A stretch of 64,000 bases of DNA, taken from NCBI GenBank assembly GCA_003168265.1, contig PMSV01000003.1:124001-188000 (forward strand), read 5' to 3'. Below, in pieces: positions 1 to 64,000 of this stretch (position 1 is the first letter of the stretch; each line of letters starts with the position of its first letter). The stretch comes from Chitinophagaceae bacterium (lineage in GTDB: Bacteria > Bacteroidota > Bacteroidia > Chitinophagales > Chitinophagaceae). Both the position numbers and the translations under genes were made by a program. The notes under the pieces were generated by a model. It ran no database searches. It saw only the letters and a list, made by a program, of their open reading frames with translations, and was not told the DNA's origin.

Positions 1-2
1 TT

Positions 3-425
3 GAGCGCCTGGTAGTAGAATTATTGGTAAAAATGGGATATGGAGGTTCCATAAAAGATGCAGGAAGAGCTATTGGCAAAACTGGTGATGAGGGTATAGA
101 CGGAACCATAAAAGAAGATAAATTAGGGCTGGACATCATTTACATTCAGGCAAAGCTATGGCAGGCTGGCAACATTGTCGGCAGACCGGAATTACACAAA
201 TTTGTTGGAGCACTGGCCGGACAGGGTGCAAAGAAAGGTATTTTTATTACTACTTTTTCCTTTTCGAAAGATGCACTCAATTATGCTCCTAAAAATGAAA
301 CCAAGATAGTGCTGATAGATGGCGTTCAGTTAGCGCAGTTGATGATTGATTATAATCTTGGTGTGTCTGTACAGAGGGCCTATGAAATTAAGAGACTCGA
401 TAATGATTATTTTGAGGAAGCGTAA
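3..425 (+). CDS. Mrr-like restriction endonuclease, C-terminal catalytic part (5' truncated by window edge)
   Basis: The reading frame is open to the left edge, so the N-terminus is missing. About 140 residues are visible. They carry the PD-(D/E)xK-type core of Mrr nucleases: a lead-in ERLVVELLVKMGYGG, then GDEGIDGTIKEDKLG with the metal-binding Asp, then IYIQAKLW with the Q-x-K pair, and GAKKGIFITTFSFSKDA. Mrr proteins cut modified DNA and usually carry an N-terminal winged-helix domain, which would lie outside the window. It runs in the same direction as the two following genes, 53 bp before the next one, and together they look like a defence or conflict island. The nuclease fold is clear; that it cuts methylated DNA is inferred from the family. 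Confidence 0.85.
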   Translation, partial: ERLVVELLVKMGYGGSIKDAGRAIGKTGDEGIDGTIKEDKLGLDIIYIQAKLWQAGNIVGRPELHKFVGALAGQGAKKGIFITTFSFSKDALNYAPKNETKIVLIDGVQLAQLMIDYNLGVSVQRAYEIKRLDNDYFEEA

Positions 426-478
426 GCACTTTTGTCATAAAGGGCTCAAACAATAGTATTTGTCAGCAAGGAAATGTT

Positions 479-1618
479 ATGGATCAAGTTATTTTATCTC
501 GAAAAGAGTTATATGAATTGGTTTGGAAAGAATCTATGTTGTCTCTTTCAAAGCGGTTTGACATATCAGATGTAGGACTCCGAAAGATTTGCCTTAGAAT
601 GGAAATACCCGTTCCGCCCGCAGGTTATTGGGCAAAAGTTCAATTTGGAAAGAAGGTTAAGCAAGCCAGACTTTCCGCACAGCATAAAGGAGAAGAAACT
701 GTTCAACTGCAATTTAGAGATGAAAATAGTGCTACTTCAAAAAGCAATTCAGCCAGATCAACCAAAATTTTTGAAGTAGAAAATGACAGTAAACTTATCC
801 TTCAGGTTCCTGAGAAATTGGTAAAGCCGGACCCACTTGTTTTGTCATCAAAAGGTATTCTTTCTAAACAGAAACCAGATACTTACAACTACATAGGAAC
901 TGTTTCCAGCAGCTATGAGGCGCTGGATGTCAGGGTCGCTCAGGATAATATAGAACGAGCACTCATCTTCTTTGATACATTAATCAAGAGTCTTAAAGCC
1001 CGGGGACATTCTGTAGAAATCAAAAATCGGAAGACTTTGGCGATTGTTAAAGGACATGATTTTGAAATGTTTCTCCGGGAAAAGATGAGAAAAGAATCTG
1101 TGCAAGATGGAAACTGGAACAGACAGGTGTTTTATCCAAAAGGGATATTTGCTTTGCAGATTGGGGGATGGTATGGACGAGAATATAAAGATGGAAGTTT
1201 GAAATTGGAGGAACAATTGGCAAAAATTATTGCTGGCCTTGAATTGTCTGCCGAGCAACGTACTCAACAGCAGTTAGAATTTGAAAAAGCCGCAGCGGAA
1301 CGTAAAGAGCGGGAGCGGCTTGCGAAAGAACTGGAAGAAAGAAAGCAGCAAGACCTTCTAAATTTCAGAAAATTATTGACCGACTCAGAAAGATGGCATA
1401 AGGCTGAAAACCTACGCAGGTATATACAAGAGCTGGAAAATAGGGCAGAAAAAAATCAATCGCTATCTGCCGAAAACTTTGAATGGATAGAATGGGCAAA
1501 ACGAAAGGCAGATTGGTATGACCCATTTATAGAAAGCCCAGACGAACTTTTAACGGATGTTAATCGAAACACGTTAGAGCTTCCAAAAAGACCCTATGGT
1601 TATGGGTGGGATTATTAG
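479..1618 (+). CDS. Uncharacterised coiled-coil protein with possible N-terminal HTH
   Basis: A 379-residue protein of no known function. The first ~60 residues (SRKELYELVWKESMLSLSKR, then SDVGLRKICLRMEIPVPP and GYWAKVQFGKKVKQ) read like a helix-turn-helix or small DNA-binding module. A charged Ala/Glu/Lys/Arg-rich stretch at about 260-300 is probably coiled coil. The start is an ATG at 479. It sits between the Mrr-like nuclease and the primase-helicase in the same orientation, with 33 bp to the next gene, so joint transcription is likely. From position and the HTH-like start it might be a regulator or DNA-binding partner of that system, but this is inference. Confidence 0.75.
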   Translation: MDQVILSRKELYELVWKESMLSLSKRFDISDVGLRKICLRMEIPVPPAGYWAKVQFGKKVKQARLSAQHKGEETVQLQFRDENSATSKSNSARSTKIFEVENDSKLILQVPEKLVKPDPLVLSSKGILSKQKPDTYNYIGTVSSSYEALDVRVAQDNIERALIFFDTLIKSLKARGHSVEIKNRKTLAIVKGHDFEMFLREKMRKESVQDGNWNRQVFYPKGIFALQIGGWYGREYKDGSLKLEEQLAKIIAGLELSAEQRTQQQLEFEKAAAERKERERLAKELEERKQQDLLNFRKLLTDSERWHKAENLRRYIQELENRAEKNQSLSAENFEWIEWAKRKADWYDPFIESPDELLTDVNRNTLELPKRPYGYGWDY

Positions 1619-1651
1619 TTGTAGTTGAATGCTCATTAAAAACAAAAACTA

Positions 1652-4600
1652 TTGTCAGCGTTAAGCATTGATAGAAAATTACAGCTATTCCGCTCCCTTT
1701 TCAAAGGTCGGGAGGATGTATTTGCAACCCGTTGGGAAATACCCGCCAAATCTCCAGGAGGGGAAGGAAAGAGTGGTTATATGCCTGCTTATTTGTATGA
1801 CCCTTACCGATATAAGGCGCATAAAATGAAAGGAGGGACTTTTCAATCATACACTGACAAAAAGTATTTGCCGTTTACAGATGACCAGCTTATAAAACAT
1901 TTGAACGGTGAGCAGCTTATAGGAGTATATCCCTTACTGCTAAACAATACATCATGGTTTATTGCTGCGGATTTTGATGAACAGAAGTGGATAGAAGATA
2001 GCAGAAAATTTCTGCAATGCTGCAAAGCCAAAAATATACCTGCATACCTGGAGCGTTCCCGTTCGAGTAAGGGTGGACACGTATGGGTGTTTTTCAGCCA
2101 GGCATATGCTGCTTTAAAGAGTAGAAAGATATTCCTATCACTCCTTACTGAGTTAGGAGTGATTTCTGTATTTGATAAAAATTCAAGCTTTGATAGGTTG
2201 TTCCCCAACCAGGATACGCTTTCGGGGAAAGGACTTGGCAATCTTATCGCATTGCCACTACATAAGCTTGCGTTAGATGAAGGAAACAGTTGCTTCATTG
2301 ATCCGGAAACACTCATGCCATTTCCAGACCAATGGCATTTTCTTTCGGGTATTGAAAGAACGGACATAAATATATTGGAGGAAATATATAACGCTGTTTT
2401 AGTTGACGGCAACAGCAAAGCAAAAAACATTGCGCCCGTAAACACCGGTGAACTAACTGCATCATTAGACAATGCTTTAAGATTCACCCGATCAGCAATA
2501 CCGCTTACGCTTATCAATTTCCTTAAAGAAGAATTGAATTTCATGAACTCAGCATTTATTATAAAAAAGAAAGCTGGGAGAAATACATTTGGAACAGAAC
2601 GTTATTTCCGGTTTATAGAAGAGACTGAAGACGAAGTTATTTTACCGAGAGGCTTTGCAGGTAAAGCATTAAGATTTTGTAAGGATACCGGTATTGCGTA
2701 CAGCTTTAAGGATGGCAGGCAAAAGAAGGAATCGACTTCATTTAAGTTTCAGGCAATGTTAAGATACTACCAGATACCTGCTCTTGAAGCAACGAGCAAA
2801 AAAGAGATGGGAGTGATTGTTGCGCCACCAGGATCAGGGAAAACAGTAATCGGATTAAAGATCATTGCTGAGAAGCAACAACCTGCATTAATAGTGGTTC
2901 ACCGGAAACAGTTGATGGAACAATGGATCGAAAGAATCGAGGCTTTCCTGGGAATTCCGCAACATGAAATAGGGAAAATAGGAAAGGGAAAGTTAAAGAC
3001 AGGTAAACACATCACCGTTGCTACTATTCAAAGTCTGACTAAAGAAGTTGAAAAAGACGAAGCATTAAAAAATGCATTCGGAACAATGCTGATTGATGAA
3101 TGTCACCACATTCCTGCTGAAAGCTACAGAAAAACAGTTCACCAGTTCAATAGCTATTATTTATATGGATTGACTGCCACCCCTTTTCGGAAATACAATG
3201 ACGGCAAACTGATTTTTATTCACCTCGGGGAAATAATTGCTGAAATTACAGCACAACAAACCGGCAGACATAAGCAGGCTTCTGTCGTTATAAGAAATAC
3301 GGAGCTGGATGTTCCATTCAACTCCAAAACAGACAGATTTGAAACATTGTCAAAGATACTGGTACATGATTCTTCCAGAAATAAACTGATTTTGAATGAC
3401 ATTACTAACGAGTTGAATAGCGGTAAAAAAGTAGTTATACTTACAGAACGAAAAGAACATATTGATTCGCTGCACCAATATCTCAAACAATCATATGAGG
3501 TCATAACATTAAATGGCGATGATTCCGAAGCAAGCCGGACTACAAAATGGAAAATATTGAACGCAGGAAATTATCAGGCTGTTATTACAACAGGGCAGTT
3601 TTTCGGCGAAGGAACCGACCTTCAAATCGCTTCTTGTTTGTTTCTCGTATATCCTTTTTCGTTTGAAGGGAAATTAATACAGTATATCGGTAGAGTGCAG
3701 CGTTCGGAAATTACACCAGTAATATATGACTATCGTGATGTTAAGATTGATTATCTGAATAAAATGTTTTTAAAAAGAAACGTTTATTACAGAAAACTGG
3801 AAAAGCAGGCGAATTTGTTTGATGACCCTGTTGAAGAGATTATCCCTTCTGAAAGAAATACTGCTGTAACGATTGACCGGAAAGTAAATGTTGCGATAGA
3901 GTCATTAGAGTTTAGGTATGGCAGCATTGCTTTTACATACCAAGCCTCGGAATTAAATTTTCAAATTGAATTTGAAATTGAGCATGATGACATCCGTCCT
4001 GAATTCGAAGTGTTAAAGCCATATTTTATCAAGGCGCTGAAATCAAAGTATATTAATGTAGCTATCTATGCAGAAACAGAAAATGGACAATTGATATCTC
4101 AATTAGCAAGTTCGGAAGATATTAAAAAGATAGACCGGCAAATTATTGAAGGCGTTCGCTTTCAATTTGTCACCAAACCTTTGTTTGTGCGTGCAAACCA
4201 GGATAAGATAAATGATATAGATCAGCAGCTTCAGGCAAATCATCCTTTATATGAATCAGGGGAAGAACTCCTGGAAGACATGCTTAAACATTCCCAATTC
4301 AAACATCACAGGCATTTGCGATACCTTGCCGATAATCATGCAGGTCACTTAGTAAAAATTCGGTTTGTGCTACAGCCGTTTTCTTTTGTATTCCTGTTAG
4401 AAGGAGAGGGACAATTTCACATAATCCTGGAAACGCTTGATACGGAAGAAGCCAGCTATCTATGGCATCTCCCAAAAAGAATTTCCGATTTGCCATTAAG
4501 GCTAAAAGAAATAGACCATTACCTGGATACGATCCGGAAGAAAGGACGACAGGAATTTCTAACGGCTCCCCCAGAAAATTTTAGCCGCGTTCTCCACGAT

Positions 4601-4663
4601 TATTCAGATGAACAGAAGGGATTTGTTGTTTGGAAAGACCTGCTTAGCGAAAGATTGATTTAG
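1652..4663 (+). CDS. Primase (AEP)-superfamily II helicase fusion, conflict-system type
   Basis: A 1003-residue fusion. Residues ~40-210 resemble the archaeo-eukaryotic primase (AEP) domain found in so-called TOTE conflict systems: the paired acidic motif DFD at 107-109 (in FIAADFDEQ) and the GGH motif at 141-143 (in SSKGGHVWVFF). Residues ~370-700 are an SF2 helicase with Walker A APPGSGKT near 391, DECHH near 482, TATP near 512, and a C-terminal helicase motif around QYIGRVQRSE near 677. The last ~300 residues match nothing I recognise. The start is TTG at 1652; stops lie just upstream in frame and no ATG precedes the conserved region. It is the third gene of the nuclease-led cluster. Nucleotidyl transfer coupled to DNA unwinding is expected from the families; a role in anti-phage or anti-plasmid defence is inferred. 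Confidence 0.85.
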   Translation: MSALSIDRKLQLFRSLFKGREDVFATRWEIPAKSPGGEGKSGYMPAYLYDPYRYKAHKMKGGTFQSYTDKKYLPFTDDQLIKHLNGEQLIGVYPLLLNNTSWFIAADFDEQKWIEDSRKFLQCCKAKNIPAYLERSRSSKGGHVWVFFSQAYAALKSRKIFLSLLTELGVISVFDKNSSFDRLFPNQDTLSGKGLGNLIALPLHKLALDEGNSCFIDPETLMPFPDQWHFLSGIERTDINILEEIYNAVLVDGNSKAKNIAPVNTGELTASLDNALRFTRSAIPLTLINFLKEELNFMNSAFIIKKKAGRNTFGTERYFRFIEETEDEVILPRGFAGKALRFCKDTGIAYSFKDGRQKKESTSFKFQAMLRYYQIPALEATSKKEMGVIVAPPGSGKTVIGLKIIAEKQQPALIVVHRKQLMEQWIERIEAFLGIPQHEIGKIGKGKLKTGKHITVATIQSLTKEVEKDEALKNAFGTMLIDECHHIPAESYRKTVHQFNSYYLYGLTATPFRKYNDGKLIFIHLGEIIAEITAQQTGRHKQASVVIRNTELDVPFNSKTDRFETLSKILVHDSSRNKLILNDITNELNSGKKVVILTERKEHIDSLHQYLKQSYEVITLNGDDSEASRTTKWKILNAGNYQAVITTGQFFGEGTDLQIASCLFLVYPFSFEGKLIQYIGRVQRSEITPVIYDYRDVKIDYLNKMFLKRNVYYRKLEKQANLFDDPVEEIIPSERNTAVTIDRKVNVAIESLEFRYGSIAFTYQASELNFQIEFEIEHDDIRPEFEVLKPYFIKALKSKYINVAIYAETENGQLISQLASSEDIKKIDRQIIEGVRFQFVTKPLFVRANQDKINDIDQQLQANHPLYESGEELLEDMLKHSQFKHHRHLRYLADNHAGHLVKIRFVLQPFSFVFLLEGEGQFHIILETLDTEEASYLWHLPKRISDLPLRLKEIDHYLDTIRKKGRQEFLTAPPENFSRVLHDYSDEQKGFVVWKDLLSERLI

Positions 4664-4769
4664 TTGTAACTTACCGCAAATTAGCCGGGAGATGACCGGG
4701 GCCGCCTGAATAGAATTGGAATTCAAAAAAAATGGGCTGAGATTTTCGCCCTGCCCATTGATCCCGCCC

Positions 4770-5375
4770 TTATTTTCTTCCGGCTGCTTTTTCTAAACTT
4801 TGCGCCTCTGTTTTCAGCCGCTCTGCCTTTTGCAGGCGTTCAAAATTGAGTCGGTATTCTTCTTCCGTTTCAAGAACTTTCTCCCTAAAATCAGGATGTG
4901 CCTTATATAGACTATCCAACTGGTCAAGGTAAAGCTGAAGGCTTTTATGAGCAGTATCCAACCGCAAATGCCGGTACTTCGTATCGCTGGCGACGAATCC
5001 ATCTAGCTTAGTGCTAGTAACATACCACCTGGAACATACCAGGCATAACGCCATAAATAACCCGACAGAAATCCGTATCAATTTTGGTATGTGATGATGA
5101 TGCACGACAGTATTTACTGGTGGTTGTTTCAATAGATCTGTTGCCAATTCAAGCCGGTTTGAAAACTGTACCAATTTATCTGGCATCAATGAAGCCTCCT
5201 TTATATCAGAACGTAGCCCATCAACACTACTCAATACTTTTTGCAACAGTTCAGTATTAGCAGGTATATCTTTTACTTTTTCTTCAATAGCCGCAATCTT
5301 TTTATCCTGCCCTTCCACTTTTCGAGAAGTCACTTCCATAAATGCGGCACTGGTGCTATTATTATATTCATTCAT
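4770..5375 (-). CDS. Mobilisation-associated membrane protein, unknown function
   Basis: A 201-residue protein, last gene of the leftward mobilisation operon, 30 bp after the relaxase stop. The N-terminal ~90 residues are rich in Glu/Lys and predicted helical. A His run (VVHHHHIPK) is followed by one hydrophobic segment (IRISVGLFMALCLVCSRWYV, about 97-116), then a long helical, charged C-terminus (~130-201). It therefore looks like a single-pass membrane protein with coiled-coil parts on both sides. No enzymatic motif is visible. Its place after mobC and the relaxase suggests an accessory role in DNA mobilisation, for example linking the relaxosome to the membrane, but this rests on context only. 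Confidence 0.7.
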   Translation of the reverse strand: MNEYNNSTSAAFMEVTSRKVEGQDKKIAAIEEKVKDIPANTELLQKVLSSVDGLRSDIKEASLMPDKLVQFSNRLELATDLLKQPPVNTVVHHHHIPKLIRISVGLFMALCLVCSRWYVTSTKLDGFVASDTKYRHLRLDTAHKSLQLYLDQLDSLYKAHPDFREKVLETEEEYRLNFERLQKAERLKTEAQSLEKAAGRK

Positions 5376-5405
5376 GATTTTTTAATTTTGAGTTCATAAA
5401 TATGC

Positions 5406-6404
5406 CTATCGGCTAAGCTGCTGAGATTGTTTTTTCCTTTTCTTACGCAATGCCTCCTGTGTTAATTCGTACGGCGTTGGCTCCTGATTTTGTTCGCTCT
5501 TCATCAGAATGTCAATTGCTTTTTCAACGTCTTTAGCAATATCCTGGGTAAGGTCTTTTCCGCTTTCCTGCAAGGAATTGGACTTTCCAATTGGAGATGT
5601 CGGACGTTTTTCACTCAAAGAGAGCTTTTTAAATTGCAATTTGTTCTCTGCATTTTGCCGCTGTTCCTGTACTTGTCTTTGTTGTAAAGCCAGTATCTTT
5701 TCCAATCCTGAAAGTGCGAACCTCCTGTCCACCTGACTTCCTTTGAAAGAAATATTTTCCAGTTTAAAACTTACTCCTTGCTTCTCCTGTGTTTTGCCTT
5801 TGTATTTATATTGTGTTTCGATGCCCAGTTTCAGCAGGCGAATTTCCAGTTCTTCCATCGTTCGGCAGTGTGGGAGGTTTTCCGAAATAGCAATATAGAT
5901 TTTGTATTTGTTGGCTTCAGAGTGGTTAAGCGCTTCAAGATTAGTAAGCCGGAGATTTTTCTCGATAGCCGGAACAAGCTTATACTCCTGGGTAAGACGT
6001 TGGGCTATTTTCTTTCCCCTTAACCCTACCCAGCTATCACTGATAGCCTCTCCTTCGTTGTTGACCATGTTGGCAACAATATGCAGATGTAGGTGCGCTT
6101 TATCCGTATGCTTGCTGATGGCATATTGAGTATTCACAATGCCTAATTCCTTTAGATACCTTATTGCGATCTCCTTCATTATTTCATCCGATGGCTTTTC
6201 TCCCGGGTAAAAACTAAGGATGGAGTGAAAGCAGGCCTGTTTTTTATCTGGCCTTAATTGTTGCTGGGTTAGGAAATCTTCCACCATTAGTTTGTAATCA
6301 TGACCTCTTACTCCTTCAGCAACCAGCAATTCAGCGCCGGGTTTATTGCTGATATAGCGGCAGGTATGATAAAAAGAATTAGCTGGAACTGGTTTACTGA
6401 TCAT
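5406..6404 (-). CDS. Relaxase / mobilisation nuclease (MOBP-like)
   Basis: A 332-residue relaxase that would nick the oriT strand and stay bound to its 5' end during conjugative transfer. The metal-binding three-histidine motif is clear: SKHTDKAHLHLHIVANMVNN, about 120-140. The likely catalytic Tyr is in the N-terminal segment HTCRYISNKPGAELL (residues ~13-27). The C-terminal third is charged, low in complexity and probably flexible. The ATG overlaps the mobC stop by 4 bp, indicating translational coupling. Mobilisable elements of Bacteroidota carry this MobC-relaxase pair. No type IV secretion or coupling-protein gene is next to it, so the element would be mobilisable rather than self-transmissible. 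Confidence 0.92.
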   Translation of the reverse strand: MISKPVPANSFYHTCRYISNKPGAELLVAEGVRGHDYKLMVEDFLTQQQLRPDKKQACFHSILSFYPGEKPSDEIMKEIAIRYLKELGIVNTQYAISKHTDKAHLHLHIVANMVNNEGEAISDSWVGLRGKKIAQRLTQEYKLVPAIEKNLRLTNLEALNHSEANKYKIYIAISENLPHCRTMEELEIRLLKLGIETQYKYKGKTQEKQGVSFKLENISFKGSQVDRRFALSGLEKILALQQRQVQEQRQNAENKLQFKKLSLSEKRPTSPIGKSNSLQESGKDLTQDIAKDVEKAIDILMKSEQNQEPTPYELTQEALRKKRKKQSQQLSR

Positions 6405-6754
6405 GGCTTTAATTTTTTAAGCAGTTCATCAATCAGGTTCCTGTAATGCTCGAAATATTGCATCGCTTCATATAATCCTTCTCGATGACAAATTTTAGCA
6501 ACCTGGTTAATATTCACCGACATGCCAATCAACTGCCTGACGGTTTGTACTTCGTCGGCGGTAAGCCGGGAAATTATCCTCCCCTGAATTGCCGTTTGCC
6601 GGATATAAACCGAGGCATTTACACCTGCCTGAACCGCCTTTTCCCGTATAATAAAATATTCATGGCGGGTAAATCGCACGCAGGCCCGTATTTCTTTTTT
6701 AATGGCTTTAGGCGGTCTTCCGGCCTTTTTCTGTTTCTTGCTCACTGTTTCCAT
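6401..6754 (-). CDS. mobC: Mobilisation protein MobC (relaxosome accessory)
   Basis: A 117-residue protein with a basic N-terminus (KKQKKAGRPPKAIKKEI, possibly an AT-hook-like GRPP) followed by a ribbon-helix-helix-like section VRFTRHEYFIIREKAVQAG, then ASVYIRQTAIQG and VNINQVAKICHREG. This is the MobC layout: proteins that bind oriT and help the relaxase open the DNA. It is the first gene of the leftward operon and overlaps the relaxase by an ATGA junction. The non-coding stretch just upstream holds nested inverted repeats that fit an oriT. Confidence 0.88.
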   Translation of the reverse strand: METVSKKQKKAGRPPKAIKKEIRACVRFTRHEYFIIREKAVQAGVNASVYIRQTAIQGRIISRLTADEVQTVRQLIGMSVNINQVAKICHREGLYEAMQYFEHYRNLIDELLKKLKP

Positions 6755-6959
6755 ACATCCTCATTTTAAATTGTTTGCTGTATTTCCTTTTGCGACCAAC
6801 GGGAGTAAAAGGCGAGCGTGGTTGGCGAACCGGGTTTTTGTTCGACAACAACACCGCTCGCCTTAAAAAACCTTTGAAAAGTCTTCATATCTACGGGCAG
6901 TTTTCAACCCGACCTTCCCGTTGTATTCTCTTCTATCTTCAGCCTATAGTGTCTGTACA
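6755..6959. other. Candidate origin of transfer (oriT) with nested inverted repeats
   Basis: A 205-bp non-coding stretch upstream of mobC. It contains a 10-bp perfect inverted repeat, AAGGCGAGCG at 6809-6818 and CGCTCGCCTT at 6855-6864. Between the arms are two smaller hairpins: GGTT-GGCG-AACC around 6820-6831 and TTGTT-CGAC-AACAA at 6838-6851. Relaxase origins usually lie beside mobC and consist of such repeats next to the nick site. The repeats are seen; the oriT role is inferred from position, and the nick site cannot be placed by eye. The mobC promoter probably also lies here. Confidence 0.4.
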
Positions 6960-7268
6960 TTATCGTAAAGCATCACTGTTGAAAACTTTGGGGCTATTAA
7001 CCCCATGCTTGCGGATATTGTCTTTTAAATCCAGCCATAGCCTTATGGAATAATCCGCCAGTTCATATATTTCTTCGGCTGTTAGTTGATGTGGGTTTGA
7101 AACTGCTGGAATGGGTTTTTCTTTTTCCTCTTTGGAAATATGAGAGAATATATTGGGAGCGTATCCTTCAGCCACTTCCAGAGATTTCCCAATTCCTATG
7201 CTGTTTCCGTACAATTTTATCTGTTTCCCCGTACTTAAAGTCAGGGTTCTTCTTTTAAACTCTGCCAT
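6960..7268 (-). CDS. Small conserved mobile-element protein, unknown function
   Basis: A 102-residue protein when started at the ATG at 7268 (MAEFKRRTLTLSTGKQIKLY). The frame continues upstream to 7472, but that extension is Arg/Pro/Phe-rich and does not look coding, so the shorter start is preferred. Visible segments include NSIGIGKSLEVAEGYAPNIF and, near the end, LTAEEIYELADYSIRLWLDL and FKxN-like DNIRKHG. I recall similar short proteins in Bacteroidota mobile elements, but no biochemical role. It is divided from mobC by the candidate oriT and transcribed in the same direction. Confidence 0.65.
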   Translation of the reverse strand: MAEFKRRTLTLSTGKQIKLYGNSIGIGKSLEVAEGYAPNIFSHISKEEKEKPIPAVSNPHQLTAEEIYELADYSIRLWLDLKDNIRKHGVNSPKVFNSDALR

Positions 7269-7497
7269 GATTAATAGTTTTAAAGTGAATAATTGAAGTG
7301 TCTGCATGTGTTTTGATTGCAGGCAAGGGATGTTTTCCCGGCTTGGTGGAGGGCGGGGCGGGAATATTTGTCGGAAGACAAATAGATGCTGGTGAAGGAA
7401 AAGAACAGCTAGAGAAAATAATCTTTCCCTGAAATCTTTAGCGAATTCCCAAACGGACAATAACTTTTTCATCCTGCTTCACATTTACCTTGCTCAC

Positions 7498-7533
7498 AAA
7501 AAAGTCCTGCAGCCTCCAAAAAGGCAGCAGGAC
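7498..7533 (-). terminator. Intrinsic terminator, leftward
   Basis: Arms GTCCTGCAGCCT (7504-7515) and AGGCAGCAGGAC (7522-7533) form a 12-bp stem with one mismatch and a 6-nt loop. Read on the minus strand it is followed at once by six T (7498-7503). It lies 9 bp past the stop of the small leftward frame at 7542-7748 and so supports that frame being transcribed. Confidence 0.7.
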
Positions 7534-7541
7534 ATTGGCAA

Positions 7542-7748
7542 TCAGGCTATCATAGCAGCCAGTCGCCTTAAATCATCCATAAAATGGTTCGAAAACTGTT
7601 CGAGAGGGACTACCAAACCGGAATTAGAGTCTAAAAAAAGGGGAGATGAAAATTCTTCTTGCTGGTAAAGCCTTGATTGTTCTGAGATTGACGAAAAAAC
7701 TGAGTTCATTTTACAGGTTCGATAAGTTACTGCTGTTCCCTCTCTCAT
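7542..7748 (-). CDS. Small hypothetical protein
   Basis: A 68-residue frame from the ATG at 7748; it could extend to a TTG at 7832 (96 residues). Its C-terminal half reads like a real protein: FSSPLFLDSNSGLVVPLEQF followed by a helix ending DDLRRLAAMIA. No family is recognised. The main support is the strong leftward intrinsic terminator 9 bp beyond its stop. Nothing on this strand lies upstream for 430 bp, so it would need its own promoter. Confidence 0.4.
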   Translation of the reverse strand: MREGTAVTYRTCKMNSVFSSISEQSRLYQQEEFSSPLFLDSNSGLVVPLEQFSNHFMDDLRRLAAMIA

Positions 7749-8182
7749 TTCTAATGCCGACACAATTTTAAAAATTATCGAGAAAGTTGGAAAGATGATG
7801 CCGAATTGAGGTGGCTTAGTTTCCACGGACAAAGAATTCCAATAAATTTACAAAGTTTACGGAAAGCAATCAATTTGGCAATAGGTTCTGAGTGACTCTA
7901 ATCTATTCACATTGAATTGTGCTATTCCGCAAAAACTCGATAAATGACTAGCAATAAATAAATTTGCTGAATACTGTAAATAGTTCTAATAAGAAAAATG
8001 GTTTGAAGTCTTAAATCATCATTCAAATTTCAGAATCTTTTTTCAATCACTAAATCACTTTCGGTATTTATCAAGAACCCGAACAATGCAATTCCTGACT
8101 CAAATTTCTATAATTAATCATTTGAAATCAAAGGTAGTTACCTGGATGTGGGTGAAAAGACGGTTATCCCTCTCAAATTTGA
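7749..8182. other. Non-coding stretch
   Basis: AT-rich spacer between the small hypothetical gene and the outer-membrane barrel gene (both leftward). It must hold the promoter of the former. I see no further gene, RNA or clear repeat in it. Confidence 0.5.
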
Positions 8183-8815
8183 TTATTTACTGAGCAGGTA
8201 ATATCCTGTAATTCCAAAACTCAGGCTATGCGCCGATGCATCCTGGGTAGATCCCGGGGTTAGGTAATTGGCCAAACCAAAATCGAATGTCCCTCTTATC
8301 CATATCTGATCAGTAACCTCATAAGCTGCCATTAGGTCGGCTCCTATATCCACTCTTTTCAGGTCATCATTGTTGGCATTGTTTCCGAAATTGATTTTTA
8401 TTTTTCCGGTAGTATTTTCGTCTGTATAATGACCGCCAACCCCAATACCAAAATAAGGCCCTAGCCCAAACTTCCACTTGGAATCGGTCCCACTCGACTT
8501 ATAAATGACGTTAAGAGGGATTTTAATAAATGATACATGTATGGTTGCTTTAGTGTCATAGATAGTCGGCATATAACCTTCGTACGAAAAAAGCAACCTG
8601 CCACCAACAGAAAAATTTGGGTTTGGAGGTGAGTATTCTACAAAACCTCCTAACTGAAATCCCGGAAGTGGTGTGCCATGCGGATCTCCTCCGGGGTCTT
8701 TCACAATCGCTCCCGACAAATTAAAGCCTGCTTCCGGACCATATTGTAGCTGCTGGGCTTCCAGGAAGGAAACAGACTTGATAAAGAGGGCGCACAAAAA
8801 AAATATATTTCTCAT
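8183..8815 (-). CDS. Outer-membrane beta-barrel protein (porin-family-like)
   Basis: A 210-residue protein with a Sec signal peptide (MRNIFFLCALFIKSVSFLEA, cleavage near AQ). The mature part is built of alternating short strands: YGPEAGFNLSGAI at the start, repeated VGGRLLFSYEG, KFGLGPYFGIGVGGHY and IGADLMAAYEV segments, and a terminal strand SFGITGYYLLSK ending in an aromatic-rich stretch. This is the small eight-stranded barrel type common in Bacteroidota (PorT/OmpA-barrel-like). Ligand and role are unknown. It stands alone, with long non-coding flanks. Confidence 0.8.
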   Translation of the reverse strand: MRNIFFLCALFIKSVSFLEAQQLQYGPEAGFNLSGAIVKDPGGDPHGTPLPGFQLGGFVEYSPPNPNFSVGGRLLFSYEGYMPTIYDTKATIHVSFIKIPLNVIYKSSGTDSKWKFGLGPYFGIGVGGHYTDENTTGKIKINFGNNANNDDLKRVDIGADLMAAYEVTDQIWIRGTFDFGLANYLTPGSTQDASAHSLSFGITGYYLLSK

Positions 8816-9168
8816 GATCCTGATTTTTGATCTTTCATCTATCGTGTATCAACAAGGTTTCAGACATGTACTTCTTTACTCATCAAATTTTGGAAAATAG
8901 AAATCCCGCTATATCAAGGTCATCAGATTCTATGACTTGCACGCTGGTCCCTCTTATTTCACTTAAACTGCCGGTAAGAAGCATTTTAATTATCGAATAA
9001 TTTTCTCTTGTATTCAGCTTGACGTTTTCTATGTCATTAGTAAATTAGGACTATTTTTTCTTTTTAAAAAAAATGGTTATTTGCATTACTCACATCATTG
9101 GCCCATTGAAAATTTATGAAAAAAAATCTGGTTGAGCAAAAGACGAATTCAGTAAATGTTTATTTAGG

Positions 9169-9198
9169 CTCCGACTTCATTGTATCGGAGATTTTTTT
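9169..9198 (+). terminator. Terminator-like hairpin with no upstream gene
   Basis: CTCCGA (9169-9174) pairs with TCGGAG (9185-9190) and is followed by A and seven T (9192-9198). The stem is only 6 bp with a 10-nt loop. No rightward gene lies upstream in this window, so it marks either a small RNA or the end of a lost gene. Confidence 0.4.
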
Positions 9199-9350
9199 CG
9201 TGAGTTAAAGAAATGTTGACGCAATTCCTACTACCTGATTTTTGCCTGCAGGATTTTGCAGAACAGGTATAGCCCCTCAATTCTTCAGGATTCAACGTGA
9301 ATTTATTTTTTGCCTTTGGTGATGTCACCAGAGACAAATCTTATTATTTG

Positions 9351-9398
9351 TAGAAAATCAGTCCCGAAGATGTTCGAACTGCGGCTACAGAAGTCTAC
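9351..9398 (+). repeat. 48-bp imperfect direct repeat, left copy
   Basis: Aligns without gaps to 10509-10556 with about 37 of 48 identical positions, including a 13-bp identical core TGTTCGAACTGCG (9371-9383 and 10529-10541) and a shared GTCTAC at the end. Similarity stops sharply on both sides. The two copies bracket the hepT/mntA pair. Confidence 0.55.
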
Positions 9399-9607
9399 AA
9401 AGAGTTTGCGCAACTGCCGAATTTTCCACGAACTACGAATATTTTAAAATGGTGGTTGTCCTACGGGTTGTCCTTGAAATACAATATTTATTCAATATTT
9501 TTTTTCAATAATTTCTTACCTCAAGATAAGAAAGTGCCAATCTAAGGTGCAGGTTTCTTAGTTGGCAATTTGCCCAAAAGATGACTGAGGAATTAGGCCT
9601 GCTCACT

Positions 9608-9958
9608 TCATTTTTTCATTTGCTCATTGACCTTGCTAATTGCCTCTTTTAGTTTTGGAATATCATTGAGGATTACCTGCCATACAAGCTTTGCATCAAC
9701 CCCGAAATATTTATGAATCAGGATATGTCGCATACCTATAATTTGTTTCCATTCTATGTCTGAAAAAAGTGATTTGGTTGATAGCGAAATCTGATTGGCT
9801 GATTCTCCAATAATTTCGATTTGCTTAATTGAAGCAAATCTCATCATAGAATTTTCAATAAAATCTTCTAAGCTGACTTTGACCGTGTAGGATTCGATCT
9901 CAGATATTGCATTTAGTATGTGGGCAACACGTTCCTTATCGCCGATTTTTCCCCTGAT
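9608..9958 (-). CDS. hepT: HepT-like toxin with ATC in place of the start codon
   Basis: A 116-residue HepT (DUF86) frame, full length for the family. Its signature RHILIHKYF matches the R-x4-6-H RNase motif with the Tyr that the MntA partner adenylylates. The conserved start I recall for Bacteroidota members is M-R-G-K; here the frame opens IRGKIGDKERVAHIL, with ATC at 9956-9958 where ATG is expected. An in-frame TGA lies four codons further up and there is no ATG, GTG or TTG between. The first ATG inside is at residue 38, which would lose the first helix. The gene may thus be silenced by loss of its start, or read at a very low level. It follows mntA by 23 bp in the same direction. Confidence 0.75.
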   Translation of the reverse strand: MRGKIGDKERVAHILNAISEIESYTVKVSLEDFIENSMMRFASIKQIEIIGESANQISLSTKSLFSDIEWKQIIGMRHILIHKYFGVDAKLVWQVILNDIPKLKEAISKVNEQMKK

Positions 9959-9981
9959 TTTTGGTTTTCAGGCTTTAAGTT

Positions 9982-10302
9982 TTAAGCGTTGAATGAGGAT
10001 TGAAGAACTGAAGAATCAAAAATGAGCATTTTATCCTGATTAATATAGGGTAATATCCTTTTTGAAACCCCTTGGGAGGACACCAAATCAACTCGCCTAT
10101 TTAATTTCTTTTCCAGGTCAAGTTTCATTTGCACAAAATTGAGTCCGATGTGCCGGGAATAGTCAAGATCAACCAGAATATCCACATCACTCTCTATGTC
10201 GGCCTCCTTTCTGGAATAGGAACCGAACAGATAAGCTTTTAGAACCGGTTTACCTATAAAATAGTCGCGAATGATCTGTATGTCATTATTATTCAAATAC
10301 AT
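9982..10302 (-). CDS. mntA: MntA-like nucleotidyltransferase antitoxin
   Basis: A 106-residue minimal nucleotidyltransferase. The active site is complete: LFGSYSRKEADIESDVDILV contains GS-x9-D-x-D with the two metal-binding Asp. In HepT/MntA systems this enzyme adds AMP to the Tyr of the HepT RNase and so blocks it. Usual family length; ATG start at 10302. It is transcribed ahead of hepT. Its promoter should lie in 10303-10550, which also holds an 11-bp hairpin (10426-10450). Confidence 0.88.
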   Translation of the reverse strand: MYLNNNDIQIIRDYFIGKPVLKAYLFGSYSRKEADIESDVDILVDLDYSRHIGLNFVQMKLDLEKKLNRRVDLVSSQGVSKRILPYINQDKMLIFDSSVLQSSFNA

Positions 10303-10425
10303 ATGACGAAGTTAATTCTTTTTTGCAGGATTAACTACTATGGCGATCCTCATTTTTTAAGACTGGCCGATAAGTGAAAGTTTTCTATTATTACTCCTAC
10401 TATCATAGTTGTTAATTGTAGTGAG

Positions 10426-10450
10426 CCTTTATTGGATATTCCAATAAGGG
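10426..10450. repeat. Inverted repeat / hairpin upstream of mntA
   Basis: Arms CCTTTATTGGA (10426-10436) and TCCAATAAGGG (10440-10450) form an 11-bp stem with one G-T wobble and a 3-nt loop; the centre ATTGGA-TAT-TCCAAT is perfect. There is no T-tract on either side, so it is not a standard terminator. It could be an operator for the toxin-antitoxin pair. Confidence 0.45.
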
Positions 10451-10508
10451 GTCTTACCTATTTATTCCGCATAAGAAACTAAAAATCAGTATCAAATCTA
10501 ACCAGTAG

Positions 10509-10556
10509 TCCAAAATCGGTCTCGAACCTGTTCGAACTGCGTCTACTCGTGTCTAC
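10509..10556 (+). repeat. 48-bp imperfect direct repeat, right copy
   Basis: Partner of 9351-9398. Its last bases overlap the TAG stop (10553-10555 on the minus strand) of the repeat lipoprotein gene, so the left copy resembles a duplicated 3' end of that gene. See the left copy for the alignment. Confidence 0.55.
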
Positions 10557-11560
10557 TTTACAAATATGCCTGTGGCTACTCCACCGTCAGCACTAGTAGG
10601 CAGAATTACCGGGCTACCATTTTTCCAATATTTCGCGATTGATTCATTTGGTCCATCATTTTCATATCCGGCTACATACACATCATTTCCGAAAACAAAA
10701 ATGGACGCCGCATATGCTTGAGTAGTGCCATCGGTCAAATTTACGGGAATGCCGTTTTTCCAGTATTTCGCAACATTTTGGTTTCCATCATTTTCAAAAC
10801 CTGCTACATAGACATCATTCCCAGCGACAAAAATGGATGTTGCTTGTGCAGAATTAGGGCTTTGAGACAAAATCACTGGGTTGCCGTTTTTCCAGTATTC
10901 TGCAATGCTATAAGTACCATTCCATACAAAACCCGCTACATATACATCGTTCCCTGAAACAATAATGGACGAGGTGGTGGAGAATACAGACGTGTTTAGG
11001 ATCACGTTATTACCATTTTTCCAGTAATGCGCAGTTTCACTCCCGGCAACGTATATATCATTTCCCGAAACATAAATGGACGTGCCACCTTCGGGTCTCG
11101 TAGTATCGTCTGGCAGAATTACAAGGTTACCATTTTTCCAATACTCTGGTATATTTCGGTTTCTAATCTCCCAACCCGTCACGTACACGTCATTTTCACT
11201 ACCGGAAACAAAAATGGAACTAGTCCAAGCCAGGGTAGTCCCATCAGTCAGGTCTACAAGGCTATCATTTTTCCAATATGCCGCGTAAGTATAGTTTCCA
11301 TAACCACTATCCAGGACCCCTGAATTTACAATACCTGCTACATATACATCATTCCCCGAAATAGAAATGGAAGATGCATATGCGCCCATGGAAAGATAGA
11401 TTCGGAAACCGTTTTTCCAATATAAAGCCCCACCTCCATCACCACCAGATACATAAACATCCGGACCCAGGTTCTGAAATGCGATGCTATTTGTACTCTT
11501 TTTACAAGAATAACCCGATGCCAGAAATATGATAAGCAGAAGGAATTGAGAGTATTTCAT
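10553..11560 (-). CDS. Lipoprotein with seven YWKNG repeats (predicted beta-propeller)
   Basis: A 335-residue protein with a lipoprotein signal (MKYSQFLLLIIFLASGYSCK, lipid Cys about 19). The rest is seven repeats of ~36-52 residues, each opening with DVYVxG (or DIYVAG) and containing YWKNG or YWKND followed by xxVxL, then SIFVSGN leading into the next. Seven such four-strand-like units suggest a seven-bladed beta-propeller on the cell surface or in the periplasm. No catalytic residue stands out and the ligand is unknown. The coding DNA repeats correspondingly, and several antisense frames in it are artefacts of this. Confidence 0.8.
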   Translation of the reverse strand: MKYSQFLLLIIFLASGYSCKKSTNSIAFQNLGPDVYVSGGDGGGALYWKNGFRIYLSMGAYASSISISGNDVYVAGIVNSGVLDSGYGNYTYAAYWKNDSLVDLTDGTTLAWTSSIFVSGSENDVYVTGWEIRNRNIPEYWKNGNLVILPDDTTRPEGGTSIYVSGNDIYVAGSETAHYWKNGNNVILNTSVFSTTSSIIVSGNDVYVAGFVWNGTYSIAEYWKNGNPVILSQSPNSAQATSIFVAGNDVYVAGFENDGNQNVAKYWKNGIPVNLTDGTTQAYAASIFVFGNDVYVAGYENDGPNESIAKYWKNGSPVILPTSADGGVATGIFVK

Positions 11561-12037
11561 AATAGATTGGTTTATATGAATTAAACTAAGGAAAGAAGAT
11601 CATATCATCAAATCACAGTAATTTTCCCAATCGCCCGGGTTGTTTACCTAAAGCTCATGGAACATGTTTTGATTAAAGCCAATCCAGGAATTTAATATTC
11701 GTTATAATTTAAGGGTATGATCGTTGTCGTTTATAGGGGGAAAATTATTCTACTCACAAGTAGGTCATTGAGTAATTTCAAAAATAAATGCTATGCATAC
11801 GCTGGATGTGCCGAAGTATTTCTGCTCTTGGGACCATTATAATTGAATGGATCTGTAATTGGAAAATGGGCAGCGGTCGATCCATTAAGTAGACCTATTT
11901 ATTATCTAAAAGCCTATCAAAATGAGCATATCATTCGCAGCTATTAGCACCACAAAATTAGAGATATTTGGAATAAATTGCTTTGAAAAAAACAATTTTT
12001 TTGAGTTCATCCAATCAATTATTTTGTTGACAATTAA
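11561..12037. other. Non-coding stretch
   Basis: About 480 bp of AT-rich sequence between the repeat lipoprotein gene (leftward) and the transposase relic (rightward). No gene or structured RNA is seen. The lipoprotein promoter must lie at its left end. The right end may be residual insertion-sequence DNA, but no terminal inverted repeat is visible. Confidence 0.45.
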
Positions 12038-12384
12038 TTGATTAACAAATCAGAAAAAGCAAAAGGCAATAACAAAGTGAAACGATTATCCGCAGCAAGG
12101 CCAGATAAATCACAAGGAATTATTTATGATCAACTGGTAATGCTCACTGGCTATTTTCCTATTAAATCTTATCCAAAGCAATTTCGGCGGATAAGATTTT
12201 ATGATGCCGAACAAAATAGAACGTCATCTTTCTATCTAATAACTTTACACTTACTGCTGCTGAGATTGCGATGTTGTATAAGTATCGATGGAAAATTGAA
12301 CTGTTCTTCAAATGGATAAAGCAACATTTAAAAGTAAAAGCATATTGGGGTTATAGCATAAAAAGAATGATTTTAACTGGCTAA
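12038..12384 (+). pseudogene. IS4-family transposase fragment, frameshifted
   Basis: Only the C-terminal part of a DDE transposase remains. The first frame gives TGYFPIKSYPKQFRRIRFYD and AEQNRT. After an apparent 1-nt deletion near 12221 the protein continues as FLSNNFTLTAAEIAMLYKYR and then RWKIELFFKWIKQHLKVKAY to a TAA at 12382-12384. The Y-x2-R-x3-E-x6-K signature of IS4-type transposases is intact in YKYRWKIELFFKWIK. The N-terminal two thirds and the first catalytic Asp residues are absent. It marks a past insertion 40 bp before the methyltransferase gene. Confidence 0.82.
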
Positions 12385-12424
12385 CTGATTTTAATTTTCT
12401 GACAAATCGTCAAAAACCTGCGTT

Positions 12425-13171
12425 ATGAATCTCTTAAATAAAATCAGATGGCTATTTACCTATGTGGGCTTTATAATATTGAAAAAAGCATTAGGTCATC
12501 GCCTTCAATATAATGATAGCAAAGAGTACCTGAGAAAACTTCCCAGGAATATAGATGTTGTCAATCGTGTTGATTTTATTCATAGTGAGTGTGATAAGAA
12601 AAATGTCCTCCACATCGGTTTTGTTGATCATCCTTTCACGGAAGAACGCATTAACGATAACACACTTTTACACCTTCAGCTGAAGAAGTCGGCTGCTAAT
12701 ATCTGGGGCCTGGACAATAATACTGAAGCCATTGAAAAATACATTTCAATGACCGGTGATAGGCAGGTAGGTTTTGGTGACCTAATGCAACTGTCGGGTG
12801 CAAAAAATATTGATTTCTCTGTTGATATTGTATTAGTAAGCGAAGTTTTAGAACATTTAAGAAACCCGCATAAGGCGGTAAAGAATATTTATCACAGTTT
12901 TCCGGTAGGAACAATTTTTATAATTACTTTGCCTAATTATACCTCATTAGATTCATTTGCCGCAAGCTTACATAATAAGGAACTGACACATGCAGATCAT
13001 TTTTGGTATTTCTCCCCATATACTTTCTTAAGAATGTTTCCAGATGAACAATTTAATTTGATCAAGCTGATGTTCGGAATGTATTTTAAGAAGTCAAAAA
13101 AAATTAATTTTATTTTAAAACGGTTCCCTTTCACTGGAGATTGCATCATTGGTGTATTTCAAAAAAAATAA
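12425..13171 (+). CDS. Class I SAM-dependent methyltransferase
   Basis: A 248-residue protein with a Rossmann methyltransferase core: motif I VLHIGFVDHP (about 60), an acidic end of strand 2 at WGLDNNTEA (about 97), and VSEVLEHLRNP (about 140), the post-I acidic/EHL motif common in Methyltransf_23-like enzymes. The N-terminus has a hydrophobic stretch (WLFTYVGFIILKKALG). This type often methylates sugars or lipids in envelope pathways, but no glycan genes lie next to it. Substrate unknown. It follows the transposase relic by 40 bp and may have been brought in or displaced by it. Confidence 0.75.
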   Translation: MNLLNKIRWLFTYVGFIILKKALGHRLQYNDSKEYLRKLPRNIDVVNRVDFIHSECDKKNVLHIGFVDHPFTEERINDNTLLHLQLKKSAANIWGLDNNTEAIEKYISMTGDRQVGFGDLMQLSGAKNIDFSVDIVLVSEVLEHLRNPHKAVKNIYHSFPVGTIFIITLPNYTSLDSFAASLHNKELTHADHFWYFSPYTFLRMFPDEQFNLIKLMFGMYFKKSKKINFILKRFPFTGDCIIGVFQKK

Positions 13172-13254
13172 TTCTTTTTCGAAACCTGTCGTGATCTATG
13201 AATATTTAAAATGGTGGTTAAAGTTTAAACGTATTCAATTGTAAGCTCCTGTCC

Positions 13255-13782
13255 TTAATCTGCCATCAATTTTTTTAAAGCATCCACAAACGCTTTCAAT
13301 TGCCCTTCGGTTTGAATGTCTGTTAAATTTCCTTCCAGGTCAAATTTCCCTTTTCCACCATGAATTAACAAGGCTGTTTCATTTGTGAATTTTGCCATTA
13401 CAGTTTTCATTATCAGTTGCAGTTGTTCGTGCCCCTTTTCACCCCCTGCGGCAGCCGTTATAAGCCCCATAGGCTTGTCGGTAAAAACAGTCGTTGCAAT
13501 ACACCATTCTATTGCGTTTTTTAATAGGCTTGGGATGCTATACACATATTCTGGTGTGCAAATAATTATTGCGTCTGCGCTCGTAATTGCTTTTCTAAAT
13601 TCGACAACCGCCTTAGGCGGATTGTCTGCCGAGAGCTCAGGATCAAAATGAGGGAGGGATTTTAGATCTTTGAGAATTGTTAATTGGAAATCATTCTTTG
13701 TGAGACCTGCGATATGTTCAGCAATTTTTAGATTTGAAGAATTTGCGCTTGCGCTTCCAATGATGGCTGATACGTTTTTCAT
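13255..13782 (-). CDS. NAD(P)H-dependent FMN reductase
   Basis: A 175-residue flavodoxin-fold reductase. The phosphate-binding loop GSASANSSNLKIAE (about 9-22) and the flavin-contacting TPEYVYSIPSLLKNAIEW (about 80-97) are typical of the FMN_red family (ArsH/SsuE/YieF relatives), which reduce flavins or quinones with NAD(P)H. It lies 9 bp after the histidine kinase stop on the same strand, so the two are probably co-transcribed. The functional link to the kinase is unclear. Confidence 0.85.
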   Translation of the reverse strand: MKNVSAIIGSASANSSNLKIAEHIAGLTKNDFQLTILKDLKSLPHFDPELSADNPPKAVVEFRKAITSADAIIICTPEYVYSIPSLLKNAIEWCIATTVFTDKPMGLITAAAGGEKGHEQLQLIMKTVMAKFTNETALLIHGGKGKFDLEGNLTDIQTEGQLKAFVDALKKLMAD

Positions 13783-13791
13783 TTTAGTTAG

Positions 13792-15750
13792 TTAGGCCGG
13801 CAACCGGACCACAAATTCGGTAAATTCCCCCTCTGTCCTATTTACTTTTATTTCCCCATTATGTGCTTTTACAATATCATAGCTCAGGCTGAGCCCCAAC
13901 CCCGTTCCCTGACCTGGTGGCTTGGTAGTAAAAAATGGATGAAAGATTTTATCAACTACATTTTGAGGAATGCCGTTTCCGTTGTCTTTAACTGTGATGA
14001 AGACCATATTATCCATCTTATTTGTGCTGATTGAAACGGCTGGTTCATAACCTGCACCTTCCGACTTCTTTTTTTCTCCCACTGCATAGAATGCATTATT
14101 GTATAAATTAAGCAGGACCCTTCCTATGTCTTCAGGAACGATATTTATTTTGCCAATGGAATTGTCAAATTCAGTATTGATCAAGGCATTGAATTCTTTG
14201 TCTTTTGCCCGAAGTCCATGATAGGAAAGGCGGAGGTACTCATCGGCTAAGGCATTGATATCTGTAGGGTCTTTTGCATTTTTACTTGACCTTGAGTGCT
14301 GAAGCATGCCTTTCACAATCGCATCCGCACGTTTACCATGATGATTAATTTTTTCAAGGTTTTGCTTAATATCGTTTGCAATTTCTTTGACTTGAAGTGT
14401 ATTTCCCTTATCAACTTCTTCGACCATTTCATTGATCAACTCATTGCTTAATTCTGAGAAATTATTCACGAAGTTCAATGGGTTTTGTATCTCGTGTGCA
14501 ATGCCGGCGGTGAGTTGGCCAAGTGAAGCCATTTTTTCAGCATGGATAAGCTGGGCCTGTGTTGTTCTCAGTTCTTTTAATGTGCTTTCCAGCTTCTGTT
14601 TCTGATCTTCGAGTATGCTATTCGCTTTTTGTTTTTGCCTGTTGTTTCGGTAGAGTATGATGGCTGCAACAATCAGAGTAAAAAGGCCGCCGAAGAGCAC
14701 ATTAAGTATTAACTGGGTATGTGCCTCCTGTTTTGCTTCTTCTATTTGCTGTTGGCGAACCGCTTCATCGAACCTTAGCGTCTGCATCTCCCTTGCTTTT
14801 TCCTGGCTGAAAAGGCTGTCCCTTGCCGCAATTCCCGCTGATTGATATACAAATGCGCTGTCGATATTATGAGCCGATTGATAATATTGTGTCAGGAATT
14901 TGCAGGATTCCATCACTTCATCTGTGAATCCTGCCTTTTTCGCAATGCTAAGGCAAAGTTTTGCATAATAGAGACATGAATCTTTTTTACCTGCACTTTG
15001 GAATATTTTCGACATACCCAGATAGGTTTCACAAAAATCATCTTCATCATTTGCATCCTTCAGATAGGGGAAGTCTGAGCGGTAATATTTTAAAGCCGTA
15101 TCCGGTTTCCCCAATTTAGAATATATATTCCCGAAGTTATTTAATGCAACCCCTGTCAGGTCTATATATTTGGATTGAAGGCTAAGGGCATAGGACTGGC
15201 TGGTAAAATAAATTGCCGAGTCAAGAATATTTAATTTTTCATAGCTATCTCCCAGATTGAGCTGCATTATGGCGATATTTCGGGTGTGATTGAGACTTTT
15301 GTCAATAGGCAAAGCCATAAGATTATAACGGATGTCCTGCCGATAGTCGCCTTGAGCGGAATATACGATACCAATATTACTCAGTTCCGTTGTAATGGAG
15401 CTTTCGTCCTGAATGGCTTCAGATTTTTTTAATGACTCAAGCAAATATTCCAGCGCTTTTGGATAATTGCCGGTTGTGATGAATATGAGCCCGGTCATGT
15501 TGAGACATTCAATTTCCCCAGCGGTAAAGCGGTTTTTCTTCGATAGCAAAAGCCCCTGCTGGGCGAGCAACAGTGCGGTGTCCGGATTCGAATTCTCAAA
15601 CTGATAACTGAGCTGAACGATCAATTGCACCCGGCTCGTATCCTTCTTTTCGGTTTTGAGCAGAATTTTGAGGCTGTCGATAGTTTTATTTTGCGCTTTA
15701 GTGAAGGCGTATAGCATGACAAAAAGGAAGAATAATCCGAGTTTTTTCAA
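13792..15750 (-). CDS. TPR-containing sensor histidine kinase
   Basis: A 652-residue kinase. A signal peptide is followed by tetratricopeptide-like repeats to about 310 (for example ALEYLLESLKKSEAI and ALKYYRSDFPYL), a membrane segment at about 348-369 (LILNVLFGGLFTLIVAAIIL), a coiled coil, and the kinase core. The H-box is AGIAHEIQNPLNFVNNF (His about 419), and the ATPase domain has DNGNGIP and the G2 box GTGLGLSLSYDI near the C-terminus. The layout implies sensing in the periplasm and a cytoplasmic kinase. No response regulator is adjacent, so its partner is elsewhere. The alpha/beta hydrolase gene is 41 bp upstream and the FMN reductase 9 bp downstream. Confidence 0.9.
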   Translation of the reverse strand: MKKLGLFFLFVMLYAFTKAQNKTIDSLKILLKTEKKDTSRVQLIVQLSYQFENSNPDTALLLAQQGLLLSKKNRFTAGEIECLNMTGLIFITTGNYPKALEYLLESLKKSEAIQDESSITTELSNIGIVYSAQGDYRQDIRYNLMALPIDKSLNHTRNIAIMQLNLGDSYEKLNILDSAIYFTSQSYALSLQSKYIDLTGVALNNFGNIYSKLGKPDTALKYYRSDFPYLKDANDEDDFCETYLGMSKIFQSAGKKDSCLYYAKLCLSIAKKAGFTDEVMESCKFLTQYYQSAHNIDSAFVYQSAGIAARDSLFSQEKAREMQTLRFDEAVRQQQIEEAKQEAHTQLILNVLFGGLFTLIVAAIILYRNNRQKQKANSILEDQKQKLESTLKELRTTQAQLIHAEKMASLGQLTAGIAHEIQNPLNFVNNFSELSNELINEMVEEVDKGNTLQVKEIANDIKQNLEKINHHGKRADAIVKGMLQHSRSSKNAKDPTDINALADEYLRLSYHGLRAKDKEFNALINTEFDNSIGKINIVPEDIGRVLLNLYNNAFYAVGEKKKSEGAGYEPAVSISTNKMDNMVFITVKDNGNGIPQNVVDKIFHPFFTTKPPGQGTGLGLSLSYDIVKAHNGEIKVNRTEGEFTEFVVRLPA

Positions 15751-15791
15751 AACCTTGATTTGGGAAGGGAATTTAAAGAAATTACATCAAA

Positions 15792-16757
15792 CTAAGGTTT
15801 ATAGGTTTTATCCAACCAGGCAACAATTTCTTCCCAGCTTTCAAGGGGGATTTTTGCATGCGTGGCATCCTTCATTATCAAGAAACTCTTTTTATTGCCG
15901 GGTATTAAATCGTAGAATTCCTTCACTTTATCTATTGAGAATAATTCATCTTTATCGCCAACACCCACTAATACCGGTACATTTAGATCTTTAGGCAACC
16001 TTAGTTTTTTCACATCCATCATGGTAAGAAACCTGAGCGTATAACGGTAGTTGAACAAGGTGTCCTGCGATACCGTCATGCCCTCGCGGTAATATTCAAC
16101 GGCCTGGTAAGAAGGGCGAAAAATGGAGCTAGCCAGAATTTTGGCTTGCCTGAAAAGCGGAATGGGTTTATTTAACCCCTTCCTGCCTTCATAAGCCCCT
16201 GAAAGTAATACTAGCCCTGAAATGTCATTCGGGTCAGCATCTGCTGCACATATGGCAGAAGCTACGCCAAGGCTATGACCCAAAACAATTACTTTTTTAT
16301 AACCAAGCCCCTTGACATATTTTACCGCTTCGGCCAGATCGGAAATCCAACGGTCCTTACCGGGGGTGTCTCCCCGGTTGCCGTCTGAAAGACCATGTCC
16401 TCTATAATCAAGGCCAAAGACAGTATATCCGCCTTTTGAAATGGGGACTCCAGCCATAGAGTAGGGCCCGCTGTAAGCCGTAAAGCCGTGAAAAATTAAA
16501 ACCGCAATATCCTTTTTAGCCTCTTCAATCGTGTCAGGGTTCCATCTCCTAAGAAAGAGCGTTACTCCATCTGATGTAGTAAATTGGTTATGCGGACCTG
16601 TATATTCCTGCCTCATCTCTGCGGCCTGAGCCGGTGTTATTCCCTTATTATTTATTCTCGAGTGTGTTGGGAGGTAGGCCAGGACCAACCCAAAAATAAC
16701 TATTGCAGCAAGCAGACAAAATAAAGTGTAAAGAACTTTTTTGACTATTTTTCTCAT
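15792..16757 (-). CDS. Alpha/beta hydrolase (monoacylglycerol lipase / lysophospholipase-like)
   Basis: A 321-residue hydrolase anchored by one N-terminal membrane segment (VLYTLFCLLAAIVIFGLVLA). The catalytic triad can be read: nucleophile Ser in VLGHSLGVA (about 165), Asp in VGVGDKDELF (about 268) and His in KDATHAKIPLE (about 300). HGFTAYSGPYSMAG forms the oxyanion region. This is the Hydrolase_4 type acting on lipid esters. It probably heads a unit with the histidine kinase gene, 41 bp further along the strand. Confidence 0.87.
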   Translation of the reverse strand: MRKIVKKVLYTLFCLLAAIVIFGLVLAYLPTHSRINNKGITPAQAAEMRQEYTGPHNQFTTSDGVTLFLRRWNPDTIEEAKKDIAVLIFHGFTAYSGPYSMAGVPISKGGYTVFGLDYRGHGLSDGNRGDTPGKDRWISDLAEAVKYVKGLGYKKVIVLGHSLGVASAICAADADPNDISGLVLLSGAYEGRKGLNKPIPLFRQAKILASSIFRPSYQAVEYYREGMTVSQDTLFNYRYTLRFLTMMDVKKLRLPKDLNVPVLVGVGDKDELFSIDKVKEFYDLIPGNKKSFLIMKDATHAKIPLESWEEIVAWLDKTYKP

Positions 16758-16837
16758 GGAAGTTCATTTTATGCAATGTGCAATTTTAAAATTACAACCA
16801 AGAGCCCAATTTACCTTCGTTTTGTTTTTTAACAGGA

Positions 16838-18718
16838 CTATTCAATGATCAGTTTAGTAGTTTGCACCAATTTGTTGTCTCCCCAAATTGTGACATAATA
16901 GATTCCTTTGGGAGTTGATCCTAGAATCAAGGATACCTGACTTTTAACATTGGAATAGTTATTCTGCCATTCCTCCTGACCCAACTGGTTATTCAGTTTT
17001 ACCGTTAACTGCTGATAAGGCTGACTGGTAGTGAGTGTAATCACCTGCCCAGTTTTTGCCGGATTGGGATAAAGCTTTACTGTACCTGCATTACTGATAT
17101 CAAATTGCACTAACCTGATTTCAGAATAAATGATCTTCCCGGTTTGATCCGTTTGTTGCAATCTGTAAAAATTTATTCCATTTAAAGGATTGGGATCTAT
17201 GAACTGATAGGATTCGACATTTTGTGAATCGGTTGTCGCCATATTTACTGATCCGATACTTGTGAAATTGGTTCCATTACCACTTTTCTCTATGATGAAA
17301 TTTCCATTGTTTATTTCTCCTGTTGTCTGCCACTGAAGTTTGACGGAAGTATTGTAACCGGATGCAGAAAAATTTATAAGGTCAATTGGCAAACCCGTCA
17401 GGGGTTGAATAGTAAAGGCAACATTCCCTGAACCAGTAAAAGTTGTGATGCCATCATTTCCGGTTGCAGTCGCGGTTGCTGAATTCGTGATATTCATCCC
17501 GACAGTACCGGATACCTTTACTTCATATTGCAGAATGGCTGTCGGGTTTCCAGCAGTGGCGTAGGTGGTCAGGATGCCGCTGCCATAAGTTTGGTCGCTG
17601 CTGTTTGCTGTAGCAGGAGTGGAGAAGGGAAAACTGTTTCCACTTCCGTCCGGAATGGCTACCCCATTCAGCGTGGTGCTTCCTGGAACATAGGTTACTC
17701 CGGCAGGTAGCGTATCAGCCAGCATGAAATTACCTGCATTGACATTTCCTGTATTTTTAACAACAATCGTGTATCGAAGAATATCCCCGGAGGAAATAAG
17801 GACCGGCGGTGCGGAAATCTGGGTGACATCGTAAACTGATTTTGTCACATTCAGATTTGGAGCCAGATCCGGGAAATAACAACTGGCCAGGTCTCCAGCA
17901 TTCCACCCGGCATTATTGGTCAAGATCACTGTAGAATTATTGGCCAGATCGTAGTTCGCATATACAGGGCTTGTACCTCCTGTAATAGTGAGGGCGGCAG
18001 GGGTCATGGGGTCGAAGGCAATGGCGGTTGGTGCAAAGGACAGAGCGTTCAGTACTGCAATCTGCGTGAAGGTCGCAGTATTGGCTACCTCATCGGTCAC
18101 GATGGTGAAAAGCTGTTTAGCGGCGGTAACCAGGTAACACACTCCGTGTGCATCGAAACAGAGATCCCCACCTTGTGTTGTATTTACATAAGGTGATCCG
18201 GAAGTCAGAATAGGTGAATATGATTTAGCTACCGGAGAATCCAGATTGGTGAAATCAATGCTGAAAAATCCCGTATTTCCGGCTGTCGGCAAACTACTCA
18301 GGAAGTTTTGCGACATATAATAGCATAGATGAGATGAAGGTTTATAGCCACTGCAAAGCAGTTGGGAGGTGACGTTACTTAGATTAGAAGGGAAGGTTAC
18401 AAAGGTTGGCGCGTTTCCAAATAAGTAAATGGCAGCCACATTGTTGGCATCAGTTACAAAATTGATATTTTGATTTAGCGGATCGATGGCAATCGGACCT
18501 CCTTTATTAATAGTATTGGATCCTGTAAAATAGCTTAGACTTTCGAGGGAGCTTCCGGTCCAGGTATTGGTCGTGTAATTATAACTCTGCACACCATCCG
18601 AAGAACCTGAATAATTCCAACCGGCCCCATATACCGTACTGCAGTTCTGGGAAATTGATGGAACCGAATACATAATTCCTGCACTCAGGATCAGGATAAT
18701 GATTAATAAACGCTTCAT
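16838..18718 (-). CDS. Secreted protein with DUF11-type repeat and T9SS sorting domain
   Basis: A 626-residue exported protein. It has a signal peptide (MKRLLIIILILSAGIMYSVP), an N-terminal region of ~280 residues that is possibly beta-propeller-like, and one DUF11-type domain (VTKSVYDVTQIS, YTIVVKNTGNVNAGNF, LADTLPAGVTYVPGS, about 290-430). A linker region leads to a C-terminal type IX secretion sorting domain (VKLYPNPAKTGQVITL to the end, about 550-626). It is therefore expected to cross the outer membrane by the Por system and be attached to or released from the surface. Ligand or adhesive role unknown. Confidence 0.85.
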   Translation of the reverse strand: MKRLLIIILILSAGIMYSVPSISQNCSTVYGAGWNYSGSSDGVQSYNYTTNTWTGSSLESLSYFTGSNTINKGGPIAIDPLNQNINFVTDANNVAAIYLFGNAPTFVTFPSNLSNVTSQLLCSGYKPSSHLCYYMSQNFLSSLPTAGNTGFFSIDFTNLDSPVAKSYSPILTSGSPYVNTTQGGDLCFDAHGVCYLVTAAKQLFTIVTDEVANTATFTQIAVLNALSFAPTAIAFDPMTPAALTITGGTSPVYANYDLANNSTVILTNNAGWNAGDLASCYFPDLAPNLNVTKSVYDVTQISAPPVLISSGDILRYTIVVKNTGNVNAGNFMLADTLPAGVTYVPGSTTLNGVAIPDGSGNSFPFSTPATANSSDQTYGSGILTTYATAGNPTAILQYEVKVSGTVGMNITNSATATATGNDGITTFTGSGNVAFTIQPLTGLPIDLINFSASGYNTSVKLQWQTTGEINNGNFIIEKSGNGTNFTSIGSVNMATTDSQNVESYQFIDPNPLNGINFYRLQQTDQTGKIIYSEIRLVQFDISNAGTVKLYPNPAKTGQVITLTTSQPYQQLTVKLNNQLGQEEWQNNYSNVKSQVSLILGSTPKGIYYVTIWGDNKLVQTTKLIIE

Positions 18719-19149
18719 TAGGATCGATTTTTTGTTTCGGAATTATTATATCATACCAAGGGCCAAATCTTAAAATATTGAAATACAGATTAAATGAGGC
18801 AGGAAATAAATAGATCTTGTCCCAAATAGGGAATAGAGAATTAAAATTGGAAAGCCTAAGCTCAATTGAAACACTGCTAATGTAATTGGGTAGAAAGCTA
18901 TTACCCTAATACACAGGGTAAGAGTGTTTTGATGTCAGGGCAAGAAGTACAAAAGCGGGGCCTTATATCAAAGCGCCTGTTTTATAGGCCGTAATAATGT
19001 CTAAACAAATAGTGCAAGGGCCGTACAATCTTTCTGATTTTACAAATAGGGAAAAAGCACTGGGCATAGAAAGTGTAGTTCTTCAAAAAATAAGATAATG
19101 CAAAATTCAATCTGAAATTATAGATGAGATCAAACTTATATTCTCAGCC
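18719..19149. other. Non-coding stretch with a short inverted repeat
   Basis: About 430 bp between two leftward genes. It contains a perfect 7-bp inverted repeat, TTACCCT (18901-18907) and AGGGTAA (18915-18921), about 180 bp upstream of the T9SS protein gene; it has no T-tract and could be an operator. No gene is seen. Confidence 0.4.
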
Positions 19150-19689
19150 CTATTTCTTTTGTGGTTCCGGAAAGAGGCGTTGTTTTTCGTCGTATAATAT
19201 AATTTTTCCATTTTTTACCAATACATCGTCGGTATAGTAAATGGAATCGGTCTTGCCGGTTTTGTCAGTCATTAATTCCGTATACCACAAGGTAACCCAG
19301 GTGTCCTTTTTATCCGGATAATAAACCGTCATCCAGGAATCAAAATTTTTGGAAACTGAGGCTGAGGCATTTCGCATGCCGGCAATGATTGGCTCTAAAC
19401 TATCCCTGCTGCCTCTAAAGTGAAATTTATCGCCAACAAATTCGGCAGTGTCGGCAAAGTAAGCAATGCAACCTTTTATATCACCATCAACATATTTTTT
19501 GAGACAATTTAATACAAGGACGGCATTGTTTTCGTCTCCGGCTTGCCAGTTCACTGAGTACTTTGCGGTAAATGGATATGTTAACTTTTCCTTTCCTGCC
19601 GTGCTGTCGTTTTTTATTTCTGACGAATTGCTTTGGTTGCAGGCTGAAAGGATTAATAAGAGTACAAGAAAAACAGAAGAATATTTCAT
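19150..19689 (-). CDS. Lipoprotein with NTF2/SnoaL-like fold (predicted)
   Basis: A 179-residue protein with a lipobox (MKYSSVFLVLLLILSACNQS, Cys about 17). The mature part fits the cone-shaped NTF2/SnoaL fold by pattern: a helix AVLVLNCLKKYVDGDIKGCI, then ADTAEFVGDKFHFRGSRDSL, and antiparallel strands with DTWVTLWYTELMTDKTGK. Such lipoproteins are frequent in Bacteroidota and mostly of unknown function; some bind small molecules. It stands alone. Confidence 0.65.
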   Translation of the reverse strand: MKYSSVFLVLLLILSACNQSNSSEIKNDSTAGKEKLTYPFTAKYSVNWQAGDENNAVLVLNCLKKYVDGDIKGCIAYFADTAEFVGDKFHFRGSRDSLEPIIAGMRNASASVSKNFDSWMTVYYPDKKDTWVTLWYTELMTDKTGKTDSIYYTDDVLVKNGKIILYDEKQRLFPEPQKK

Positions 19690-19758
19690 GTTAGTTTTTT
19701 GGAATATGAGTAAGAGTTATTTGGCGAAAGCCTGATAAATTTAATATTTTTTTAGTTC

Positions 19759-19824
19759 TTATTTCGGTTCGATATATTTTTTGAAGCTTTTCTTTTCAAC
19801 ATTTGGATGGTGATACACTTCCAT
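19759..19824 (-). pseudogene. 5' relic of a second copy of the DUF6090-like gene
   Basis: A 21-codon frame starting 4 bp after the stop of the 255-residue gene encodes MEVYHHPNVEKKSFKKY, nearly identical to that gene's start MEVHHHPNVEKKSFKEY, then diverges and stops. The DNA is also alike over about 50 bp. This looks like what is left of a tandem duplicate after a deletion. Confidence 0.65.
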
Positions 19825-19828
19825 GGTT

Positions 19829-20596
19829 TTATTGATTTTCCAGGCTATATTCTTGTTTAAGTTCTTGCATTAAAATGGACCCTTGTGCCAGAATAGAATC
19901 AGCATATTGAATGTTTCTGCGCATAAACCTGGAACGCACTAATTCTACGTATTCATTAAATGTTTTCTTGTCATAACTCAAAAGCGGAGGCTTTGTATTT
20001 ATAAAACTATCAATCCTTGTTCTTTCTTTTTTTGCGTAAAAGGATTGGGCAATATTATTGGCGATTTCATTATATTTAAAATCAAATATCTGTGCCCTGA
20101 GCTTACGTACTTCAGAATAAACATTGCTTTGCATATTTTCTGTTTCATTAAGCAACCTGCAGAATCGGTCATATTTACTAATATCCAAGGCAATATCTTT
20201 TTTAAAATATCGCAAAGAGCCTGTATTTTTCATTTGTTGAAAGGTAGCATCATCAGGAACAAAAATGCGAAGAGCGCCTCCGAATAAGCCATACCAATAA
20301 AGTTTACCTGATGGGATGTTTTGAGGATCGGAATGACTGAGTAAAATCATCAGGGTATCAACGTTAGTAGCTGCAAAACTGTAGTAAGACAAATACGAAC
20401 TTAACTGTGCACTATCTGCTTCCAGATCTTTTGCTATAGAACCTGCGAAAGTATTTGCATGCTCATGTTCCGTAAAATTCTCCCGGATATTCTCTGCGAA
20501 AAACCCCATGGTCACTGCGAGAAATATCATTAAGAATTCCAAAAAATATTCTTTGAAGCTTTTCTTTTCTACGTTCGGATGGTGGTGGACTTCCAT
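19829..20596 (-). CDS. DUF6090-like membrane protein
   Basis: A 255-residue protein of the type widespread in Bacteroidota: a short basic N-terminus (MEVHHHPNVEKKSFKEYFLE), one membrane segment (FLEFLMIFLAVTMGFFAENI, about 18-37), then RENFTEHEHANTFAGSIAKD and a long helical outer domain containing QQMKNTGSLRYFKKDIALDI. These proteins often occur as tandem paralogues; here only a stump of the neighbour remains just downstream. Function unknown. The assignment to DUF6090 is from memory of the N-terminal pattern. Confidence 0.7.
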   Translation of the reverse strand: MEVHHHPNVEKKSFKEYFLEFLMIFLAVTMGFFAENIRENFTEHEHANTFAGSIAKDLEADSAQLSSYLSYYSFAATNVDTLMILLSHSDPQNIPSGKLYWYGLFGGALRIFVPDDATFQQMKNTGSLRYFKKDIALDISKYDRFCRLLNETENMQSNVYSEVRKLRAQIFDFKYNEIANNIAQSFYAKKERTRIDSFINTKPPLLSYDKKTFNEYVELVRSRFMRRNIQYADSILAQGSILMQELKQEYSLENQ

Positions 20597-20848
20597 ATTT
20601 ATATTTAAAGGCCGTGTTTTTATGAATTTAGGGTAAAAAATGATCTGTGTAAATTTTCAAGGAATGATAATAATTTGAAGATACTTAAAAAATGAGGGCA
20701 TCCGGATTCATTCTAAAGGATTGGATAGCTTTGGACTTATTACTTTATCATGAAAATTGCTGAATTGGTCAGTATTTGCCTCTATTTCATAAAGACCTGT
20801 TAGATTGGTATATCAATTTTACCTAAATTGAACACAAACCAACTACTT

Positions 20849-22330
20849 ATGAGATTTCTTCAATCCCTGATTGCATCATTGTGCATTATCATTCTTTCCT
20901 GTTCACTTTATGCAAAAACCCCAGTTAATCCTCCCCGTGACACTACGGATATCTCCGCCTACAAGCCTTATATCGACAATAATCTGGACAAGCATCTAAA
21001 GGAATTCATTGAATTCGTTTCGATACCGAGCCTGTCTTCCATCGCTTCACATAAGGGCGATGTGCGTCGTTGCGCCGAATGGCTGAAAGCAAAAATTCAA
21101 TCCATCGGCATTCCCGATGCCCAGGTATTGGAAACCGAAGGCAATCCTGTGGTCTATGCCAATTGGAACCAGGCGAAAGGCAAACCGACAGTCCTGATCT
21201 ATGGACATTACGACGTTCAGCCGGTACAGGAATCCATGTGGACAAACCCTCCTTTCAGTCCTAAAGAAGAAAATGGCCGGATTTATGGGCGGGGCGCTGC
21301 TGATGATAAGGGGGGAGTTGCCATTGCTATCTGGGCCATCGAAGCCTTGCTTCAAAAGGACGGCAAGCTTCCGGTAAATATCAAATTCCTGTTTGAAGGT
21401 GAGGAGGAGATCGGAAGCACTCATTTGGGGAATTTTGTAGAGACACATAAGGATATCTTAAGAGCTGAGTATGCATATAATGTGGATGCCTTTCAGAAAA
21501 GCGATGACCAGCCGGAAATGGTCATGAGTGTCCGTGGCGGGGCTACAATGGAATTTACCCTGAAAACTGCGAATAGAGATCTTCATTCGGGTGTTTATGG
21601 AGGCAAAGCGCCTAATGCCGCCCAGATTCTTGCACAATTGATAGCGACTTTTCATAATTCTGACGGTAAGGTAGCTGTCGAAGGTTTCTATGATAAGGTG
21701 CTTCCCATCACCGAGGAAGAAAAAGCCATGGCTGCACATTCGGACTATGACGAGAAAAAAGAACTCTCCGATTATGGAGTGGCTGCCTATACCGGTGAAA
21801 AGGGATATAGTTCCGTTGAAAGAGTTTGGTACAGACCTACCCTTGATGTTACAGGAGTTTGGAGCGGATATACCGCCGATGACGGATTCCTGAATATTGT
21901 GCCAGGCTCAGCTCATTGCCGGCTGATGTGCCGACTGGTAGCAAATCAAAATACAAATGAGATCCTTGATCTAATCAAAAAACATATCGCATCGCATCTT
22001 CCCGAAGGGGTGATCCTCACCTATAAGGATTTAGGAGGGGCTTCTATTGGTCCTGCCATTTTTTCAACCAATACTCCCGCCTTCAGGGCCGCTTTCAGGG
22101 TACTCACCATTTTATATGGAAAAGAGCCCATGCTTATGGGAACAGGAGGCAGCAACGGAGCCATGAGTGTGATGATGGATAAATTGGGCCAACAAACCTA
22201 TTCCTTTGGATTCATACAGGAAGATGAGAACTATCATTCACACAATGAATTCATACGCATCTCCGATTTGAAAAAGGGCCAGTATGCTTTTTGCATGTTG
22301 CTGAAATATATTGCTGCTGGTCAGAAATGA
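20849..22330 (+). CDS. M20-family metallopeptidase (dipeptidase), exported
   Basis: A 493-residue protein from the ATG at 20849; a TTG 21 bp upstream is also in frame but would spoil the signal peptide (MRFLQSLIASLCIIILSCSL). Zinc and catalytic residues are present: YGHYDVQP (His and Asp), GRGAADDKGG (bridging Asp) and EGEEEIGS (catalytic Glu pair). The dimerisation domain lies between, and GTGGSNGAMSVMMD is near the end. M20 dipeptidases of this size cleave short peptides or remove N-terminal groups. Probably periplasmic. A run of three further rightward genes follows. Confidence 0.9.
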   Translation: MRFLQSLIASLCIIILSCSLYAKTPVNPPRDTTDISAYKPYIDNNLDKHLKEFIEFVSIPSLSSIASHKGDVRRCAEWLKAKIQSIGIPDAQVLETEGNPVVYANWNQAKGKPTVLIYGHYDVQPVQESMWTNPPFSPKEENGRIYGRGAADDKGGVAIAIWAIEALLQKDGKLPVNIKFLFEGEEEIGSTHLGNFVETHKDILRAEYAYNVDAFQKSDDQPEMVMSVRGGATMEFTLKTANRDLHSGVYGGKAPNAAQILAQLIATFHNSDGKVAVEGFYDKVLPITEEEKAMAAHSDYDEKKELSDYGVAAYTGEKGYSSVERVWYRPTLDVTGVWSGYTADDGFLNIVPGSAHCRLMCRLVANQNTNEILDLIKKHIASHLPEGVILTYKDLGGASIGPAIFSTNTPAFRAAFRVLTILYGKEPMLMGTGGSNGAMSVMMDKLGQQTYSFGFIQEDENYHSHNEFIRISDLKKGQYAFCMLLKYIAAGQK

Positions 22331-22438
22331 GAATGCAGTTTAATCTGGTCAGATCCGGAGCAATGGGAGCCGGGGGATTTGAAATCAGTATCACGAAAAT
22401 TTTTCATAGCCTATTCAAGTGCCCGCCTTCGCAACCTC

Positions 22439-22696
22439 ATGCTTGATCTGAAAGAGCTGATTAGAGTGAAAAAAGAAAAAACATTTATAAATGCGGAATT
22501 CATTGATTGCGTAAAGAAATATTTATCTATAGGGGATTTTCAAAAAACATTCGATGAGTATATCATTCAGAGTAAAAGTATTAGCTGGGATAACCAAAAG
22601 CTCCTGCCATTTTTCGCCATTGAGAATGGAACGGAAGGCCCCACAATCTCTATAAAGCAGGCTGATCTTTTCCTGGCTCATTATCAATGCAAATGA
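22439..22696 (+). CDS. Small hypothetical protein coupled to aminotransferase gene
   Basis: An 85-residue frame from the ATG at 22439 (MLDLKELIRVKKEKTFINAE); the frame is open further up to a TTG at 22379 (105 residues). It is rich in Lys, Phe and Ile with no known domain. Its TGA overlaps the ATG of the aminotransferase (ATGA at 22693-22696), which supports it being translated and coupled. The sequence contains LAHYQCK at the end and no membrane segment. Confidence 0.5.
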   Translation: MLDLKELIRVKKEKTFINAEFIDCVKKYLSIGDFQKTFDEYIIQSKSISWDNQKLLPFFAIENGTEGPTISIKQADLFLAHYQCK

Positions 22697-23940
22697 ATAA
22701 TAGGATAACAAGAAAGGAATTTGTCAATTTGCTGGCGGTCATGCCATTGCTATTTCCCAAATCCAAATTGAGTAAAATGGAAATTCAAAATATCGACGCC
22801 TTTCCGGCAAAAGAGGAATTCGAAATAAAGGGTACTTATCTCAACGCGGCCTATACTCATCCGATGAGCAGGGGAAGCGCCAACCAAATAAAAACCTTTT
22901 TGAATGAGCGTCTGATGAATGGAAAAAACCCAGTTGGCTATGATGCCTTTGAAAGAGATTCCGAGATAGAAAAATTCGCAAGGCTTATCAACGCGGAGCC
23001 CGACGAAATAGCCTGGATTCCAAGCACCATGTTTGGGGAAAATTTCATAGTGGAAGGACTCTCACTGCCCGGTTCAAAACAAAGAGTAGTCACGGATGCC
23101 TTCCATTTTAATGGTTCCTTGCATTTATATAACCAATTGCAGAAGCAGGGGCTTGATGTTTTTATTGTTAAGCCAGAAAATAATCATATCGATATGAATG
23201 ATCTGGATTCGGCGATTAAACCGGGAACCAGGTTGGTCTCCATTTCCCTGGTCTCTGCCACAACCGGCTTTCTGCACGACTTAAAAAAGGTCTGTGAGCT
23301 GGCCCATAGCCGCGGAGCTCTGGTTTACGCCGACATCATCCAGGCTGCAGGCGCGATACCCATTGATGTCAAGGTTTCAGATGTCGATTTCTGTGCCTGC
23401 TCCACCTACAAATGGCTGATGGGAGATTTCGGGATTGGTTTCTTATATGTAAATAAACAGGCTCTGCATCATCTTAAAAGGACCGTCATAGGTTATCGGC
23501 AAATCTTGAATTCCGAAAACCATTTTCTCCCCTTTGATTCGATAAGCGAAAAACTCTTCGATTCTGAATCTAAAGAGGATGTCCCTGGCCATTTCGAAGT
23601 GGGGACTTTTGCGAATACAGGCATTTCTGCCCTTAGATATTCGCTTGATTATTTGAACAGGGTAGGAGTGGTAAATATTCAAAAATACAGGCGGCCCATG
23701 ATCGATCGCCTGAAACAACAATTACCCGACGATAGATTCATCCTTCTCACCCCAATAAATACAGATTCTCCCATTGTGAGTTTTGCTTTTAAAGATGCAG
23801 AGAAAGTTTTAAAACCTCATTTGGAAGGGTCAGGTATCAGTATTTCGCTTTACGATCATATGATCCGGATTTCTCCTTCCTTTTACAATGATATGGATGA
23901 TATTGATAAACTTATTCATGTACTAAGATCTGTATCATAA
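22693..23940 (+). CDS. Class V aminotransferase (isopenicillin N epimerase / cysteine desulfurase-like)
   Basis: A 415-residue PLP enzyme of aspartate-aminotransferase fold. The PLP lysine is in STYKWLMGDFGIGFLYV (about 240). The preceding strand VYADIIQAAGAIPIDVK carries the cofactor-contacting Asp and Gln, and SLVSATTGFLHDL precedes it. The N-terminus is hydrophobic (TRKEFVNLLAVMPLLFP) and may be a weak export signal, though it lacks a twin-Arg pair. ATG 22693 overlaps the previous gene; ATG 22687 is the alternative. This family includes desulfurases, epimerases and lyases; the exact reaction cannot be read. Confidence 0.8.
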   Translation: MNNRITRKEFVNLLAVMPLLFPKSKLSKMEIQNIDAFPAKEEFEIKGTYLNAAYTHPMSRGSANQIKTFLNERLMNGKNPVGYDAFERDSEIEKFARLINAEPDEIAWIPSTMFGENFIVEGLSLPGSKQRVVTDAFHFNGSLHLYNQLQKQGLDVFIVKPENNHIDMNDLDSAIKPGTRLVSISLVSATTGFLHDLKKVCELAHSRGALVYADIIQAAGAIPIDVKVSDVDFCACSTYKWLMGDFGIGFLYVNKQALHHLKRTVIGYRQILNSENHFLPFDSISEKLFDSESKEDVPGHFEVGTFANTGISALRYSLDYLNRVGVVNIQKYRRPMIDRLKQQLPDDRFILLTPINTDSPIVSFAFKDAEKVLKPHLEGSGISISLYDHMIRISPSFYNDMDDIDKLIHVLRSVS

Positions 23941-24073
23941 TCGAACAGGGTTGTTTAAAAATGAACAGCTGCCATTCCCTCTTACTATTCCAATAGATTG
24001 AGAATCAAAATTCTGCGACTGCGGCATTCCCTTTGTTCGGCAGAACTACCGGTTGATATTTAAAAACATCAGC

Positions 24074-26461
24074 ATGATAAAGAATTATTTCCTCATTGCC
24101 ATCAAACATTTGCGGAAACAAAAACTGTTCTCGCTCATCAATATTCTGGGCCTGACAGTTGGTATCAGTTCCTGCATGCTGATATTTCTTTTTATCATGC
24201 ATGAAACCAGTTACGATGATTTCAATCGCAATGGAAAATACATTTACCGGGTCATGCGGGTCGGGAACTTCAATGGAGTAAGCGCGGCAATTCCCTATGT
24301 ATCGCCTATGTATGGACCTACCCTTCAGCATGATTATGCCGGGGATATCCAGAAATCCGTTCGGGTGGATGTTGATAATGACCTTGTCACTTACCATAAT
24401 GTTTCATTCAATGAGAAGAAAATCATTCTCACAGATAGCAACTTCTTCAATTTTTTTGATTACCCTCTTCTTAGGGGAGATCCTGCGACCGTTCTGAGTG
24501 AGCCCCTGAGCATTGTTATGACCGAGTCTACGGCTAAAAAGTATTTTGGCAATGAAGATCCAATAGGTAAGGTGGTGGATTTTAACAAGGACCTTCACCT
24601 CAAAGTCACCGGAATTGCCAAGGATATTCCAACAAATTCTCATATAGATTTTGATATGGCGGTACCGCTTTCGAACTGGAGGAATGCCTTCTGGATGAAT
24701 CAATGGCCTTCCAATAATTTGTTCGCCTATGTTCAATTGAATCCTAAGACCGATCCTCAAAACCTGATAAAGCGTTTTCCTCCCTTCATGGATAGATATT
24801 TAGGGAAGTTTTACAGGGATAACGGTTTCAAAATGGATCTGACGATCCATCCTTTAAGAGGGATCTATTTCGAGGATGCACTGCCCTTTGAATCCGGCCG
24901 TCATGGAAGCCTTAAGATGGTTTATATATTCATGAGCATTGCCGTCCTGATCCTTATTATTGCCTGTATCAATTTCATAAATCTGTCCACTGCAAGGGCT
25001 TCCGACCGGTCAAAAGAGGTCGGGATGAGAAAGGTGCTGGGCGCGATGAGCAATAATCTCAGAAGCCAGTTCATCATGGAGTCCATCCTTATGGCCGCAC
25101 TTGCCACTTTTCTTGCGGTTATCGCCGTTCAACTGCTCCTGCCTGCCTATACAAGTTTCTTGGGTCATGCATTGCCTGTTTTCTGGGCCAAATGGTGGTT
25201 TTACGCATTTGTTATTGCTGTCATTGTTATCGTAGGCCTTTTGGCAGGAAGTTATCCCGCCGTCCTTCTATCCCGTTTTTCTCCTATAGAATCGCTGAAA
25301 GGAAAATTCATATCCGGGCGGGAAGGGGCTTTTTTCAGGAAAGCCCTGGTCGTATTCCAGTTCTCCATCTCGGTCATACTTATTTTTTCTGTGGCCATTG
25401 TATTGAACCAGATGCGCTATGTCCGGAATACGGATCTTGGATTTGATAAGGAACAATCGATGATGGTGCGTATTGACAATGGGCTCATTTATGATAACAG
25501 GGTCCGGTTTAAAGAACTGCTGCTGCAGAATCCTTCGGTTGCCAGCGTATCACTCATGTCAGGTGAACCTGGCGGCTTCTTTGACAATTATGGTTTTGAT
25601 GCTCAGGCCAAGCCCGGGGAAAGAATGATGTTTAATACGGAATTCGCTGATTTTGACTATGCAAAGACTCTTGGATTGAAGATCATCGCTGGTAGAGACC
25701 TTTCCGGCCAATACCCGACTGATACCATGCGATCGGTTCTCATCAACCGGGTTGCCGCTGTGAAAATGGGATATGCTCCGGAGCAGGCCATCGGCAAATG
25801 GGTAAAAAATCTTACTCAGGATAGTCTCCCGAGGATCATTGTGGGGGTAGTGGAAGACTTCCATTTCTCCTCACTCAAGGATCTTATAGCGCCTCTCGTC
25901 ATATCACCCAAAATTGATGACCGTCGCTTGGTCCTGGTCAAATTGCGGAGCGGCATAGACCTTCCCGGGACCATCGATCAGATCAGTAAAATCTATAAGG
26001 CCAATGCACCTGATTATCCCTTTGAATATAAATTCCTGGACGATACCTTCAACAATCTCTATAAATCCGAAGCCACTCAGGAAAGCCTGCTCGGCCTCTT
26101 TGCCGGTATTGCCATCTTCGTTGCCTGCCTGGGGCTTTTTGGCCTCGCTTCCTATACAGCCGTCAAGAGAACCAAGGAGATCGGGGTTAGAAAAGTGTTG
26201 GGATCATCAGTTGAAAATATTGTCCTTCTTCTTTCACAGGACTTGCTCAAACCAGTGATCCTGGGCTCATTTATCGCTCTTCCGCTTGGATACCTGATGA
26301 TGGAGCAGTGGCTCCAGGGTTTTGCCTATCGGATCAGAGTAGAGTGGTGGCTGTTCGGCCTTGCTGCAGTGGCAGGCATACTCATAGCGCTTATCACTGT
26401 CGGCTTCCAGGCCCTGAAAGCCGCGATAGCAAGTCCGGTAAAAAGCCTAAGATCAGAATAA
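24074..26461 (+). CDS. ABC transporter permease, FtsX/MacB type
   Basis: A 795-residue permease from the ATG at 24074 (MIKNYFLIAIKHLRKQKLFS). Two repeats of the FtsX-type layout are visible: a first membrane helix after SLINILGLTVGISSCMLIF, a large periplasmic MacB-core domain, three helices (one being FMSIAVLILIIACINFINLS, followed by ARASDRSKEVGMRKVLGA), then a second core and helix set with KRTKEIGVRKVLGSSVENI. Such double-length permeases are typical of Bacteroidota and act with a separate ATPase in lipoprotein release, peptide export or signalling; no ATPase is adjacent. Substrate unknown. Confidence 0.9.
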   Translation: MIKNYFLIAIKHLRKQKLFSLINILGLTVGISSCMLIFLFIMHETSYDDFNRNGKYIYRVMRVGNFNGVSAAIPYVSPMYGPTLQHDYAGDIQKSVRVDVDNDLVTYHNVSFNEKKIILTDSNFFNFFDYPLLRGDPATVLSEPLSIVMTESTAKKYFGNEDPIGKVVDFNKDLHLKVTGIAKDIPTNSHIDFDMAVPLSNWRNAFWMNQWPSNNLFAYVQLNPKTDPQNLIKRFPPFMDRYLGKFYRDNGFKMDLTIHPLRGIYFEDALPFESGRHGSLKMVYIFMSIAVLILIIACINFINLSTARASDRSKEVGMRKVLGAMSNNLRSQFIMESILMAALATFLAVIAVQLLLPAYTSFLGHALPVFWAKWWFYAFVIAVIVIVGLLAGSYPAVLLSRFSPIESLKGKFISGREGAFFRKALVVFQFSISVILIFSVAIVLNQMRYVRNTDLGFDKEQSMMVRIDNGLIYDNRVRFKELLLQNPSVASVSLMSGEPGGFFDNYGFDAQAKPGERMMFNTEFADFDYAKTLGLKIIAGRDLSGQYPTDTMRSVLINRVAAVKMGYAPEQAIGKWVKNLTQDSLPRIIVGVVEDFHFSSLKDLIAPLVISPKIDDRRLVLVKLRSGIDLPGTIDQISKIYKANAPDYPFEYKFLDDTFNNLYKSEATQESLLGLFAGIAIFVACLGLFGLASYTAVKRTKEIGVRKVLGSSVENIVLLLSQDLLKPVILGSFIALPLGYLMMEQWLQGFAYRIRVEWWLFGLAAVAGILIALITVGFQALKAAIASPVKSLRSE

Positions 26462-26518
26462 GTTCCAAATTTTTTTTCATTAAAATGGAAAACCCCATTT
26501 TTGAGGAAATATTCTTTT

Positions 26519-26902
26519 ATGGGAAGGAAATTAATATCCTCTGGATCGAGTTTTGAATTGGAAGTCGGCTATTCCCGGGCAGTAGTGGATGGAAATTGGA
26601 TCTTTGTTTCAGGCACTACTGGTTTTGATTATTCTAAAATGACCATTTCAGACAACATTGAAGAACAGACAGAACAAACATTTATCAATATCCAGTCTGC
26701 CTTAGAACAGGCCGGTTCCTCCATGGCCGATATAGTAAGGGTCATGTATATCCTGCCTGAAGGGAATGATTTCCCCAAATGCTGCCCCATAATCAGGAAA
26801 TACCTCGGTAAGGTGAGACCTGCAGCTACAATGATCAGCGCTGGGTTAAGCGATCCCCGTATGCGGATAGAAATTCAGGTAACTGCTCTTAAAGGACAAT
26901 AA
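26519..26902 (+). CDS. RidA/YjgF-family protein
   Basis: A 127-residue RidA-like protein from the ATG at 26519. Family features: GRKLISSGSSFELEVGYSRA at the start, FVSGTTGFDY in the middle, the helix INIQSALEQAGSSMADIVRV, and a C-terminal IEIQVTALKG. RidA enzymes hydrolyse reactive enamine/imine intermediates made by PLP enzymes; the usual Arg is present in GKVRPAATMI. It lies 58 bp after the permease and 0 bp before a small membrane protein. Confidence 0.88.
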   Translation: MGRKLISSGSSFELEVGYSRAVVDGNWIFVSGTTGFDYSKMTISDNIEEQTEQTFINIQSALEQAGSSMADIVRVMYILPEGNDFPKCCPIIRKYLGKVRPAATMISAGLSDPRMRIEIQVTALKGQ

Positions 26903-27124
26903 ATGAAAACTGCGGAGATTATTGACGATCTGATCGTGCTTGCATTTTTTCTTTATTTTACTCTGTTGGTAAGTGGAATATTGAAGCTTAAGGCAGACAG
27001 GCAGGAAAGATTCGATGCGCTCATGAAAAGGTGGGGTAACCTTTTAAGAGTAATTGCTTACGCGGGCACGGCTATATTCCTGCTCTTGATTATTTTGCAA
27101 ATAATTGCTTCAAGACGGCCCTAG
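26903..27124 (+). CDS. Small two-helix membrane protein
   Basis: A 73-residue protein whose ATG follows the RidA stop with no gap. Two membrane segments: LIVLAFFLYFTLLVSGIL (about 10-27) and VIAYAGTAIFLLLIILQIIA (about 49-68), joined by a basic loop (KLKADRQERFDALMKRWGN). Function unknown. Immediate junction with ridA implies one transcript. It converges with the DNA methyltransferase gene, with one base between the stops. Confidence 0.7.
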   Translation: MKTAEIIDDLIVLAFFLYFTLLVSGILKLKADRQERFDALMKRWGNLLRVIAYAGTAIFLLLIILQIIASRRP

Positions 27125-27125
27125 A

Positions 27126-28175
27126 TCAGACTGGCTGGTATCGACATATAAAACCCCATTTTCCTTCCCGGCTCAATTCAATTAAACTCCCAAAGAGAAT
27201 ATCTCTCTCCTGGCCCGTGAAAACTTCCATTCCCAAATTATTATTGAAATGCTTGAAATCCCTTCCTTTAGCTTTTGCTTCCTTGACAAATCGCCGGTGC
27301 CTTTCCAATCTTTCCAGCATTCTTTTGTTTAAACTGGCCAGGTTTAGACTTGCAAGCCGACTGCTTGCCTCACTTGCCAGTTTTTCGTCGATCTCGACTC
27401 CAATGCTGCTTCTTTCGGAAGCCATGGCAGCTATCAGGCTGGTTCCTGTACCCATAAAAGGATCCAGGACCAGATCTCCTTTAACGGAAAACATATTGAT
27501 CAACCGGCAAGGAATTTCAAAGGGGAAGGCCGCACTACGGGGCCGGATATCCTTTATTCCCAGGTCCTGGCGGGTGCCCTTCAGATCCCAGAGATCGGAG
27601 AACCAGCAATTGCGCTCCTCCCAGAAATAAGCGCTTTCCCTCCTGTGTTTTTTTTCCGCCGCGCTAGTAAATTTTCTCTTGCCGGCTTTTCTGAAAATCA
27701 GAATATACTCGTGTTCTAAAGTCATATATGCTCCCGCGGGTAGCATACCCGAACCCATAAACTTATTCGGGGCATTCGTTTGCTTTCTCCATATGATATT
27801 GGGCAGATTCACGAAGCCCAGCTTAAGAAAGGAAGTGATGATCCTGGAATGATTGGAATAAAGGGCGAATTCACCCCCAAAGCTTCTTGCAGCATCTCCG
27901 ATATTGATGCAGGCTGTACCCCCGGGGATCAGGACCCTTTCGACTTCTTTCCAGGCCCGGTCAAGTACTTCATGCATGGATTCGAAAGCCAGTTTCCCTT
28001 GCATTGATTTCAGTGACTTGCCTATGGATTTGTTTTGACTACTCATTTGTTCGTCCCACATTTCGATCATGGGGTAGGGAGGGGAAGTCACTACTAACTG
28101 GACTGATTGATCATCCAGCGAGATCTCCTTCGCCGTATTTGAAACGAATATTTTGTGAGAAGTATTATCCATCAA
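27126..28175 (-). CDS. Orphan site-specific DNA methyltransferase (beta class)
   Basis: A 349-residue N4-cytosine/N6-adenine methyltransferase. Catalytic motif IV (VVTSPPYPM, about 30) comes before the SAM-binding motif I (LDPFMGTGTSLIAAMA, about 235), the order of beta-class enzymes. A target-recognition region lies between (EERNCWFSDLWDLKGTRQDL). No restriction nuclease gene adjoins, so it is an orphan that probably acts in regulation or protection. It follows a small membrane-protein gene by 4 bp and is co-oriented with it. Confidence 0.85.
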   Translation of the reverse strand: MMDNTSHKIFVSNTAKEISLDDQSVQLVVTSPPYPMIEMWDEQMSSQNKSIGKSLKSMQGKLAFESMHEVLDRAWKEVERVLIPGGTACINIGDAARSFGGEFALYSNHSRIITSFLKLGFVNLPNIIWRKQTNAPNKFMGSGMLPAGAYMTLEHEYILIFRKAGKRKFTSAAEKKHRRESAYFWEERNCWFSDLWDLKGTRQDLGIKDIRPRSAAFPFEIPCRLINMFSVKGDLVLDPFMGTGTSLIAAMASERSSIGVEIDEKLASEASSRLASLNLASLNKRMLERLERHRRFVKEAKAKGRDFKHFNNNLGMEVFTGQERDILFGSLIELSREGKWGFICRYQPV

Positions 28176-28179
28176 AGCC

Positions 28180-28677
28180 TCAAGAAACCCTGACGAAATA
28201 AATCAGGAGTATGACAAAAATGAACAAATCCGTCCATAAAGCCAGTTTTTCATTTGCGGAAACAGGCTTTTTGACCAAATGCTGGATTCCGGCAAGACCA
28301 TAATAAATCCCGCTGGCGAAGGCGCTTATGATCCTCCAGCCCGGCAAAAAAAAAGATACAATTCCAATTAGTCCGAAACAAAGATTTGCAAATCCTAGTT
28401 CCCTTACAATCGGCTCCACTTCAACCTGGTCAATATGAAAAATTTCCTTAGCGGTAAAAGCGGGTTTGAGAGTTTGCCTGATTCCTGCCATAAACAATCT
28501 TATACCCACTGCAAAGAAGATAAACCATTTGCAGAAGACTGACAGATCCAATGGCATTCCTTTTATGAAATGCTCCAGCGTCCATCCGGTAAAGGGAAGA
28601 ACGATACTAAGTAAAAGGACGATTACTGCATAAGGTTTGTTGAGACCGCTTAAGTTTTGGAGATCGTGATCGTTCAT
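28180..28677 (-). CDS. Four-helix membrane protein, unknown (possibly DUF6790-like)
   Basis: A 165-residue integral membrane protein with about four hydrophobic segments: PYAVIVLLLSIVLPFTGW, CKWFIFFAVGIRLFMAGI, ANLCFGLIGIVSFFLPGW and LWTDLFIFVILLIYFV. A conserved-looking loop FTAKEIFHIDQVEVEPIVRE lies in the middle. I recall a similar pattern from a family annotated DUF6790 but am not certain. The methyltransferase gene starts 4 bp after its stop, so both are probably on one transcript. Confidence 0.65.
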   Translation of the reverse strand: MNDHDLQNLSGLNKPYAVIVLLLSIVLPFTGWTLEHFIKGMPLDLSVFCKWFIFFAVGIRLFMAGIRQTLKPAFTAKEIFHIDQVEVEPIVRELGFANLCFGLIGIVSFFLPGWRIISAFASGIYYGLAGIQHLVKKPVSANEKLALWTDLFIFVILLIYFVRVS

Positions 28678-28811
28678 TTCGCTTTTAAGTTTTCCTAAAT
28701 TAGTCTTTAAGCCTCATTTTTAAACCCAATCCGCTTAATTTCTTTAACATTGTCCTGTGATCGCGGGATGTGTGAGAAGGGGAACCTGTTTCTCCAAAGA
28801 AATCAATTCGG

Positions 28812-30233
28812 ATGAAACCCTTTCTGGACGGTGATTTTTTACTTCAGAGCGAATCGGCAAAGCAACTCTATCATGATTTTGCGGCCAGCATGCCCATTAT
28901 CGATTACCATTGCCATCTTTCTCCAAGGGAAATCGCGGAGGACAGGATATTTGAGAATCTGACCCAGGCCTGGCTGCAAGGGGACCACTATAAATGGAGG
29001 GCTATGCGAATCCAGGGTGTGAATGAGGAATTCATTACCGGAAATGCTTCGGATCAGGAAAAATTCTTGCGCTGGGCCGAAACGGTTCCTTACTGTCTCC
29101 GAAATCCTTTATACCACTGGACACATCTAGAGTTGCAACGTTATTTTGGTATTGACAGGCTGCTTAGCCCGGAGTCTGCAACGGACATTTACAGACATGC
29201 AACTGAAAAATTAAATTCCCGCGAATACAGTGTCCGAAACCTGTTACGCAGGATGAATGTGAAAATGGTTTGTACGACAGATGATCCCACAGATTCATTA
29301 GAATACCACCAGAAGATAGGGGAATCGGGATTTGAAATTCCGGTTCTTCCGGCATTTCGACCTGATGCAGCCATGAATTCTGAAAACCCGACCCTCTTCA
29401 GGAACTATGTTTTAAAACTCATAAAGGTCACCGGCTATTCGATTAAAAACTTTGAAGATTATGTGCTTGCACTAAGAACAAGGCATGATTTTTTTCATCA
29501 TCAGGGCTGCCGGCTGTCCGATCATGGGCTCGAAGAAATCTATGCCGAGGATTTTACAGAATCGGAAATTAAATCATCTTTTCTTTTTCTTTTGTCGGGT
29601 AAGGATCTCGATCAGAACCACCGGAGGAAATTCAAATCGGCCCTTCTGAAAATATTTGCATATTGGGATCATGAAAGAGGTTGGGTCCAGCAATTTCATC
29701 TAGGCGGCATGCGAAACAATAATTCCCGCTTATATCATAAGCTGGGTGCGGATACCGGTTCTGATTCCATTGGCGATTATGCGCAGGCAAGGAGCCTTTC
29801 TAAATTCCTCGATGGCCTGGATAGGGAAAATAAACTGGCCAGGACTATTATCTACAATCTCAACCCTGCTGACAATGCCGTGATGGCTGCCATGATCGGA
29901 AATTTTTGCGATGGATCAGTGCCCGGAAAAATACAATGGGGCTCAGCCTGGTGGTTTCTTGATCAAAAGGATGGGATGATCAGCCAACTGAATAGCCTTT
30001 CCAATATGGGATTGCTTAGCCGTTTTGTTGGGATGCTTACGGATTCCAGGAGCTTTCTATCCTATCCCAGGCATGAATATTTCAGAAGAATTCTATGCGA
30101 CCTTTTTGGAACGGAAATAAATAATGGGGAAATCCCGAACGATCCTGCCTGGGTTGGAAAGATCATACAGGATATCTGTTTTCACAATGCAAAAAATTAT
30201 TTCGACTGGCCATACTCCATCACTGAAGGATAA
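28812..30233 (+). CDS. uxaC: Glucuronate isomerase
   Basis: A 473-residue UxaC, converting D-glucuronate to D-fructuronate and D-galacturonate to D-tagaturonate. Recognised by IIDYHCHLSPREIAEDRIFE (zinc-binding His pair, about 33-52), WRAMRIQGVNEEFITG, CTTDDPTDSLEYH, and the family signature MRNNNSRLYHKLGADTGSDS. Full length. First gene of a hexuronate operon with a KDG kinase 14 bp later and a hexuronate transporter. Fructuronate reductase, mannonate dehydratase and KDPG aldolase genes are not in the window. Confidence 0.95.
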   Translation: MKPFLDGDFLLQSESAKQLYHDFAASMPIIDYHCHLSPREIAEDRIFENLTQAWLQGDHYKWRAMRIQGVNEEFITGNASDQEKFLRWAETVPYCLRNPLYHWTHLELQRYFGIDRLLSPESATDIYRHATEKLNSREYSVRNLLRRMNVKMVCTTDDPTDSLEYHQKIGESGFEIPVLPAFRPDAAMNSENPTLFRNYVLKLIKVTGYSIKNFEDYVLALRTRHDFFHHQGCRLSDHGLEEIYAEDFTESEIKSSFLFLLSGKDLDQNHRRKFKSALLKIFAYWDHERGWVQQFHLGGMRNNNSRLYHKLGADTGSDSIGDYAQARSLSKFLDGLDRENKLARTIIYNLNPADNAVMAAMIGNFCDGSVPGKIQWGSAWWFLDQKDGMISQLNSLSNMGLLSRFVGMLTDSRSFLSYPRHEYFRRILCDLFGTEINNGEIPNDPAWVGKIIQDICFHNAKNYFDWPYSITEG

Positions 30234-30246
30234 GCAAAACGCGCTT

Positions 30247-31263
30247 ATGAAAAAAATCTGCTGTTTCGGGGAATTACTGCTTCGAATTTCTCCTGCTCCT
30301 GAGCGCGCCTGGATTCGGGACGCTGCCTTGTCGGCCTTTATAGGTGGATCCGAACTGAATGTGGCCAATGCCCTGGCGCAATGGGGAAGGCCAGTTAAAT
30401 ACCTGAGCGCTATTGCTGACAATTCCATAACAGGGGATATCCTGACTGAGCTTTCAGAAGCTGGAATCGATGTTTCTGAAATGCATTTTTCTGGTGATCG
30501 CCTTGGCCTCTATTTTCTTACTCAGGGGGCCGATCTAAAACATACCAGTGTCATCTACGACCGTGCCCATTCTTCTTTTTCCGGTTTATCGCCCGGGGAA
30601 CTGGATTGGAAGCACCTGTTTCGCGATGTGGATTGGTTTCATTTCAGCGCGATAAGCCCGGCCCTGAATGATAATAGTGCAGCAGTTTGCCTTGAAGCAG
30701 TGGAGCAGGCTAAGGCAATGGAGATTCCGGTTTCGATCGATCTTAATTACCGTTCCAGGCTTTGGCAAAACCGGGATCCCATTTCTATCATGCCAAATCT
30801 CGCAGCCCATTGCGATCTCATCATGGGAAATATATGGAGCATGGTCAGCTTGCTTGGCATAGAATCAGTACAGATAACTGACAAGGATCTCAGTAAATCC
30901 GTCTGCACTCATTATGCTCAAGGATCAGCAATTCGCATCATGAAGCAATTCCCTAAATGCAAGACAGTGGCTTTCACCTTCCGCTTTGATGAAGCAGGGG
31001 GTATCAGGTATTTTGGAACCATGCACAAGAAGGACTTTCATTATAGTTCACCTGAATTCAGGACAGATCAGATAATCGACCGGGTGGGGAGCGGGGACTG
31101 TTTCATGGCCGGGCTTATTTTCGGCCTCAGTCAATCCTGGCCGGGTCAGCAGGTTATCGATTTTTCGGCAGCCGCCGCTTTTGGAAAACTCGGCGAAAGG
31201 GGAGATTTCACCAGGCAAACTAAGGAATCGATATTTTCTTCTTTGGAAAAATTCAGAGAATGA
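30247..31263 (+). CDS. kdgK: 2-keto-3-deoxygluconate kinase (PfkB family)
   Basis: A 338-residue sugar kinase from the ATG at 30247, 14 bp after uxaC; the upstream extension of the frame lies within uxaC and is discarded. PfkB features: CCFGELLLRISP at the start, FIGGSELNVANALAQWG, and the anion-hole/catalytic Asp motif DRVGSGDCFMAGLIFG near the end. The KDG preference is inferred from the operon and the kinase subtype (GELLLR with ERAW). It would phosphorylate the product of the mannonate branch to KDPG. Its TGA overlaps the next ATG. Confidence 0.9.
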   Translation: MKKICCFGELLLRISPAPERAWIRDAALSAFIGGSELNVANALAQWGRPVKYLSAIADNSITGDILTELSEAGIDVSEMHFSGDRLGLYFLTQGADLKHTSVIYDRAHSSFSGLSPGELDWKHLFRDVDWFHFSAISPALNDNSAAVCLEAVEQAKAMEIPVSIDLNYRSRLWQNRDPISIMPNLAAHCDLIMGNIWSMVSLLGIESVQITDKDLSKSVCTHYAQGSAIRIMKQFPKCKTVAFTFRFDEAGGIRYFGTMHKKDFHYSSPEFRTDQIIDRVGSGDCFMAGLIFGLSQSWPGQQVIDFSAAAAFGKLGERGDFTRQTKESIFSSLEKFRE

Positions 31264-32579
31264 ATACGAATCCACCTAAAGCCTCCGGGAATTTCCGCTG
31301 GGTTATTTGTTCCCTTGTGTTTTTTGCAACCACCATCAATTATCTGGACCGGACCGTGATCAGTCTGCTAAAGCCTACGCTGGAAAGGGAATTGCATTGG
31401 TCGGAAATAGATTATTCAAATATTGTGACGGCATTCCAGCTATGTTATGCCAGCGGTTTGCTATTTGCAGGCCGCTTCATTGACCGCATCGGGACAAAGC
31501 TGGGCTACGCTTTGTCGCTGATCGTTTGGAGCCTCTCTGCTATGGCCCATGCATTGGCAAAAAATACGCTGGGTTTTATTGCGGCCCGTGCCAGCCTTGG
31601 AATCGGAGAGTCGGGTAATTTTCCTTCGGCTATTAAAGTCATTTCCGAATGGTTTCCCCAAAAAGAAAGGGCCCTCGCTACCGGCATATTCAATTCGGGT
31701 ACTGCACTCGGCGCCATCATCGCCCCTCTCACGGTTCCCTTTATCGCAAAAAGCCTCGGATGGCAATGGGCATTTATCGCGACAGGGGCCATCGGATTTT
31801 TATGGCTGATATGCTGGTTCTGGATCTATGAATTGCCGTCAAGACATAAAAGACTGGGTAAGGCAGAATTTGACTATATCCACCAGGGCGAATCGGTAGA
31901 AAACCCTATTTCCGACCAAGCTTCGGACCAGACAAGAGATTTATCTTGGGGCCGTTTGCTGAAATTCCGCCAAACATGGGCTTTTGTACTCGGTAAATTC
32001 TTTACAGATCCTATCTGGTGGTTTTATCTTTTTTGGCTTCCTGCATATCTGAAAGCGCAATTTGGCCTGGAAGGGACAGGAATCTCCGGGTTGATCGCCA
32101 GCGTTTACATAATTTCCACTTTCGGCAGTGTTTTCGGCGGTTGGCTACCCCTATTTTTGATCCAGCGGGGATGGCCGGTTTTCAAGGCGCGAAAAACTTC
32201 CATGTTTTGCTATGCTATATGCGCCCTTCCAGCCTTATTTGCCCAAAGGCTTGGTGAGAATAGTCCCTGGAAGGTAGTACTCATCATCGGAATGGTTACC
32301 GCTGCACACCAGGCATGGTCGGCGAATATATTTACAACGGTATCTGATATGTTTCCTAAAAAGGCCGTGGCATCCGTTACGGGGCTCGGCGGAATGGCAG
32401 GGGCATTCGGTGGAATGCTAATCGCTCAGGTTGTCGGCCAATTATTCGACCACTTCAAAAAATTGGGGAACCTGCAACATGGCTATTCCATTATGTTCAT
32501 TGTTTGCGGCTCGGCCTACCTGGTAGCCTGGCTGATCATGCATGCCCTAACGCCCAGGATGAAAAGGGTCAGCCTCTAA
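31260..32579 (+). CDS. exuT: Hexuronate transporter, MFS (ExuT-like, ACS family)
   Basis: A 439-residue twelve-helix major facilitator. Family marks: INYLDRTVISLLKPTLERE near the start, then GRFIDRIGTKLGYALSLIVW (the RxGxK loop between helices 2 and 3), ARASLGIGESGNFPSAIKVI, and WWFYLFWLPAYLKAQFGL in the second half. This is the anion:cation symporter (ACS) subset that imports glucuronate and galacturonate. The ATG overlaps the kdgK stop (ATGA), so the operon is translationally coupled. Converges with the following MFS gene, 12 bp apart. Confidence 0.87.
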   Translation: MNTNPPKASGNFRWVICSLVFFATTINYLDRTVISLLKPTLERELHWSEIDYSNIVTAFQLCYASGLLFAGRFIDRIGTKLGYALSLIVWSLSAMAHALAKNTLGFIAARASLGIGESGNFPSAIKVISEWFPQKERALATGIFNSGTALGAIIAPLTVPFIAKSLGWQWAFIATGAIGFLWLICWFWIYELPSRHKRLGKAEFDYIHQGESVENPISDQASDQTRDLSWGRLLKFRQTWAFVLGKFFTDPIWWFYLFWLPAYLKAQFGLEGTGISGLIASVYIISTFGSVFGGWLPLFLIQRGWPVFKARKTSMFCYAICALPALFAQRLGENSPWKVVLIIGMVTAAHQAWSANIFTTVSDMFPKKAVASVTGLGGMAGAFGGMLIAQVVGQLFDHFKKLGNLQHGYSIMFIVCGSAYLVAWLIMHALTPRMKRVSL

Positions 32580-32591
32580 AACAATCTTCAT

Positions 32592-33818
32592 CTAGAACAA
32601 TTTTCTCCAGGGAAGCCGGTCCCTGGAAATCTTTCCTAAAAGATTGAATCCGATCGCAGCCGCAAAGCAAATGAAAAACAAAGTCCCGAGAAGGAATGGA
32701 AACCCTTTTTGGGTAATCAGCAGGCTTCCGAAAGTGGGGGCTGCAATCTGGGCAATGCTCCAGGCAATCGTGTACATGGCTGCATAACGTCCCCTGTTAT
32801 CTTCGTGGGTTCGGCTAATCCAGAAAGAATTCAAAAAGGGCATCGACATAATCTCCCCGATGGTGATCAGGACAACACAGGCTGCAGCGGCTATGTAAAT
32901 ATGTGGCACGAAGTTCAATAAAGCAAAAGCCGATCCCACTATAAATACGCCCAGGCTGATAAAATAAGTATGCGGCCTGGTTCCTTCGATGGAATAAATC
33001 AGTATCATTTCAAAACATACGATCAATAGGCCATTTATGGCCATCAGGCTGCCGATCAGCATTTCATTGAATTGCCATTGGGTTTTAAAATAGAGAGAGA
33101 TCATCGTGAACAACTCAAAAAAACAGGCCCCGTACAGGATGACAAGGCAGATAAATGCCAGGTATTTTTTATCCTGATAAGGCCCTTTCACCGGAACCTT
33201 CTTTTCAGGACCTCGGGAACGTGAACCGCTTTTCACAAAAGGAAGCAATTTAAGAAGCAGAATAGCAGATAAAATATTGGTGCTTCCATCTACCCAAAAA
33301 AGAAGGCGATAATTGAAGGTGGCCAGGAACCCTCCAAGCGCACTTCCAAATGCCCAACCCAGGTTGATGGCCAGCCGATTCAGTGAAAAGGAGCGAGTCC
33401 TGTTTTCTATGGCACTATAATAAGCGATGGCCGTGGAGTTTGCCGGCCGGAAAGATTCGTTGCAGACGCTTAATACAAAGATTCCAATAGAAAGCGTTTC
33501 AAAGGTTTTCAGGTATCCCACAACGATAAAAAAAATGCCTCCCAGGATCAGGGATGCGACTTGTAATGGATAGAAGCCCCAGTCATCGATGATCTTTCCG
33601 CCGAGTAAAGCCCCCACCACAGCTCCCGCCCCAAATAAGGCGACGATAAAACCGGATTGCTGAATGGTAAAATGAAGCTTTGTATTGCAATAAACGGTTA
33701 AGAAAGCTACGACCATCGTGCCGCTTCGGTTCACCAGCATGACCAGGGAAAGATACCAGGTTCTTTTGGACAAGCCCGTGTAGGCATTCTTGTATAAATC
33801 CCAGGTTGCGGAGAGCAT
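32592..33818 (-). CDS. MFS transporter (drug/proton-type exporter)
   Basis: A 408-residue twelve-helix MFS protein. The loop after helix 2 is GALLGGKIIDDWGFYP, a variant of the DRxGRR motif. It also has VCNESFRPANSTAIAYYSAI and RLAINLGWAFGSALGGFLA, the layout of the YdeE/MdtH-like exporter group. The substrate cannot be read. It is leftward and transcribed from the 33.8-34.1 kb spacer. Confidence 0.82.
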   Translation of the reverse strand: MLSATWDLYKNAYTGLSKRTWYLSLVMLVNRSGTMVVAFLTVYCNTKLHFTIQQSGFIVALFGAGAVVGALLGGKIIDDWGFYPLQVASLILGGIFFIVVGYLKTFETLSIGIFVLSVCNESFRPANSTAIAYYSAIENRTRSFSLNRLAINLGWAFGSALGGFLATFNYRLLFWVDGSTNILSAILLLKLLPFVKSGSRSRGPEKKVPVKGPYQDKKYLAFICLVILYGACFFELFTMISLYFKTQWQFNEMLIGSLMAINGLLIVCFEMILIYSIEGTRPHTYFISLGVFIVGSAFALLNFVPHIYIAAAACVVLITIGEIMSMPFLNSFWISRTHEDNRGRYAAMYTIAWSIAQIAAPTFGSLLITQKGFPFLLGTLFFICFAAAIGFNLLGKISRDRLPWRKLF

Positions 33819-34093
33819 ATGTAAAAATAGGGAATGGACGAAATGGGGGATTTGAATATTTTATGTGCAGCGGGATCTATGGTTGGACGGTTGGAGGAAG
33901 ATTCTGACCTCAAATGGAAATGAGTGATAATTTTTGAGATGATGGACTTAAGATCGCTTAATACTCTTTAAGTTGAGCAATCAAAACCTCTCAGGAGATA
34001 ATCGCAGAGCAAGAGTGGAGCCCGAGTGCGTCGGAGACAGGTGGTTATCAGAATGTAATGTGCCGGACGATTTTAATTACAAATCATTTCTTG

Positions 34094-34501
34094 TCATCTA
34101 TAGTAGTGTCTCAGTTTGAAATTATTTTGTCTTAGCAGCTTTATATCTATCATAAAATACTCCTGTGCCTTTGGCATCTAATCTTCCAATAATCGTATTT
34201 ACAGAACTGCTACTTAAATCAATTTTAGGTCTTAAATGAACATGCTCTCTTGCGCCAACCGGAATATCTTTAATCTTGTCCTGATCTAATTTAGCAATTT
34301 TCAAAAGTAACATTGCCATCGATTCTAGGCCTTCAGGGTCACCGTGAATCATAACATCATACCAGTTCTGTACATTACCATTAAATTCTTCTCGATTTTG
34401 GATCAAGAATATATCAAGGTTGCCAGTAATCATTGATTTGTATTTTTTCATTTATTTAAGGGAAGCTTCCTATTTTCAAACTGAGACACTACCTCATCTA
34501 T
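34094..34501. mobile_element. 392-bp single-gene cassette with terminal inverted repeats and 8-bp target duplication
   Basis: The direct repeat TCATCTAT lies at 34094-34101 and 34494-34501. Just inside are inverted repeats sharing 19 identical bases: GTAGTGTCTCAGTTTGAAA at 34103-34121 and its complement at 34474-34492, each with one extra terminal base (A or G-complement). The unit between, 34102-34493, is 392 bp and contains one gene (34122-34451), whose stop abuts the left repeat. No transposase is inside, so it would move only with a transposase supplied elsewhere. If it is cut out with one TCATCTAT, the interrupted small gene ends cleanly as ...KELIDDKK-stop. Confidence 0.75.
34122..34451 (-). 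CDS. Cassette gene: Imm32-like small protein (tentative)
   Basis: A 109-residue soluble protein filling the whole cassette. Segments include NWYDVMIHGDPEGLESMAML (about 30-49), then LLKIAKLD, GAREHVHLRP (about 73) and NTIIGRLDAKGTGVFYD. The D-P-E-G-L helix, H-x-H-L strand and following strand recall the Imm32 immunity-protein pattern, but this is from memory and tentative. Its ATG overlaps the TGA of the restored frame of the upstream small gene (ATGA at 34448-34451), so it may be translated by coupling to the host gene. No nuclease or toxin gene lies nearby. Confidence 0.7.
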   Translation of the reverse strand: MKKYKSMITGNLDIFLIQNREEFNGNVQNWYDVMIHGDPEGLESMAMLLLKIAKLDQDKIKDIPVGAREHVHLRPKIDLSSSSVNTIIGRLDAKGTGVFYDRYKAAKTK

Positions 34502-34653
34502 CAATTCTTTCGGTAATCCATACTTTGCAACAATTTTCCTGGCTTCTTCAGTTTTTTTACAAAAAAAGGGTCATCTCCATGCTCTTTCAAGTTGGGATTA
34601 ACCACTATTTTGGGGTTCCGTGGTTTGCTAATTTTCGCTACTTCTTTTTTCAT
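34448..34653 (-). pseudogene. Small gene with altered 3' end and a 1-nt frameshift
   Basis: Starts MKKEVAKISKPRNPKIVVNP at 34653. In the present frame it stops after 50 residues (at 34501, ...QSMDYRKN). A one-base loss in a run of seven T (34552-34558; A on the coding strand) explains this: with one base added it reads TEEARKIVAKYGLPKELIDE and runs on through the cassette's inverted repeat as VVSQFENRKLPLNK to a TGA that overlaps the cassette gene's ATG. Without the cassette it would end LPKELIDDKK. A sequencing error in the homopolymer is possible. Family unknown; small and basic, so an antitoxin-like role is conceivable. Confidence 0.6.
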
Positions 34654-34853
34654 ATTAAATCTTCTTTTCTTCAACTGTAAATTTAGCATTTTTTCTTTGT
34701 ACTATCCCCTTTTGGCCCTACACTATTAAAAGTATATTCCAAAGAATTCTCTGTTGCTTCAATTTAGTATTGTTTTGTATTCATATAGTTCTCCAGTAAA
34801 TTTTAAAGTTGAAAAGTTGATGTAACTGGTAAAAAAAAGCACCAGCTTTATGA

Positions 34854-35033
34854 ATGTTCTCTTTAAAAACTGATGCCATAGGAGTTGCAGAAGCGACTCA
34901 AAACAAAATTAAGAGAGTACCTCAATTTTGGGCATTAATTCTTATCCACTTTGTAAAACTTATTTTCCTTAAGCAGTTAAACCTTTTGCAGAAATTGAGT
35001 GAGAAACAGAAAAATAAAATTAAGGCAAGGTAG
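34854..35033 (+). CDS. Possible 59-residue membrane-associated protein
   Basis: An ATG frame of 59 codons: MFSLKTDAIGVAEATQNKIK, then one hydrophobic segment (FWALILIHFVKLIFL) and a basic helix rich in Lys and Gln ending KQKNKIKAR. The composition (charged start, hydrophobic middle, basic end) is protein-like, but no ribosome-binding site or homologue is known to me. Confidence 0.25.
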   Translation: MFSLKTDAIGVAEATQNKIKRVPQFWALILIHFVKLIFLKQLNLLQKLSEKQKNKIKAR

Positions 35034-35081
35034 TACTGAGCATTAAAAGTTTTTAATCTCCTATTGCAATTTCTCTTTTTC

Positions 35082-35279
35082 TTAAACGAATGTTAAGAAT
35101 CCCTTCACCACATCCGCACAACAATTGCTTAACACGAAAGCAACCCTAATGATTCTATCTTCCGTATAGCAAAGAAATTTCATTGATTCCTTCTTTACCT
35201 CTCGCCTGAGAGATTGATGTCCTGCCTGGAATTTGGCGTAGGATGCAATTGATGTCGATATCATTCCCGGCGAAACCAT
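35082..35279 (-). CDS. Possible 65-residue peptide
   Basis: An ATG frame of 65 codons with two adjacent Cys near the end (VLSNCCADVVKGFLTFV). It lies 110 bp from, and divergent to, the barrel-like gene that opens the following cluster. No ribosome-binding site is evident and composition alone does not settle whether it is real. Confidence 0.22.
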   Translation of the reverse strand: MVSPGMISTSIASYAKFQAGHQSLRREVKKESMKFLCYTEDRIIRVAFVLSNCCADVVKGFLTFV

Positions 35280-35391
35280 TTTGGATTTGATTATTCGGTA
35301 AACTCTAATATCAGTTACTTATCATTAGTACTACCCTTTACTGTCCTGTGCAGAACTGTCTATAATCCAAAATATAACCTAATCCTTAACT

Positions 35392-36603
35392 ATGCGCAAT
35401 TTTATACGCATCCGGATATTACTGTGTTCAATTTTTTGCCAATCATTGCACTCCCAGGTTTTCGGGCAATCCATGCAAAATCCGACATTCACTGACTTTT
35501 TCAACAAACAAATCATCTACCTGCATAGGGCGGCTCCCATTCTTTCGGTATCCCTTAAGGAGAAGGACTATGAGAATATCAGGAATTTTGCGGACAATTG
35601 GACCAATTCCGAAACTCCTGGGCAGGAGTTGATTTTCGGCATAAGAACCCTACTGCAAATTCAGAAAAACCAGTTTTCGGTCGATGATCTTCCGTGTAAT
35701 TTCCTGTATCTGCTGATGCAATATGTAAGGGAAATGCAACAAGTAGAAAATAATCCGGACAAATTTCAATATAAGGTAAGACTTACGCAGGACATCCCTT
35801 ATACCTGGTATGATGCCAGTAAGGATGTCAGAGATTTAATGGAAATCATCAGGGCATGGTCAAATAATTTACTAAACCTGCCGGAAATGAATTTGCCGCA
35901 AACAGAAAAATTCCTTTGTGATGTGTTTGCCGGCAAGATCGCTGATCCTAAGAAGGAACTGTTTTCCAATCCTAAGGAATATGCTGACATGATCAAGTTT
36001 GATCAAATGGTTCAGTACGGCGCCCGCCTAAATAATGATGCCTATTTCTTTAACCAGCGCAATGGCAAGACAGGAACTGCTGCGATTATGTGTGGAGTAT
36101 GGATACCTACCGGCCATCTAGCTTTATTGGGGACCCATCCCAGTGTAGGTCTGCAATTGGGGGAAAGAAACAAATTGAATGAGTACGATTTCATCTGGAG
36201 CTTCCGGTTCCCGTCTACAACGCCCGGCACTTACAAGGTTGTCAGACTGGATACTTCATTTAATAGCAATTATTATGACGGAGGATATGTTGGTTTTGAT
36301 TATACCAGATATGTCATTCATAAAAAACGCTTTGAATTGGGATTGACTTCTGCAATAGGTTATGATTATTTCAGCGTTGCAAATGGATTCGGTACCAGCC
36401 CTCCGACTACAAGCGCTAGTATCTTACCTATTGATGTAGGATCATTTAATTTCAGCAATGGGATTCGTTTCAAATATTTTTTTAGTTCGAGGTCCTTTAT
36501 AGGCATCTATGCAAAATACAACCTGATCAATTATTGTAATAGCGGAGGCACGGATCTCAGCGGTCAGGCATTTACCATCGAACTTGTATACGGAAGTCAT
36601 TGA
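35392..36603 (+). CDS. Exported protein with C-terminal barrel-like region, unknown function
   Basis: A 403-residue protein with a signal peptide (MRNFIRIRILLCSIFCQSLHSQVFGQ region). Residues ~30-200 are helical with no known domain. Residues ~220-403 have alternating strands (GVWIPTGHLALLGTHPSVGL, YVGFDYTRYVIHKKRFELGL, YSI-like IGIYAKYNLINY) ending TIELVYGSH, which fits an outer-membrane barrel. It heads a rightward run of three genes: a lipoprotein follows within 12 bp, then an ATP-grasp enzyme. Not recognised as a named family. Confidence 0.7.
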   Translation: MRNFIRIRILLCSIFCQSLHSQVFGQSMQNPTFTDFFNKQIIYLHRAAPILSVSLKEKDYENIRNFADNWTNSETPGQELIFGIRTLLQIQKNQFSVDDLPCNFLYLLMQYVREMQQVENNPDKFQYKVRLTQDIPYTWYDASKDVRDLMEIIRAWSNNLLNLPEMNLPQTEKFLCDVFAGKIADPKKELFSNPKEYADMIKFDQMVQYGARLNNDAYFFNQRNGKTGTAAIMCGVWIPTGHLALLGTHPSVGLQLGERNKLNEYDFIWSFRFPSTTPGTYKVVRLDTSFNSNYYDGGYVGFDYTRYVIHKKRFELGLTSAIGYDYFSVANGFGTSPPTTSASILPIDVGSFNFSNGIRFKYFFSSRSFIGIYAKYNLINYCNSGGTDLSGQAFTIELVYGSH

Positions 36604-36614
36604 AAAATTTTATT

Positions 36615-36962
36615 ATGAAAAAATCAAGACATATACAATTGGTACTCATTACCGCTGCACTGTCTGCTTGCAATCGCCAATTTATTCCGCCTGCCGGGCC
36701 TGGTCATGAGATTTCGGATTCAACCCTGACCGCAGGAAATCCTTTGAATGATAGCGTCAGTTGTCTTATTTGTTGTCAGAATAATCAGAATTTATGGAAT
36801 TATTCCTTCAACCCGTTTGGGAACAATTCTTTCGGTATAATCGGGAGATATTATTACGATCCGGAAAAACGCTACAAGAGTATCATTACAATGAAGGGCA
36901 CTAATATGGTAGTTCAGGGGGGCTGGGGCAAGACCGCTACTGCAATCAGCGTCAGTTCTTAA
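36615..36962 (+). CDS. Small lipoprotein, unknown function
   Basis: A 115-residue lipoprotein from the ATG at 36615; a TTG at 36600 overlapping the previous stop is an alternative start. Lipobox LITAALSACN (Cys about 19). The mature part has a Cys pair (CLICCQNN) and many Asn/Gly/Tyr residues (WNYSFNPFGNNSFGIIGRYY), suggesting beta structure. It sits between the barrel-like protein and the ATP-grasp enzyme. No recognised family. Confidence 0.65.
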   Translation: MKKSRHIQLVLITAALSACNRQFIPPAGPGHEISDSTLTAGNPLNDSVSCLICCQNNQNLWNYSFNPFGNNSFGIIGRYYYDPEKRYKSIITMKGTNMVVQGGWGKTATAISVSS

Positions 36963-36980
36963 TATTTAAATTAATCCAGC

Positions 36981-38114
36981 ATGAAGCGGATAGAGACCCA
37001 TCCAAGAAATAACTGGCAGTCCGTAGTAGAGCAGCTTGGCTTTGGTTTTCACACTACCAATGTCCCTTATTGGGATGAGAGCGCTTTTTATCAATTTACC
37101 CTTCAGGAAGTGCTGGATATTGAGACCGCAACGGAAGAACTTTGGAGAATCTGCCTCCTGGCGGTGCAATATGCGATTGACGCCCAACTATTGAAGGAAA
37201 GATTCGGTATTCCTTCAGAATTCATTCCACTAATTGAAAGATCCTGGAAGGAAGACCATCCTTCCCTATTCGGTCGATTTGATCTATGTTATCGGGATGG
37301 ATTGATCAAAATGCTTGAGTTCAATGCGGATACCCCCACCAGCCTTTATGAAGCCGGCATTGTGCAATGGTTCTGGCTGCAGGATTTCGATCCATCCAAA
37401 GATCAGTTTAACAGCATACATGAAAAACTAATCGATTATCTGAACTATCTCAGAACCTATCTTTACCCGGGAGCACTTCATTTCAGTTGCGTAAAGGGGA
37501 CCCTTGAAGACCTTACCAATACTGAATATTTGAGGGATTGCGCAATTCAGGCAGGGATCGCCACGAAACTGATATTCATAGACGATATCGGATGGGATTT
37601 AAATAACAAGCAATTGGTAGATACGGAGAATAAGCCTATCAAAAGCCTTTTTAAATTGTATCCATGGGAATGGATGATCAGGGAAGAATTCGGAATGCAT
37701 TTGCTCATCGAATCAAGCCGCCCTTTGTTTATTGAACCGGCCTGGAAAATGATCCTCTCCAATAAAGCCATCCTGCCACTGCTTTGGGAATTATTCCCTG
37801 GGCATCCTCACCTGCTAGCGGCTTATATGGAAGATCATTCAATGTCCGGCTTTGTAAAAAAGCCAATCCTCTCTCGGGAAGGCTCGAATATATCCATGGT
37901 TTCCGGAGGGGAAACCCTGGCATTTACAGAAGGCCCATATGGCGATGAAAAATGCATCTACCAGGAGCTATTCCAACTACCTGAATACGTTGGCAAATAC
38001 CCACTGATCGGATCCTGGGTCATTGGACAGAAACCGGCAGGCATGGGTATCCGGGAATCCGATGGATTGATCACGGATAACAGTAGTCGCTTTTTGCCCC
38101 ATCTCATAGAATAA
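36981..38114 (+). CDS. Glutathionylspermidine synthase-like ATP-grasp ligase
   Basis: A 377-residue enzyme of the GSP_synth/YgiC type. Recognised by KRIETHPRNNWQSVVEQLGF, GRFDLCYRDGLIKMLEFNAD followed by TPTSLYEAGIVQW, the C-terminal IGSWVIGQKPAGMGIRESDG and ITDNSSRFLPHLI. Such proteins join amines or amino acids to carboxylates using ATP; stand-alone homologues have unknown substrates. It follows the lipoprotein by 18 bp. A bidirectional terminator separates it from the convergent 70-residue peptide gene. The link to polyamines or to a peptide partner is not shown by sequence. Confidence 0.85.
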   Translation: MKRIETHPRNNWQSVVEQLGFGFHTTNVPYWDESAFYQFTLQEVLDIETATEELWRICLLAVQYAIDAQLLKERFGIPSEFIPLIERSWKEDHPSLFGRFDLCYRDGLIKMLEFNADTPTSLYEAGIVQWFWLQDFDPSKDQFNSIHEKLIDYLNYLRTYLYPGALHFSCVKGTLEDLTNTEYLRDCAIQAGIATKLIFIDDIGWDLNNKQLVDTENKPIKSLFKLYPWEWMIREEFGMHLLIESSRPLFIEPAWKMILSNKAILPLLWELFPGHPHLLAAYMEDHSMSGFVKKPILSREGSNISMVSGGETLAFTEGPYGDEKCIYQELFQLPEYVGKYPLIGSWVIGQKPAGMGIRESDGLITDNSSRFLPHLIE

Positions 38115-38118
38115 AAAG

Positions 38119-38145
38119 GGGTGCACCTTATTAAGATGCACCCCA
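38119..38145. terminator. Bidirectional terminator-like hairpin between convergent genes
   Basis: GGGGTGCA (38119-38126) pairs with TGCACCCC (38138-38145), extended inward by CTT/AAG. On the minus strand it is followed by CTTTTTATT, giving a leftward intrinsic terminator; for the rightward ligase gene the hairpin comes 4 bp after the stop but lacks a good T-tract. Confidence 0.65.
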
Positions 38146-38173
38146 TGCAAAAGAGATATAGCTGTTCTTCTTT

Positions 38174-38386
38174 TTATGATACGAATGGGATATGATTGCT
38201 TCTGTCGGCAAATCTTTTGGAAGCCGACTTCCTGCCTTTTTCAATCCTCCATAGATCAACTAGTTTGATCGAAGATTTTTTTGTCAGATCAACATCCTGA
38301 GCTATTGTTTCTTTAACTTCAGCAACGAACTGTTGCATTTCATGGTTGTCCATTTCTACTAGTTTGGACATAAGATTTCCTTTCAT
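38174..38386 (-). CDS. 70-residue peptide gene with strong ribosome-binding site
   Basis: Encodes MKGNLMSKLVEMDNHEMQQF at its start, an acidic helix AEVKETIAQDVDL, then IKLVDLWRIEKGRKSASKRF and a short basic tail. The start is set by a clear AAAGGAGA about 8 bp before the ATG at 38386, unusual in this window. The leftward terminator at 38119-38145 follows. An acidic helical front and a basic, short tail could be a leader-core peptide or a small regulator; VDLW-x-I followed by a basic stretch recurs in small Bacteroidota proteins as I recall. It converges with an ATP-grasp enzyme. Function unknown. Confidence 0.6.
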   Translation of the reverse strand: MKGNLMSKLVEMDNHEMQQFVAEVKETIAQDVDLTKKSSIKLVDLWRIEKGRKSASKRFADRSNHIPFVS

Positions 38387-38724
38387 ATTAATTCTCCTTT
38401 TTTTAAGATTAGTTAATAAAATTCAATTTCCAATGCGCGGAAATTACGCGGGCAATCAGGTCAGCTATTCCAGAAAGAAGACTATTTGAAGATCATTATA
38501 TCGATCTTACTGCTTGCAAGGACAAAATTAAACCCATTTTTCGAGGGGTTCAAACAAGCTTTGATTCGATTCTGTGACGTTAAAGATGGGCAATTGCTTT
38601 GTTTTATATTGATTTGCATTGTATTAGTGGTAGGTTTGTTATGATAACCAAGGGCTGTTTTGATTGTTTTATGCGAGACTCAACAAGATGATGAATATGT
38701 TGTTAGATCAGCAAATATTTCATC
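38387..38724. other. Non-coding stretch, divergent promoters expected
   Basis: About 340 bp between the peptide gene (leftward) and the aldo/keto reductase gene (rightward). It must carry both promoters. The right half is T-rich with several TTTG words but I cannot assign a -33/-7 pair with confidence. Confidence 0.4.
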
Positions 38725-39606
38725 ATGCAGATTCCCGATCAGATTACCATTGCAAGCAAGACATCTCATCCCCTCACTGTAAACAGGCTAGGCTACGGAA
38801 CCATGCGGCTTACGGGTCCGGGCATTTATGGGGAACCTCCAAATAGAGAGGAGGCGCTGGAGATCTTACGCCAGACTGCCTCGGAAGGGATCAATTTTTT
38901 GGATACGGCAGACTATTACGGAGAAGATGTGACCAACCGGCTTATCCAGGAAGCTCTGTTTCCCTATCCCAAGGACCTTGTCATTTGTACAAAAGTGGGA
39001 GGGGCCCGTAAACCGGACAAGAGCTGGGTCCCCTTCAATAAACCGGATGAGTTAAGAATTTCCATTGAGAATAACCTGCGCACCCTGAAGATCGATCAGG
39101 TTACTCTCGTACATTTCAGGGTCCTGCACAGTACCATAAAGGCTTTCGAGGAATCAATGGAAGCCATGTTCCGTATGCAGGAGGAAGGCCTGATCCTGCA
39201 TGTCGGAGTAAGCAATGTATCCCCGGAAGAATTGAGGAAAGCCATGTCCATGGGCAATATTGCGACTGTGGAAAATATGTATGGCCATGCGCAAAGAACC
39301 GATTTGAACAGCCCGCATGGTTTTAGCAGGGGAGGTCAGGAAGTGTTGGAGATCTGTGAGAAAAATGAAATGCCGATGATCCCTTATTTTTCCCTGCTGA
39401 ATTCCCTGCCAAAAAAGGATGATCGGATCGCCCGGATCTCCGCGAAATATCAGGCTACCGAAGCACAGGTGAATTTAGCCTGGTTATTGCACAGGTCGCC
39501 GTGGATACTTCCTATACCCGGCACTTCCCAGTTAAAGCATTTCAAAGAAAACCTTGGATCAAGGCAGATTCAATTGAGTGAAGAGGATATGTCCTTTTTG
39601 GATTGA
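38725..39606 (+). CDS. Aldo/keto reductase
   Basis: A 293-residue (alpha/beta)8 NADPH oxidoreductase. The tetrad is visible: Asp and Tyr in FLDTADYYGED (about 55-65), Lys in VICTKVGGARKPDK (about 92) and His in LVHFRVLHS (about 130). The cofactor-binding C-terminal part has LPIPGTSQLKHFKENLGS. It reduces aldehydes or ketones; substrate unknown. Converges with the GH63-like gene, 23 bp apart. Confidence 0.9.
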   Translation: MQIPDQITIASKTSHPLTVNRLGYGTMRLTGPGIYGEPPNREEALEILRQTASEGINFLDTADYYGEDVTNRLIQEALFPYPKDLVICTKVGGARKPDKSWVPFNKPDELRISIENNLRTLKIDQVTLVHFRVLHSTIKAFEESMEAMFRMQEEGLILHVGVSNVSPEELRKAMSMGNIATVENMYGHAQRTDLNSPHGFSRGGQEVLEICEKNEMPMIPYFSLLNSLPKKDDRIARISAKYQATEAQVNLAWLLHRSPWILPIPGTSQLKHFKENLGSRQIQLSEEDMSFLD

Positions 39607-39629
39607 TCTAATGTCTTATAACTGCATCG

Positions 39630-42308
39630 CTAATCACCCTCCGATAGGAGGGCCTCATGAGAGTTATCCAAAGCGGAGTTTTTTAAGGGGGTATTGCTTT
39701 TATTCATTTCATTGATCAGTTCCGCAACCAGGGAGGTCCAACCTGTTTGATGACTGGCTCCAAGGCCGTTTCCGTTGTTTCCATGAAAATATTCAAAGAA
39801 CTGGAGCAGGTCATCATTCGTTCGCTGCTGGTAAAACCAGTTTTGCTTTCCATAGATAGGTCTTCGGCCATGAGCATCTTTCAGAAAAAGACTGATCAGA
39901 CGTCTGGTCAGTTCGTCGGCTACCTGGTTTAAATTCAGCAGATTGCCTGAACCAACGGGGCATTCCACCTGAAGGTCATCGCCATAAAATTCGGCGTATT
40001 TGCGGATCGATTGAATGATGATATAATTGACGGGCATCCAGACTGGGCCCCTCCAGTTTGAATTGCCACCGAACAAATCGGAAGTGGAATCACCGGGATC
40101 ATACTGAATGGTATAATTATGACCTCCAATATTGATGGTGTAGGGATATTTCTCATGCAGCTTGGACAGGGCGCGGATTCCTCCTGGCGAAAGGAATTGA
40201 TCTTCATCCAATAACCTTTCCAGCAGATAAAGCAATTTTTTACGGGGCACCAGGGAGAGCAGCAATCGCTGGCCGTCTATTTTCTCCTCGTTGGGCCAGT
40301 ATTTGGTATTCTTCATCCGGTAACTTTCAAACCAGGAGACCCTTTTTTTGAAATCACCTAATTTATCCATTTTCTTCTTATCGATAGTCGAAACCGCAAA
40401 GAGCGATGTGAGCCCAACTATCGAAAATATCCGCAACTGAACTGGCTTTCCTTTGGCGATTGATAGCGTATCATAGAAGAATTTATCTTCCTCATTCCAC
40501 ATGCCCTGTTCATTCAGGGCTTCTGCGATTAATACGAATTGTTCAAAGAATTTAGTGGCGGTATCTTCAAAAGCCTCGTCCCTGACAGCGATTTCCAGCG
40601 CCATATCCATCATATTCAGACAGTACATGCCCATCCAACTCGTTCCATCGGCCTGCTCCAGTTCCATGTCATTTCCGGGGCGGTGGCTTCTGTTAAAAAC
40701 GCCGATATTATCCAGGCCCAGAAACCCTCCTTCGAACATATTGTTGCCGTTGGCATCCTTTCGATTGATCCACCAGGTAAAATTGATCAGCAGTTTTTGA
40801 AAGATCTTTTTAAGGAATACAATATCCCCCTTCCCGGTCCTGTTTTTTTCGATCTGATATACCTGCAAAGCGGCCCAGGCCTGTACGGGAGGATTCACAT
40901 CGCTGAAATTCCATTCATAGGCCGGAAGCTGGCCATCGGGCTTCATATACCATTCCCTCATGATGAGCAGGAGCTGGTGTTTGGCAAATACAGGATCCAC
41001 AAGGGCCATGGCAATGGATTGAAAAGCAAGGTCCCAGGCTGCATACCAGGGATATTCCCATTTGTCCGGCATGGCTATGATATCCTGGTTCTTGAGGTGC
41101 TTCCATTCATGGTTGCGGCCATATAAACGGGAAGCCTGCAGGTTGCTGATGCCATCCGAAAAATTCAACCAGCGTTCCACATCGTAATGGTAGTACTGTT
41201 TGCTCCAAAGCAGGCCCGCAAGCGACTGGCGTTGGATCTGAGCAAGTTCAGGTTTGATTTTATAAGGGAAGACCGCCGAATAAAAATTATCCGCTTCGGC
41301 TTTTCGCTCTTCAAAAATATGATGGGATCCGGGTGGAAAGGGGTTATCCATGATCTTGTTGCTGAGCCTGAGGTAAATTGTTTTGCTGCCGCCCCCATCG
41401 ATCCTGTGCCTGTAGACAGGAGAGAATTTGGTACCAGATTTTTTCTGCCTTAGCAGCTCCGTATTTTTTTTATTGATGATCGCATCATGAAATGCATCTT
41501 TCACGAAGGGGTTTGCATTGGTCAGACCTTCCAATTTTTCCAGATTGCTGTCATTTTCAGTAAACAGCGCATCTGCGGGGTGTTGAAAATAGAGATAGTA
41601 AGTGCCCAGGCGGCTGTCCACCGCACGCACGGAGTTCCTGTCACGCGTATGTATGGAAGGTTTCTTCTTCAGGGGATCCTGGCTCCAGCGGTTTCGGAAC
41701 CAAAGCGTAGGCAGGACAGTGATTTCAGCCGCCTTATGATACCTGTTATGAATATCTACCTTAATGAAAATATCCTTAGAATTCTGCTTTGCATAGGTGA
41801 TATAGATATCGAAATATTCCTGGTTGTTGAAAATACCCGTATCCAGGATTTCATATTCCGGCTCGTTGCGATTCCTCTTGCGATTGGTTTCCAGTAATTC
41901 TTTGTAAGGGTATTCCTGCTGGGGATATTTGTAGAGGTATTGCATGTAGTAGTGGGTGGGAAGATTGTCCAGATAATAGTAGAGTTCCTTCACATCCTCT
42001 CCATGATTGCCCTCATAGTTGCCCAGTCCGAAAAGCCTTTCCTTCAGCACCGGGTCTTTTCCATTCCAAAAAGCCACTGCAAAACAAAGGGTCTGGAAAA
42101 AATCACAGATGCCCCCAATTCCGTCTTCCCCCCATTTATAAGCACGGAAATAGGAATGCTCATAAGGAAAATAACCCCAGGCATCCCCGTTCTGGCTGTA
42201 ATCCTCCCTGACAGTTCCCCATTGCCTTTCGCTTAAATAGGGGCCCCATTGTTCGAGGGGCACTTTTTTCGCGGCATTTACTGAAAGTCTCTGGTGCTCT
42301 GCTGTCAT
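39630..42308 (-). CDS. GH63/MGH1-like glucosidase
   Basis: An 892-residue (alpha/alpha)6-barrel glycosidase. Features: WGPYLSERQWGTVREDYSQN near the start, GDAWGYFPYEHSYFRAYKWG, then the barrel with DKWEYPWYAAWDLAFQSIAM (catalytic-acid region, about 420), GFLGLDNIGVFNRSH, ADGTSWMGMYCLNMMDMALE, and the second catalytic region YGKQNWFYQQRTNDDLLQFF near 835. Length and motifs match bacterial GH63-type 'glucosidase' or mannosylglycerate-hydrolase-like enzymes. No signal peptide, so it should act in the cytoplasm on alpha-glucosides or compatible solutes. Divergent from the helicase gene. Confidence 0.85.
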   Translation of the reverse strand: MTAEHQRLSVNAAKKVPLEQWGPYLSERQWGTVREDYSQNGDAWGYFPYEHSYFRAYKWGEDGIGGICDFFQTLCFAVAFWNGKDPVLKERLFGLGNYEGNHGEDVKELYYYLDNLPTHYYMQYLYKYPQQEYPYKELLETNRKRNRNEPEYEILDTGIFNNQEYFDIYITYAKQNSKDIFIKVDIHNRYHKAAEITVLPTLWFRNRWSQDPLKKKPSIHTRDRNSVRAVDSRLGTYYLYFQHPADALFTENDSNLEKLEGLTNANPFVKDAFHDAIINKKNTELLRQKKSGTKFSPVYRHRIDGGGSKTIYLRLSNKIMDNPFPPGSHHIFEERKAEADNFYSAVFPYKIKPELAQIQRQSLAGLLWSKQYYHYDVERWLNFSDGISNLQASRLYGRNHEWKHLKNQDIIAMPDKWEYPWYAAWDLAFQSIAMALVDPVFAKHQLLLIMREWYMKPDGQLPAYEWNFSDVNPPVQAWAALQVYQIEKNRTGKGDIVFLKKIFQKLLINFTWWINRKDANGNNMFEGGFLGLDNIGVFNRSHRPGNDMELEQADGTSWMGMYCLNMMDMALEIAVRDEAFEDTATKFFEQFVLIAEALNEQGMWNEEDKFFYDTLSIAKGKPVQLRIFSIVGLTSLFAVSTIDKKKMDKLGDFKKRVSWFESYRMKNTKYWPNEEKIDGQRLLLSLVPRKKLLYLLERLLDEDQFLSPGGIRALSKLHEKYPYTINIGGHNYTIQYDPGDSTSDLFGGNSNWRGPVWMPVNYIIIQSIRKYAEFYGDDLQVECPVGSGNLLNLNQVADELTRRLISLFLKDAHGRRPIYGKQNWFYQQRTNDDLLQFFEYFHGNNGNGLGASHQTGWTSLVAELINEMNKSNTPLKNSALDNSHEALLSEGD

Positions 42309-42374
42309 ATAATATATTGGTCCATTGAATTTACAGCAAGCAATTTATATGAATGAAGTTAGGCCGTTTTGCGT

Positions 42375-42382
42375 TATATTTG
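42375..42382 (+). promoter_or_regulatory. Bacteroidota -7 promoter box for the helicase gene
   Basis: TATATTTG is a perfect match to the Bacteroidota -7 consensus TAnnTTTG and lies 55 bp before the TTG start at 42438. No clear -33 TTTG box is at the usual spacing. If used, transcription would begin near 42389, which rules out a start at 42369. Confidence 0.4.
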
Positions 42383-42437
42383 TTGTTTCCTCCAGGCGAT
42401 TGCCAGCGGGAGGGGACAATTTACCAATTTCAAAAAT

Positions 42438-43649
42438 TTGAACTTCATAGAATTCGGACTCGACCAAAGACTCGTTGAAGGTATTGAGTCAAGCGGTTAC
42501 GAGACAGCCACACCCATTCAGGAACAGGTCATCCCCCTCATTCTTTCAGGAAAGGACCTTATTGCCTCCGCCCAAACAGGAACCGGAAAAACGGCCGCTT
42601 TCCTGCTCCCGATTATCAACCGGTTAATGACAACGAGAACTGAAGAACATATCAACGCATTGATCGTAGTGCCAACCAGGGAACTGGCGATCCAGATCTC
42701 TGAACATATCGACGGGTTTACTTATTTTACTCCGCTTAGTTCGATCGCCGTATACGGAGGATCAGACGGATTCAGTTTCAGCAATGAAAAGCAGGCCCTT
42801 TCCAGGGGAGCTGATATTGTTGTATGCACCCCTGGCCGGATGATCGCTCATCTTAATATGGGTTATGTGAAACTCGATGGGTTGCAATTCCTGATCCTGG
42901 ATGAAGCGGACCGCATGCTGGACATGGGTTTTTATGAGGATATCATGAAGATCATTTCCTTCCTGCCTGCCCAAAGGCAGAACCTGATGTTCTCCGCCAC
43001 CATGCCGCCGAAGATCCGCATCCTGGCAAAAAAGATATTGCATGATCCGGCTGAAATCAATATCGCCCTCTCGAAGCCCCCGGACAAAATAATCCAGGAA
43101 GTCTTCATCGTGTATGAAAGCCAGAAACTACCTGTTGTTAAATGGATACTTCGCAAGCACAATTTTCAAACCGTGCTGATATTTGGTTCAAAAAAGCAAT
43201 CTGTAAAGGACCTTACCCGCGAATTGAAACGCAGCAATTTCTCCGTACGTGAAATTCATTCCGACCTGGAACAGCAGGAAAGAGAACAGGTGCTTCTTGA
43301 TTTCAAGAACAGAAAGATCAATATACTTGTCGCGACCGATATTCTCTCCAGAGGTATCGATATTGACAATATCGACCTGGTTATCAATTTCGATGTTCCT
43401 CACGACGGGGAAGATTACGTACATCGGATCGGCCGCACGGCCCGAGCGGAAAACGAAGGCATGGCTTTTACGCTGGTCAGTGAAAAAGAGCAGGGGAAAT
43501 TAGCTTCCATAGAAGAATTATTGGGCAAACCGGTTCCCAAAGGAAAAGTTCCGCCTGAGCTGGGGGCTGTACCTGCTTATCAGCCAAAAAGAAAGAACAA
43601 TAACGGAAAGCGCCGTTTCTCTCATCCAAATCATCATTCCGGCAGATAA
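42438..43649 (+). CDS. DEAD-box RNA helicase (RhlE-like)
   Basis: A 403-residue DEAD-box protein taken from the TTG at 42438, giving MNFIEFGLDQRLVEG, the usual family start. All motifs are present: Q motif (YETATPIQEQV), I AQTGTGKTAAF, Ia PTRELAIQ, II LDEADRMLDMGF, III FSATMPP, IV-V ILVATDILSRGIDI and VI HRIGRTARAENEG. The C-terminal tail is short and basic (KRKNNNGKRRFSHPNHHSGR). Likely role: RNA unwinding in ribosome assembly or mRNA decay. Divergent from the glucosidase gene, convergent with the chromate transporter gene. Confidence 0.9.
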   Translation: MNFIEFGLDQRLVEGIESSGYETATPIQEQVIPLILSGKDLIASAQTGTGKTAAFLLPIINRLMTTRTEEHINALIVVPTRELAIQISEHIDGFTYFTPLSSIAVYGGSDGFSFSNEKQALSRGADIVVCTPGRMIAHLNMGYVKLDGLQFLILDEADRMLDMGFYEDIMKIISFLPAQRQNLMFSATMPPKIRILAKKILHDPAEINIALSKPPDKIIQEVFIVYESQKLPVVKWILRKHNFQTVLIFGSKKQSVKDLTRELKRSNFSVREIHSDLEQQEREQVLLDFKNRKINILVATDILSRGIDIDNIDLVINFDVPHDGEDYVHRIGRTARAENEGMAFTLVSEKEQGKLASIEELLGKPVPKGKVPPELGAVPAYQPKRKNNNGKRRFSHPNHHSGR

Positions 43650-43655
43650 TCCCTC

Positions 43656-44900
43656 TTAGAATACGAGTCCCATTACAAGGCAAATCAAAACGATGACCGG
43701 GGAAGGTAGTTTGGAATAAGCCAGTAATAGCCAGGTAGTGACCAGGATCAGCAAGGCCACAAAAAAATCGGTCCAGCCCTGGACCGGGATATCCTTCATT
43801 ATATAAAAGGCAGCGGCGATCATGATCCCGACAACGACAGCATTGATGCCTTCGAGCGCCCTGTAAACCATTGCATACTTTTTGATATTATGCCAGATCG
43901 GGAAAAAGAAGAGGACCAGTAATGCGCTTGGCAAAAAGATCGCAACCGAGCCGACAATGCAGCCCACCAATTGCATCGTAGGCCCCCTGTCCTTGATTGC
44001 GACCCCTCCCATGAAACTGGCCACAGAAAATACGGGTCCGGGGATGGCCCGAACCATGGCCGCTCCTGTGAAAAAATCATCTTGACTGATCTTGAGAATA
44101 TTCGGATTCCTTTTCATCAGTTTCTGAGATTGGGGCCTGGCAACGAATTGTTCGTACATCATCGGAATGAGGACCTGTCCTCCTCCAAAGACCAGGCTTC
44201 CGGTACGGTAAATATTTTCAAAGAGATTGATGGGCCCGCGAACATGCCAATTCTCCTTTCTGGCCGTTTCACTGAGCACGCCCGCTGTGATGAAGACGAT
44301 GGCAAAAAGCCAGATATTCCACCACTTGATCTTGTAATTTGGCTCATCTCTTTGTGGAATACGTTTGCTGCTCAGATTGGTGATGATTCCACCCAAGACG
44401 ATCAATAGGGGAAAGATCCATGGCATTTTGAACAGTAAATAGGTGGCAAATGCACTCACCACCATAATGATTCTTGTAATTGTATTTCGAACAGACAGAT
44501 TGAAAGCCGTTGTGGCCGCATAGAAAAGAAAGCCGACCGTCATCGGGCCCATGAAACGGATAAGGTTATTGTGGATCCCCGTTTTATTGAAATGGTCCAG
44601 GAAAAAGGACAAGCCCCCCATGAGTATGCAGGCGGGTAATATCCAGATGATCAGGGTCAAAACAGCAAGTGGAATGCCGCCTCGTTTATAACCAATCAGG
44701 GTAAGGACCTGGGTGGAAGAAGCGCCTGGCAGCATCTGGCAGAAGGCATTGTAATCCATCAGCTCTTCTTCTGAAACATAGGGGGTTCTTCGTACGAAGG
44801 TTTTGATCATCATGCCCAGATGCCCCTGAGGACCGCCAAATGCAGTGATACTGTGAATGAAAACTGCCCTCAGAAAGGGAATGTGGCGAAGCAATACCAT
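43656..44900 (-). CDS. chrA: Chromate transporter, two-domain ChrA type
   Basis: A 414-residue membrane protein with two CHR domains. The first has [20 protein letters not shown] (FGGP-x-H/G motif), then [20 protein letters not shown]. The second has [20 protein letters not shown] and [20 protein letters not shown], with about ten helices in all. These transporters expel chromate or related oxyanions with proton exchange. It ends 6 bp from the helicase stop, convergent. Confidence 0.9.
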
Positions 44901-45207
44901 CAGAAGAGTATAAAACTGCCGGTTAAATGGTACAATTTATATTTTCTTTAAAAGATTATCAAAATCAATCGGAGAAGACAAAAATAAGAGGGTATATCTC
45001 TTTATTTTTAAACCATCCTGTCTTTAATAAACTTTTCAACGAGGAACGAAACTTGATCCTTGACGGCCTTCTAATTCAGGTTGACTTTTTGCGTATCGAT
45101 ATTCCTCGGTACACGGCAATACCTTAAGACATGATCCGTTTTTTTGAAAAGATAGCGCAAATGAAGGAGTTTTTAGTCACGGAAATTTGAAGCAGCTGGA
45201 GTTTCCT
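44901..45207. other. Non-coding stretch, doubtful short frames
   Basis: About 300 bp between the chromate transporter gene and the traM relic. It holds a 66-codon ATG frame (44927-45127) and a second short one, neither protein-like enough to call. It may be further debris of the conjugative element. Confidence 0.4.
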
Positions 45208-45573
45208 ATGAAAATCGGATCTACTAATCCATTTATGACAAGTCGAAAAATTTCAGAGAAACTTGCGCAATTGAGGATAATCGTTTCAAGTCAGCCACTT
45301 CATAAAGATAGCCCCATGAAATTTTTAAATAATTCTGGATAAGACAGAATCCAGGAACTGATCAACCGGCTGAAGTCGAGCGGGAGCACTCAAGACCCGG
45401 AATTGGATCGTATTGATGGCTTATTGGATAAAGTAATGCAGATGAATAGCGGGCTTCATTCAGAAATTTTAAAGGATAGCCAGGAGCACAATGAAGTTTT
45501 TTCAATTACCGGAACTGGTTCGAAGCCTTCAGGCCTTTCACTTTTGGCCAGAAAAAAGAATTGGTTTGCGTGA
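45208..45573 (+). pseudogene. Relic of conjugative transposon gene traM
   Basis: One frame reads TSRKISEKLAQLRIIV, then after an in-frame TAA near 45340 continues DRIQELINRLKSSGSTQDPE, then LDRIDGLLDKVMQMNSGLHS and HNEVFSI to a TGA at 45571-45573. The order 'K-I-x-x-K-L-A-x-L ... DPEL-x-x-(I/L)-x-x-LLDKV' is that of the middle of TraM proteins in Bacteroidota conjugative transposons. The conserved C-terminal half and the membrane N-terminus are missing. It marks a decayed integrative conjugative element. Identification is from motif memory. Confidence 0.55.
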
Positions 45574-45961
45574 TCGATTAGCTTAATGGAGGAAGGGAAA
45601 TTGAGATAAGGATCGATTCAGGAATGATTTTGAGGGAAGGGGGTTGATCAGGGAGCGAATGGGTCAAATTATTATGCGACATACCAAACTACGCGTCTTT
45701 CAACATACTACAAAGTGATATTCCTCTATTCCAGTCCCATCCGAAAACTCTTGATTCTGGTGTTCTTTACCGTTATAAGAGCATTTAATCTTAGAATAAT
45801 GGGTTCTAATAATTTTATCCGATATTCATGTTATTCCTTTATTCGCCAATGCATTGCAGCTTTTTCCTTGTTCTATGTGAAGAAATTCGCAACATTTTAT
45901 ACTGAAGAAATATATTTGCAACTTAAAGATTGATCTGATATAAATATTTAGTACTGACAAC
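45574..45961. other. Non-coding stretch left of AT-rich gene
   Basis: About 390 bp. A stretch at about 45588-45660 (AATGGAGGAAGGGAAATTGA onward, including TTTTGAGGGAAGGG) resembles 47081-47150 to the right of the acyltransferase gene (AATGGTGGA..., TTTCGAGGGAAAGG). A 72-codon frame at 45715 is not convincing. Confidence 0.35.
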
Positions 45962-47068
45962 TTGAATAAGCAACATATTGACAAATTAGATTCTGTACGT
46001 GGAATTGCGATTTTACTTGTACTATCCTACCATACATTATTATATAAACTTCCGCATTATGAAGTAAATGAATATTTAAAGAATGGTTTTTTGGTTCGGA
46101 CAGACCTAAAATCAGTTATCCTTAATTTTAATCCAATTGGGCAAGGATGGATGGGAGTTGAATTATTTCTAGTGATTAGCGGTTTTCTCATACACTTCAT
46201 CTTTCTTCAAAATCAAAATAATTTCAGTTGGCCAGAGTTTTTTAGCAAAAGGTTTTGGCGAATATATCCCCCTTATTTGTTAGTACTCATCTCATTCTTC
46301 ATACTTGGTATCGCTATCACTTTTTATGGATTCAAAAACCTTCTTTCCCATATTTTATTAACTCATAATTTCTTTGACTCAACTTTTTTTACAATTAATC
46401 CAAGTTTTTGGAGCATCGCATTAGAAGCACAACTATATCTTATATATCCATTTTTTTTATTTTTAGTAAGATATCACGGTATTAAAAAAACTTTAGCTAT
46501 TATTTTTTTATTCAACATAGTTCTTACTATTATTGGTCTATTATTACAAATAAAATCTTTTTCTTATGGCACATTTGTACTAAAGTTTTGGATTGTTTGG
46601 TGTGTTGGGGCATATTTAGCTGACAGTTTTTATAATAGAAGGAAAATTTTTCAAAAACCTTTATTTTGGTTTATTGGTCTTTATGTATTATGTTTTTTAT
46701 TCAAACTTTATTATCTAACCAATTATTTTATTCTTTTGCCAATTACTTTTTCGTGTGTAGCGCTAATAGAAACATTTTTATACAACGAATTTCTTGAAAA
46801 ATATTTACTTTGGAAATCATTGAATAATTCCCTTTCATTTATTGGATTAATAAGCTACAGTATCTATTTGATACACCAGCCTCTACTTAATAATTTGTTT
46901 TGCATTTACACACTAAAAACACACCATTCTTATTTTAATTTCTTAATTAGTATTTTATTTGTTTATTTAAATATTTTCCTAGTTTCCTATTCTTTGTATG
47001 TATTAGTTGAATCTAAGAGCATTTTGTATGGAAAAAATCTTAGAAAAAAGAAAAGGTATTTTTTATAG
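45962..47068 (+). CDS. Membrane acyltransferase (acyltransferase_3 family), AT-rich
   Basis: A 368-residue multi-pass protein of the OafA/acyltransferase_3 group: KLDSVRGIAILLVLSYHTLL with the catalytic-region His (about 24), then GWMGVELFLVISGFLIHFIF, FFSKRFWRIYPPYLLVLISF (R-x-x-R-I-x-P motif), and about ten helices. These O-acylate sugars or lipids in the membrane. The start is a TTG at 45962 giving MNKQHIDKLDSVRG. Base composition is far more AT-rich than the neighbours (many TTTTTT and ATT runs), indicating recent transfer. It may act on the polysaccharide made 2-15 kb to the right. Confidence 0.87.
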   Translation: MNKQHIDKLDSVRGIAILLVLSYHTLLYKLPHYEVNEYLKNGFLVRTDLKSVILNFNPIGQGWMGVELFLVISGFLIHFIFLQNQNNFSWPEFFSKRFWRIYPPYLLVLISFFILGIAITFYGFKNLLSHILLTHNFFDSTFFTINPSFWSIALEAQLYLIYPFFLFLVRYHGIKKTLAIIFLFNIVLTIIGLLLQIKSFSYGTFVLKFWIVWCVGAYLADSFYNRRKIFQKPLFWFIGLYVLCFLFKLYYLTNYFILLPITFSCVALIETFLYNEFLEKYLLWKSLNNSLSFIGLISYSIYLIHQPLLNNLFCIYTLKTHHSYFNFLISILFVYLNIFLVSYSLYVLVESKSILYGKNLRKKKRYFL

Positions 47069-47213
47069 AAGTTATCAATGGTGGACAAGGTCAGAGAAAG
47101 GATCAATGTCGGAACAATTTCGAGGGAAAGGATTTGATTAAGCAGTTTCGTGAAAGGAGACAGAAAATTCTATATTTTGCATTAGATTTTATAATACCAA
47201 GTCTACACTCCGA

Positions 47214-48539
47214 ATGAAAAAATCATTTTTTTTGATGGGAGTTCTTTTTTTTGCCTTGCTGGCCACAACCCCTGCATCTTCACAACAAAAAAATATACAT
47301 TCCAGGATAGATGCTGCTGCCGATAAGCTGGAACCCCAGACGATTGCCTGGAGAAGGAATATTCACCAGCACCCTGAACTCAGTAACAGGGAATTCAGGA
47401 CTTCTAAATTGATTGCTGCCCATCTCCGGTCCCTTGGAATCGAAGTGAAAGAAGGAGTGGCTAAGACCGGGGTAGTGGGAATTCTAAAAGGCGGTAAACC
47501 CGGCCCGGTGATCGCTTTAAGAGCAGACATGGATGCGCTCCCGGTAACTGAAAGAGTGAATTTGCCCTTTGCTTCAAAGGACTCCACTATTTATAATGGA
47601 CAAATGGTCGGCGTCATGCATGCATGTGGCCATGACAGCCATGTGGCGATACTCATGACCGTTGCAGAAATACTCAGTTCGGTAAAACCCGAACTTAAAG
47701 GAACGGTTAAATTCATATTCCAGCCTGCTGAAGAGGGGGCTCCGCATGGTGAAGAAGGAGGTGCGGAGCTGATGATAAAGGAGGGTGTGTTGGATAATCC
47801 AAAGGTAGACGTGATCTTTGGATTGCATATCAATTCTCAGATCGAGGTCGGTAAAATTACCTATCGTCCCGGAGGTACTATGGCCGGAGTAAATGATCTT
47901 AGAATTACAGTCAAGGGAAGATCGGCACATGGAGCCGCACCCTGGTTATCCATCGATCCCATTGTGGTTTCGGCGGAAATCATCAATAGCCTTCAAACCA
48001 TTGTCAGCCGTAATGTGAATATTACTGAAAACCCAGCAGTAGTTACAATTGGCGCGATCAACGGAGGAAATCGGTCCAATATCATTCCAGAAAAAGTGGT
48101 GATGGATGGAACCATAAGAACGCTCAGTGACAAGGATGAAAAATTGGTGATCGAAAGAGTGAAAGAAATTGCTACTAAGACGGCGGAAGCTGCAGGAGCC
48201 ACTGCAGAAGTGATCATTCCTTTCAGTTCCCATTATCCGGTAACCTACAATAACCCGGAACTGACTGAAAAGATGGTACCATCTCTTCGGACGGCTGCAG
48301 GTTCTTCCAATGTCATGCTCAGACCTCCTGTAACGGTTGCAGAGGATTTTTCCTTTTTTGAACAAAAAGTACCGGGCTTGTTTTTCTTTCTGGGCGGAAT
48401 GCCAAAGGGTCAGGACCCTTTAACGGCGCCTTCTCACCATACTCCGGATTTTTATATTGATGAGAGCGGATTCAAGTTAGGAGTAAGGGCTATGTGCTAC
48501 CTGGTGGTTGATTATATGGAGGGAAATTCAGTAAGATAA
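47214..48539 (+). CDS. M20D amidohydrolase (hippurate hydrolase / IAA-amino acid hydrolase-like), exported
   Basis: A 441-residue metallohydrolase with a signal peptide (MKKSFFLMGVLFFALLATTP, cleavage near ASSQ). Metal and catalytic motifs: RADMDALPV, GVMHACGHDSHVAIL (about 140), FIFQPAEEGAPHGEEGG (catalytic Glu pair), FGLHINSQIEVG, and TVAEDFSFFEQKVPG near the end. The family removes acyl or aryl groups from N-acyl amino acids. Probably periplasmic. Single gene, 145 bp after the acyltransferase gene. Confidence 0.9.
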   Translation: MKKSFFLMGVLFFALLATTPASSQQKNIHSRIDAAADKLEPQTIAWRRNIHQHPELSNREFRTSKLIAAHLRSLGIEVKEGVAKTGVVGILKGGKPGPVIALRADMDALPVTERVNLPFASKDSTIYNGQMVGVMHACGHDSHVAILMTVAEILSSVKPELKGTVKFIFQPAEEGAPHGEEGGAELMIKEGVLDNPKVDVIFGLHINSQIEVGKITYRPGGTMAGVNDLRITVKGRSAHGAAPWLSIDPIVVSAEIINSLQTIVSRNVNITENPAVVTIGAINGGNRSNIIPEKVVMDGTIRTLSDKDEKLVIERVKEIATKTAEAAGATAEVIIPFSSHYPVTYNNPELTEKMVPSLRTAAGSSNVMLRPPVTVAEDFSFFEQKVPGLFFFLGGMPKGQDPLTAPSHHTPDFYIDESGFKLGVRAMCYLVVDYMEGNSVR

Positions 48540-49069
48540 ATCTATATTACTGATAATCATATTGTTGAAAAATTACCCTTACCATAAAGAAAAAAGTAAA
48601 GTCATAGTAACCTGGGATGCCTGAAATTGCTAAAATATGGCTATTCTGAGGAGCTCCGGGCATCAAAATCTCTCTATCAAATCGGCCTGATTTTTGGCTG
48701 TTGCGAATCTAATCTTTTAGCGGCATTTTTTTAAGTAAATCATTGTAATTCAATTGTGAATCAAAAAGTTTTGCAAGTCAAAAACCACTATATTTGCTGC
48801 TTGAATAAATGGACCTCCCTGCCCTTCAATTCTGGTGCGGGGTTGGCTGTTTTTTTCAATAAGAAGCCGGAACCTAAATAACACTGAAATATTCTGTGAA
48901 AATAGATAGGTGCTTAATCGCGAAAAATTATTTAATATGAATGGGTGTAAGGAGTAATTCCAAAAATACTTCCTTATACCTTTTTCATTTATAGGAAAGA
49001 ACAAACTGTGACCAGCACAAAAAAGCTATGTGACTGAGGGGGCGAAGCTATGCCGCGACCTGTACAAGT
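48540..49069. other. Leader region of the polysaccharide operon
   Basis: About 530 bp before the antiterminator gene. It contains a terminator-like hairpin with T-tract (48944-48985), and AAGCTATG twice (about 49024 and 49044) in a purine-rich stretch GAGGGGGCGAAGCTATG close to the start codon. It should hold the promoter of the locus. No gene is seen. Confidence 0.5.
48944..48985 (+). terminator. Hairpin with T-tract before antiterminator gene (possible attenuator)
   Basis: GGTGTAAGGA (48944-48953) pairs with TCCTTATACC (48971-48980) with one G-T wobble and a 17-nt loop, followed by five T (48981-48985). It ends 84 bp before the ATG of the NusG/UpxY-like gene. It could be a plain terminator of an upstream transcript or an attenuator in the leader on which the antiterminator acts. 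Confidence 0.55.
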
Positions 49070-49582
49070 ATGAAATCTAAGGAATCCAAAAAATGGCATG
49101 TGGTGTACACCAAGCCCAGATGGGAGAAGAAAGTGCATAAGCTATTCGAAGAGAAGGCAATAGAAAGCTATTGCCCCCTGAACAAGGTGAGAAAAAAATG
49201 GAGCGACCGATACAAAACCGTGTTGGAACCTTTATTCAAATCCTATGTTTTTGTGAAAATAGCGGAGGAAGAGAAAACAGCCGTGAGGATGGTGGGAGGA
49301 GTTGTTAATTTTGTGTACTGGCTTGGCAAACCGGCTATTGTCCGGGAAGAAGAAATAACCCTCATCAAGAGATTTCTCAACGAATATGAAAACGTTCAGG
49401 CCCAGCCCCTCGAAATAAAAGAAAATTCAAAAGTGCGGATAGAACAGGGCGCTTTTATAAACCAGGAGGGTACAGTGATTAGAGTGCTTCACAACAAAGT
49501 ACAGCTCATCATTGAAACCATTGGCTATTCCCTGGTTGCTGTTGTTGATAAATCGAACATTACAATAGCATCAAGGTTCTAA
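49070..49582 (+). CDS. NusG/UpxY-like transcription antiterminator
   Basis: A 170-residue protein with a NusG N-terminal domain (KKWHVVYTKPRWEKKVHKLF, then FKSYVFVKIAEEEKTAVRMV and VNFVYWLGKPAIV) and a KOW-like C-terminal domain (KVRIEQGAFINQEGTVIRVL). Specialised NusG paralogues of the UpxY/RfaH type head capsule and exopolysaccharide loci in Bacteroidota and let polymerase read through the long operon from leader elements. ATG at 49070. First gene of the rightward locus, 16 bp before the export lipoprotein. Confidence 0.9.
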   Translation: MKSKESKKWHVVYTKPRWEKKVHKLFEEKAIESYCPLNKVRKKWSDRYKTVLEPLFKSYVFVKIAEEEKTAVRMVGGVVNFVYWLGKPAIVREEEITLIKRFLNEYENVQAQPLEIKENSKVRIEQGAFINQEGTVIRVLHNKVQLIIETIGYSLVAVVDKSNITIASRF

Positions 49583-49598
49583 ATTTGTAAGAATAATC

Positions 49599-50450
49599 AT
49601 GCAGCAACGCCCATTCATGATAAGACAAGTTTTCCTCTTTTTATTGATTGCCGGACTGTTCATCCAATTCTTTTGTTCCTGCGGAACTACCAGACCTTAT
49701 ACCTATATGCAGGGCAGTTTTGATACTGCAACATTGAGCAAATTGCAGGTGGCCGACCCAATTATTCAAAAAGGTGATCTTTTGAGCATAATCGTTTATA
49801 GCGATAATCCTGAAGCAACTAAAATTTACAATCAATCCCTGATTGTTTCGTCTTCATCTGGTTCAAGCATTGGCGGCTCCACGGATGCTGGGGTGGGAGG
49901 GAGCCCGGGATTGTCTGGCGGAGGTTCTATTACGGCTCCCGGCTATCTGGTAGATGAAAATGGAGATATAAGGTTTCAGGGCCTTGGCATTTTGCACATA
50001 GAAGGGATGACCATCGCGGATGTGAAAAAATTATTGGATTCAAAACTTAAGGACACACTACTGACCAACCCATACTACAATATCAGGTTCCTGAATTATA
50101 GGTTCACCATGCTCGGAGAGATTACCCGTCCCGGTATTTTTACCATTCCAAGCGGCCATATCAATCTACTCGAAGCATTTGCGTTAGGGGGTGATCTGAC
50201 TTTTTATGCCCGAAGGGATAATATCCTTATAATCAGGGAAATAAATGGGAAAAGGGAATTTGTTCGGTTGGATGTTACCAGGCCTGATATTATGGCCTCG
50301 CCTTATTTTTATCTTCAACAGAACGATATGGTAATTGTTGAGCAGAACAAAAAGAAATCCATAGCGAACGATCAGTTAACAACCCGCAATATCGGAATTG
50401 CCACATCAATAATTTCGACAATTGCTATTTTATACAGTATTCTGAGGTAA
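49599..50450 (+). CDS. Polysaccharide export outer-membrane lipoprotein (Wza/OPX-like)
   Basis: A 283-residue lipoprotein; signal FLFLLIAGLFIQFFCSCGTT with the lipid Cys about 29. The Poly_export domain is recognised by DPIIQKGDLLSIIVYSDNPE (about 52-71) and GYLVDENGDIRFQGLGILHI, followed by a SLBB domain (YRFTMLGEITRPGIFTIPSG). The C-terminus has a hydrophobic helix (IGIATSIISTIAILYSIL). A Gly/Ser-rich insert (about 85-108) splits the export domain. ATG 49599 or 49617 possible. It would form the outer-membrane channel with the Wzc-like protein in the next gene. Confidence 0.9.
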   Translation: MQQRPFMIRQVFLFLLIAGLFIQFFCSCGTTRPYTYMQGSFDTATLSKLQVADPIIQKGDLLSIIVYSDNPEATKIYNQSLIVSSSSGSSIGGSTDAGVGGSPGLSGGGSITAPGYLVDENGDIRFQGLGILHIEGMTIADVKKLLDSKLKDTLLTNPYYNIRFLNYRFTMLGEITRPGIFTIPSGHINLLEAFALGGDLTFYARRDNILIIREINGKREFVRLDVTRPDIMASPYFYLQQNDMVIVEQNKKKSIANDQLTTRNIGIATSIISTIAILYSILR

Positions 50451-50468
50451 GATCATTAAAAGAAATCT

Positions 50469-52901
50469 ATGGCAGAATCAACCAATGGTAACATTCCAGT
50501 TAACGGTACTCACCTGAACGAGAAGAGGCAGGACAGTTCATGGACACTTGGACCCCGGGAGTTCGTTCTGAAGTATTTTAAATACCTGCCCTGGGTGATG
50601 ATATCCTGTGCCCTGGCTCTGATTTTTGCCTATGTGAAGATCAGGTATACGACTCCCATCTATCATGTTCAGTCAACCATGCTTATCCGCCAGGAGAGTA
50701 ACAATGCGAAAGATGATAAATTCAGTGAATTGCTCACCGGAGGAAGCCAGATCAACCTGGTAAATGAGATTCAGCTATTAAAATCTTCCCCGGTCATTGC
50801 CCGTGTAGTCAATGACTTAAACCTACAAACCCATTATTACGGTACGGGAAAGATCAGATCTACCCTGCTTTACCCCGAGAGCCCCTTTTTTACTAAGATT
50901 CTTTCTGTTTCCGATTCATTAAAAGGGTTGAGTATTACCCTCACCTTGATCAGTGATACCCAGTTTCTGATTGGAGCATCTAAAACTCCAATTTCTTTCG
51001 GCGAAAAATTTGAAACTGGTGGCAATACATGCATTATTTACCGGAATGAAAACTATGATATCCATTCCGGGAACAGCAGGGTATTCCGTATAACCTGGGA
51101 GCTAGCTTCCCATGTGGCATCTGGCCTGGGCAAAAGCATAAAAGTAGCTTCGGGCACTGACCAATCAACCATACTTACACTTTCCTTTGAAGGGGAAAAT
51201 TCAAACCTGGGTAAGGACGTTTTAAATATGCTCATGTCGGTTTACGATTCGCTGATTGTCGAAGACAAGAGCCGGATATCCCAGAATTCCCTGAATTTTA
51301 TCGATAATAGCCTGGGTGACTTAAGGATTCAACTCGATACAACCGAGAATAAATTGAGGGGATACATGATTAAAAATGATGTATTCAATCCAGACGAGCA
51401 GTCGAAAAGAGCTTTTGATAATATTTCAGATGCAACAAAAAGCGTGATGGCCTTTGACACAAAAGTCATGCTCATTGGTTATCTCGAAAAATACCTTAGC
51501 GATACAAAAAATGTTTACAAACAGGTTCCCACTAATCTCGGCCTGGAAGATCCGCTTTTGTTAAAACAGGTAACCGAATACAATTCATTGCAAATAAGCC
51601 GGGAATCCAGCCTGAAGACCACTCCTGAAAGTAATCCTTATATCCAGAATATGAATGTTGCATTAAACAGGATCCGCAATGACATGCTGGAAAACCTTTC
51701 CAATTTAAAAAATGCGACAAATCTGGCTAAAGGCAGGATAGAGTCCCAAAATTCCGAAACCCAGAGTCAGCTTAAATCCATACCAGGGAAGGCCATGGGC
51801 CTGACCAATATACAGCGTGGGCAAAAAATCCTGGAGGACCTTTATTCCTTTCTCTTACAGAAAAAGTTTGAGAATGCCATTTCTTCTGCGGCGACCATTT
51901 CGAATTCAAAAGTGATCGAACCGGCTGCTTCGGCAACCAACCCTGTTTCTCCGGATAAGAAAGCCATTTACTCCATCTATATAATTTTTGGACTGGCCAT
52001 CCCCGTTGGTATTATCGCACTGTTTGAGTTGTTACGCGATAAGATTCAAAACAGGGTGGACGTAGAAAAAAGGACAAATGCGCCGATCATCGGTGAGATC
52101 GGACATTCTGATGATTCATTAACCTTAGTAGTCAAGAAGAACAGCCGTCGTTTCATATCTGAACAATTTCGAATTATCCGAAGCAATCTTCAGTATATCA
52201 TCGGGAAAAAGGAGAAGCCGGTGATCATGGTGACTTCTTCTTTCAGCGGTGAGGGTAAATCCTTCATTAGTACGAATGTCGGAGCTGTCATGTCGCTGGC
52301 AGGTAAAAAAACCGTGATCATGGAATTCGATATAAGAAAACCGAAAATCGTGGCTTCGCTGGAACTCAAGCGTAAAATGGGGATTACCAATTATATCATA
52401 GGTAGGGCAAAATTCCAGGAACTGATCCTGCCAGTCGAAGGCATGGATAATCTTTTTGTAATTCCCTGCGGACCAATACCTCCAAACCCATCCGAGCTTC
52501 TTCTGGACGAAAAATTGAATGAATTGATGAAAGAAGCGCTGGATTTTTTCGATGTGATCATCATGGATACTGCCCCTGTAGGCCTGGTAAGCGATGCAGT
52601 CAATCTGGGCCGTTTTGCCGACTGTACTCTTTATATTATCAGGCAGGGTCATACCTTCAGAAAGCAGCTCCGGTTAATTGATGAGATCTATACGGAGAGG
52701 AAACTTCCAGGTATATCGCTGCTTTTGAACGATGTGAAGGCTGAAGGTGGTTATTATAGTGGTTATTATGGAGGATACGGTTATTATGGAGGATACAGTT
52801 ATGGATTTGAATCGGGCTATTTTGAGTCCGAACCTAATAAAAGGAAAAGCCCGTCTATAGCCAGGCAATTAAGAAGGGTATGGAAAAAGTGGTTTGCATA
52901 A
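50469..52901 (+). CDS. Wzc-like polysaccharide co-polymerase with tyrosine kinase domain
   Basis: An 810-residue PCP-2a protein. The N-terminal Wzz domain has its first membrane helix at about 42-60 (LPWVMISCALALIFAYVKIR) and a long periplasmic helical part. A second helix is near 500 (YSIYIIFGLAIPVGIIALFE). The C-terminal BY-kinase has Walker A SSFSGEGKSF (about 590), Walker A' VIMEFDIRKPK (about 616) and Walker B DVIIMDTAPVGL. The tail (about 758-784) packs ten Tyr among Gly/Ser (for example GGYYSGYYGGYGYYGG), the autophosphorylation cluster. Controls chain length and export with the OPX protein. Confidence 0.93.
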   Translation: MAESTNGNIPVNGTHLNEKRQDSSWTLGPREFVLKYFKYLPWVMISCALALIFAYVKIRYTTPIYHVQSTMLIRQESNNAKDDKFSELLTGGSQINLVNEIQLLKSSPVIARVVNDLNLQTHYYGTGKIRSTLLYPESPFFTKILSVSDSLKGLSITLTLISDTQFLIGASKTPISFGEKFETGGNTCIIYRNENYDIHSGNSRVFRITWELASHVASGLGKSIKVASGTDQSTILTLSFEGENSNLGKDVLNMLMSVYDSLIVEDKSRISQNSLNFIDNSLGDLRIQLDTTENKLRGYMIKNDVFNPDEQSKRAFDNISDATKSVMAFDTKVMLIGYLEKYLSDTKNVYKQVPTNLGLEDPLLLKQVTEYNSLQISRESSLKTTPESNPYIQNMNVALNRIRNDMLENLSNLKNATNLAKGRIESQNSETQSQLKSIPGKAMGLTNIQRGQKILEDLYSFLLQKKFENAISSAATISNSKVIEPAASATNPVSPDKKAIYSIYIIFGLAIPVGIIALFELLRDKIQNRVDVEKRTNAPIIGEIGHSDDSLTLVVKKNSRRFISEQFRIIRSNLQYIIGKKEKPVIMVTSSFSGEGKSFISTNVGAVMSLAGKKTVIMEFDIRKPKIVASLELKRKMGITNYIIGRAKFQELILPVEGMDNLFVIPCGPIPPNPSELLLDEKLNELMKEALDFFDVIIMDTAPVGLVSDAVNLGRFADCTLYIIRQGHTFRKQLRLIDEIYTERKLPGISLLLNDVKAEGGYYSGYYGGYGYYGGYSYGFESGYFESEPNKRKSPSIARQLRRVWKKWFA

Positions 52902-52941
52902 TGATCAGTTTATTGCCATTTTACTCGTCTATTTAGTCAGA

Positions 52942-53808
52942 ATGAATACTTTGGAGACTGAAAATTTAATAGAACACTGGGACATCGTAATTGGACAGAA
53001 GAGCTCTCTTTTTGAACTACATCTTGGAGAAGTATGGAGATACAGAGACCTGCTTTTGATGCTCGTAAAGAGAGATTTTGTAGCGACATATAAACAAACC
53101 ATATTGGGCCCTGTATGGTTCTTTATCCAGCCTTTATTGACGACAATTACCTATGTCATCATTTTCGGCAATATCGCAAAAATTTCAACAGATGGCCTGC
53201 CGATGATGTTATTTTATCTTTGTGGCATCACACTGTGGAATTATTTTTCTGAATGTTTAAATAAGACGGCTACAGTTTTTAAAGACAATGCTACCATTTT
53301 CGGCAAGGTGTATTTTCCACGGCTTATTATGCCATTGTCGATCGTAGTATCCAATTTGGTAAGGCTCGGCATTCAGTTTATTCTGTTTCTCCTGATCTGG
53401 GGCTGGTATTTGTATAAAGGTGCAAATGTGCACCCGAATTTCTATATACTGTTGTCGCCCTATATCATCCTGTTGCTGGCGATAATCGCATTAGGGACAG
53501 GTATGATTATTAGCGCCATGACTACAAAATACCGTGACCTGGTATTTCTGCTAACATTTGGCATACAGCTAATGATGTATGCAACTCCGGTGATTTATCC
53601 AATGAGTGTGTTAAGCAAAAAATATGCATTGCTAATCAAGGCCAATCCTTTGTCATCCCTTTTGGAAACATTCCGGTATTCCTTTACCGGCTCGGGCCAG
53701 TTCAGTTGGATATCCCTTGGTTACAGTACTGTATTTGCTGTTATTTTACTGTTCATTGGTACCGTCATATTTAACCGTGTTGAAAAGGATTTCATGGATA
53801 CCGTATAA
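52942..53808 (+). CDS. ABC-2 type polysaccharide export permease (Wzm-like)
   Basis: A 288-residue permease from the ATG at 52942 (MNTLETENLIEHWDIVIGQK); a TTG at 52894 overlapping wzc adds a less plausible front. Family marks: WRYRDLLLMLVKRDFVATYK followed by LGPVWFFIQPLLTTI (about 30-70), and near the end YPMSVLSKKYALLIKANPLS and LETFRYSFTG. Six helices. With the following ATPase it would carry a lipid-linked polysaccharide across the inner membrane. Confidence 0.92.
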   Translation: MNTLETENLIEHWDIVIGQKSSLFELHLGEVWRYRDLLLMLVKRDFVATYKQTILGPVWFFIQPLLTTITYVIIFGNIAKISTDGLPMMLFYLCGITLWNYFSECLNKTATVFKDNATIFGKVYFPRLIMPLSIVVSNLVRLGIQFILFLLIWGWYLYKGANVHPNFYILLSPYIILLLAIIALGTGMIISAMTTKYRDLVFLLTFGIQLMMYATPVIYPMSVLSKKYALLIKANPLSSLLETFRYSFTGSGQFSWISLGYSTVFAVILLFIGTVIFNRVEKDFMDTV

Positions 53809-53835
53809 TCCTAAAATTAATGAACGAAATATGCA

Positions 53836-55086
53836 ATGAGCGATGTAGTTATTAAGGTAGAGAATTTATCAAAGCAATATCGTTTAGGGGAAGTGGGAAC
53901 TGGGACCCTAAGCCATGACCTAAACCGCTGGTGGGCAAAGATTCGGGGTAAGGATGATCCTTTTTTGAAAATGGGCGAAACCAATGACCGCGAGCAAAAG
54001 GGAGCTACTGATTATGTTTGGGCCTTGCGCGATATTGATTTCGAAGTGATACATGGAGAAGTGCTTGGCATTATAGGTAAAAATGGAGCAGGCAAGTCGA
54101 CCCTTTTGAAAATACTATCGAAAACAACGAGCCCTACAATTGGCAAGATAAAAGCAAAAGGCAGGATTGCCAGCCTTTTGGAAGTAGGTACCGGGTTCCA
54201 TCCGGAGATGACTGGGAGGGAAAATATATTTCTTAATGGGGCTATTTTGGGCATGACCAGGAAAGAAATTAAAGCAAAATTTGACGAGATCTTGGATTTT
54301 TCAGGAGTTGAAAGATACGTTGATACGCCTGTAAAGCGCTACAGCAGCGGGATGTATGTGCGACTGGCATTTGCAGTTGCGGCTCATCTGGAACCTGAAA
54401 TATTAATAGTTGATGAGGTCCTGGCTGTCGGAGATGCAGAATTCCAGAAAAAATGCCTAGGCAAAATGAAAGATGTAAGTGTAAAGGAAGGCAGAACCGT
54501 GCTTTTTGTCAGTCACAATATGACAGCTATTAAAAGCCTTTGTTCACAAGTGATGTTGTTAAAAAATGGGGAGTTGTCCTTGATCGGAAATACCGATCAG
54601 GTCATGAATAATTACCAGTTATTGTTTTCTCCATCCTCAAGAGCGGAATTTGATCCTGACAGTAAAGTGACAGGTAATGAAAATATTCGATTGGATTCTG
54701 TAGAGCTTGAAAATAATGAGGAGGTTGGAAGATTTTGTATTAATGAACCGTTGACATTAAAGCTAAGCCTGACTAACCGGAAGGTGTTCTCGCCAATCAA
54801 TGTGAATATTTTTTTTAATCACCTCGATGGTACAAATATATTTGCTACTTGTTCTACGAAAAGGCAATTTGACATTGGGCCCATGAATCTAAAGTGCAGG
54901 ATACCTGCAAATTTCCTGAACGATAATATTTACAGCTTGAGCATAATGGTTGTAACTGAGTCAAATTCAATTTTGGATGTCAATGAGGCATTGGTTATTG
55001 AGGGCTTCGAACCTCCTAGAGAAGCTGGGTGGTTAGGCAAATTCCCAGGATATGTAAGGCCAAAATTTGAGTGGCAAGACTATTAA
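53836..55086 (+). CDS. ABC transporter ATPase with C-terminal glycan-binding domain (Wzt-like)
   Basis: A 416-residue ATPase. Walker A IIGKNGAGKSTLLK (about 80), Q-loop region SLLEVGTGFHPEMTGRENI, signature KRYSSGMYVRLAFA (about 168) and Walker B ILIVDEVLAVGDAEFQKK (about 190). Residues ~270-416 form a Wzt_C-like beta domain (NEPLTLKLSLTNRKVF and similar), which in Wzt proteins recognises the end of the O-chain. Sits 27 bp after the permease gene. The presence of this domain suggests export of a terminally marked polysaccharide. Confidence 0.93.
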   Translation: MSDVVIKVENLSKQYRLGEVGTGTLSHDLNRWWAKIRGKDDPFLKMGETNDREQKGATDYVWALRDIDFEVIHGEVLGIIGKNGAGKSTLLKILSKTTSPTIGKIKAKGRIASLLEVGTGFHPEMTGRENIFLNGAILGMTRKEIKAKFDEILDFSGVERYVDTPVKRYSSGMYVRLAFAVAAHLEPEILIVDEVLAVGDAEFQKKCLGKMKDVSVKEGRTVLFVSHNMTAIKSLCSQVMLLKNGELSLIGNTDQVMNNYQLLFSPSSRAEFDPDSKVTGNENIRLDSVELENNEEVGRFCINEPLTLKLSLTNRKVFSPINVNIFFNHLDGTNIFATCSTKRQFDIGPMNLKCRIPANFLNDNIYSLSIMVVTESNSILDVNEALVIEGFEPPREAGWLGKFPGYVRPKFEWQDY

Positions 55087-55098
55087 TATGTTAGTTGT

Positions 55099-56193
55099 AT
55101 GAACTTTACTGATGATGCATTAAAGACTATCCTCTCCTCACTTCCTAACAATTATAATGATAATTGGGATGATATCAGGTTCGGAAAACAGCAAAAAAGC
55201 ACACAAAACTTTTTGAAATCTAAAATTCAGAAACAGCTCAGAAAAAAAGGATATTACCACATCACAGCGATCCAGCATTTGCTTTCAAATGCGTTGCAAT
55301 TATACGAGTTTGAATATTTGTATGATCATTTGGAATTAATTGAAGATAAGAAGCTCTTATTGCAAGTACTTGCATATAGAATTTTAGGGTACAGAAAAGT
55401 CAAGTTGCCTCTTAACACTAGGGACTATAGGGAGAAATTAAAATTTGTAGAAAGCCTGGCGGATAAATCGGATTCCATTAACCCAAATTTTTTGCATTAT
55501 TTCCTATTTAAAATGGACCTAAGGAAGATTGGCTATCCTATTCAATTTTATTTTACAGTTGGTGGGGTGATGACCGGTTTTATAGTTAAGCAATATGAGT
55601 ATAATAAGAATGGAATATTGATCAAGGCTGTAAAAGACGATGTTGTAATTGATGGAGGAGGCTGTTGGGGGGATACGGCACTTTTTTTTGCCAATGAAGT
55701 TGGTGCAGGCGGAAAGGTCTTTAGTTTTGAATTTATTCCTAATAATATTAAAATATTTGAGAAAAATATTTCTTTAAATGAGGATTTAAAAGCAAGCGTA
55801 GAATTGGTCAGGTCGCCTCTATGGAATAATTCCACCACTAAAATCCATTTTAAAGATTTTGGACCTGGAAGCACTGTAAGTTTGAATGGTTTTTCTGGTT
55901 CTGATGGTGAATGTATTACGGTATCCATCGATGACATAGTGGCAAAAAGAGCTATTAACCGTATTGATTTTATCAAACTTGACATCGAAGGCGCCGAGAC
56001 CAGCGCATTACAGGGGGCTTCGCAAACTATAAAGAAATTTAAGCCTAAGTTAGCGGTAGCCCTATATCATGATCCTTCAGATTTTAAGCAAATTCCCCAG
56101 TTTCTGAAAAATTTAGTTCCTGAATATAAATTTTATTTTTCGCATGCAACGATACATGGAGAAGAAAGTATGTTGTTTGCCAAAGCAGATTAA
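55099..56193 (+). CDS. FkbM-family methyltransferase
   Basis: A 364-residue protein whose C-terminal half is an FkbM methyltransferase: motif I VVIDGGGCWGDTALFFANEV (about 185-204), FSFEFIPNNIKIFEKN, and the FkbM motif NRIDFIKLDIEGAETSALQG (about 290), ending PKLAVALYHDPSDF. The first ~170 residues are helical, with no match I know. It probably methylates a sugar of the polysaccharide, perhaps at the chain end. ATG follows the ATPase by 12 bp and the stop is directly followed by the next ATG. Confidence 0.85.
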   Translation: MNFTDDALKTILSSLPNNYNDNWDDIRFGKQQKSTQNFLKSKIQKQLRKKGYYHITAIQHLLSNALQLYEFEYLYDHLELIEDKKLLLQVLAYRILGYRKVKLPLNTRDYREKLKFVESLADKSDSINPNFLHYFLFKMDLRKIGYPIQFYFTVGGVMTGFIVKQYEYNKNGILIKAVKDDVVIDGGGCWGDTALFFANEVGAGGKVFSFEFIPNNIKIFEKNISLNEDLKASVELVRSPLWNNSTTKIHFKDFGPGSTVSLNGFSGSDGECITVSIDDIVAKRAINRIDFIKLDIEGAETSALQGASQTIKKFKPKLAVALYHDPSDFKQIPQFLKNLVPEYKFYFSHATIHGEESMLFAKAD

Positions 56194-57261
56194 ATGATCA
56201 ATGTCACAAAAACTTTCCTACCTCCAATTGATGACTATGTTTCAACTCTAAAAAGAGCCTGGGATAAGGCCTGGATCACTAATAACGGGGAATTGGCCCT
56301 TGAATTGGAAGAGAAATTAAAATCCTATTTGGGAGTCCGCAATCTTCTGTTTTGTGGAAACGGAACAATTGTGCTGCAAATGGCCTTGAAGGCATTTGAT
56401 ATCACAGGAGAGGTGATCACAACGCCTTTTTCTTATGTGGCAACCACCACAGCCATCCTGTGGGAAAATTGCAAGCCGGTCTTTGTGGATATTAATAAAA
56501 GTAATTTCTGTATAGATCCATCAAAAATAGAAGCGGCGATCACGACTAAAACTCAGGCTATTTTGGCTACTCATGTATATGGGTATCCATGTGATGTAAC
56601 CGAAATTGAAAGAATTGCAAGAAAGCATCAACTGAAAGTCATATATGATGGAGCGCATGCATTTGGTACAAAAATCAATGGCAGATCCCTTTTGGATTAT
56701 GGTGATATCAGCACATGCAGTTTTCATGCGACCAAATTATTCCATACAGTTGAGGGTGGTTGCATATTAACGCCCGATGATGAACTGCTCAAAAAGCTTT
56801 TTTTGTACAAGCATTTTGGACATATTGGGGATGAATATTTTTCCATTGGCATCAATGGGAAGAACTCGGAATTTCATGCTGCCATGGGCATTTGCAACCT
56901 GAATTATATTGGTGATATATTGGCGAAAAGAAAGAAAAGCTGGACCAATTATGCAAATGCTTTACGAAATGCCAGTTATGAGATTTTGAATATTCCTGAA
57001 ACGATCGAATATAATTACGCCTATTTCCCTTTTGTATTCGAATCTGAGAAAGAGCTATTGAGCAAAATGAATGTTTTTCAAAGAAAAGGCATTAAACCCA
57101 GAAGATATTTTTATCCTTCCTTAAACAGACTACCCTATTTCCTTGGTGAACCCTGTCCCAATTCCGAATCAATTGCCCAAAGAGTCGTTTGCCTTCCGCT
57201 ATTTCATGATATAACTGAACTGGAGCAGGATACGATCGTATCTGTTTTATTGGAAGGATAA
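56194..57261 (+). CDS. DegT/DnrJ/EryC1-family sugar aminotransferase
   Basis: A 355-residue PLP aminotransferase for nucleotide sugars. Family marks: WDKAWITNNGELALELEEKL, NLLFCGNGTIVLQMALKAFD, VITTPFSYVATTTAILWENC, VIYDGAHAFGTKINGRSLLD, the PLP Lys in STCSFHATKLFHTVEGGC (about 181), and GINGKNSEFHAAMG. It would make an amino sugar (for example a 3- or 4-amino-deoxyhexose). ATG starts right after the previous stop. Confidence 0.92.
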   Translation: MINVTKTFLPPIDDYVSTLKRAWDKAWITNNGELALELEEKLKSYLGVRNLLFCGNGTIVLQMALKAFDITGEVITTPFSYVATTTAILWENCKPVFVDINKSNFCIDPSKIEAAITTKTQAILATHVYGYPCDVTEIERIARKHQLKVIYDGAHAFGTKINGRSLLDYGDISTCSFHATKLFHTVEGGCILTPDDELLKKLFLYKHFGHIGDEYFSIGINGKNSEFHAAMGICNLNYIGDILAKRKKSWTNYANALRNASYEILNIPETIEYNYAYFPFVFESEKELLSKMNVFQRKGIKPRRYFYPSLNRLPYFLGEPCPNSESIAQRVVCLPLFHDITELEQDTIVSVLLEG

Positions 57262-57310
57262 AGGACAACACAACCTGATCGATTTCTTTGCTTTTAACAA
57301 ATTTTATTTG

Positions 57311-58534
57311 ATGCTATTAACCAAAAAAAGATTGCTTTTTTTAGGCGGATCGGATATTCAAATTCCGGCAATAAGAAAAGCCCAGGAAATGGGGGCATAT
57401 GTGATGACTTGTGACTATCTTCCCGATAACCCAGGCCATAAAATAGCTGACGCTTATTATGATGTGAGCACTACGGATAAAGAAAAAGTGCTAGAACTGT
57501 CAAAATCTCTGAAAATTGACGGGATTTCTGCCTACGCGGCAGATCCTGCAGCCCTGACGGCTGCCTATGTTTCTGAGAAACTTGGTCTCCCCGGAAATTC
57601 TTTCGATTCCATTTTAAAGATTTCAGATAAGACAATATTCCGCAAATTACAGGTGGAATTGGGAATCAGGTGTCCGAAAATAATTGAATCTGCTGATCAC
57701 TCAGAAATTATCGAAGAGGTAGGAAAATTCAGACACGGAGCGATAATTAAACCGGTTGACACTTCAGGGAGCAAAGGGATTTACCGGATAACTGCTGATG
57801 AAAAGACAGAGGACCTCAAAACAAAAATCGAAGATGCTCTATCCTATTCAAGGGTGAAAAGAATTGTGGTTGAAGAATATATATTGAGAAAGGGATTTCT
57901 CATGTCAGGTGATTTTCTGATCAATAATGGAAGGATCGATTTTTATTGTTTTGGAGATGTTCATTTCAATGATACGATAACCGGGTTGGTGCCAAGGTCA
58001 ATTTCCCTTCCGGCGACCAATAACGATCCGAATATTTTTTCAAAGGCAATTAATGATCTCCAAAAAATGATTGATAGATTAAATATTCATACCGGGGTGT
58101 TTAATTGCGATATCATCGAGGATCAAGATGGACAACCCGTGATCATTGATATCGGAGCGAGGAATGGAGGAAATCTTTTCAACGATATAATTTCTTTACA
58201 TAAAGGAATTGACCTGATCGGGTTATCGATGATGCAAACGCTGGGTCTGCCCCTGAAAATTGAAATGGACGATAAGATATACGGATATTATGCTCACAAT
58301 GTGCTACACTCAACCAAAGATGGGATATTTGAAGGAATCGAGTTTGACCCGGAAATACGGGATCTCATTTTTTATAAGAATATTACAGTCACTAAGGGCG
58401 ATCGAATCCATCGTTTCGTAAATTCAGGCTATCGGATCGGTTTGATACTTCTTAAGTTCGAAGATTATTCCCAGATGCATAGAATCCTGGGAAATATTTA
58501 TGATTATGTTTTCGTTAATGTGAGTGGTTTCTAA
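57311..58534 (+). CDS. ATP-grasp ligase
   Basis: A 407-residue ATP-grasp enzyme from the ATG at 57311. The pre-ATP-grasp domain is LLFLGGSDIQIPAIRKAQEM with VMTCDYLPDNPGHKIAD. The central domain has GAIIKPVDTSGSKGIYRI (ATP-binding Lys, glycine-rich loop), VEEYILRKGFLMSGDFLI, and metal ligands in IDIGARNGGNLFNDII (about 280-295). The type is nearest to carbamoyl-phosphate/biotin-carboxylase-like stand-alone ligases that couple amino acids. Immediately before a cysteine-synthase-like gene and a GHMP kinase gene; see findings for a proposed joint pathway. Confidence 0.87.
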   Translation: MLLTKKRLLFLGGSDIQIPAIRKAQEMGAYVMTCDYLPDNPGHKIADAYYDVSTTDKEKVLELSKSLKIDGISAYAADPAALTAAYVSEKLGLPGNSFDSILKISDKTIFRKLQVELGIRCPKIIESADHSEIIEEVGKFRHGAIIKPVDTSGSKGIYRITADEKTEDLKTKIEDALSYSRVKRIVVEEYILRKGFLMSGDFLINNGRIDFYCFGDVHFNDTITGLVPRSISLPATNNDPNIFSKAINDLQKMIDRLNIHTGVFNCDIIEDQDGQPVIIDIGARNGGNLFNDIISLHKGIDLIGLSMMQTLGLPLKIEMDDKIYGYYAHNVLHSTKDGIFEGIEFDPEIRDLIFYKNITVTKGDRIHRFVNSGYRIGLILLKFEDYSQMHRILGNIYDYVFVNVSGF

Positions 58535-58551
58535 TAAAACAAAATCAAAAA

Positions 58552-59451
58552 ATGATCGTAAAATCCATGACCGAACTGATTGGGAATACACCTTTGCTTA
58601 GAATCGAGCTCCCTGAATTCAAAAAGGTCAATTTTCATGTTAAACTGGAAAGCTTCAACCCTACCGGGAGTATCAAGGATCGGGCTTGCATATCCAATAT
58701 TAATTCGGCACTGGAAGCGGGTAAACTTGAAAAATCAAAAACAATACTAGATGCAAGCAGCGGAAATATGGCATGTGCGCTTGCATTTTTTGGAAAAATT
58801 ATGGGCTTTAAAGTAAAGGTGGTATGCAATACCAAGCTTACTGACGACAAAAAAAATTTTATTAAATATTTTGGAGCTGAATTGGATGTGATGGGAGAAA
58901 AGACAATTGAAGGTAATCAATACTGTAAGCAACTTGCTGAGACTCCTGAAGGGACGGAAAAATATTGTTTTCTTGACCAATTACACAATCCATCAAATCC
59001 CCGGGCGTCTTATGAAACCCTTGGCCCGGAGATACACAGAGACCTTCCAGATATCACCGCTGTTATTGGTTCCATGGGTTCGGGAGGTAGCATGTGCGGG
59101 GTGGCTCGCTATTTCAGGGAATTCAAGAAGGACACAAAAATCTATACTTCACAAGCTGCTTCCGGAACGAAAATTCCTGGAACAGGCTCCTTTGTTGATG
59201 GAGAATACATTACACCATTCATTAAGGAGCTGATGGAAAATTATCAGGATTCCTTTCTTGTCAGCCAGCAACAGGCAGAGGAAAGAACTAAACAATTGGC
59301 CATATCCGGAGTATATGCAGGATTCCAGGCCGGAGGCGTTCTTGAAGCCGCCTACCAGGCTATAGAAAAATACCAATTGTTAGGAGATATCGTCATGATT
59401 ATCGGAGATGCCGGCTGGAAAAATATGGATAAATTAAAAGCCATAATATAG
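58552..59451 (+). CDS. Cysteine synthase-like PLP enzyme
   Basis: A 299-residue fold-type II PLP enzyme (CysK/CBS/SbnA group). The PLP Lys is K42 in FNPTGSIKDRA. The substrate-binding loop is DASSGNMACALAFF (about 66-79), the phosphate loop VIGSMGSGGSMCGVARYF, and the end is VMIIGDAGWKNMDKL. CysK has TSGNTG where this has SSGNMA, so the substrate pocket differs. Beta-replacement on an activated Ser/Thr (acetyl- or phospho-) is expected from the family. Between the ATP-grasp gene (17 bp) and the GHMP kinase gene (5 bp). Confidence 0.9.
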   Translation: MIVKSMTELIGNTPLLRIELPEFKKVNFHVKLESFNPTGSIKDRACISNINSALEAGKLEKSKTILDASSGNMACALAFFGKIMGFKVKVVCNTKLTDDKKNFIKYFGAELDVMGEKTIEGNQYCKQLAETPEGTEKYCFLDQLHNPSNPRASYETLGPEIHRDLPDITAVIGSMGSGGSMCGVARYFREFKKDTKIYTSQAASGTKIPGTGSFVDGEYITPFIKELMENYQDSFLVSQQQAEERTKQLAISGVYAGFQAGGVLEAAYQAIEKYQLLGDIVMIIGDAGWKNMDKLKAII

Positions 59452-59456
59452 AGCAA

Positions 59457-60335
59457 ATGTTTGAGCGTAACATCCTAACCGGCTATGGAAAATCCCACGC
59501 AAGCTTCGGCGAACTACTACAGGGCAGGCTACCTACAGGCAAAGACTTTCTCGTAACACTCCCGATTGATTTATGGTCAATTTGTAATCTTACAGCCGTC
59601 AGAAGGACAGGCCCGCTGGTCATCAACTGCGAATACTATAAATCAAAAAAAGTGGCTGAAATGCTCCTCGATAAATTGGGGATCCTGGATAGTTACGAGA
59701 TCACTATATCCTTTAGCCGGAATATTCCAGTTGGGAAAGGGCTAAGTTCAAGTACTGCTGACATGCTTTCTACTATCAGGGCCCTTCAGGAAATCTTTGG
59801 CTTCCTTTTAAGAGAAAAGACGATATCTGAAATCTTTACATCCATTGAGCCTCATGACGGGCTAATGTTCAAATCCTGCGTGGTTTATGATCACCGCAAA
59901 GGGGAACTAATCATGGAATTGCTATATATCCCGGAATTCTGGGTCGTCGCCATAGATTTTGGCGGTGTGGTGGATACGGTGAGTTATAACAAGAACCTGC
60001 TCTTTACGGATTCCATCACCAGGCAATATGAGGAGCTGTTGCTCAAGCTTGAAAATTCTTTTAATCTGATGGATGATAAAATGATCGCAGAATGCGCATC
60101 TGAATCGACTTATATCCATCTGAGCATGCACAATAACGCCGAGCGCTTAAAAGTGTTTGAGGAGTGTAAACAATTCAATCCGATGGGGGTAATCAATACG
60201 CATAGTGGTACCTGCCTGGGATTGCTTTTTTCAAAAAAAATTGAAAAAGCAGAAATAATGAAGATTGCAGATTCAGTCAACAGTCATTTTCAATATCCTG
60301 TTTTTGTAACCAGCACCTTAAAACTCTTAATTTAA
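59457..60335 (+). CDS. GHMP kinase, PduX/L-threonine kinase-like
   Basis: A 292-residue GHMP-family kinase. The start SFGELLQGRLPTGKDFLVTL and PIDLWSICNL match the PduX-like group. The ATP loop is PVGKGLSSSTADMLSTIRAL (about 92-111), and GVINTHSGTCLGLLF near the end matches the PduX 'H-S-G-T' motif. PduX makes O-phospho-L-threonine for cobamide synthesis, but no cobamide gene is here. Serine or threonine is the likely substrate by family; actual substrate unknown. Starts 5 bp after the PLP enzyme. Confidence 0.82.
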   Translation: MFERNILTGYGKSHASFGELLQGRLPTGKDFLVTLPIDLWSICNLTAVRRTGPLVINCEYYKSKKVAEMLLDKLGILDSYEITISFSRNIPVGKGLSSSTADMLSTIRALQEIFGFLLREKTISEIFTSIEPHDGLMFKSCVVYDHRKGELIMELLYIPEFWVVAIDFGGVVDTVSYNKNLLFTDSITRQYEELLLKLENSFNLMDDKMIAECASESTYIHLSMHNNAERLKVFEECKQFNPMGVINTHSGTCLGLLFSKKIEKAEIMKIADSVNSHFQYPVFVTSTLKLLI

Positions 60336-60343
60336 ATTATATT

Positions 60344-61294
60344 ATGTTGCAATGGAAAGGAAAAGTATTAAAAGATTCATTTGGTAATACAATATCCGGG
60401 GAATGGCCAAATCTCATAGATTCAAACAATAATAAATTGGAAATCGATGAAAATGGAATATTGGGGAGAAAAATTGAAAATACCATTTCTTATGAATTTC
60501 ATCAGAAACATACAAAGGGGGCGTTTTTAAGAAAATTTGAAAAACAAAAATACCATCAGATCAACTGGGAAACGCCTTATTATAAAAAGATATTTGACAA
60601 ATATCTTGCAAATGTTGATCCAACAGAAAAAATTGCCATTGATTTTGGTTGTGGAGACGGGCGATTCACAGAATATCTTTTGTTGAAAGGATTTCAAAAA
60701 ATTGTTTGTGTTGATTTCGACTATAAATTATTGGTTTCATTATCAGAATTCGCAAAAGAAAACAGTTACGAAGATAATTTACTTTTAATTCATTCAGCCA
60801 TTGAGGACCTGCAACTGGTCCAGGGTTCCTTTGACCTGATATTAAGCATCAGGGTATTATATTACCTGAACGAAAAGTATGAGGAAGGTATAAAATTATT
60901 TTACGATTTACTGAAACAAGGCGGCCAATTAATTACCAGTGATCCGGATATGGAAGGCTTTATTTTACGTACAATGATCTTCGACTCTTTAGCCTACTCG
61001 TTGGATTCATTTGAAAAAAGACGGTTTAAGGAAGTGCAGAAGGATACAAATATGTGGTTCAGGATGTTTGATGAAAAGGAGATTGCGCAAATATTCAGCG
61101 AAAGCGGATTTATCATAGAAGAGCGTCATGGAATTAGTATGTTTCATAATCTTTTGCGGGTTCTTCAATTAAGGGGAATGATATCGGAACAGGAAATAGA
61201 ACAAAATGAGAAAAGAATTATTTCAATGTTCAATTATTTCGATGAGAATGGACGGTTATTTAAGGACCTAGTATGGAATTTGAGAAAACCTTAG
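60344..61294 (+). CDS. Class I SAM-dependent methyltransferase
   Basis: A 316-residue methyltransferase. Motif I is AIDFGCGDGRFTEYLLLKGF (about 98-117), followed by IVCVDFDYKLLVSL and SFDLILSIRVLYYLNEKYEE (post-I region, Methyltransf_11/25 type). The first ~85 residues form a separate strand-rich lead (LKDSFGNTISGEWPNLIDSN) with no match known to me. Substrate probably a glycan or the amino acid substituent. 8 bp after the kinase gene. Confidence 0.83.
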   Translation: MLQWKGKVLKDSFGNTISGEWPNLIDSNNNKLEIDENGILGRKIENTISYEFHQKHTKGAFLRKFEKQKYHQINWETPYYKKIFDKYLANVDPTEKIAIDFGCGDGRFTEYLLLKGFQKIVCVDFDYKLLVSLSEFAKENSYEDNLLLIHSAIEDLQLVQGSFDLILSIRVLYYLNEKYEEGIKLFYDLLKQGGQLITSDPDMEGFILRTMIFDSLAYSLDSFEKRRFKEVQKDTNMWFRMFDEKEIAQIFSESGFIIEERHGISMFHNLLRVLQLRGMISEQEIEQNEKRIISMFNYFDENGRLFKDLVWNLRKP

Positions 61295-61330
61295 GATCCC
61301 TAGAGAGACTATTTTAAGAGACAACTATTT

Positions 61331-62302
61331 ATGGAGATACTAGAAGGGGTAGATGTAAATAATAGTGACGGATTGCCCTTATTGAGTGTATGCATCATGA
61401 CGTTTAACCATGAAAAGTTCATCGCCCAGACTCTTGACAGTGTCCTTTCACAAAAAGCAAGATTTGAGTTTGAAATTATCCTAGGAGAGGACGAGTCTTC
61501 CGATGGTACAAGGAAGATTTGCATTGAATACGCAAATAAATTTCCCGGTAAAATTCATTTAGTTTTAAGGGAAAGGAAGGATGTAATTTATATTGATGGT
61601 AACGCTACGGGAAGATTCAACTTTATTGAAAATCTAAAATTATGCCGGGGAAGATATATTGCTTTGTTGGACGGAGATGATTATTGGATTGACGAAAATA
61701 AACTGCAAAAGCAGGTAGATTTCCTTGAAATCAATTCAAAGTATTCAGGCTGTTCGGCAAATGCTTTAGAAAATCAAGGCTCCGAATTCAAGCAGTCAGA
61801 GCTTTATAAAGATTGTTATAGTTTTGAAGATCTGCTTTCTGGAAATTCAATATATACTTGTTCGGCAGTATTTAGAAATACATTTACGATTCCCGACTGG
61901 TTCTCAAAATGCAAAATGGGTGATTGGGCATTATGGCTATTAATAACTCAAAATGGACCTATCTATAATTTTAGAGAGACTATGGCTGTTTACAGAATGC
62001 ACAATAACAGTATTTGGTTTTCAAAGGGGAAAGAAAAAAACCTGAAGGATATCATTGCAACCTATGATTTTTTTTTAAATGAATTTGATCCAAAACTAAA
62101 AAAAAAGTTAAGGACTGCTTCAAAACCTTATTATTATAACCTACTTAACCTGCTAAGAGATAAGCGCAATTCTCAGATATTTTCTTGGACTTTCAAAAGC
62201 TTTTTTAAATTCTACGATTTAAAGTTATTGAAACCCTCAATCCTTTATTGTGCGAACATTTTAAGTCGGCAACATGAGGCAAAAATTGTGGATACAAGAT
62301 AA
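61331..62302 (+). CDS. Glycosyltransferase family 2
   Basis: A 323-residue GT-A enzyme: LLSVCIMTFNHEKFIAQTLD at the start, FEIILGEDESSDGTRKIC, then the DxD region in GRYIALLDGDDYWIDENKLQ (about 105-124), and acceptor part MAVYRMHNNSIWFSKG. Adds one sugar to the growing chain; donor unknown. Its TAA overlaps the next ATG (TAATG at 62300-62304). Confidence 0.9.
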   Translation: MEILEGVDVNNSDGLPLLSVCIMTFNHEKFIAQTLDSVLSQKARFEFEIILGEDESSDGTRKICIEYANKFPGKIHLVLRERKDVIYIDGNATGRFNFIENLKLCRGRYIALLDGDDYWIDENKLQKQVDFLEINSKYSGCSANALENQGSEFKQSELYKDCYSFEDLLSGNSIYTCSAVFRNTFTIPDWFSKCKMGDWALWLLITQNGPIYNFRETMAVYRMHNNSIWFSKGKEKNLKDIIATYDFFLNEFDPKLKKKLRTASKPYYYNLLNLLRDKRNSQIFSWTFKSFFKFYDLKLLKPSILYCANILSRQHEAKIVDTR

Positions 62303-63483
62303 TGAAGGTCAAAGTTTTGATCGTAGCATTCTCGGACAGTATTCATACGGCCAGGTGGATGTCACAACTGCATCCTGATGAATACGAAATTTTTTTTTAT
62401 TCAGCAGTACCCTTTCGCCCATTACATGAAGGCATCGGGAATCTAAATTTAGCAGCCTGGTATGTCACGGGTTTAAAAGGAGCTGCCCAAATCCACTTAG
62501 GAGGTATTTTCTGGTTTTACAGAGTGGTGATAAAAGTAATAGGGCAATCATTGGCAAAAAAGTTAATTCGCGGATCAGCTTTGAAGTATCTGCATAATTG
62601 CGGCTTGCGAAAACTTATAAAACAAGTGAAACCTACTGTGCTGCATTCCATGGAAACCCAAAAGGCAGGATACCTGGTCAGCGGAGCAGTCGGCAATGGA
62701 AAAAAATTCAAATGGATTCATTCAACATGGGGAGTTGATCTCCATTATTATCTGCAGTTCCCGGAACACAGAGCGCAAATAAAAAAGTTATTATCCCAGG
62801 TGGATCTGCTTGTTGTCGAAGGGGATCGTGATTCCGCCATGGCAGCAGAAAACGGATACCGGGGTATGATCGAAATAATTCCTTCCGTGGGGGGCTCCCT
62901 GGATTTTGAATTGATAAATAAGACAAATCGGGATCCTGGACCGGTTTCAAGAAAACTGATCCTGCTGAAAGGCTATCAGGGGGAAGAGCGTTTGGCGATA
63001 AATGCCCTCAAGGCTTTGAGGAAAATAAAAGGGTTATTGGCAGGATTTGAGGTTATCATATATAGTTGTAATAATCAGTTATTGCCGATGGTTGAGGAAA
63101 TAATCAATCAAGGGGAATTTTCAGTGAGAGTGGCCTCCGAATTCAGTTATACGGAATTTCTGGCCATGGTCGCGAGCGCCCGCATCAGCATTACCAATAA
63201 CCTTAGCGACGGAGTGCCGAATACCATGCTGGAAGCAATGGCGCTGGGAGCATTTCCCATACAATCCAACACTGCCATAACACAAGGATGGATAGAGGAT
63301 GGAGTCAATGGACTATTGACCGATCCGACCAATATCGACCAGATCGCATCCGCGATCTCCAGGGCTCTTAAAGATGACAAATTGGTTTCGGAAGCTGCCA
63401 TTATAAACCGAAGTCTCGTTGAGGAAAAATTAAACAGCGATGCTATCGACCCGATAATCCGGCGATTGTATCGACCTGATTGA
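62302..63483 (+). CDS. Glycosyltransferase family 4 (GT1-like fold)
   Basis: A 393-residue GT-B enzyme: KVLIVAFSDSIHTARWMSQL at the start, LLVVEGDRDSAMAAENGY, and the C-terminal donor-binding region YTEFLAMVASARISITNNLS with DGVPNTMLEAMALGAFPIQS (the E-x7-E motif) and IEDGVNGLLTDPTN. It would add a sugar from an NDP donor. Coupled to the previous gene; FnlA-like gene 18 bp later. Confidence 0.9.
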   Translation: MKVKVLIVAFSDSIHTARWMSQLHPDEYEIFFYSAVPFRPLHEGIGNLNLAAWYVTGLKGAAQIHLGGIFWFYRVVIKVIGQSLAKKLIRGSALKYLHNCGLRKLIKQVKPTVLHSMETQKAGYLVSGAVGNGKKFKWIHSTWGVDLHYYLQFPEHRAQIKKLLSQVDLLVVEGDRDSAMAAENGYRGMIEIIPSVGGSLDFELINKTNRDPGPVSRKLILLKGYQGEERLAINALKALRKIKGLLAGFEVIIYSCNNQLLPMVEEIINQGEFSVRVASEFSYTEFLAMVASARISITNNLSDGVPNTMLEAMALGAFPIQSNTAITQGWIEDGVNGLLTDPTNIDQIASAISRALKDDKLVSEAAIINRSLVEEKLNSDAIDPIIRRLYRPD

Positions 63484-63501
63484 AGCAAACAAACCCATAT
63501 A

Positions 63502-64000
63502 ATGCCAATGAATAGCAATGCTTTCAAAGACAAAACTTTACTCATAACCGGGGGAACCGGTTCCTTCGGCAATGCTGTTTTGAAGAAATTCCTAAACATG
63601 GGATTAAAGGAGATAAGGGTTTTCAGCAGGGATGAAAAAAAGCAGGATGATATGCGATTGGAATACAAGAACGATTCCATCAAATATTATATCGGTGATG
63701 TAAGGGAATTCAGCAGCATCAATAGCGCTACGCTTGGAGTTGACTATATTTTTCATGCTGCCGCATTAAAGCAGGTTCCTTCCTGCGAATTCTATCCGAT
63801 GGAAGCGGTACGTACAAATATTCTCGGGGCAGAGAATCTATTGCAGTCGGCATGGCAAAACAATGTCCAAAAAGTCGTAGTGCTGAGTACGGATAAGGCG
63901 GTCTATCCCATCAATGTGATGGGTCTTTCCAAATCGATGATGGAAAAGCTAATGATTGCCAAGTCAAGACAGCTAAACGATTCCGGCAGGATTTTCTGCG
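63502..64000 (+). CDS. UDP-GlcNAc 4,6-dehydratase/epimerase (FnlA/WbjB/CapE-like), 3' truncated by window
   Basis: 166 residues are visible before the right edge. An extended SDR enzyme: the NAD loop is LLITGGTGSFGNAVLKKFL, followed by EIRVFSRDEKKQDDMRLEY, which is typical of FnlA/WbjB/CapE. Then YYIGDVREFSSI, FHAAALKQVPSCEFYPMEAV, and the start of the active site with VLSTDKAVYPINVMGLSKSM (Tyr and Lys). These enzymes convert UDP-GlcNAc toward UDP-L-FucNAc or UDP-L-QuiNAc. The partner reductase and 2-epimerase genes would lie beyond the window. Confidence 0.9.
   Translation, partial: MPMNSNAFKDKTLLITGGTGSFGNAVLKKFLNMGLKEIRVFSRDEKKQDDMRLEYKNDSIKYYIGDVREFSSINSATLGVDYIFHAAALKQVPSCEFYPMEAVRTNILGAENLLQSAWQNNVQKVVVLSTDKAVYPINVMGLSKSMMEKLMIAKSRQLNDSGRIFC

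What the first reader, a model, noticed from the sequence alone, without database searches (positions are those of the whole stretch)
57311..60335. Kinase + cysteine-synthase-like enzyme + ATP-grasp ligase inside a polysaccharide locus
Three adjacent genes, 5-17 bp apart, could form a pathway. A PduX-like GHMP kinase would phosphorylate Ser or Thr. A fold-type II PLP enzyme with an altered substrate loop (SSGNMA instead of TSGNTG) would replace the phosphate at the beta-carbon. An ATP-grasp ligase would attach the product. The SbnA enzyme of staphyloferrin B is a precedent: it uses O-phosphoserine on the way to 2,3-diaminopropionate. The flanking genes are glycosyltransferases, an aminotransferase and methyltransferases, so the product may decorate the glycan, for example as an amide on an amino sugar made by the DegT enzyme. 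I know of no described system with this exact set.
Basis: partly seen in the sequence, partly recalled or inferred. Interest (0 to 1): 0.68.

Follow-up and report, generated by a model that had tools for sequence, protein, structure and literature searches.

The report
Amino-acid decoration genes in glycan locus
Three neighbouring genes in a Bacteroidota bacterium look like a small assembly line that activates serine or threonine, swaps part of it for another group and probably attaches the product to a surface sugar; similar toolkits are common beside peptide-making genes, but here one appears, slightly rebuilt, in a sugar-coat locus.

Summary
In detail: ATP-grasp ligase 57311-58534, PLP beta-replacement enzyme (PALP) 58552-59451 and GHMP kinase 59457-60335, 17 and 5 bases apart, in a Wzm/Wzt-type polysaccharide locus. 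The PALP carries SSGNMA. One other genome, same genus, keeps the run from Wzm to GT2; kinase (80%) and PALP (74%) are the best conserved of nine genes compared.
Kinase-linked PALPs have altered loops like the window's (M/L/F/Y for Thr in 57 of 59; GSGGSxCG in 39 of 58); 30 CysM/CysK-type controls do not.
So the set is not unique to this locus, though no paper describing it turned up in ten searches. What differs is the glycan setting and the missing argininosuccinate-lyase-like partner: 45 of 46 other triples have it, 0 of 3 sugar-locus triples. Substrate, nucleophile and target are inferred. New variant of a known kind.

The parts
52942..53808 (+). Wzm-type polysaccharide ABC exporter, membrane part (first ATG 52942; frame open from TTG 52894)
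   Evidence: frame; compared from 52921 with its G018 counterpart, 58% identical; name assigned by eye, not scanned against families
53836..55086 (+). Wzt-type polysaccharide ABC exporter ATPase with C-terminal domain
   Evidence: ABC_tran above cut-off, Wzt_C 22.8 bits below its 30.4 cut-off; teichoic acid/galactan export ATPases best NCBIfam hits, below cut-off
55099..56193 (+). FkbM-family methyltransferase
   Evidence: PF05050 and TIGR01444 above cut-off; G018 counterpart 44%
56194..57261 (+). DegT/DnrJ/EryC1 sugar aminotransferase, expected to make the amino sugar
   Evidence: PF01041 282.9 bits; best NCBIfam DesI 235 of 650
57311..58534 (+). ATP-grasp carboxylate-amine ligase
   Evidence: ATP-grasp_3 over cut-off, LAL_C2 under it; PDB 4dim and L-amino acid ligase 3vot; relatives 35-37% in polysaccharide loci
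58552..59451 (+). fold-type II PLP beta-replacement enzyme, loops SSGNMA (69-74) and GSGGSMCG (176-183), Lys42 in NPTGSIKDR
59457..60335 (+). GHMP kinase of the PduX (free threonine kinase) kind
60344..61294 (+). SAM-dependent methyltransferase, conserved with the three genes in G018 (64%)
   Evidence: Methyltransf_11 52.9 bits
61331..62302 (+). GT2 glycosyltransferase
   Evidence: PF00535; 43% in G018

Best explanation
A phospho-amino-acid route has been recruited into a surface-polysaccharide locus. (1) The PduX-like kinase phosphorylates the side-chain hydroxyl of free L-threonine or L-serine (inferred from homology and context). (2) The PALP forms the aminoacrylate/aminocrotonate, phosphate leaves, and a nucleophile adds at the beta-carbon (fold and loops shown, reaction inferred). 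The likeliest incoming group is nitrogen, giving 2,3-diaminobutyrate or 2,3-diaminopropionate or an N-substituted form. Unlike most relatives there is no lyase or SbnB to cleave an amino-acid adduct, so either ammonia is used directly or the adduct itself is kept. (3) The ATP-grasp ligase activates a carboxylate and makes an amide, probably to the amino sugar made by the DegT enzyme next to it (inferred). (4) The co-conserved methyltransferase may methylate the amino acid (inferred). The product would decorate an ABC-exported O-antigen-like glycan, possibly its terminal unit. My likelihoods: kinase feeds the PALP 0.75; nitrogen nucleophile 0.4; product ends on the glycan 0.5.
For: Kinase-PALP linkage: 65 of 80 kinase loci have a PALP within 9.5 kb, 42 of 80 with the matched parts under 700 bases apart, against 6 PALP genes in the 4.30 Mb of the window's genome, i.e. 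about 0.03 per 19 kb. Kinase + PALP + ATP-grasp in 49 of 80; 20 PALP-ATP-grasp fusion frames (layout checked for 8, Pfam for 2). Loops: kinase-locus PALPs have M, L, F or Y in the place of the CysM threonine in 57 of 59 (56 of 58 without L074, the G018 copy); of 31 controls 29 read TSGNTG, one has no motif and one is the window's own. GSGGSxCG (strict SGGS.CG) in 39 of 58 kinase-locus PALPs (13 of the 58 gave no match to the loop pattern at all) and 0 of 30 controls; window and G018 have both loops; 25 of 58 have both in the forms SSG[NT][ML]A and SGGSx[CS]G. L075 carries NRPS - kinase - SbnA (408.5 bits, cut-off 350) - SbnB-like (310.7, cut-off 326.9). Azospirillum plasmid: kinase - PALP - ATP-grasp - transporter - ArgH-like. 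Glycan side: two more sugar loci, in a Hyphomicrobiaceae and a Nitrospirales MAG, hold methyltransferase-like - kinase - threonine/cysteate-synthase-like PALP - GNAT - NeuB/PseI-like - ATP-grasp-like genes. In C. difficile an ATP-grasp gene in the same cluster as an FdtB-like aminotransferase is needed for an amino-acid-bearing Fuc3N cap (PMC5207246 section 7 and passages, PMC5207245 passages).
Against: No enzyme was assayed and no glycan is known. The tree sets the window's PALP outside the kinase-linked clade (95/95), nearest by path to CysM rows, with long branches, so the shared loops may be convergence. Of three SbnA phosphoserine contacts (R132, Y152, S185, recalled) only R132 has a like residue (K126; R in G018), the others are L144 and G176; the Mtb CysM R220 (recalled) position is G212 (read off). 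The lyase present in 45 of 46 other triples is missing and the genome's three PF00206 genes are all on other contigs; no SbnB reaches its cut-off. The window ATP-grasp is closer to polysaccharide ligases (35-37%) than to the kinase-linked ones of rhizobia and Streptomyces (23-29% in the three matches better than 1e-5). Only one other genome shows the exact cassette. The two other sugar-locus PALPs (L080, L084) read SSGNT, so the M signature is not universal, and the ATP-grasp label of L080 is weak (no Pfam family; best NCBIfam 39.1 of 218 bits). The printed diaminobutyrate precedent I saw does not mention a kinase.
Confidence: 0.5

Rival explanations
1. The PALP is an ordinary cysteine synthase (CysM/OASS) that happens to sit in the locus.
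For: Best solved relatives are CysM (2jc3, 1.5e-38; VIA Z 37.0, rmsd 2.2, 289 residues for 2v03); NCBIfam best hit cysKM 182 bits; nearest rows by path in the tree, after G018, are CysM.
Against: 182 of 344 bits needed for cysKM, 170 of 394 for cysM; TSGNTG and GTTGT loops replaced by SSGNMA and GSGGSMCG; found in 2 of 33 genus genomes; beside the kinase in both genomes that have it.
Confidence: 0.1
2. The nucleophile is sulfite: the pathway makes cysteate (or methyl-cysteate) from the phospho-amino acid, and the ATP-grasp enzyme attaches a sulfonated amino acid to the sugar.
For: The sugar-locus PALP of L080 has a cysteate synthase model as its best NCBIfam hit (TIGR03844, 116.5 of 324.9, threonine synthase next at 111.5); a taurine-Ala-Gly cap on Fuc3N is known in C. 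difficile flagellin (PMC5207245 passages); no lyase or SbnB is needed for sulfite.
Against: The window PALP scores 115 of 600 for the cysteate synthase CapA, lower than cysM, cysK or SbnA, and its loops match those of the kinase-linked PALPs of peptide clusters; no sulfite-supplying gene was seen by eye among the frames listed for the locus.
Confidence: 0.15
3. The kinase makes O-phosphothreonine (or N-methyl-phosphothreonine) for a phosphodiester-linked glycan decoration, as in C. difficile type A flagellin; the PALP serves something else.
For: A methyltransferase follows the kinase in both genomes; the related kinase of G577/L099 sits in a glycan locus with a CobD/HisC-like aminotransferase and a HAD-like protein and no PALP found; type A flagellin carries methylated threonine through a phosphodiester (PMC5207246 introduction passage). 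A sugar nucleotidyltransferase-like gene lies further downstream (L157 11626-12396, by eye).
Against: None of the nine scanned proteins between 53.8 and 63.5 kb is a cytidylyltransferase or CDP-alcohol type transferase; kinase and PALP are 5 bases apart here and linked in 65 of 80 loci.
Confidence: 0.1
4. The amino group of a nucleotide amino sugar, or of another amino acid, is itself the PALP nucleophile, so the enzyme forms an N-alkyl (secondary amine) link and the ATP-grasp ligase adds a further amino acid.
For: No adduct-cleaving lyase in the three sugar-locus triples against 45 of 46 others; in C. difficile the Ala nitrogen of the cap is alkylated (PMC5207245 passage).
Against: No PALP known to me accepts a sugar amine; nothing here tests substrate size.
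Confidence: 0.12

Closest known systems
Kinase + PALP + ArgH-like lyase + ATP-grasp clusters, many beside NRPS genes (probably 2,3-diaminobutyrate/diaminopropionate modules)
   Same: Same kinase family (30-37% identity for the 79 kept loci other than L074), PALPs with M/L/F/Y substrate loops and often GSGGSxCG, ATP-grasp of the L-amino-acid-ligase kind, linkage
   Different: No lyase, no NRPS; glycan locus; PALP outside their clade in the tree. That these clusters make 2,3-diamino acids is inferred from L075 (SbnA/SbnB-like) and from recall; the printed passages seen name a diaminobutyrate synthase and a proposed gene, not this gene set
Staphyloferrin B SbnA/SbnB
   Same: Fold-type II PLP beta-replacement giving a diamino acid (PMC3179956 passages; use of phosphoserine recalled); L075 shows a PduX-like kinase beside an SbnA
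   Different: SbnA score 140 of 350; no SbnB partner; two of three recalled phosphoserine contacts changed
C. difficile type B flagellin glycan genes CDR20291_0244-0247
   Same: ATP-grasp ligase in one cluster with a sugar aminotransferase in a glycan locus, needed for an amino-acid-bearing amide on an amino sugar (PMC5207246 section 7, passages)
   Different: No PduX-like kinase or PALP in the gene list of that section; an ornithine-cyclodeaminase-like and a FemAB-like protein instead
PduX, L-threonine kinase of cobalamin synthesis
   Same: Homologous over 86% of length; GHMP fold (window kinase model)
   Different: 27% identity; no cobalamin genes or CobD beside it
CysM, including the phosphoserine-dependent M. 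tuberculosis enzyme
   Same: Fold (Z 36-37), NPTGSIKDR and DAGWK segments shared with the Mtb enzyme
   Different: Both active-site loops; far below curated scores

Membership tests
PduX / free L-threonine kinase | GHMP kinase domain | tested here: met
   GHMP_kinases_N 45.4 bits, cut-off 22.3; model matches GHMP kinases, mevalonate kinase 6mdf Z 24.9, rmsd 2.7, 264 residues
PduX / free L-threonine kinase | homology to annotated PduX over most of its length | tested here: met
   Salmonella pduX 26.8-26.9% over 86%, E 1e-10; no PduX model appeared among the NCBIfam hits, even for a cobalamin-operon kinase
PduX / free L-threonine kinase | phosphorylates free L-threonine | not testable with these tools
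   needs an assay
PduX / free L-threonine kinase | cobalamin context (CobD, Cbi genes) | tested here: not met
   polysaccharide genes on both sides
CysK/CysM O-acetylserine sulfhydrylase | curated NCBIfam score | tested here: not met
   cysKM 182.3 of 344.15, cysM 170.4 of 394.2, cysK 148.2 of 350.95
CysK/CysM O-acetylserine sulfhydrylase | TSGNTG substrate loop | tested here: not met
   SSGNMA in window and G018; 29 of 31 controls TSGNTG
CysK/CysM O-acetylserine sulfhydrylase | fold-type II with PLP lysine in KDR | tested here: met
   K42-D43-R44 aligned with CysM; Z 37 to CysM
SbnA (2,3-diaminopropionate) | curated TIGR03945 score | tested here: not met
   140 of 349.95
SbnA (2,3-diaminopropionate) | SbnB dehydrogenase partner | tested here: not met
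   best own-genome match 30.6 of 326.9 bits, on another contig
SbnA (2,3-diaminopropionate) | phosphoserine contacts R132, Y152, S185 (recalled) | tested here: inconclusive
   K126 (R in G018), L144, G176 by alignment; places recalled, not from a call
kinase-linked PALP module | PduX-like kinase, PALP and ATP-grasp clustered | tested here: met
kinase-linked PALP module | altered substrate and phosphate loops | tested here: met
kinase-linked PALP module | ArgH-like lyase | tested here: not met
   none among the genes around the cassette; three PF00206 genes, all on other contigs
kinase-linked PALP module | PALP falls in the kinase-linked clade | tested here: inconclusive
   outside it at 95/95, but long branches
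cysteate synthase CapA | curated NF053679 score | tested here: not met
   115 of 600
L-amino acid ligase-like ATP-grasp | ATP-grasp domain | tested here: met
   ATP-grasp_3 24.9, cut-off 23.2
L-amino acid ligase-like ATP-grasp | LAL_C2 domain | tested here: inconclusive
   22.9 bits, cut-off 29.4

The most novel reading that the evidence does not exclude
Surface glycans of some bacteria carry a non-protein, beta-substituted amino acid (for example a 2,3-diamino acid, possibly N-methylated) as an amide cap. It is made by a lyase-free version of the phospho-threonine/serine replacement pathway that was moved into glycan loci at least twice, once with a CysM-like enzyme (Bacteroidota) and once with a threonine/cysteate-synthase-like one (Hyphomicrobiaceae, Nitrospirales).
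Probability: 0.3. Interest if true: 0.65.

Novelty: new variant of a known kind. Interest (0 to 1): 0.5.

Why it matters
If right, it adds a way to put non-protein amino acids on bacterial surface sugars, with the gene set to find more of them. It also gives a rule that can be tested: a PduX-like kinase beside a fold-type II PLP enzyme marks a phospho-amino-acid beta-replacement pathway, and two short loops in the PLP enzyme help to tell such enzymes from cysteine synthases, the name under which several are annotated now.

Tried and rejected
Ordinary cysteine synthase: held unlikely on scores, loops and context. A plain member of SbnA: rejected on score and missing partner. Structure comparison did not discriminate: all 50 listed PDB rows are of the OASS/CysM/cystathionine-beta-synthase kind (with O-ureidoserine, beta-cyanoalanine and S-methylcysteine synthases among them), Z 34.6-37.0 (Foldseek), and the model's C-terminal 11 residues and 213-218 are under pLDDT 50. 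SbnA is not among the 50 rows listed, which says nothing either way.

Wider distribution of the exact cassette: PALP in 196 relatives, only G018 close, the other listed matches at most 38%; kinase in 395 Bacteroidota, no other convincing match (21 weak ones of 19-29 bits); kinase in 394 family members, own plus G577 (G018 evidently not in that sample); PALP in 396 genomes of the order, own only; PALP in viral contigs, none. The one genome-contig scan asked for short exact patterns: 248 stretches, 141 relatives, best 80 kept, 61 not seen; records of the window's own genome may be left out. It is not exhaustive.

Class of the L080 genome, kinase of L080: 2 of 337 genomes at 1e-20, its own and one with a lyase-like gene beside it (read by eye). 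Plasmid search with the window PALP: the 20 rows listed are 31-34% identical and annotated as cysteine synthases, PLP enzymes or not at all; with the L080 PALP, the 15 rows listed are threonine synthases, one threonine/serine dehydratase, or unannotated. Phages: 4 Listeria records with a kinase at 25-26%.

Papers: no description of a kinase + PALP + ATP-grasp set, in a glycan locus or elsewhere, in the listings of searches (open-licence PMC only; most subscription papers are missing; only seven papers were opened, by passages or one section). PMC11857848 and PMC2922099 were looked at by passages and did not bear on it.

'Sugar locus' means two or more matches to sugar references taken from the window, L157 and L080, so other kinds of sugar locus among the 80 may have been missed. 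Many of the 80 are Streptomyces and close kin, not independent. One search counted PALPs by the best hit of a whole frame (59 in 58 loci), by domain (65 loci). Controls are 31 frames from L001-L006 and L009-L036, mostly CysM of relatives, so not a sample of all PALPs. The tree used 34 of the 59 kinase-locus PALPs (hand-picked to thin near-copies; L080 left out), 4 plasmid ones, 30 controls, window and G018. The modelling alignments A6 (10 rows) and A7 (12 rows) were hand-picked.


Full report
What is there. The window is contig C4 124001-188000 of a 4.30 Mb, 24-contig genome. From about 49 kb to the window's end lies a polysaccharide locus: export and tyrosine-kinase-like genes (by eye), Wzm/Wzt-type ABC exporter, FkbM methyltransferase, DegT aminotransferase, ATP-grasp (57311-58534), PALP (58552-59451), GHMP kinase (59457-60335), SAM methyltransferase (60344-61294), GT2, GT4 and a nucleotide-sugar dehydratase-like gene. 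Beyond the window it continues with genes I read, by eye, as FnlA/B/C-like, acyltransferase, HisH/HisF/N-sugar amidotransferase-like and glucose-1-phosphate cytidylyltransferase/CDP-glucose dehydratase-like.

Conservation. Among 196 related genomes only G018, same genus, has a close PALP (74%); the other listed hits are at most 38%. G018 keeps Wzm - Wzt - FkbM - DegT - ATP-grasp - PALP - kinase - methyltransferase - GT2 in order. Protein identities: kinase 80, PALP 74, ATP-grasp 64, methyltransferase 64, DegT 59, Wzm and Wzt 58, FkbM 44, GT2 43; pN/pS 0.17 for the kinase and 0.22 for the PALP, the lowest of nine; synonymous sites are saturated. So the cassette is kept better than its surroundings. 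It is rare: 2 of 33 genomes of the genus, own genome only among 396 of the order, a sample evidently without G018.

The kinase. Its alignment with the kinase of a cobalamin operon that also holds CobD and CbiB genes (L064, 30%) and with Salmonella genes annotated pduX (27% over 86%) makes it a PduX homologue. PduX phosphorylates free L-threonine (passage of PMC6100177). No PduX model appeared among the NCBIfam hits even for the cobalamin-operon kinase, so membership rests on pairwise similarity. The model (pLDDT 88.8) is a GHMP kinase: mevalonate kinase Z 24.9, rmsd 2.7, 264 aligned; homoserine kinase Z 22.6, rmsd 2.8, 264 aligned.

The company such kinases keep. A scan of one genome per species gave 141 relatives, 80 kept. 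Within 9.5 kb, 65 of 80 have a PALP (42 of 80 with the matched parts under 700 bases apart), 50 an ATP-grasp enzyme, 46 an ArgH-like lyase, 50 an NRPS adenylation-type match, 1 an SbnB-like dehydrogenase; 49 have kinase, PALP and ATP-grasp together; 15 have no PALP found. Twenty loci have PALP and ATP-grasp in one open frame; eight were checked for layout and two by Pfam, which gives PALP, ATP-grasp_4 and LAL_C2. Plasmids show kinase, PALP and lyase/ATP-grasp genes in rhizobia and, cleanest, in Azospirillum: kinase - PALP - ATP-grasp - transporter - ArgH-like. Aminobacter has a kinase and a PALP overlapping, without a ligase in the table shown. L075 has NRPS - kinase - SbnA - SbnB-like. What I saw in print: SbnA/SbnB, and a 2,3-diaminobutyrate synthase said to act on threonine with ammonia in mureidomycin synthesis, no kinase mentioned (passages of PMC3179956); N-methyl-2,3-diaminobutyrate in mureidomycins and one gene proposed for it (passages of PMC4572928). 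That kinase-PALP-lyase clusters make 2,3-diamino acids is my inference from L075 and from recall.

The PALP. By score it belongs to no curated family it was held against: cysKM 182 of 344, cysM 170 of 394, SbnA 140 of 350, CapA 115 of 600. Its substrate loop is SSGNMA. Of 59 PALPs in 58 kinase loci, the residue in the place of the CysM threonine is M in 21 (one of them L074, the G018 copy), F in 17, Y in 12, L in 7, T in 2; of 31 controls 29 read TSGNTG, 1 has no motif, 1 is the window's own gene. The phosphate loop GSGGSMCG matches the strict form SGGS.CG in 39 of 58 kinase-locus PALPs (L074 set aside; 13 of the 58 gave no loop match) and 0 of 30 controls. Both loops are thus typical of the kinase-linked PALPs. 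Against simple descent, the tree keeps window and G018 outside the kinase-linked clade (95/95), nearest by path to CysM, though with long branches. I read this as convergence of a CysM-like enzyme, or an unresolved deep split. A bulky M/L/F/Y beside the reacting carbon would suit a threonine-derived methyl group; that is a guess. Recalled phosphoserine contacts of SbnA and Mtb CysM are mostly not kept.

What is different here. Of the 49 triples, 45 have the lyase; the four without are L074 (the G018 copy), L080, L084 and L120. Three of those four, L074, L080 and L084, are the triples that count as sugar loci (for the by-construction matches and the narrow definition of 'sugar locus' see Tried and rejected). 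L080 and L084 hold methyltransferase-like - kinase - PALP - GNAT - NeuB/PseI-like - ATP-grasp-like genes; the L080 PALP has a cysteate synthase model as best hit at 116.5 of 324.9 bits, its GNAT is nearest a dTDP-amino-sugar acyltransferase (79 of 219), its NeuB-like gene scores 316 of 400, and its ATP-grasp label is weak (39.1 of 218 bits, no Pfam family); of L084 no protein was scored against families, it is 43-61% like L080 in the two proteins compared. Their methyltransferases and ATP-grasp enzymes are not close to the window's. A fourth sugar locus, L099/G577, has the kinase with a CobD/HisC-like aminotransferase and no PALP found. So such kinases seem to have entered glycan loci more than once. 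L084 is cut by its contig end on one side.

The ATP-grasp enzyme. Its nearer relatives on plasmids are in polysaccharide loci, Brachyspira 37% and Bacteroides finegoldii 35%, the latter straight behind a DegT gene; weaker ones (27-28%) in an Aureibacter pseudaminic-acid locus and a Parabacteroides capsule-type locus. In C. difficile type B flagellin an ATP-grasp gene and an ornithine-cyclodeaminase-like gene, clustered with an FdtB-like aminotransferase gene, are needed for a terminal peptidyl-amido sugar, taurine-Ala-Gly on Fuc3N (PMC5207246 section 7 and passages; PMC5207245 passages). That is the best printed support for step 3.

Verdict. The genes are real, conserved as a unit, and best explained as phospho-Ser/Thr beta-replacement plus amide ligation feeding the glycan. 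Which amino acid, which nucleophile and which sugar are unknown. Known parts in a new setting with the lyase missing: a new variant of a known kind.

Noticed in passing
L099 / L065 9365-13270: A same-family MAG glycan locus has a related PduX-like kinase (36%) next to divergent genes for a CobD/HisC-like aminotransferase, a HAD-like protein and an ATP-grasp-like protein (the last two by eye), but no PALP found; perhaps an amino-alcohol phosphate decoration.
   Followed up: partly
L080 7850-15291 and L084 7623-14415: Sugar loci (NeuB/PseI-like gene scored in L080 only) with kinase, threonine/cysteate-synthase-like PALP, GNAT and ATP-grasp-like gene: an unrelated-looking parallel of the window's cassette.
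   Followed up: partly
L161 6962-12760 (Azospirillum plasmid); L060, L062, L063 (rhizobial plasmids): Compact kinase - PALP - ATP-grasp/lyase clusters with no NRPS in the gene tables shown; products unknown to me.
   Followed up: partly
L158 6160-7927 (Aminobacter plasmid): A two-gene kinase-PALP unit with overlapping genes and no ligase in the table shown, next to a divergent threonine synthase.
   Followed up: no
L163 3424-11479 (Vibrio tubiashii plasmid): PduX-like kinase with class I aminotransferase, glutamate-cysteine ligase family, SHMT and ATP-grasp genes: another unexplained amino-acid cluster.
   Followed up: no
L157 502-13975 (contig C4 187502-200975, downstream of the window): The locus continues with FnlA/B/C-like genes, a HisH/HisF/sugar-amidotransferase set (amidino sugars) and CDP-glucose dehydratase-like genes (all by eye), so the glycan is probably rich in unusual amino sugars.
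   Followed up: no
phages collection H71-H74: Four unannotated Listeria phage records carry a PduX-like kinase, close to a record end in each; possibly host DNA in the records.
   Followed up: no
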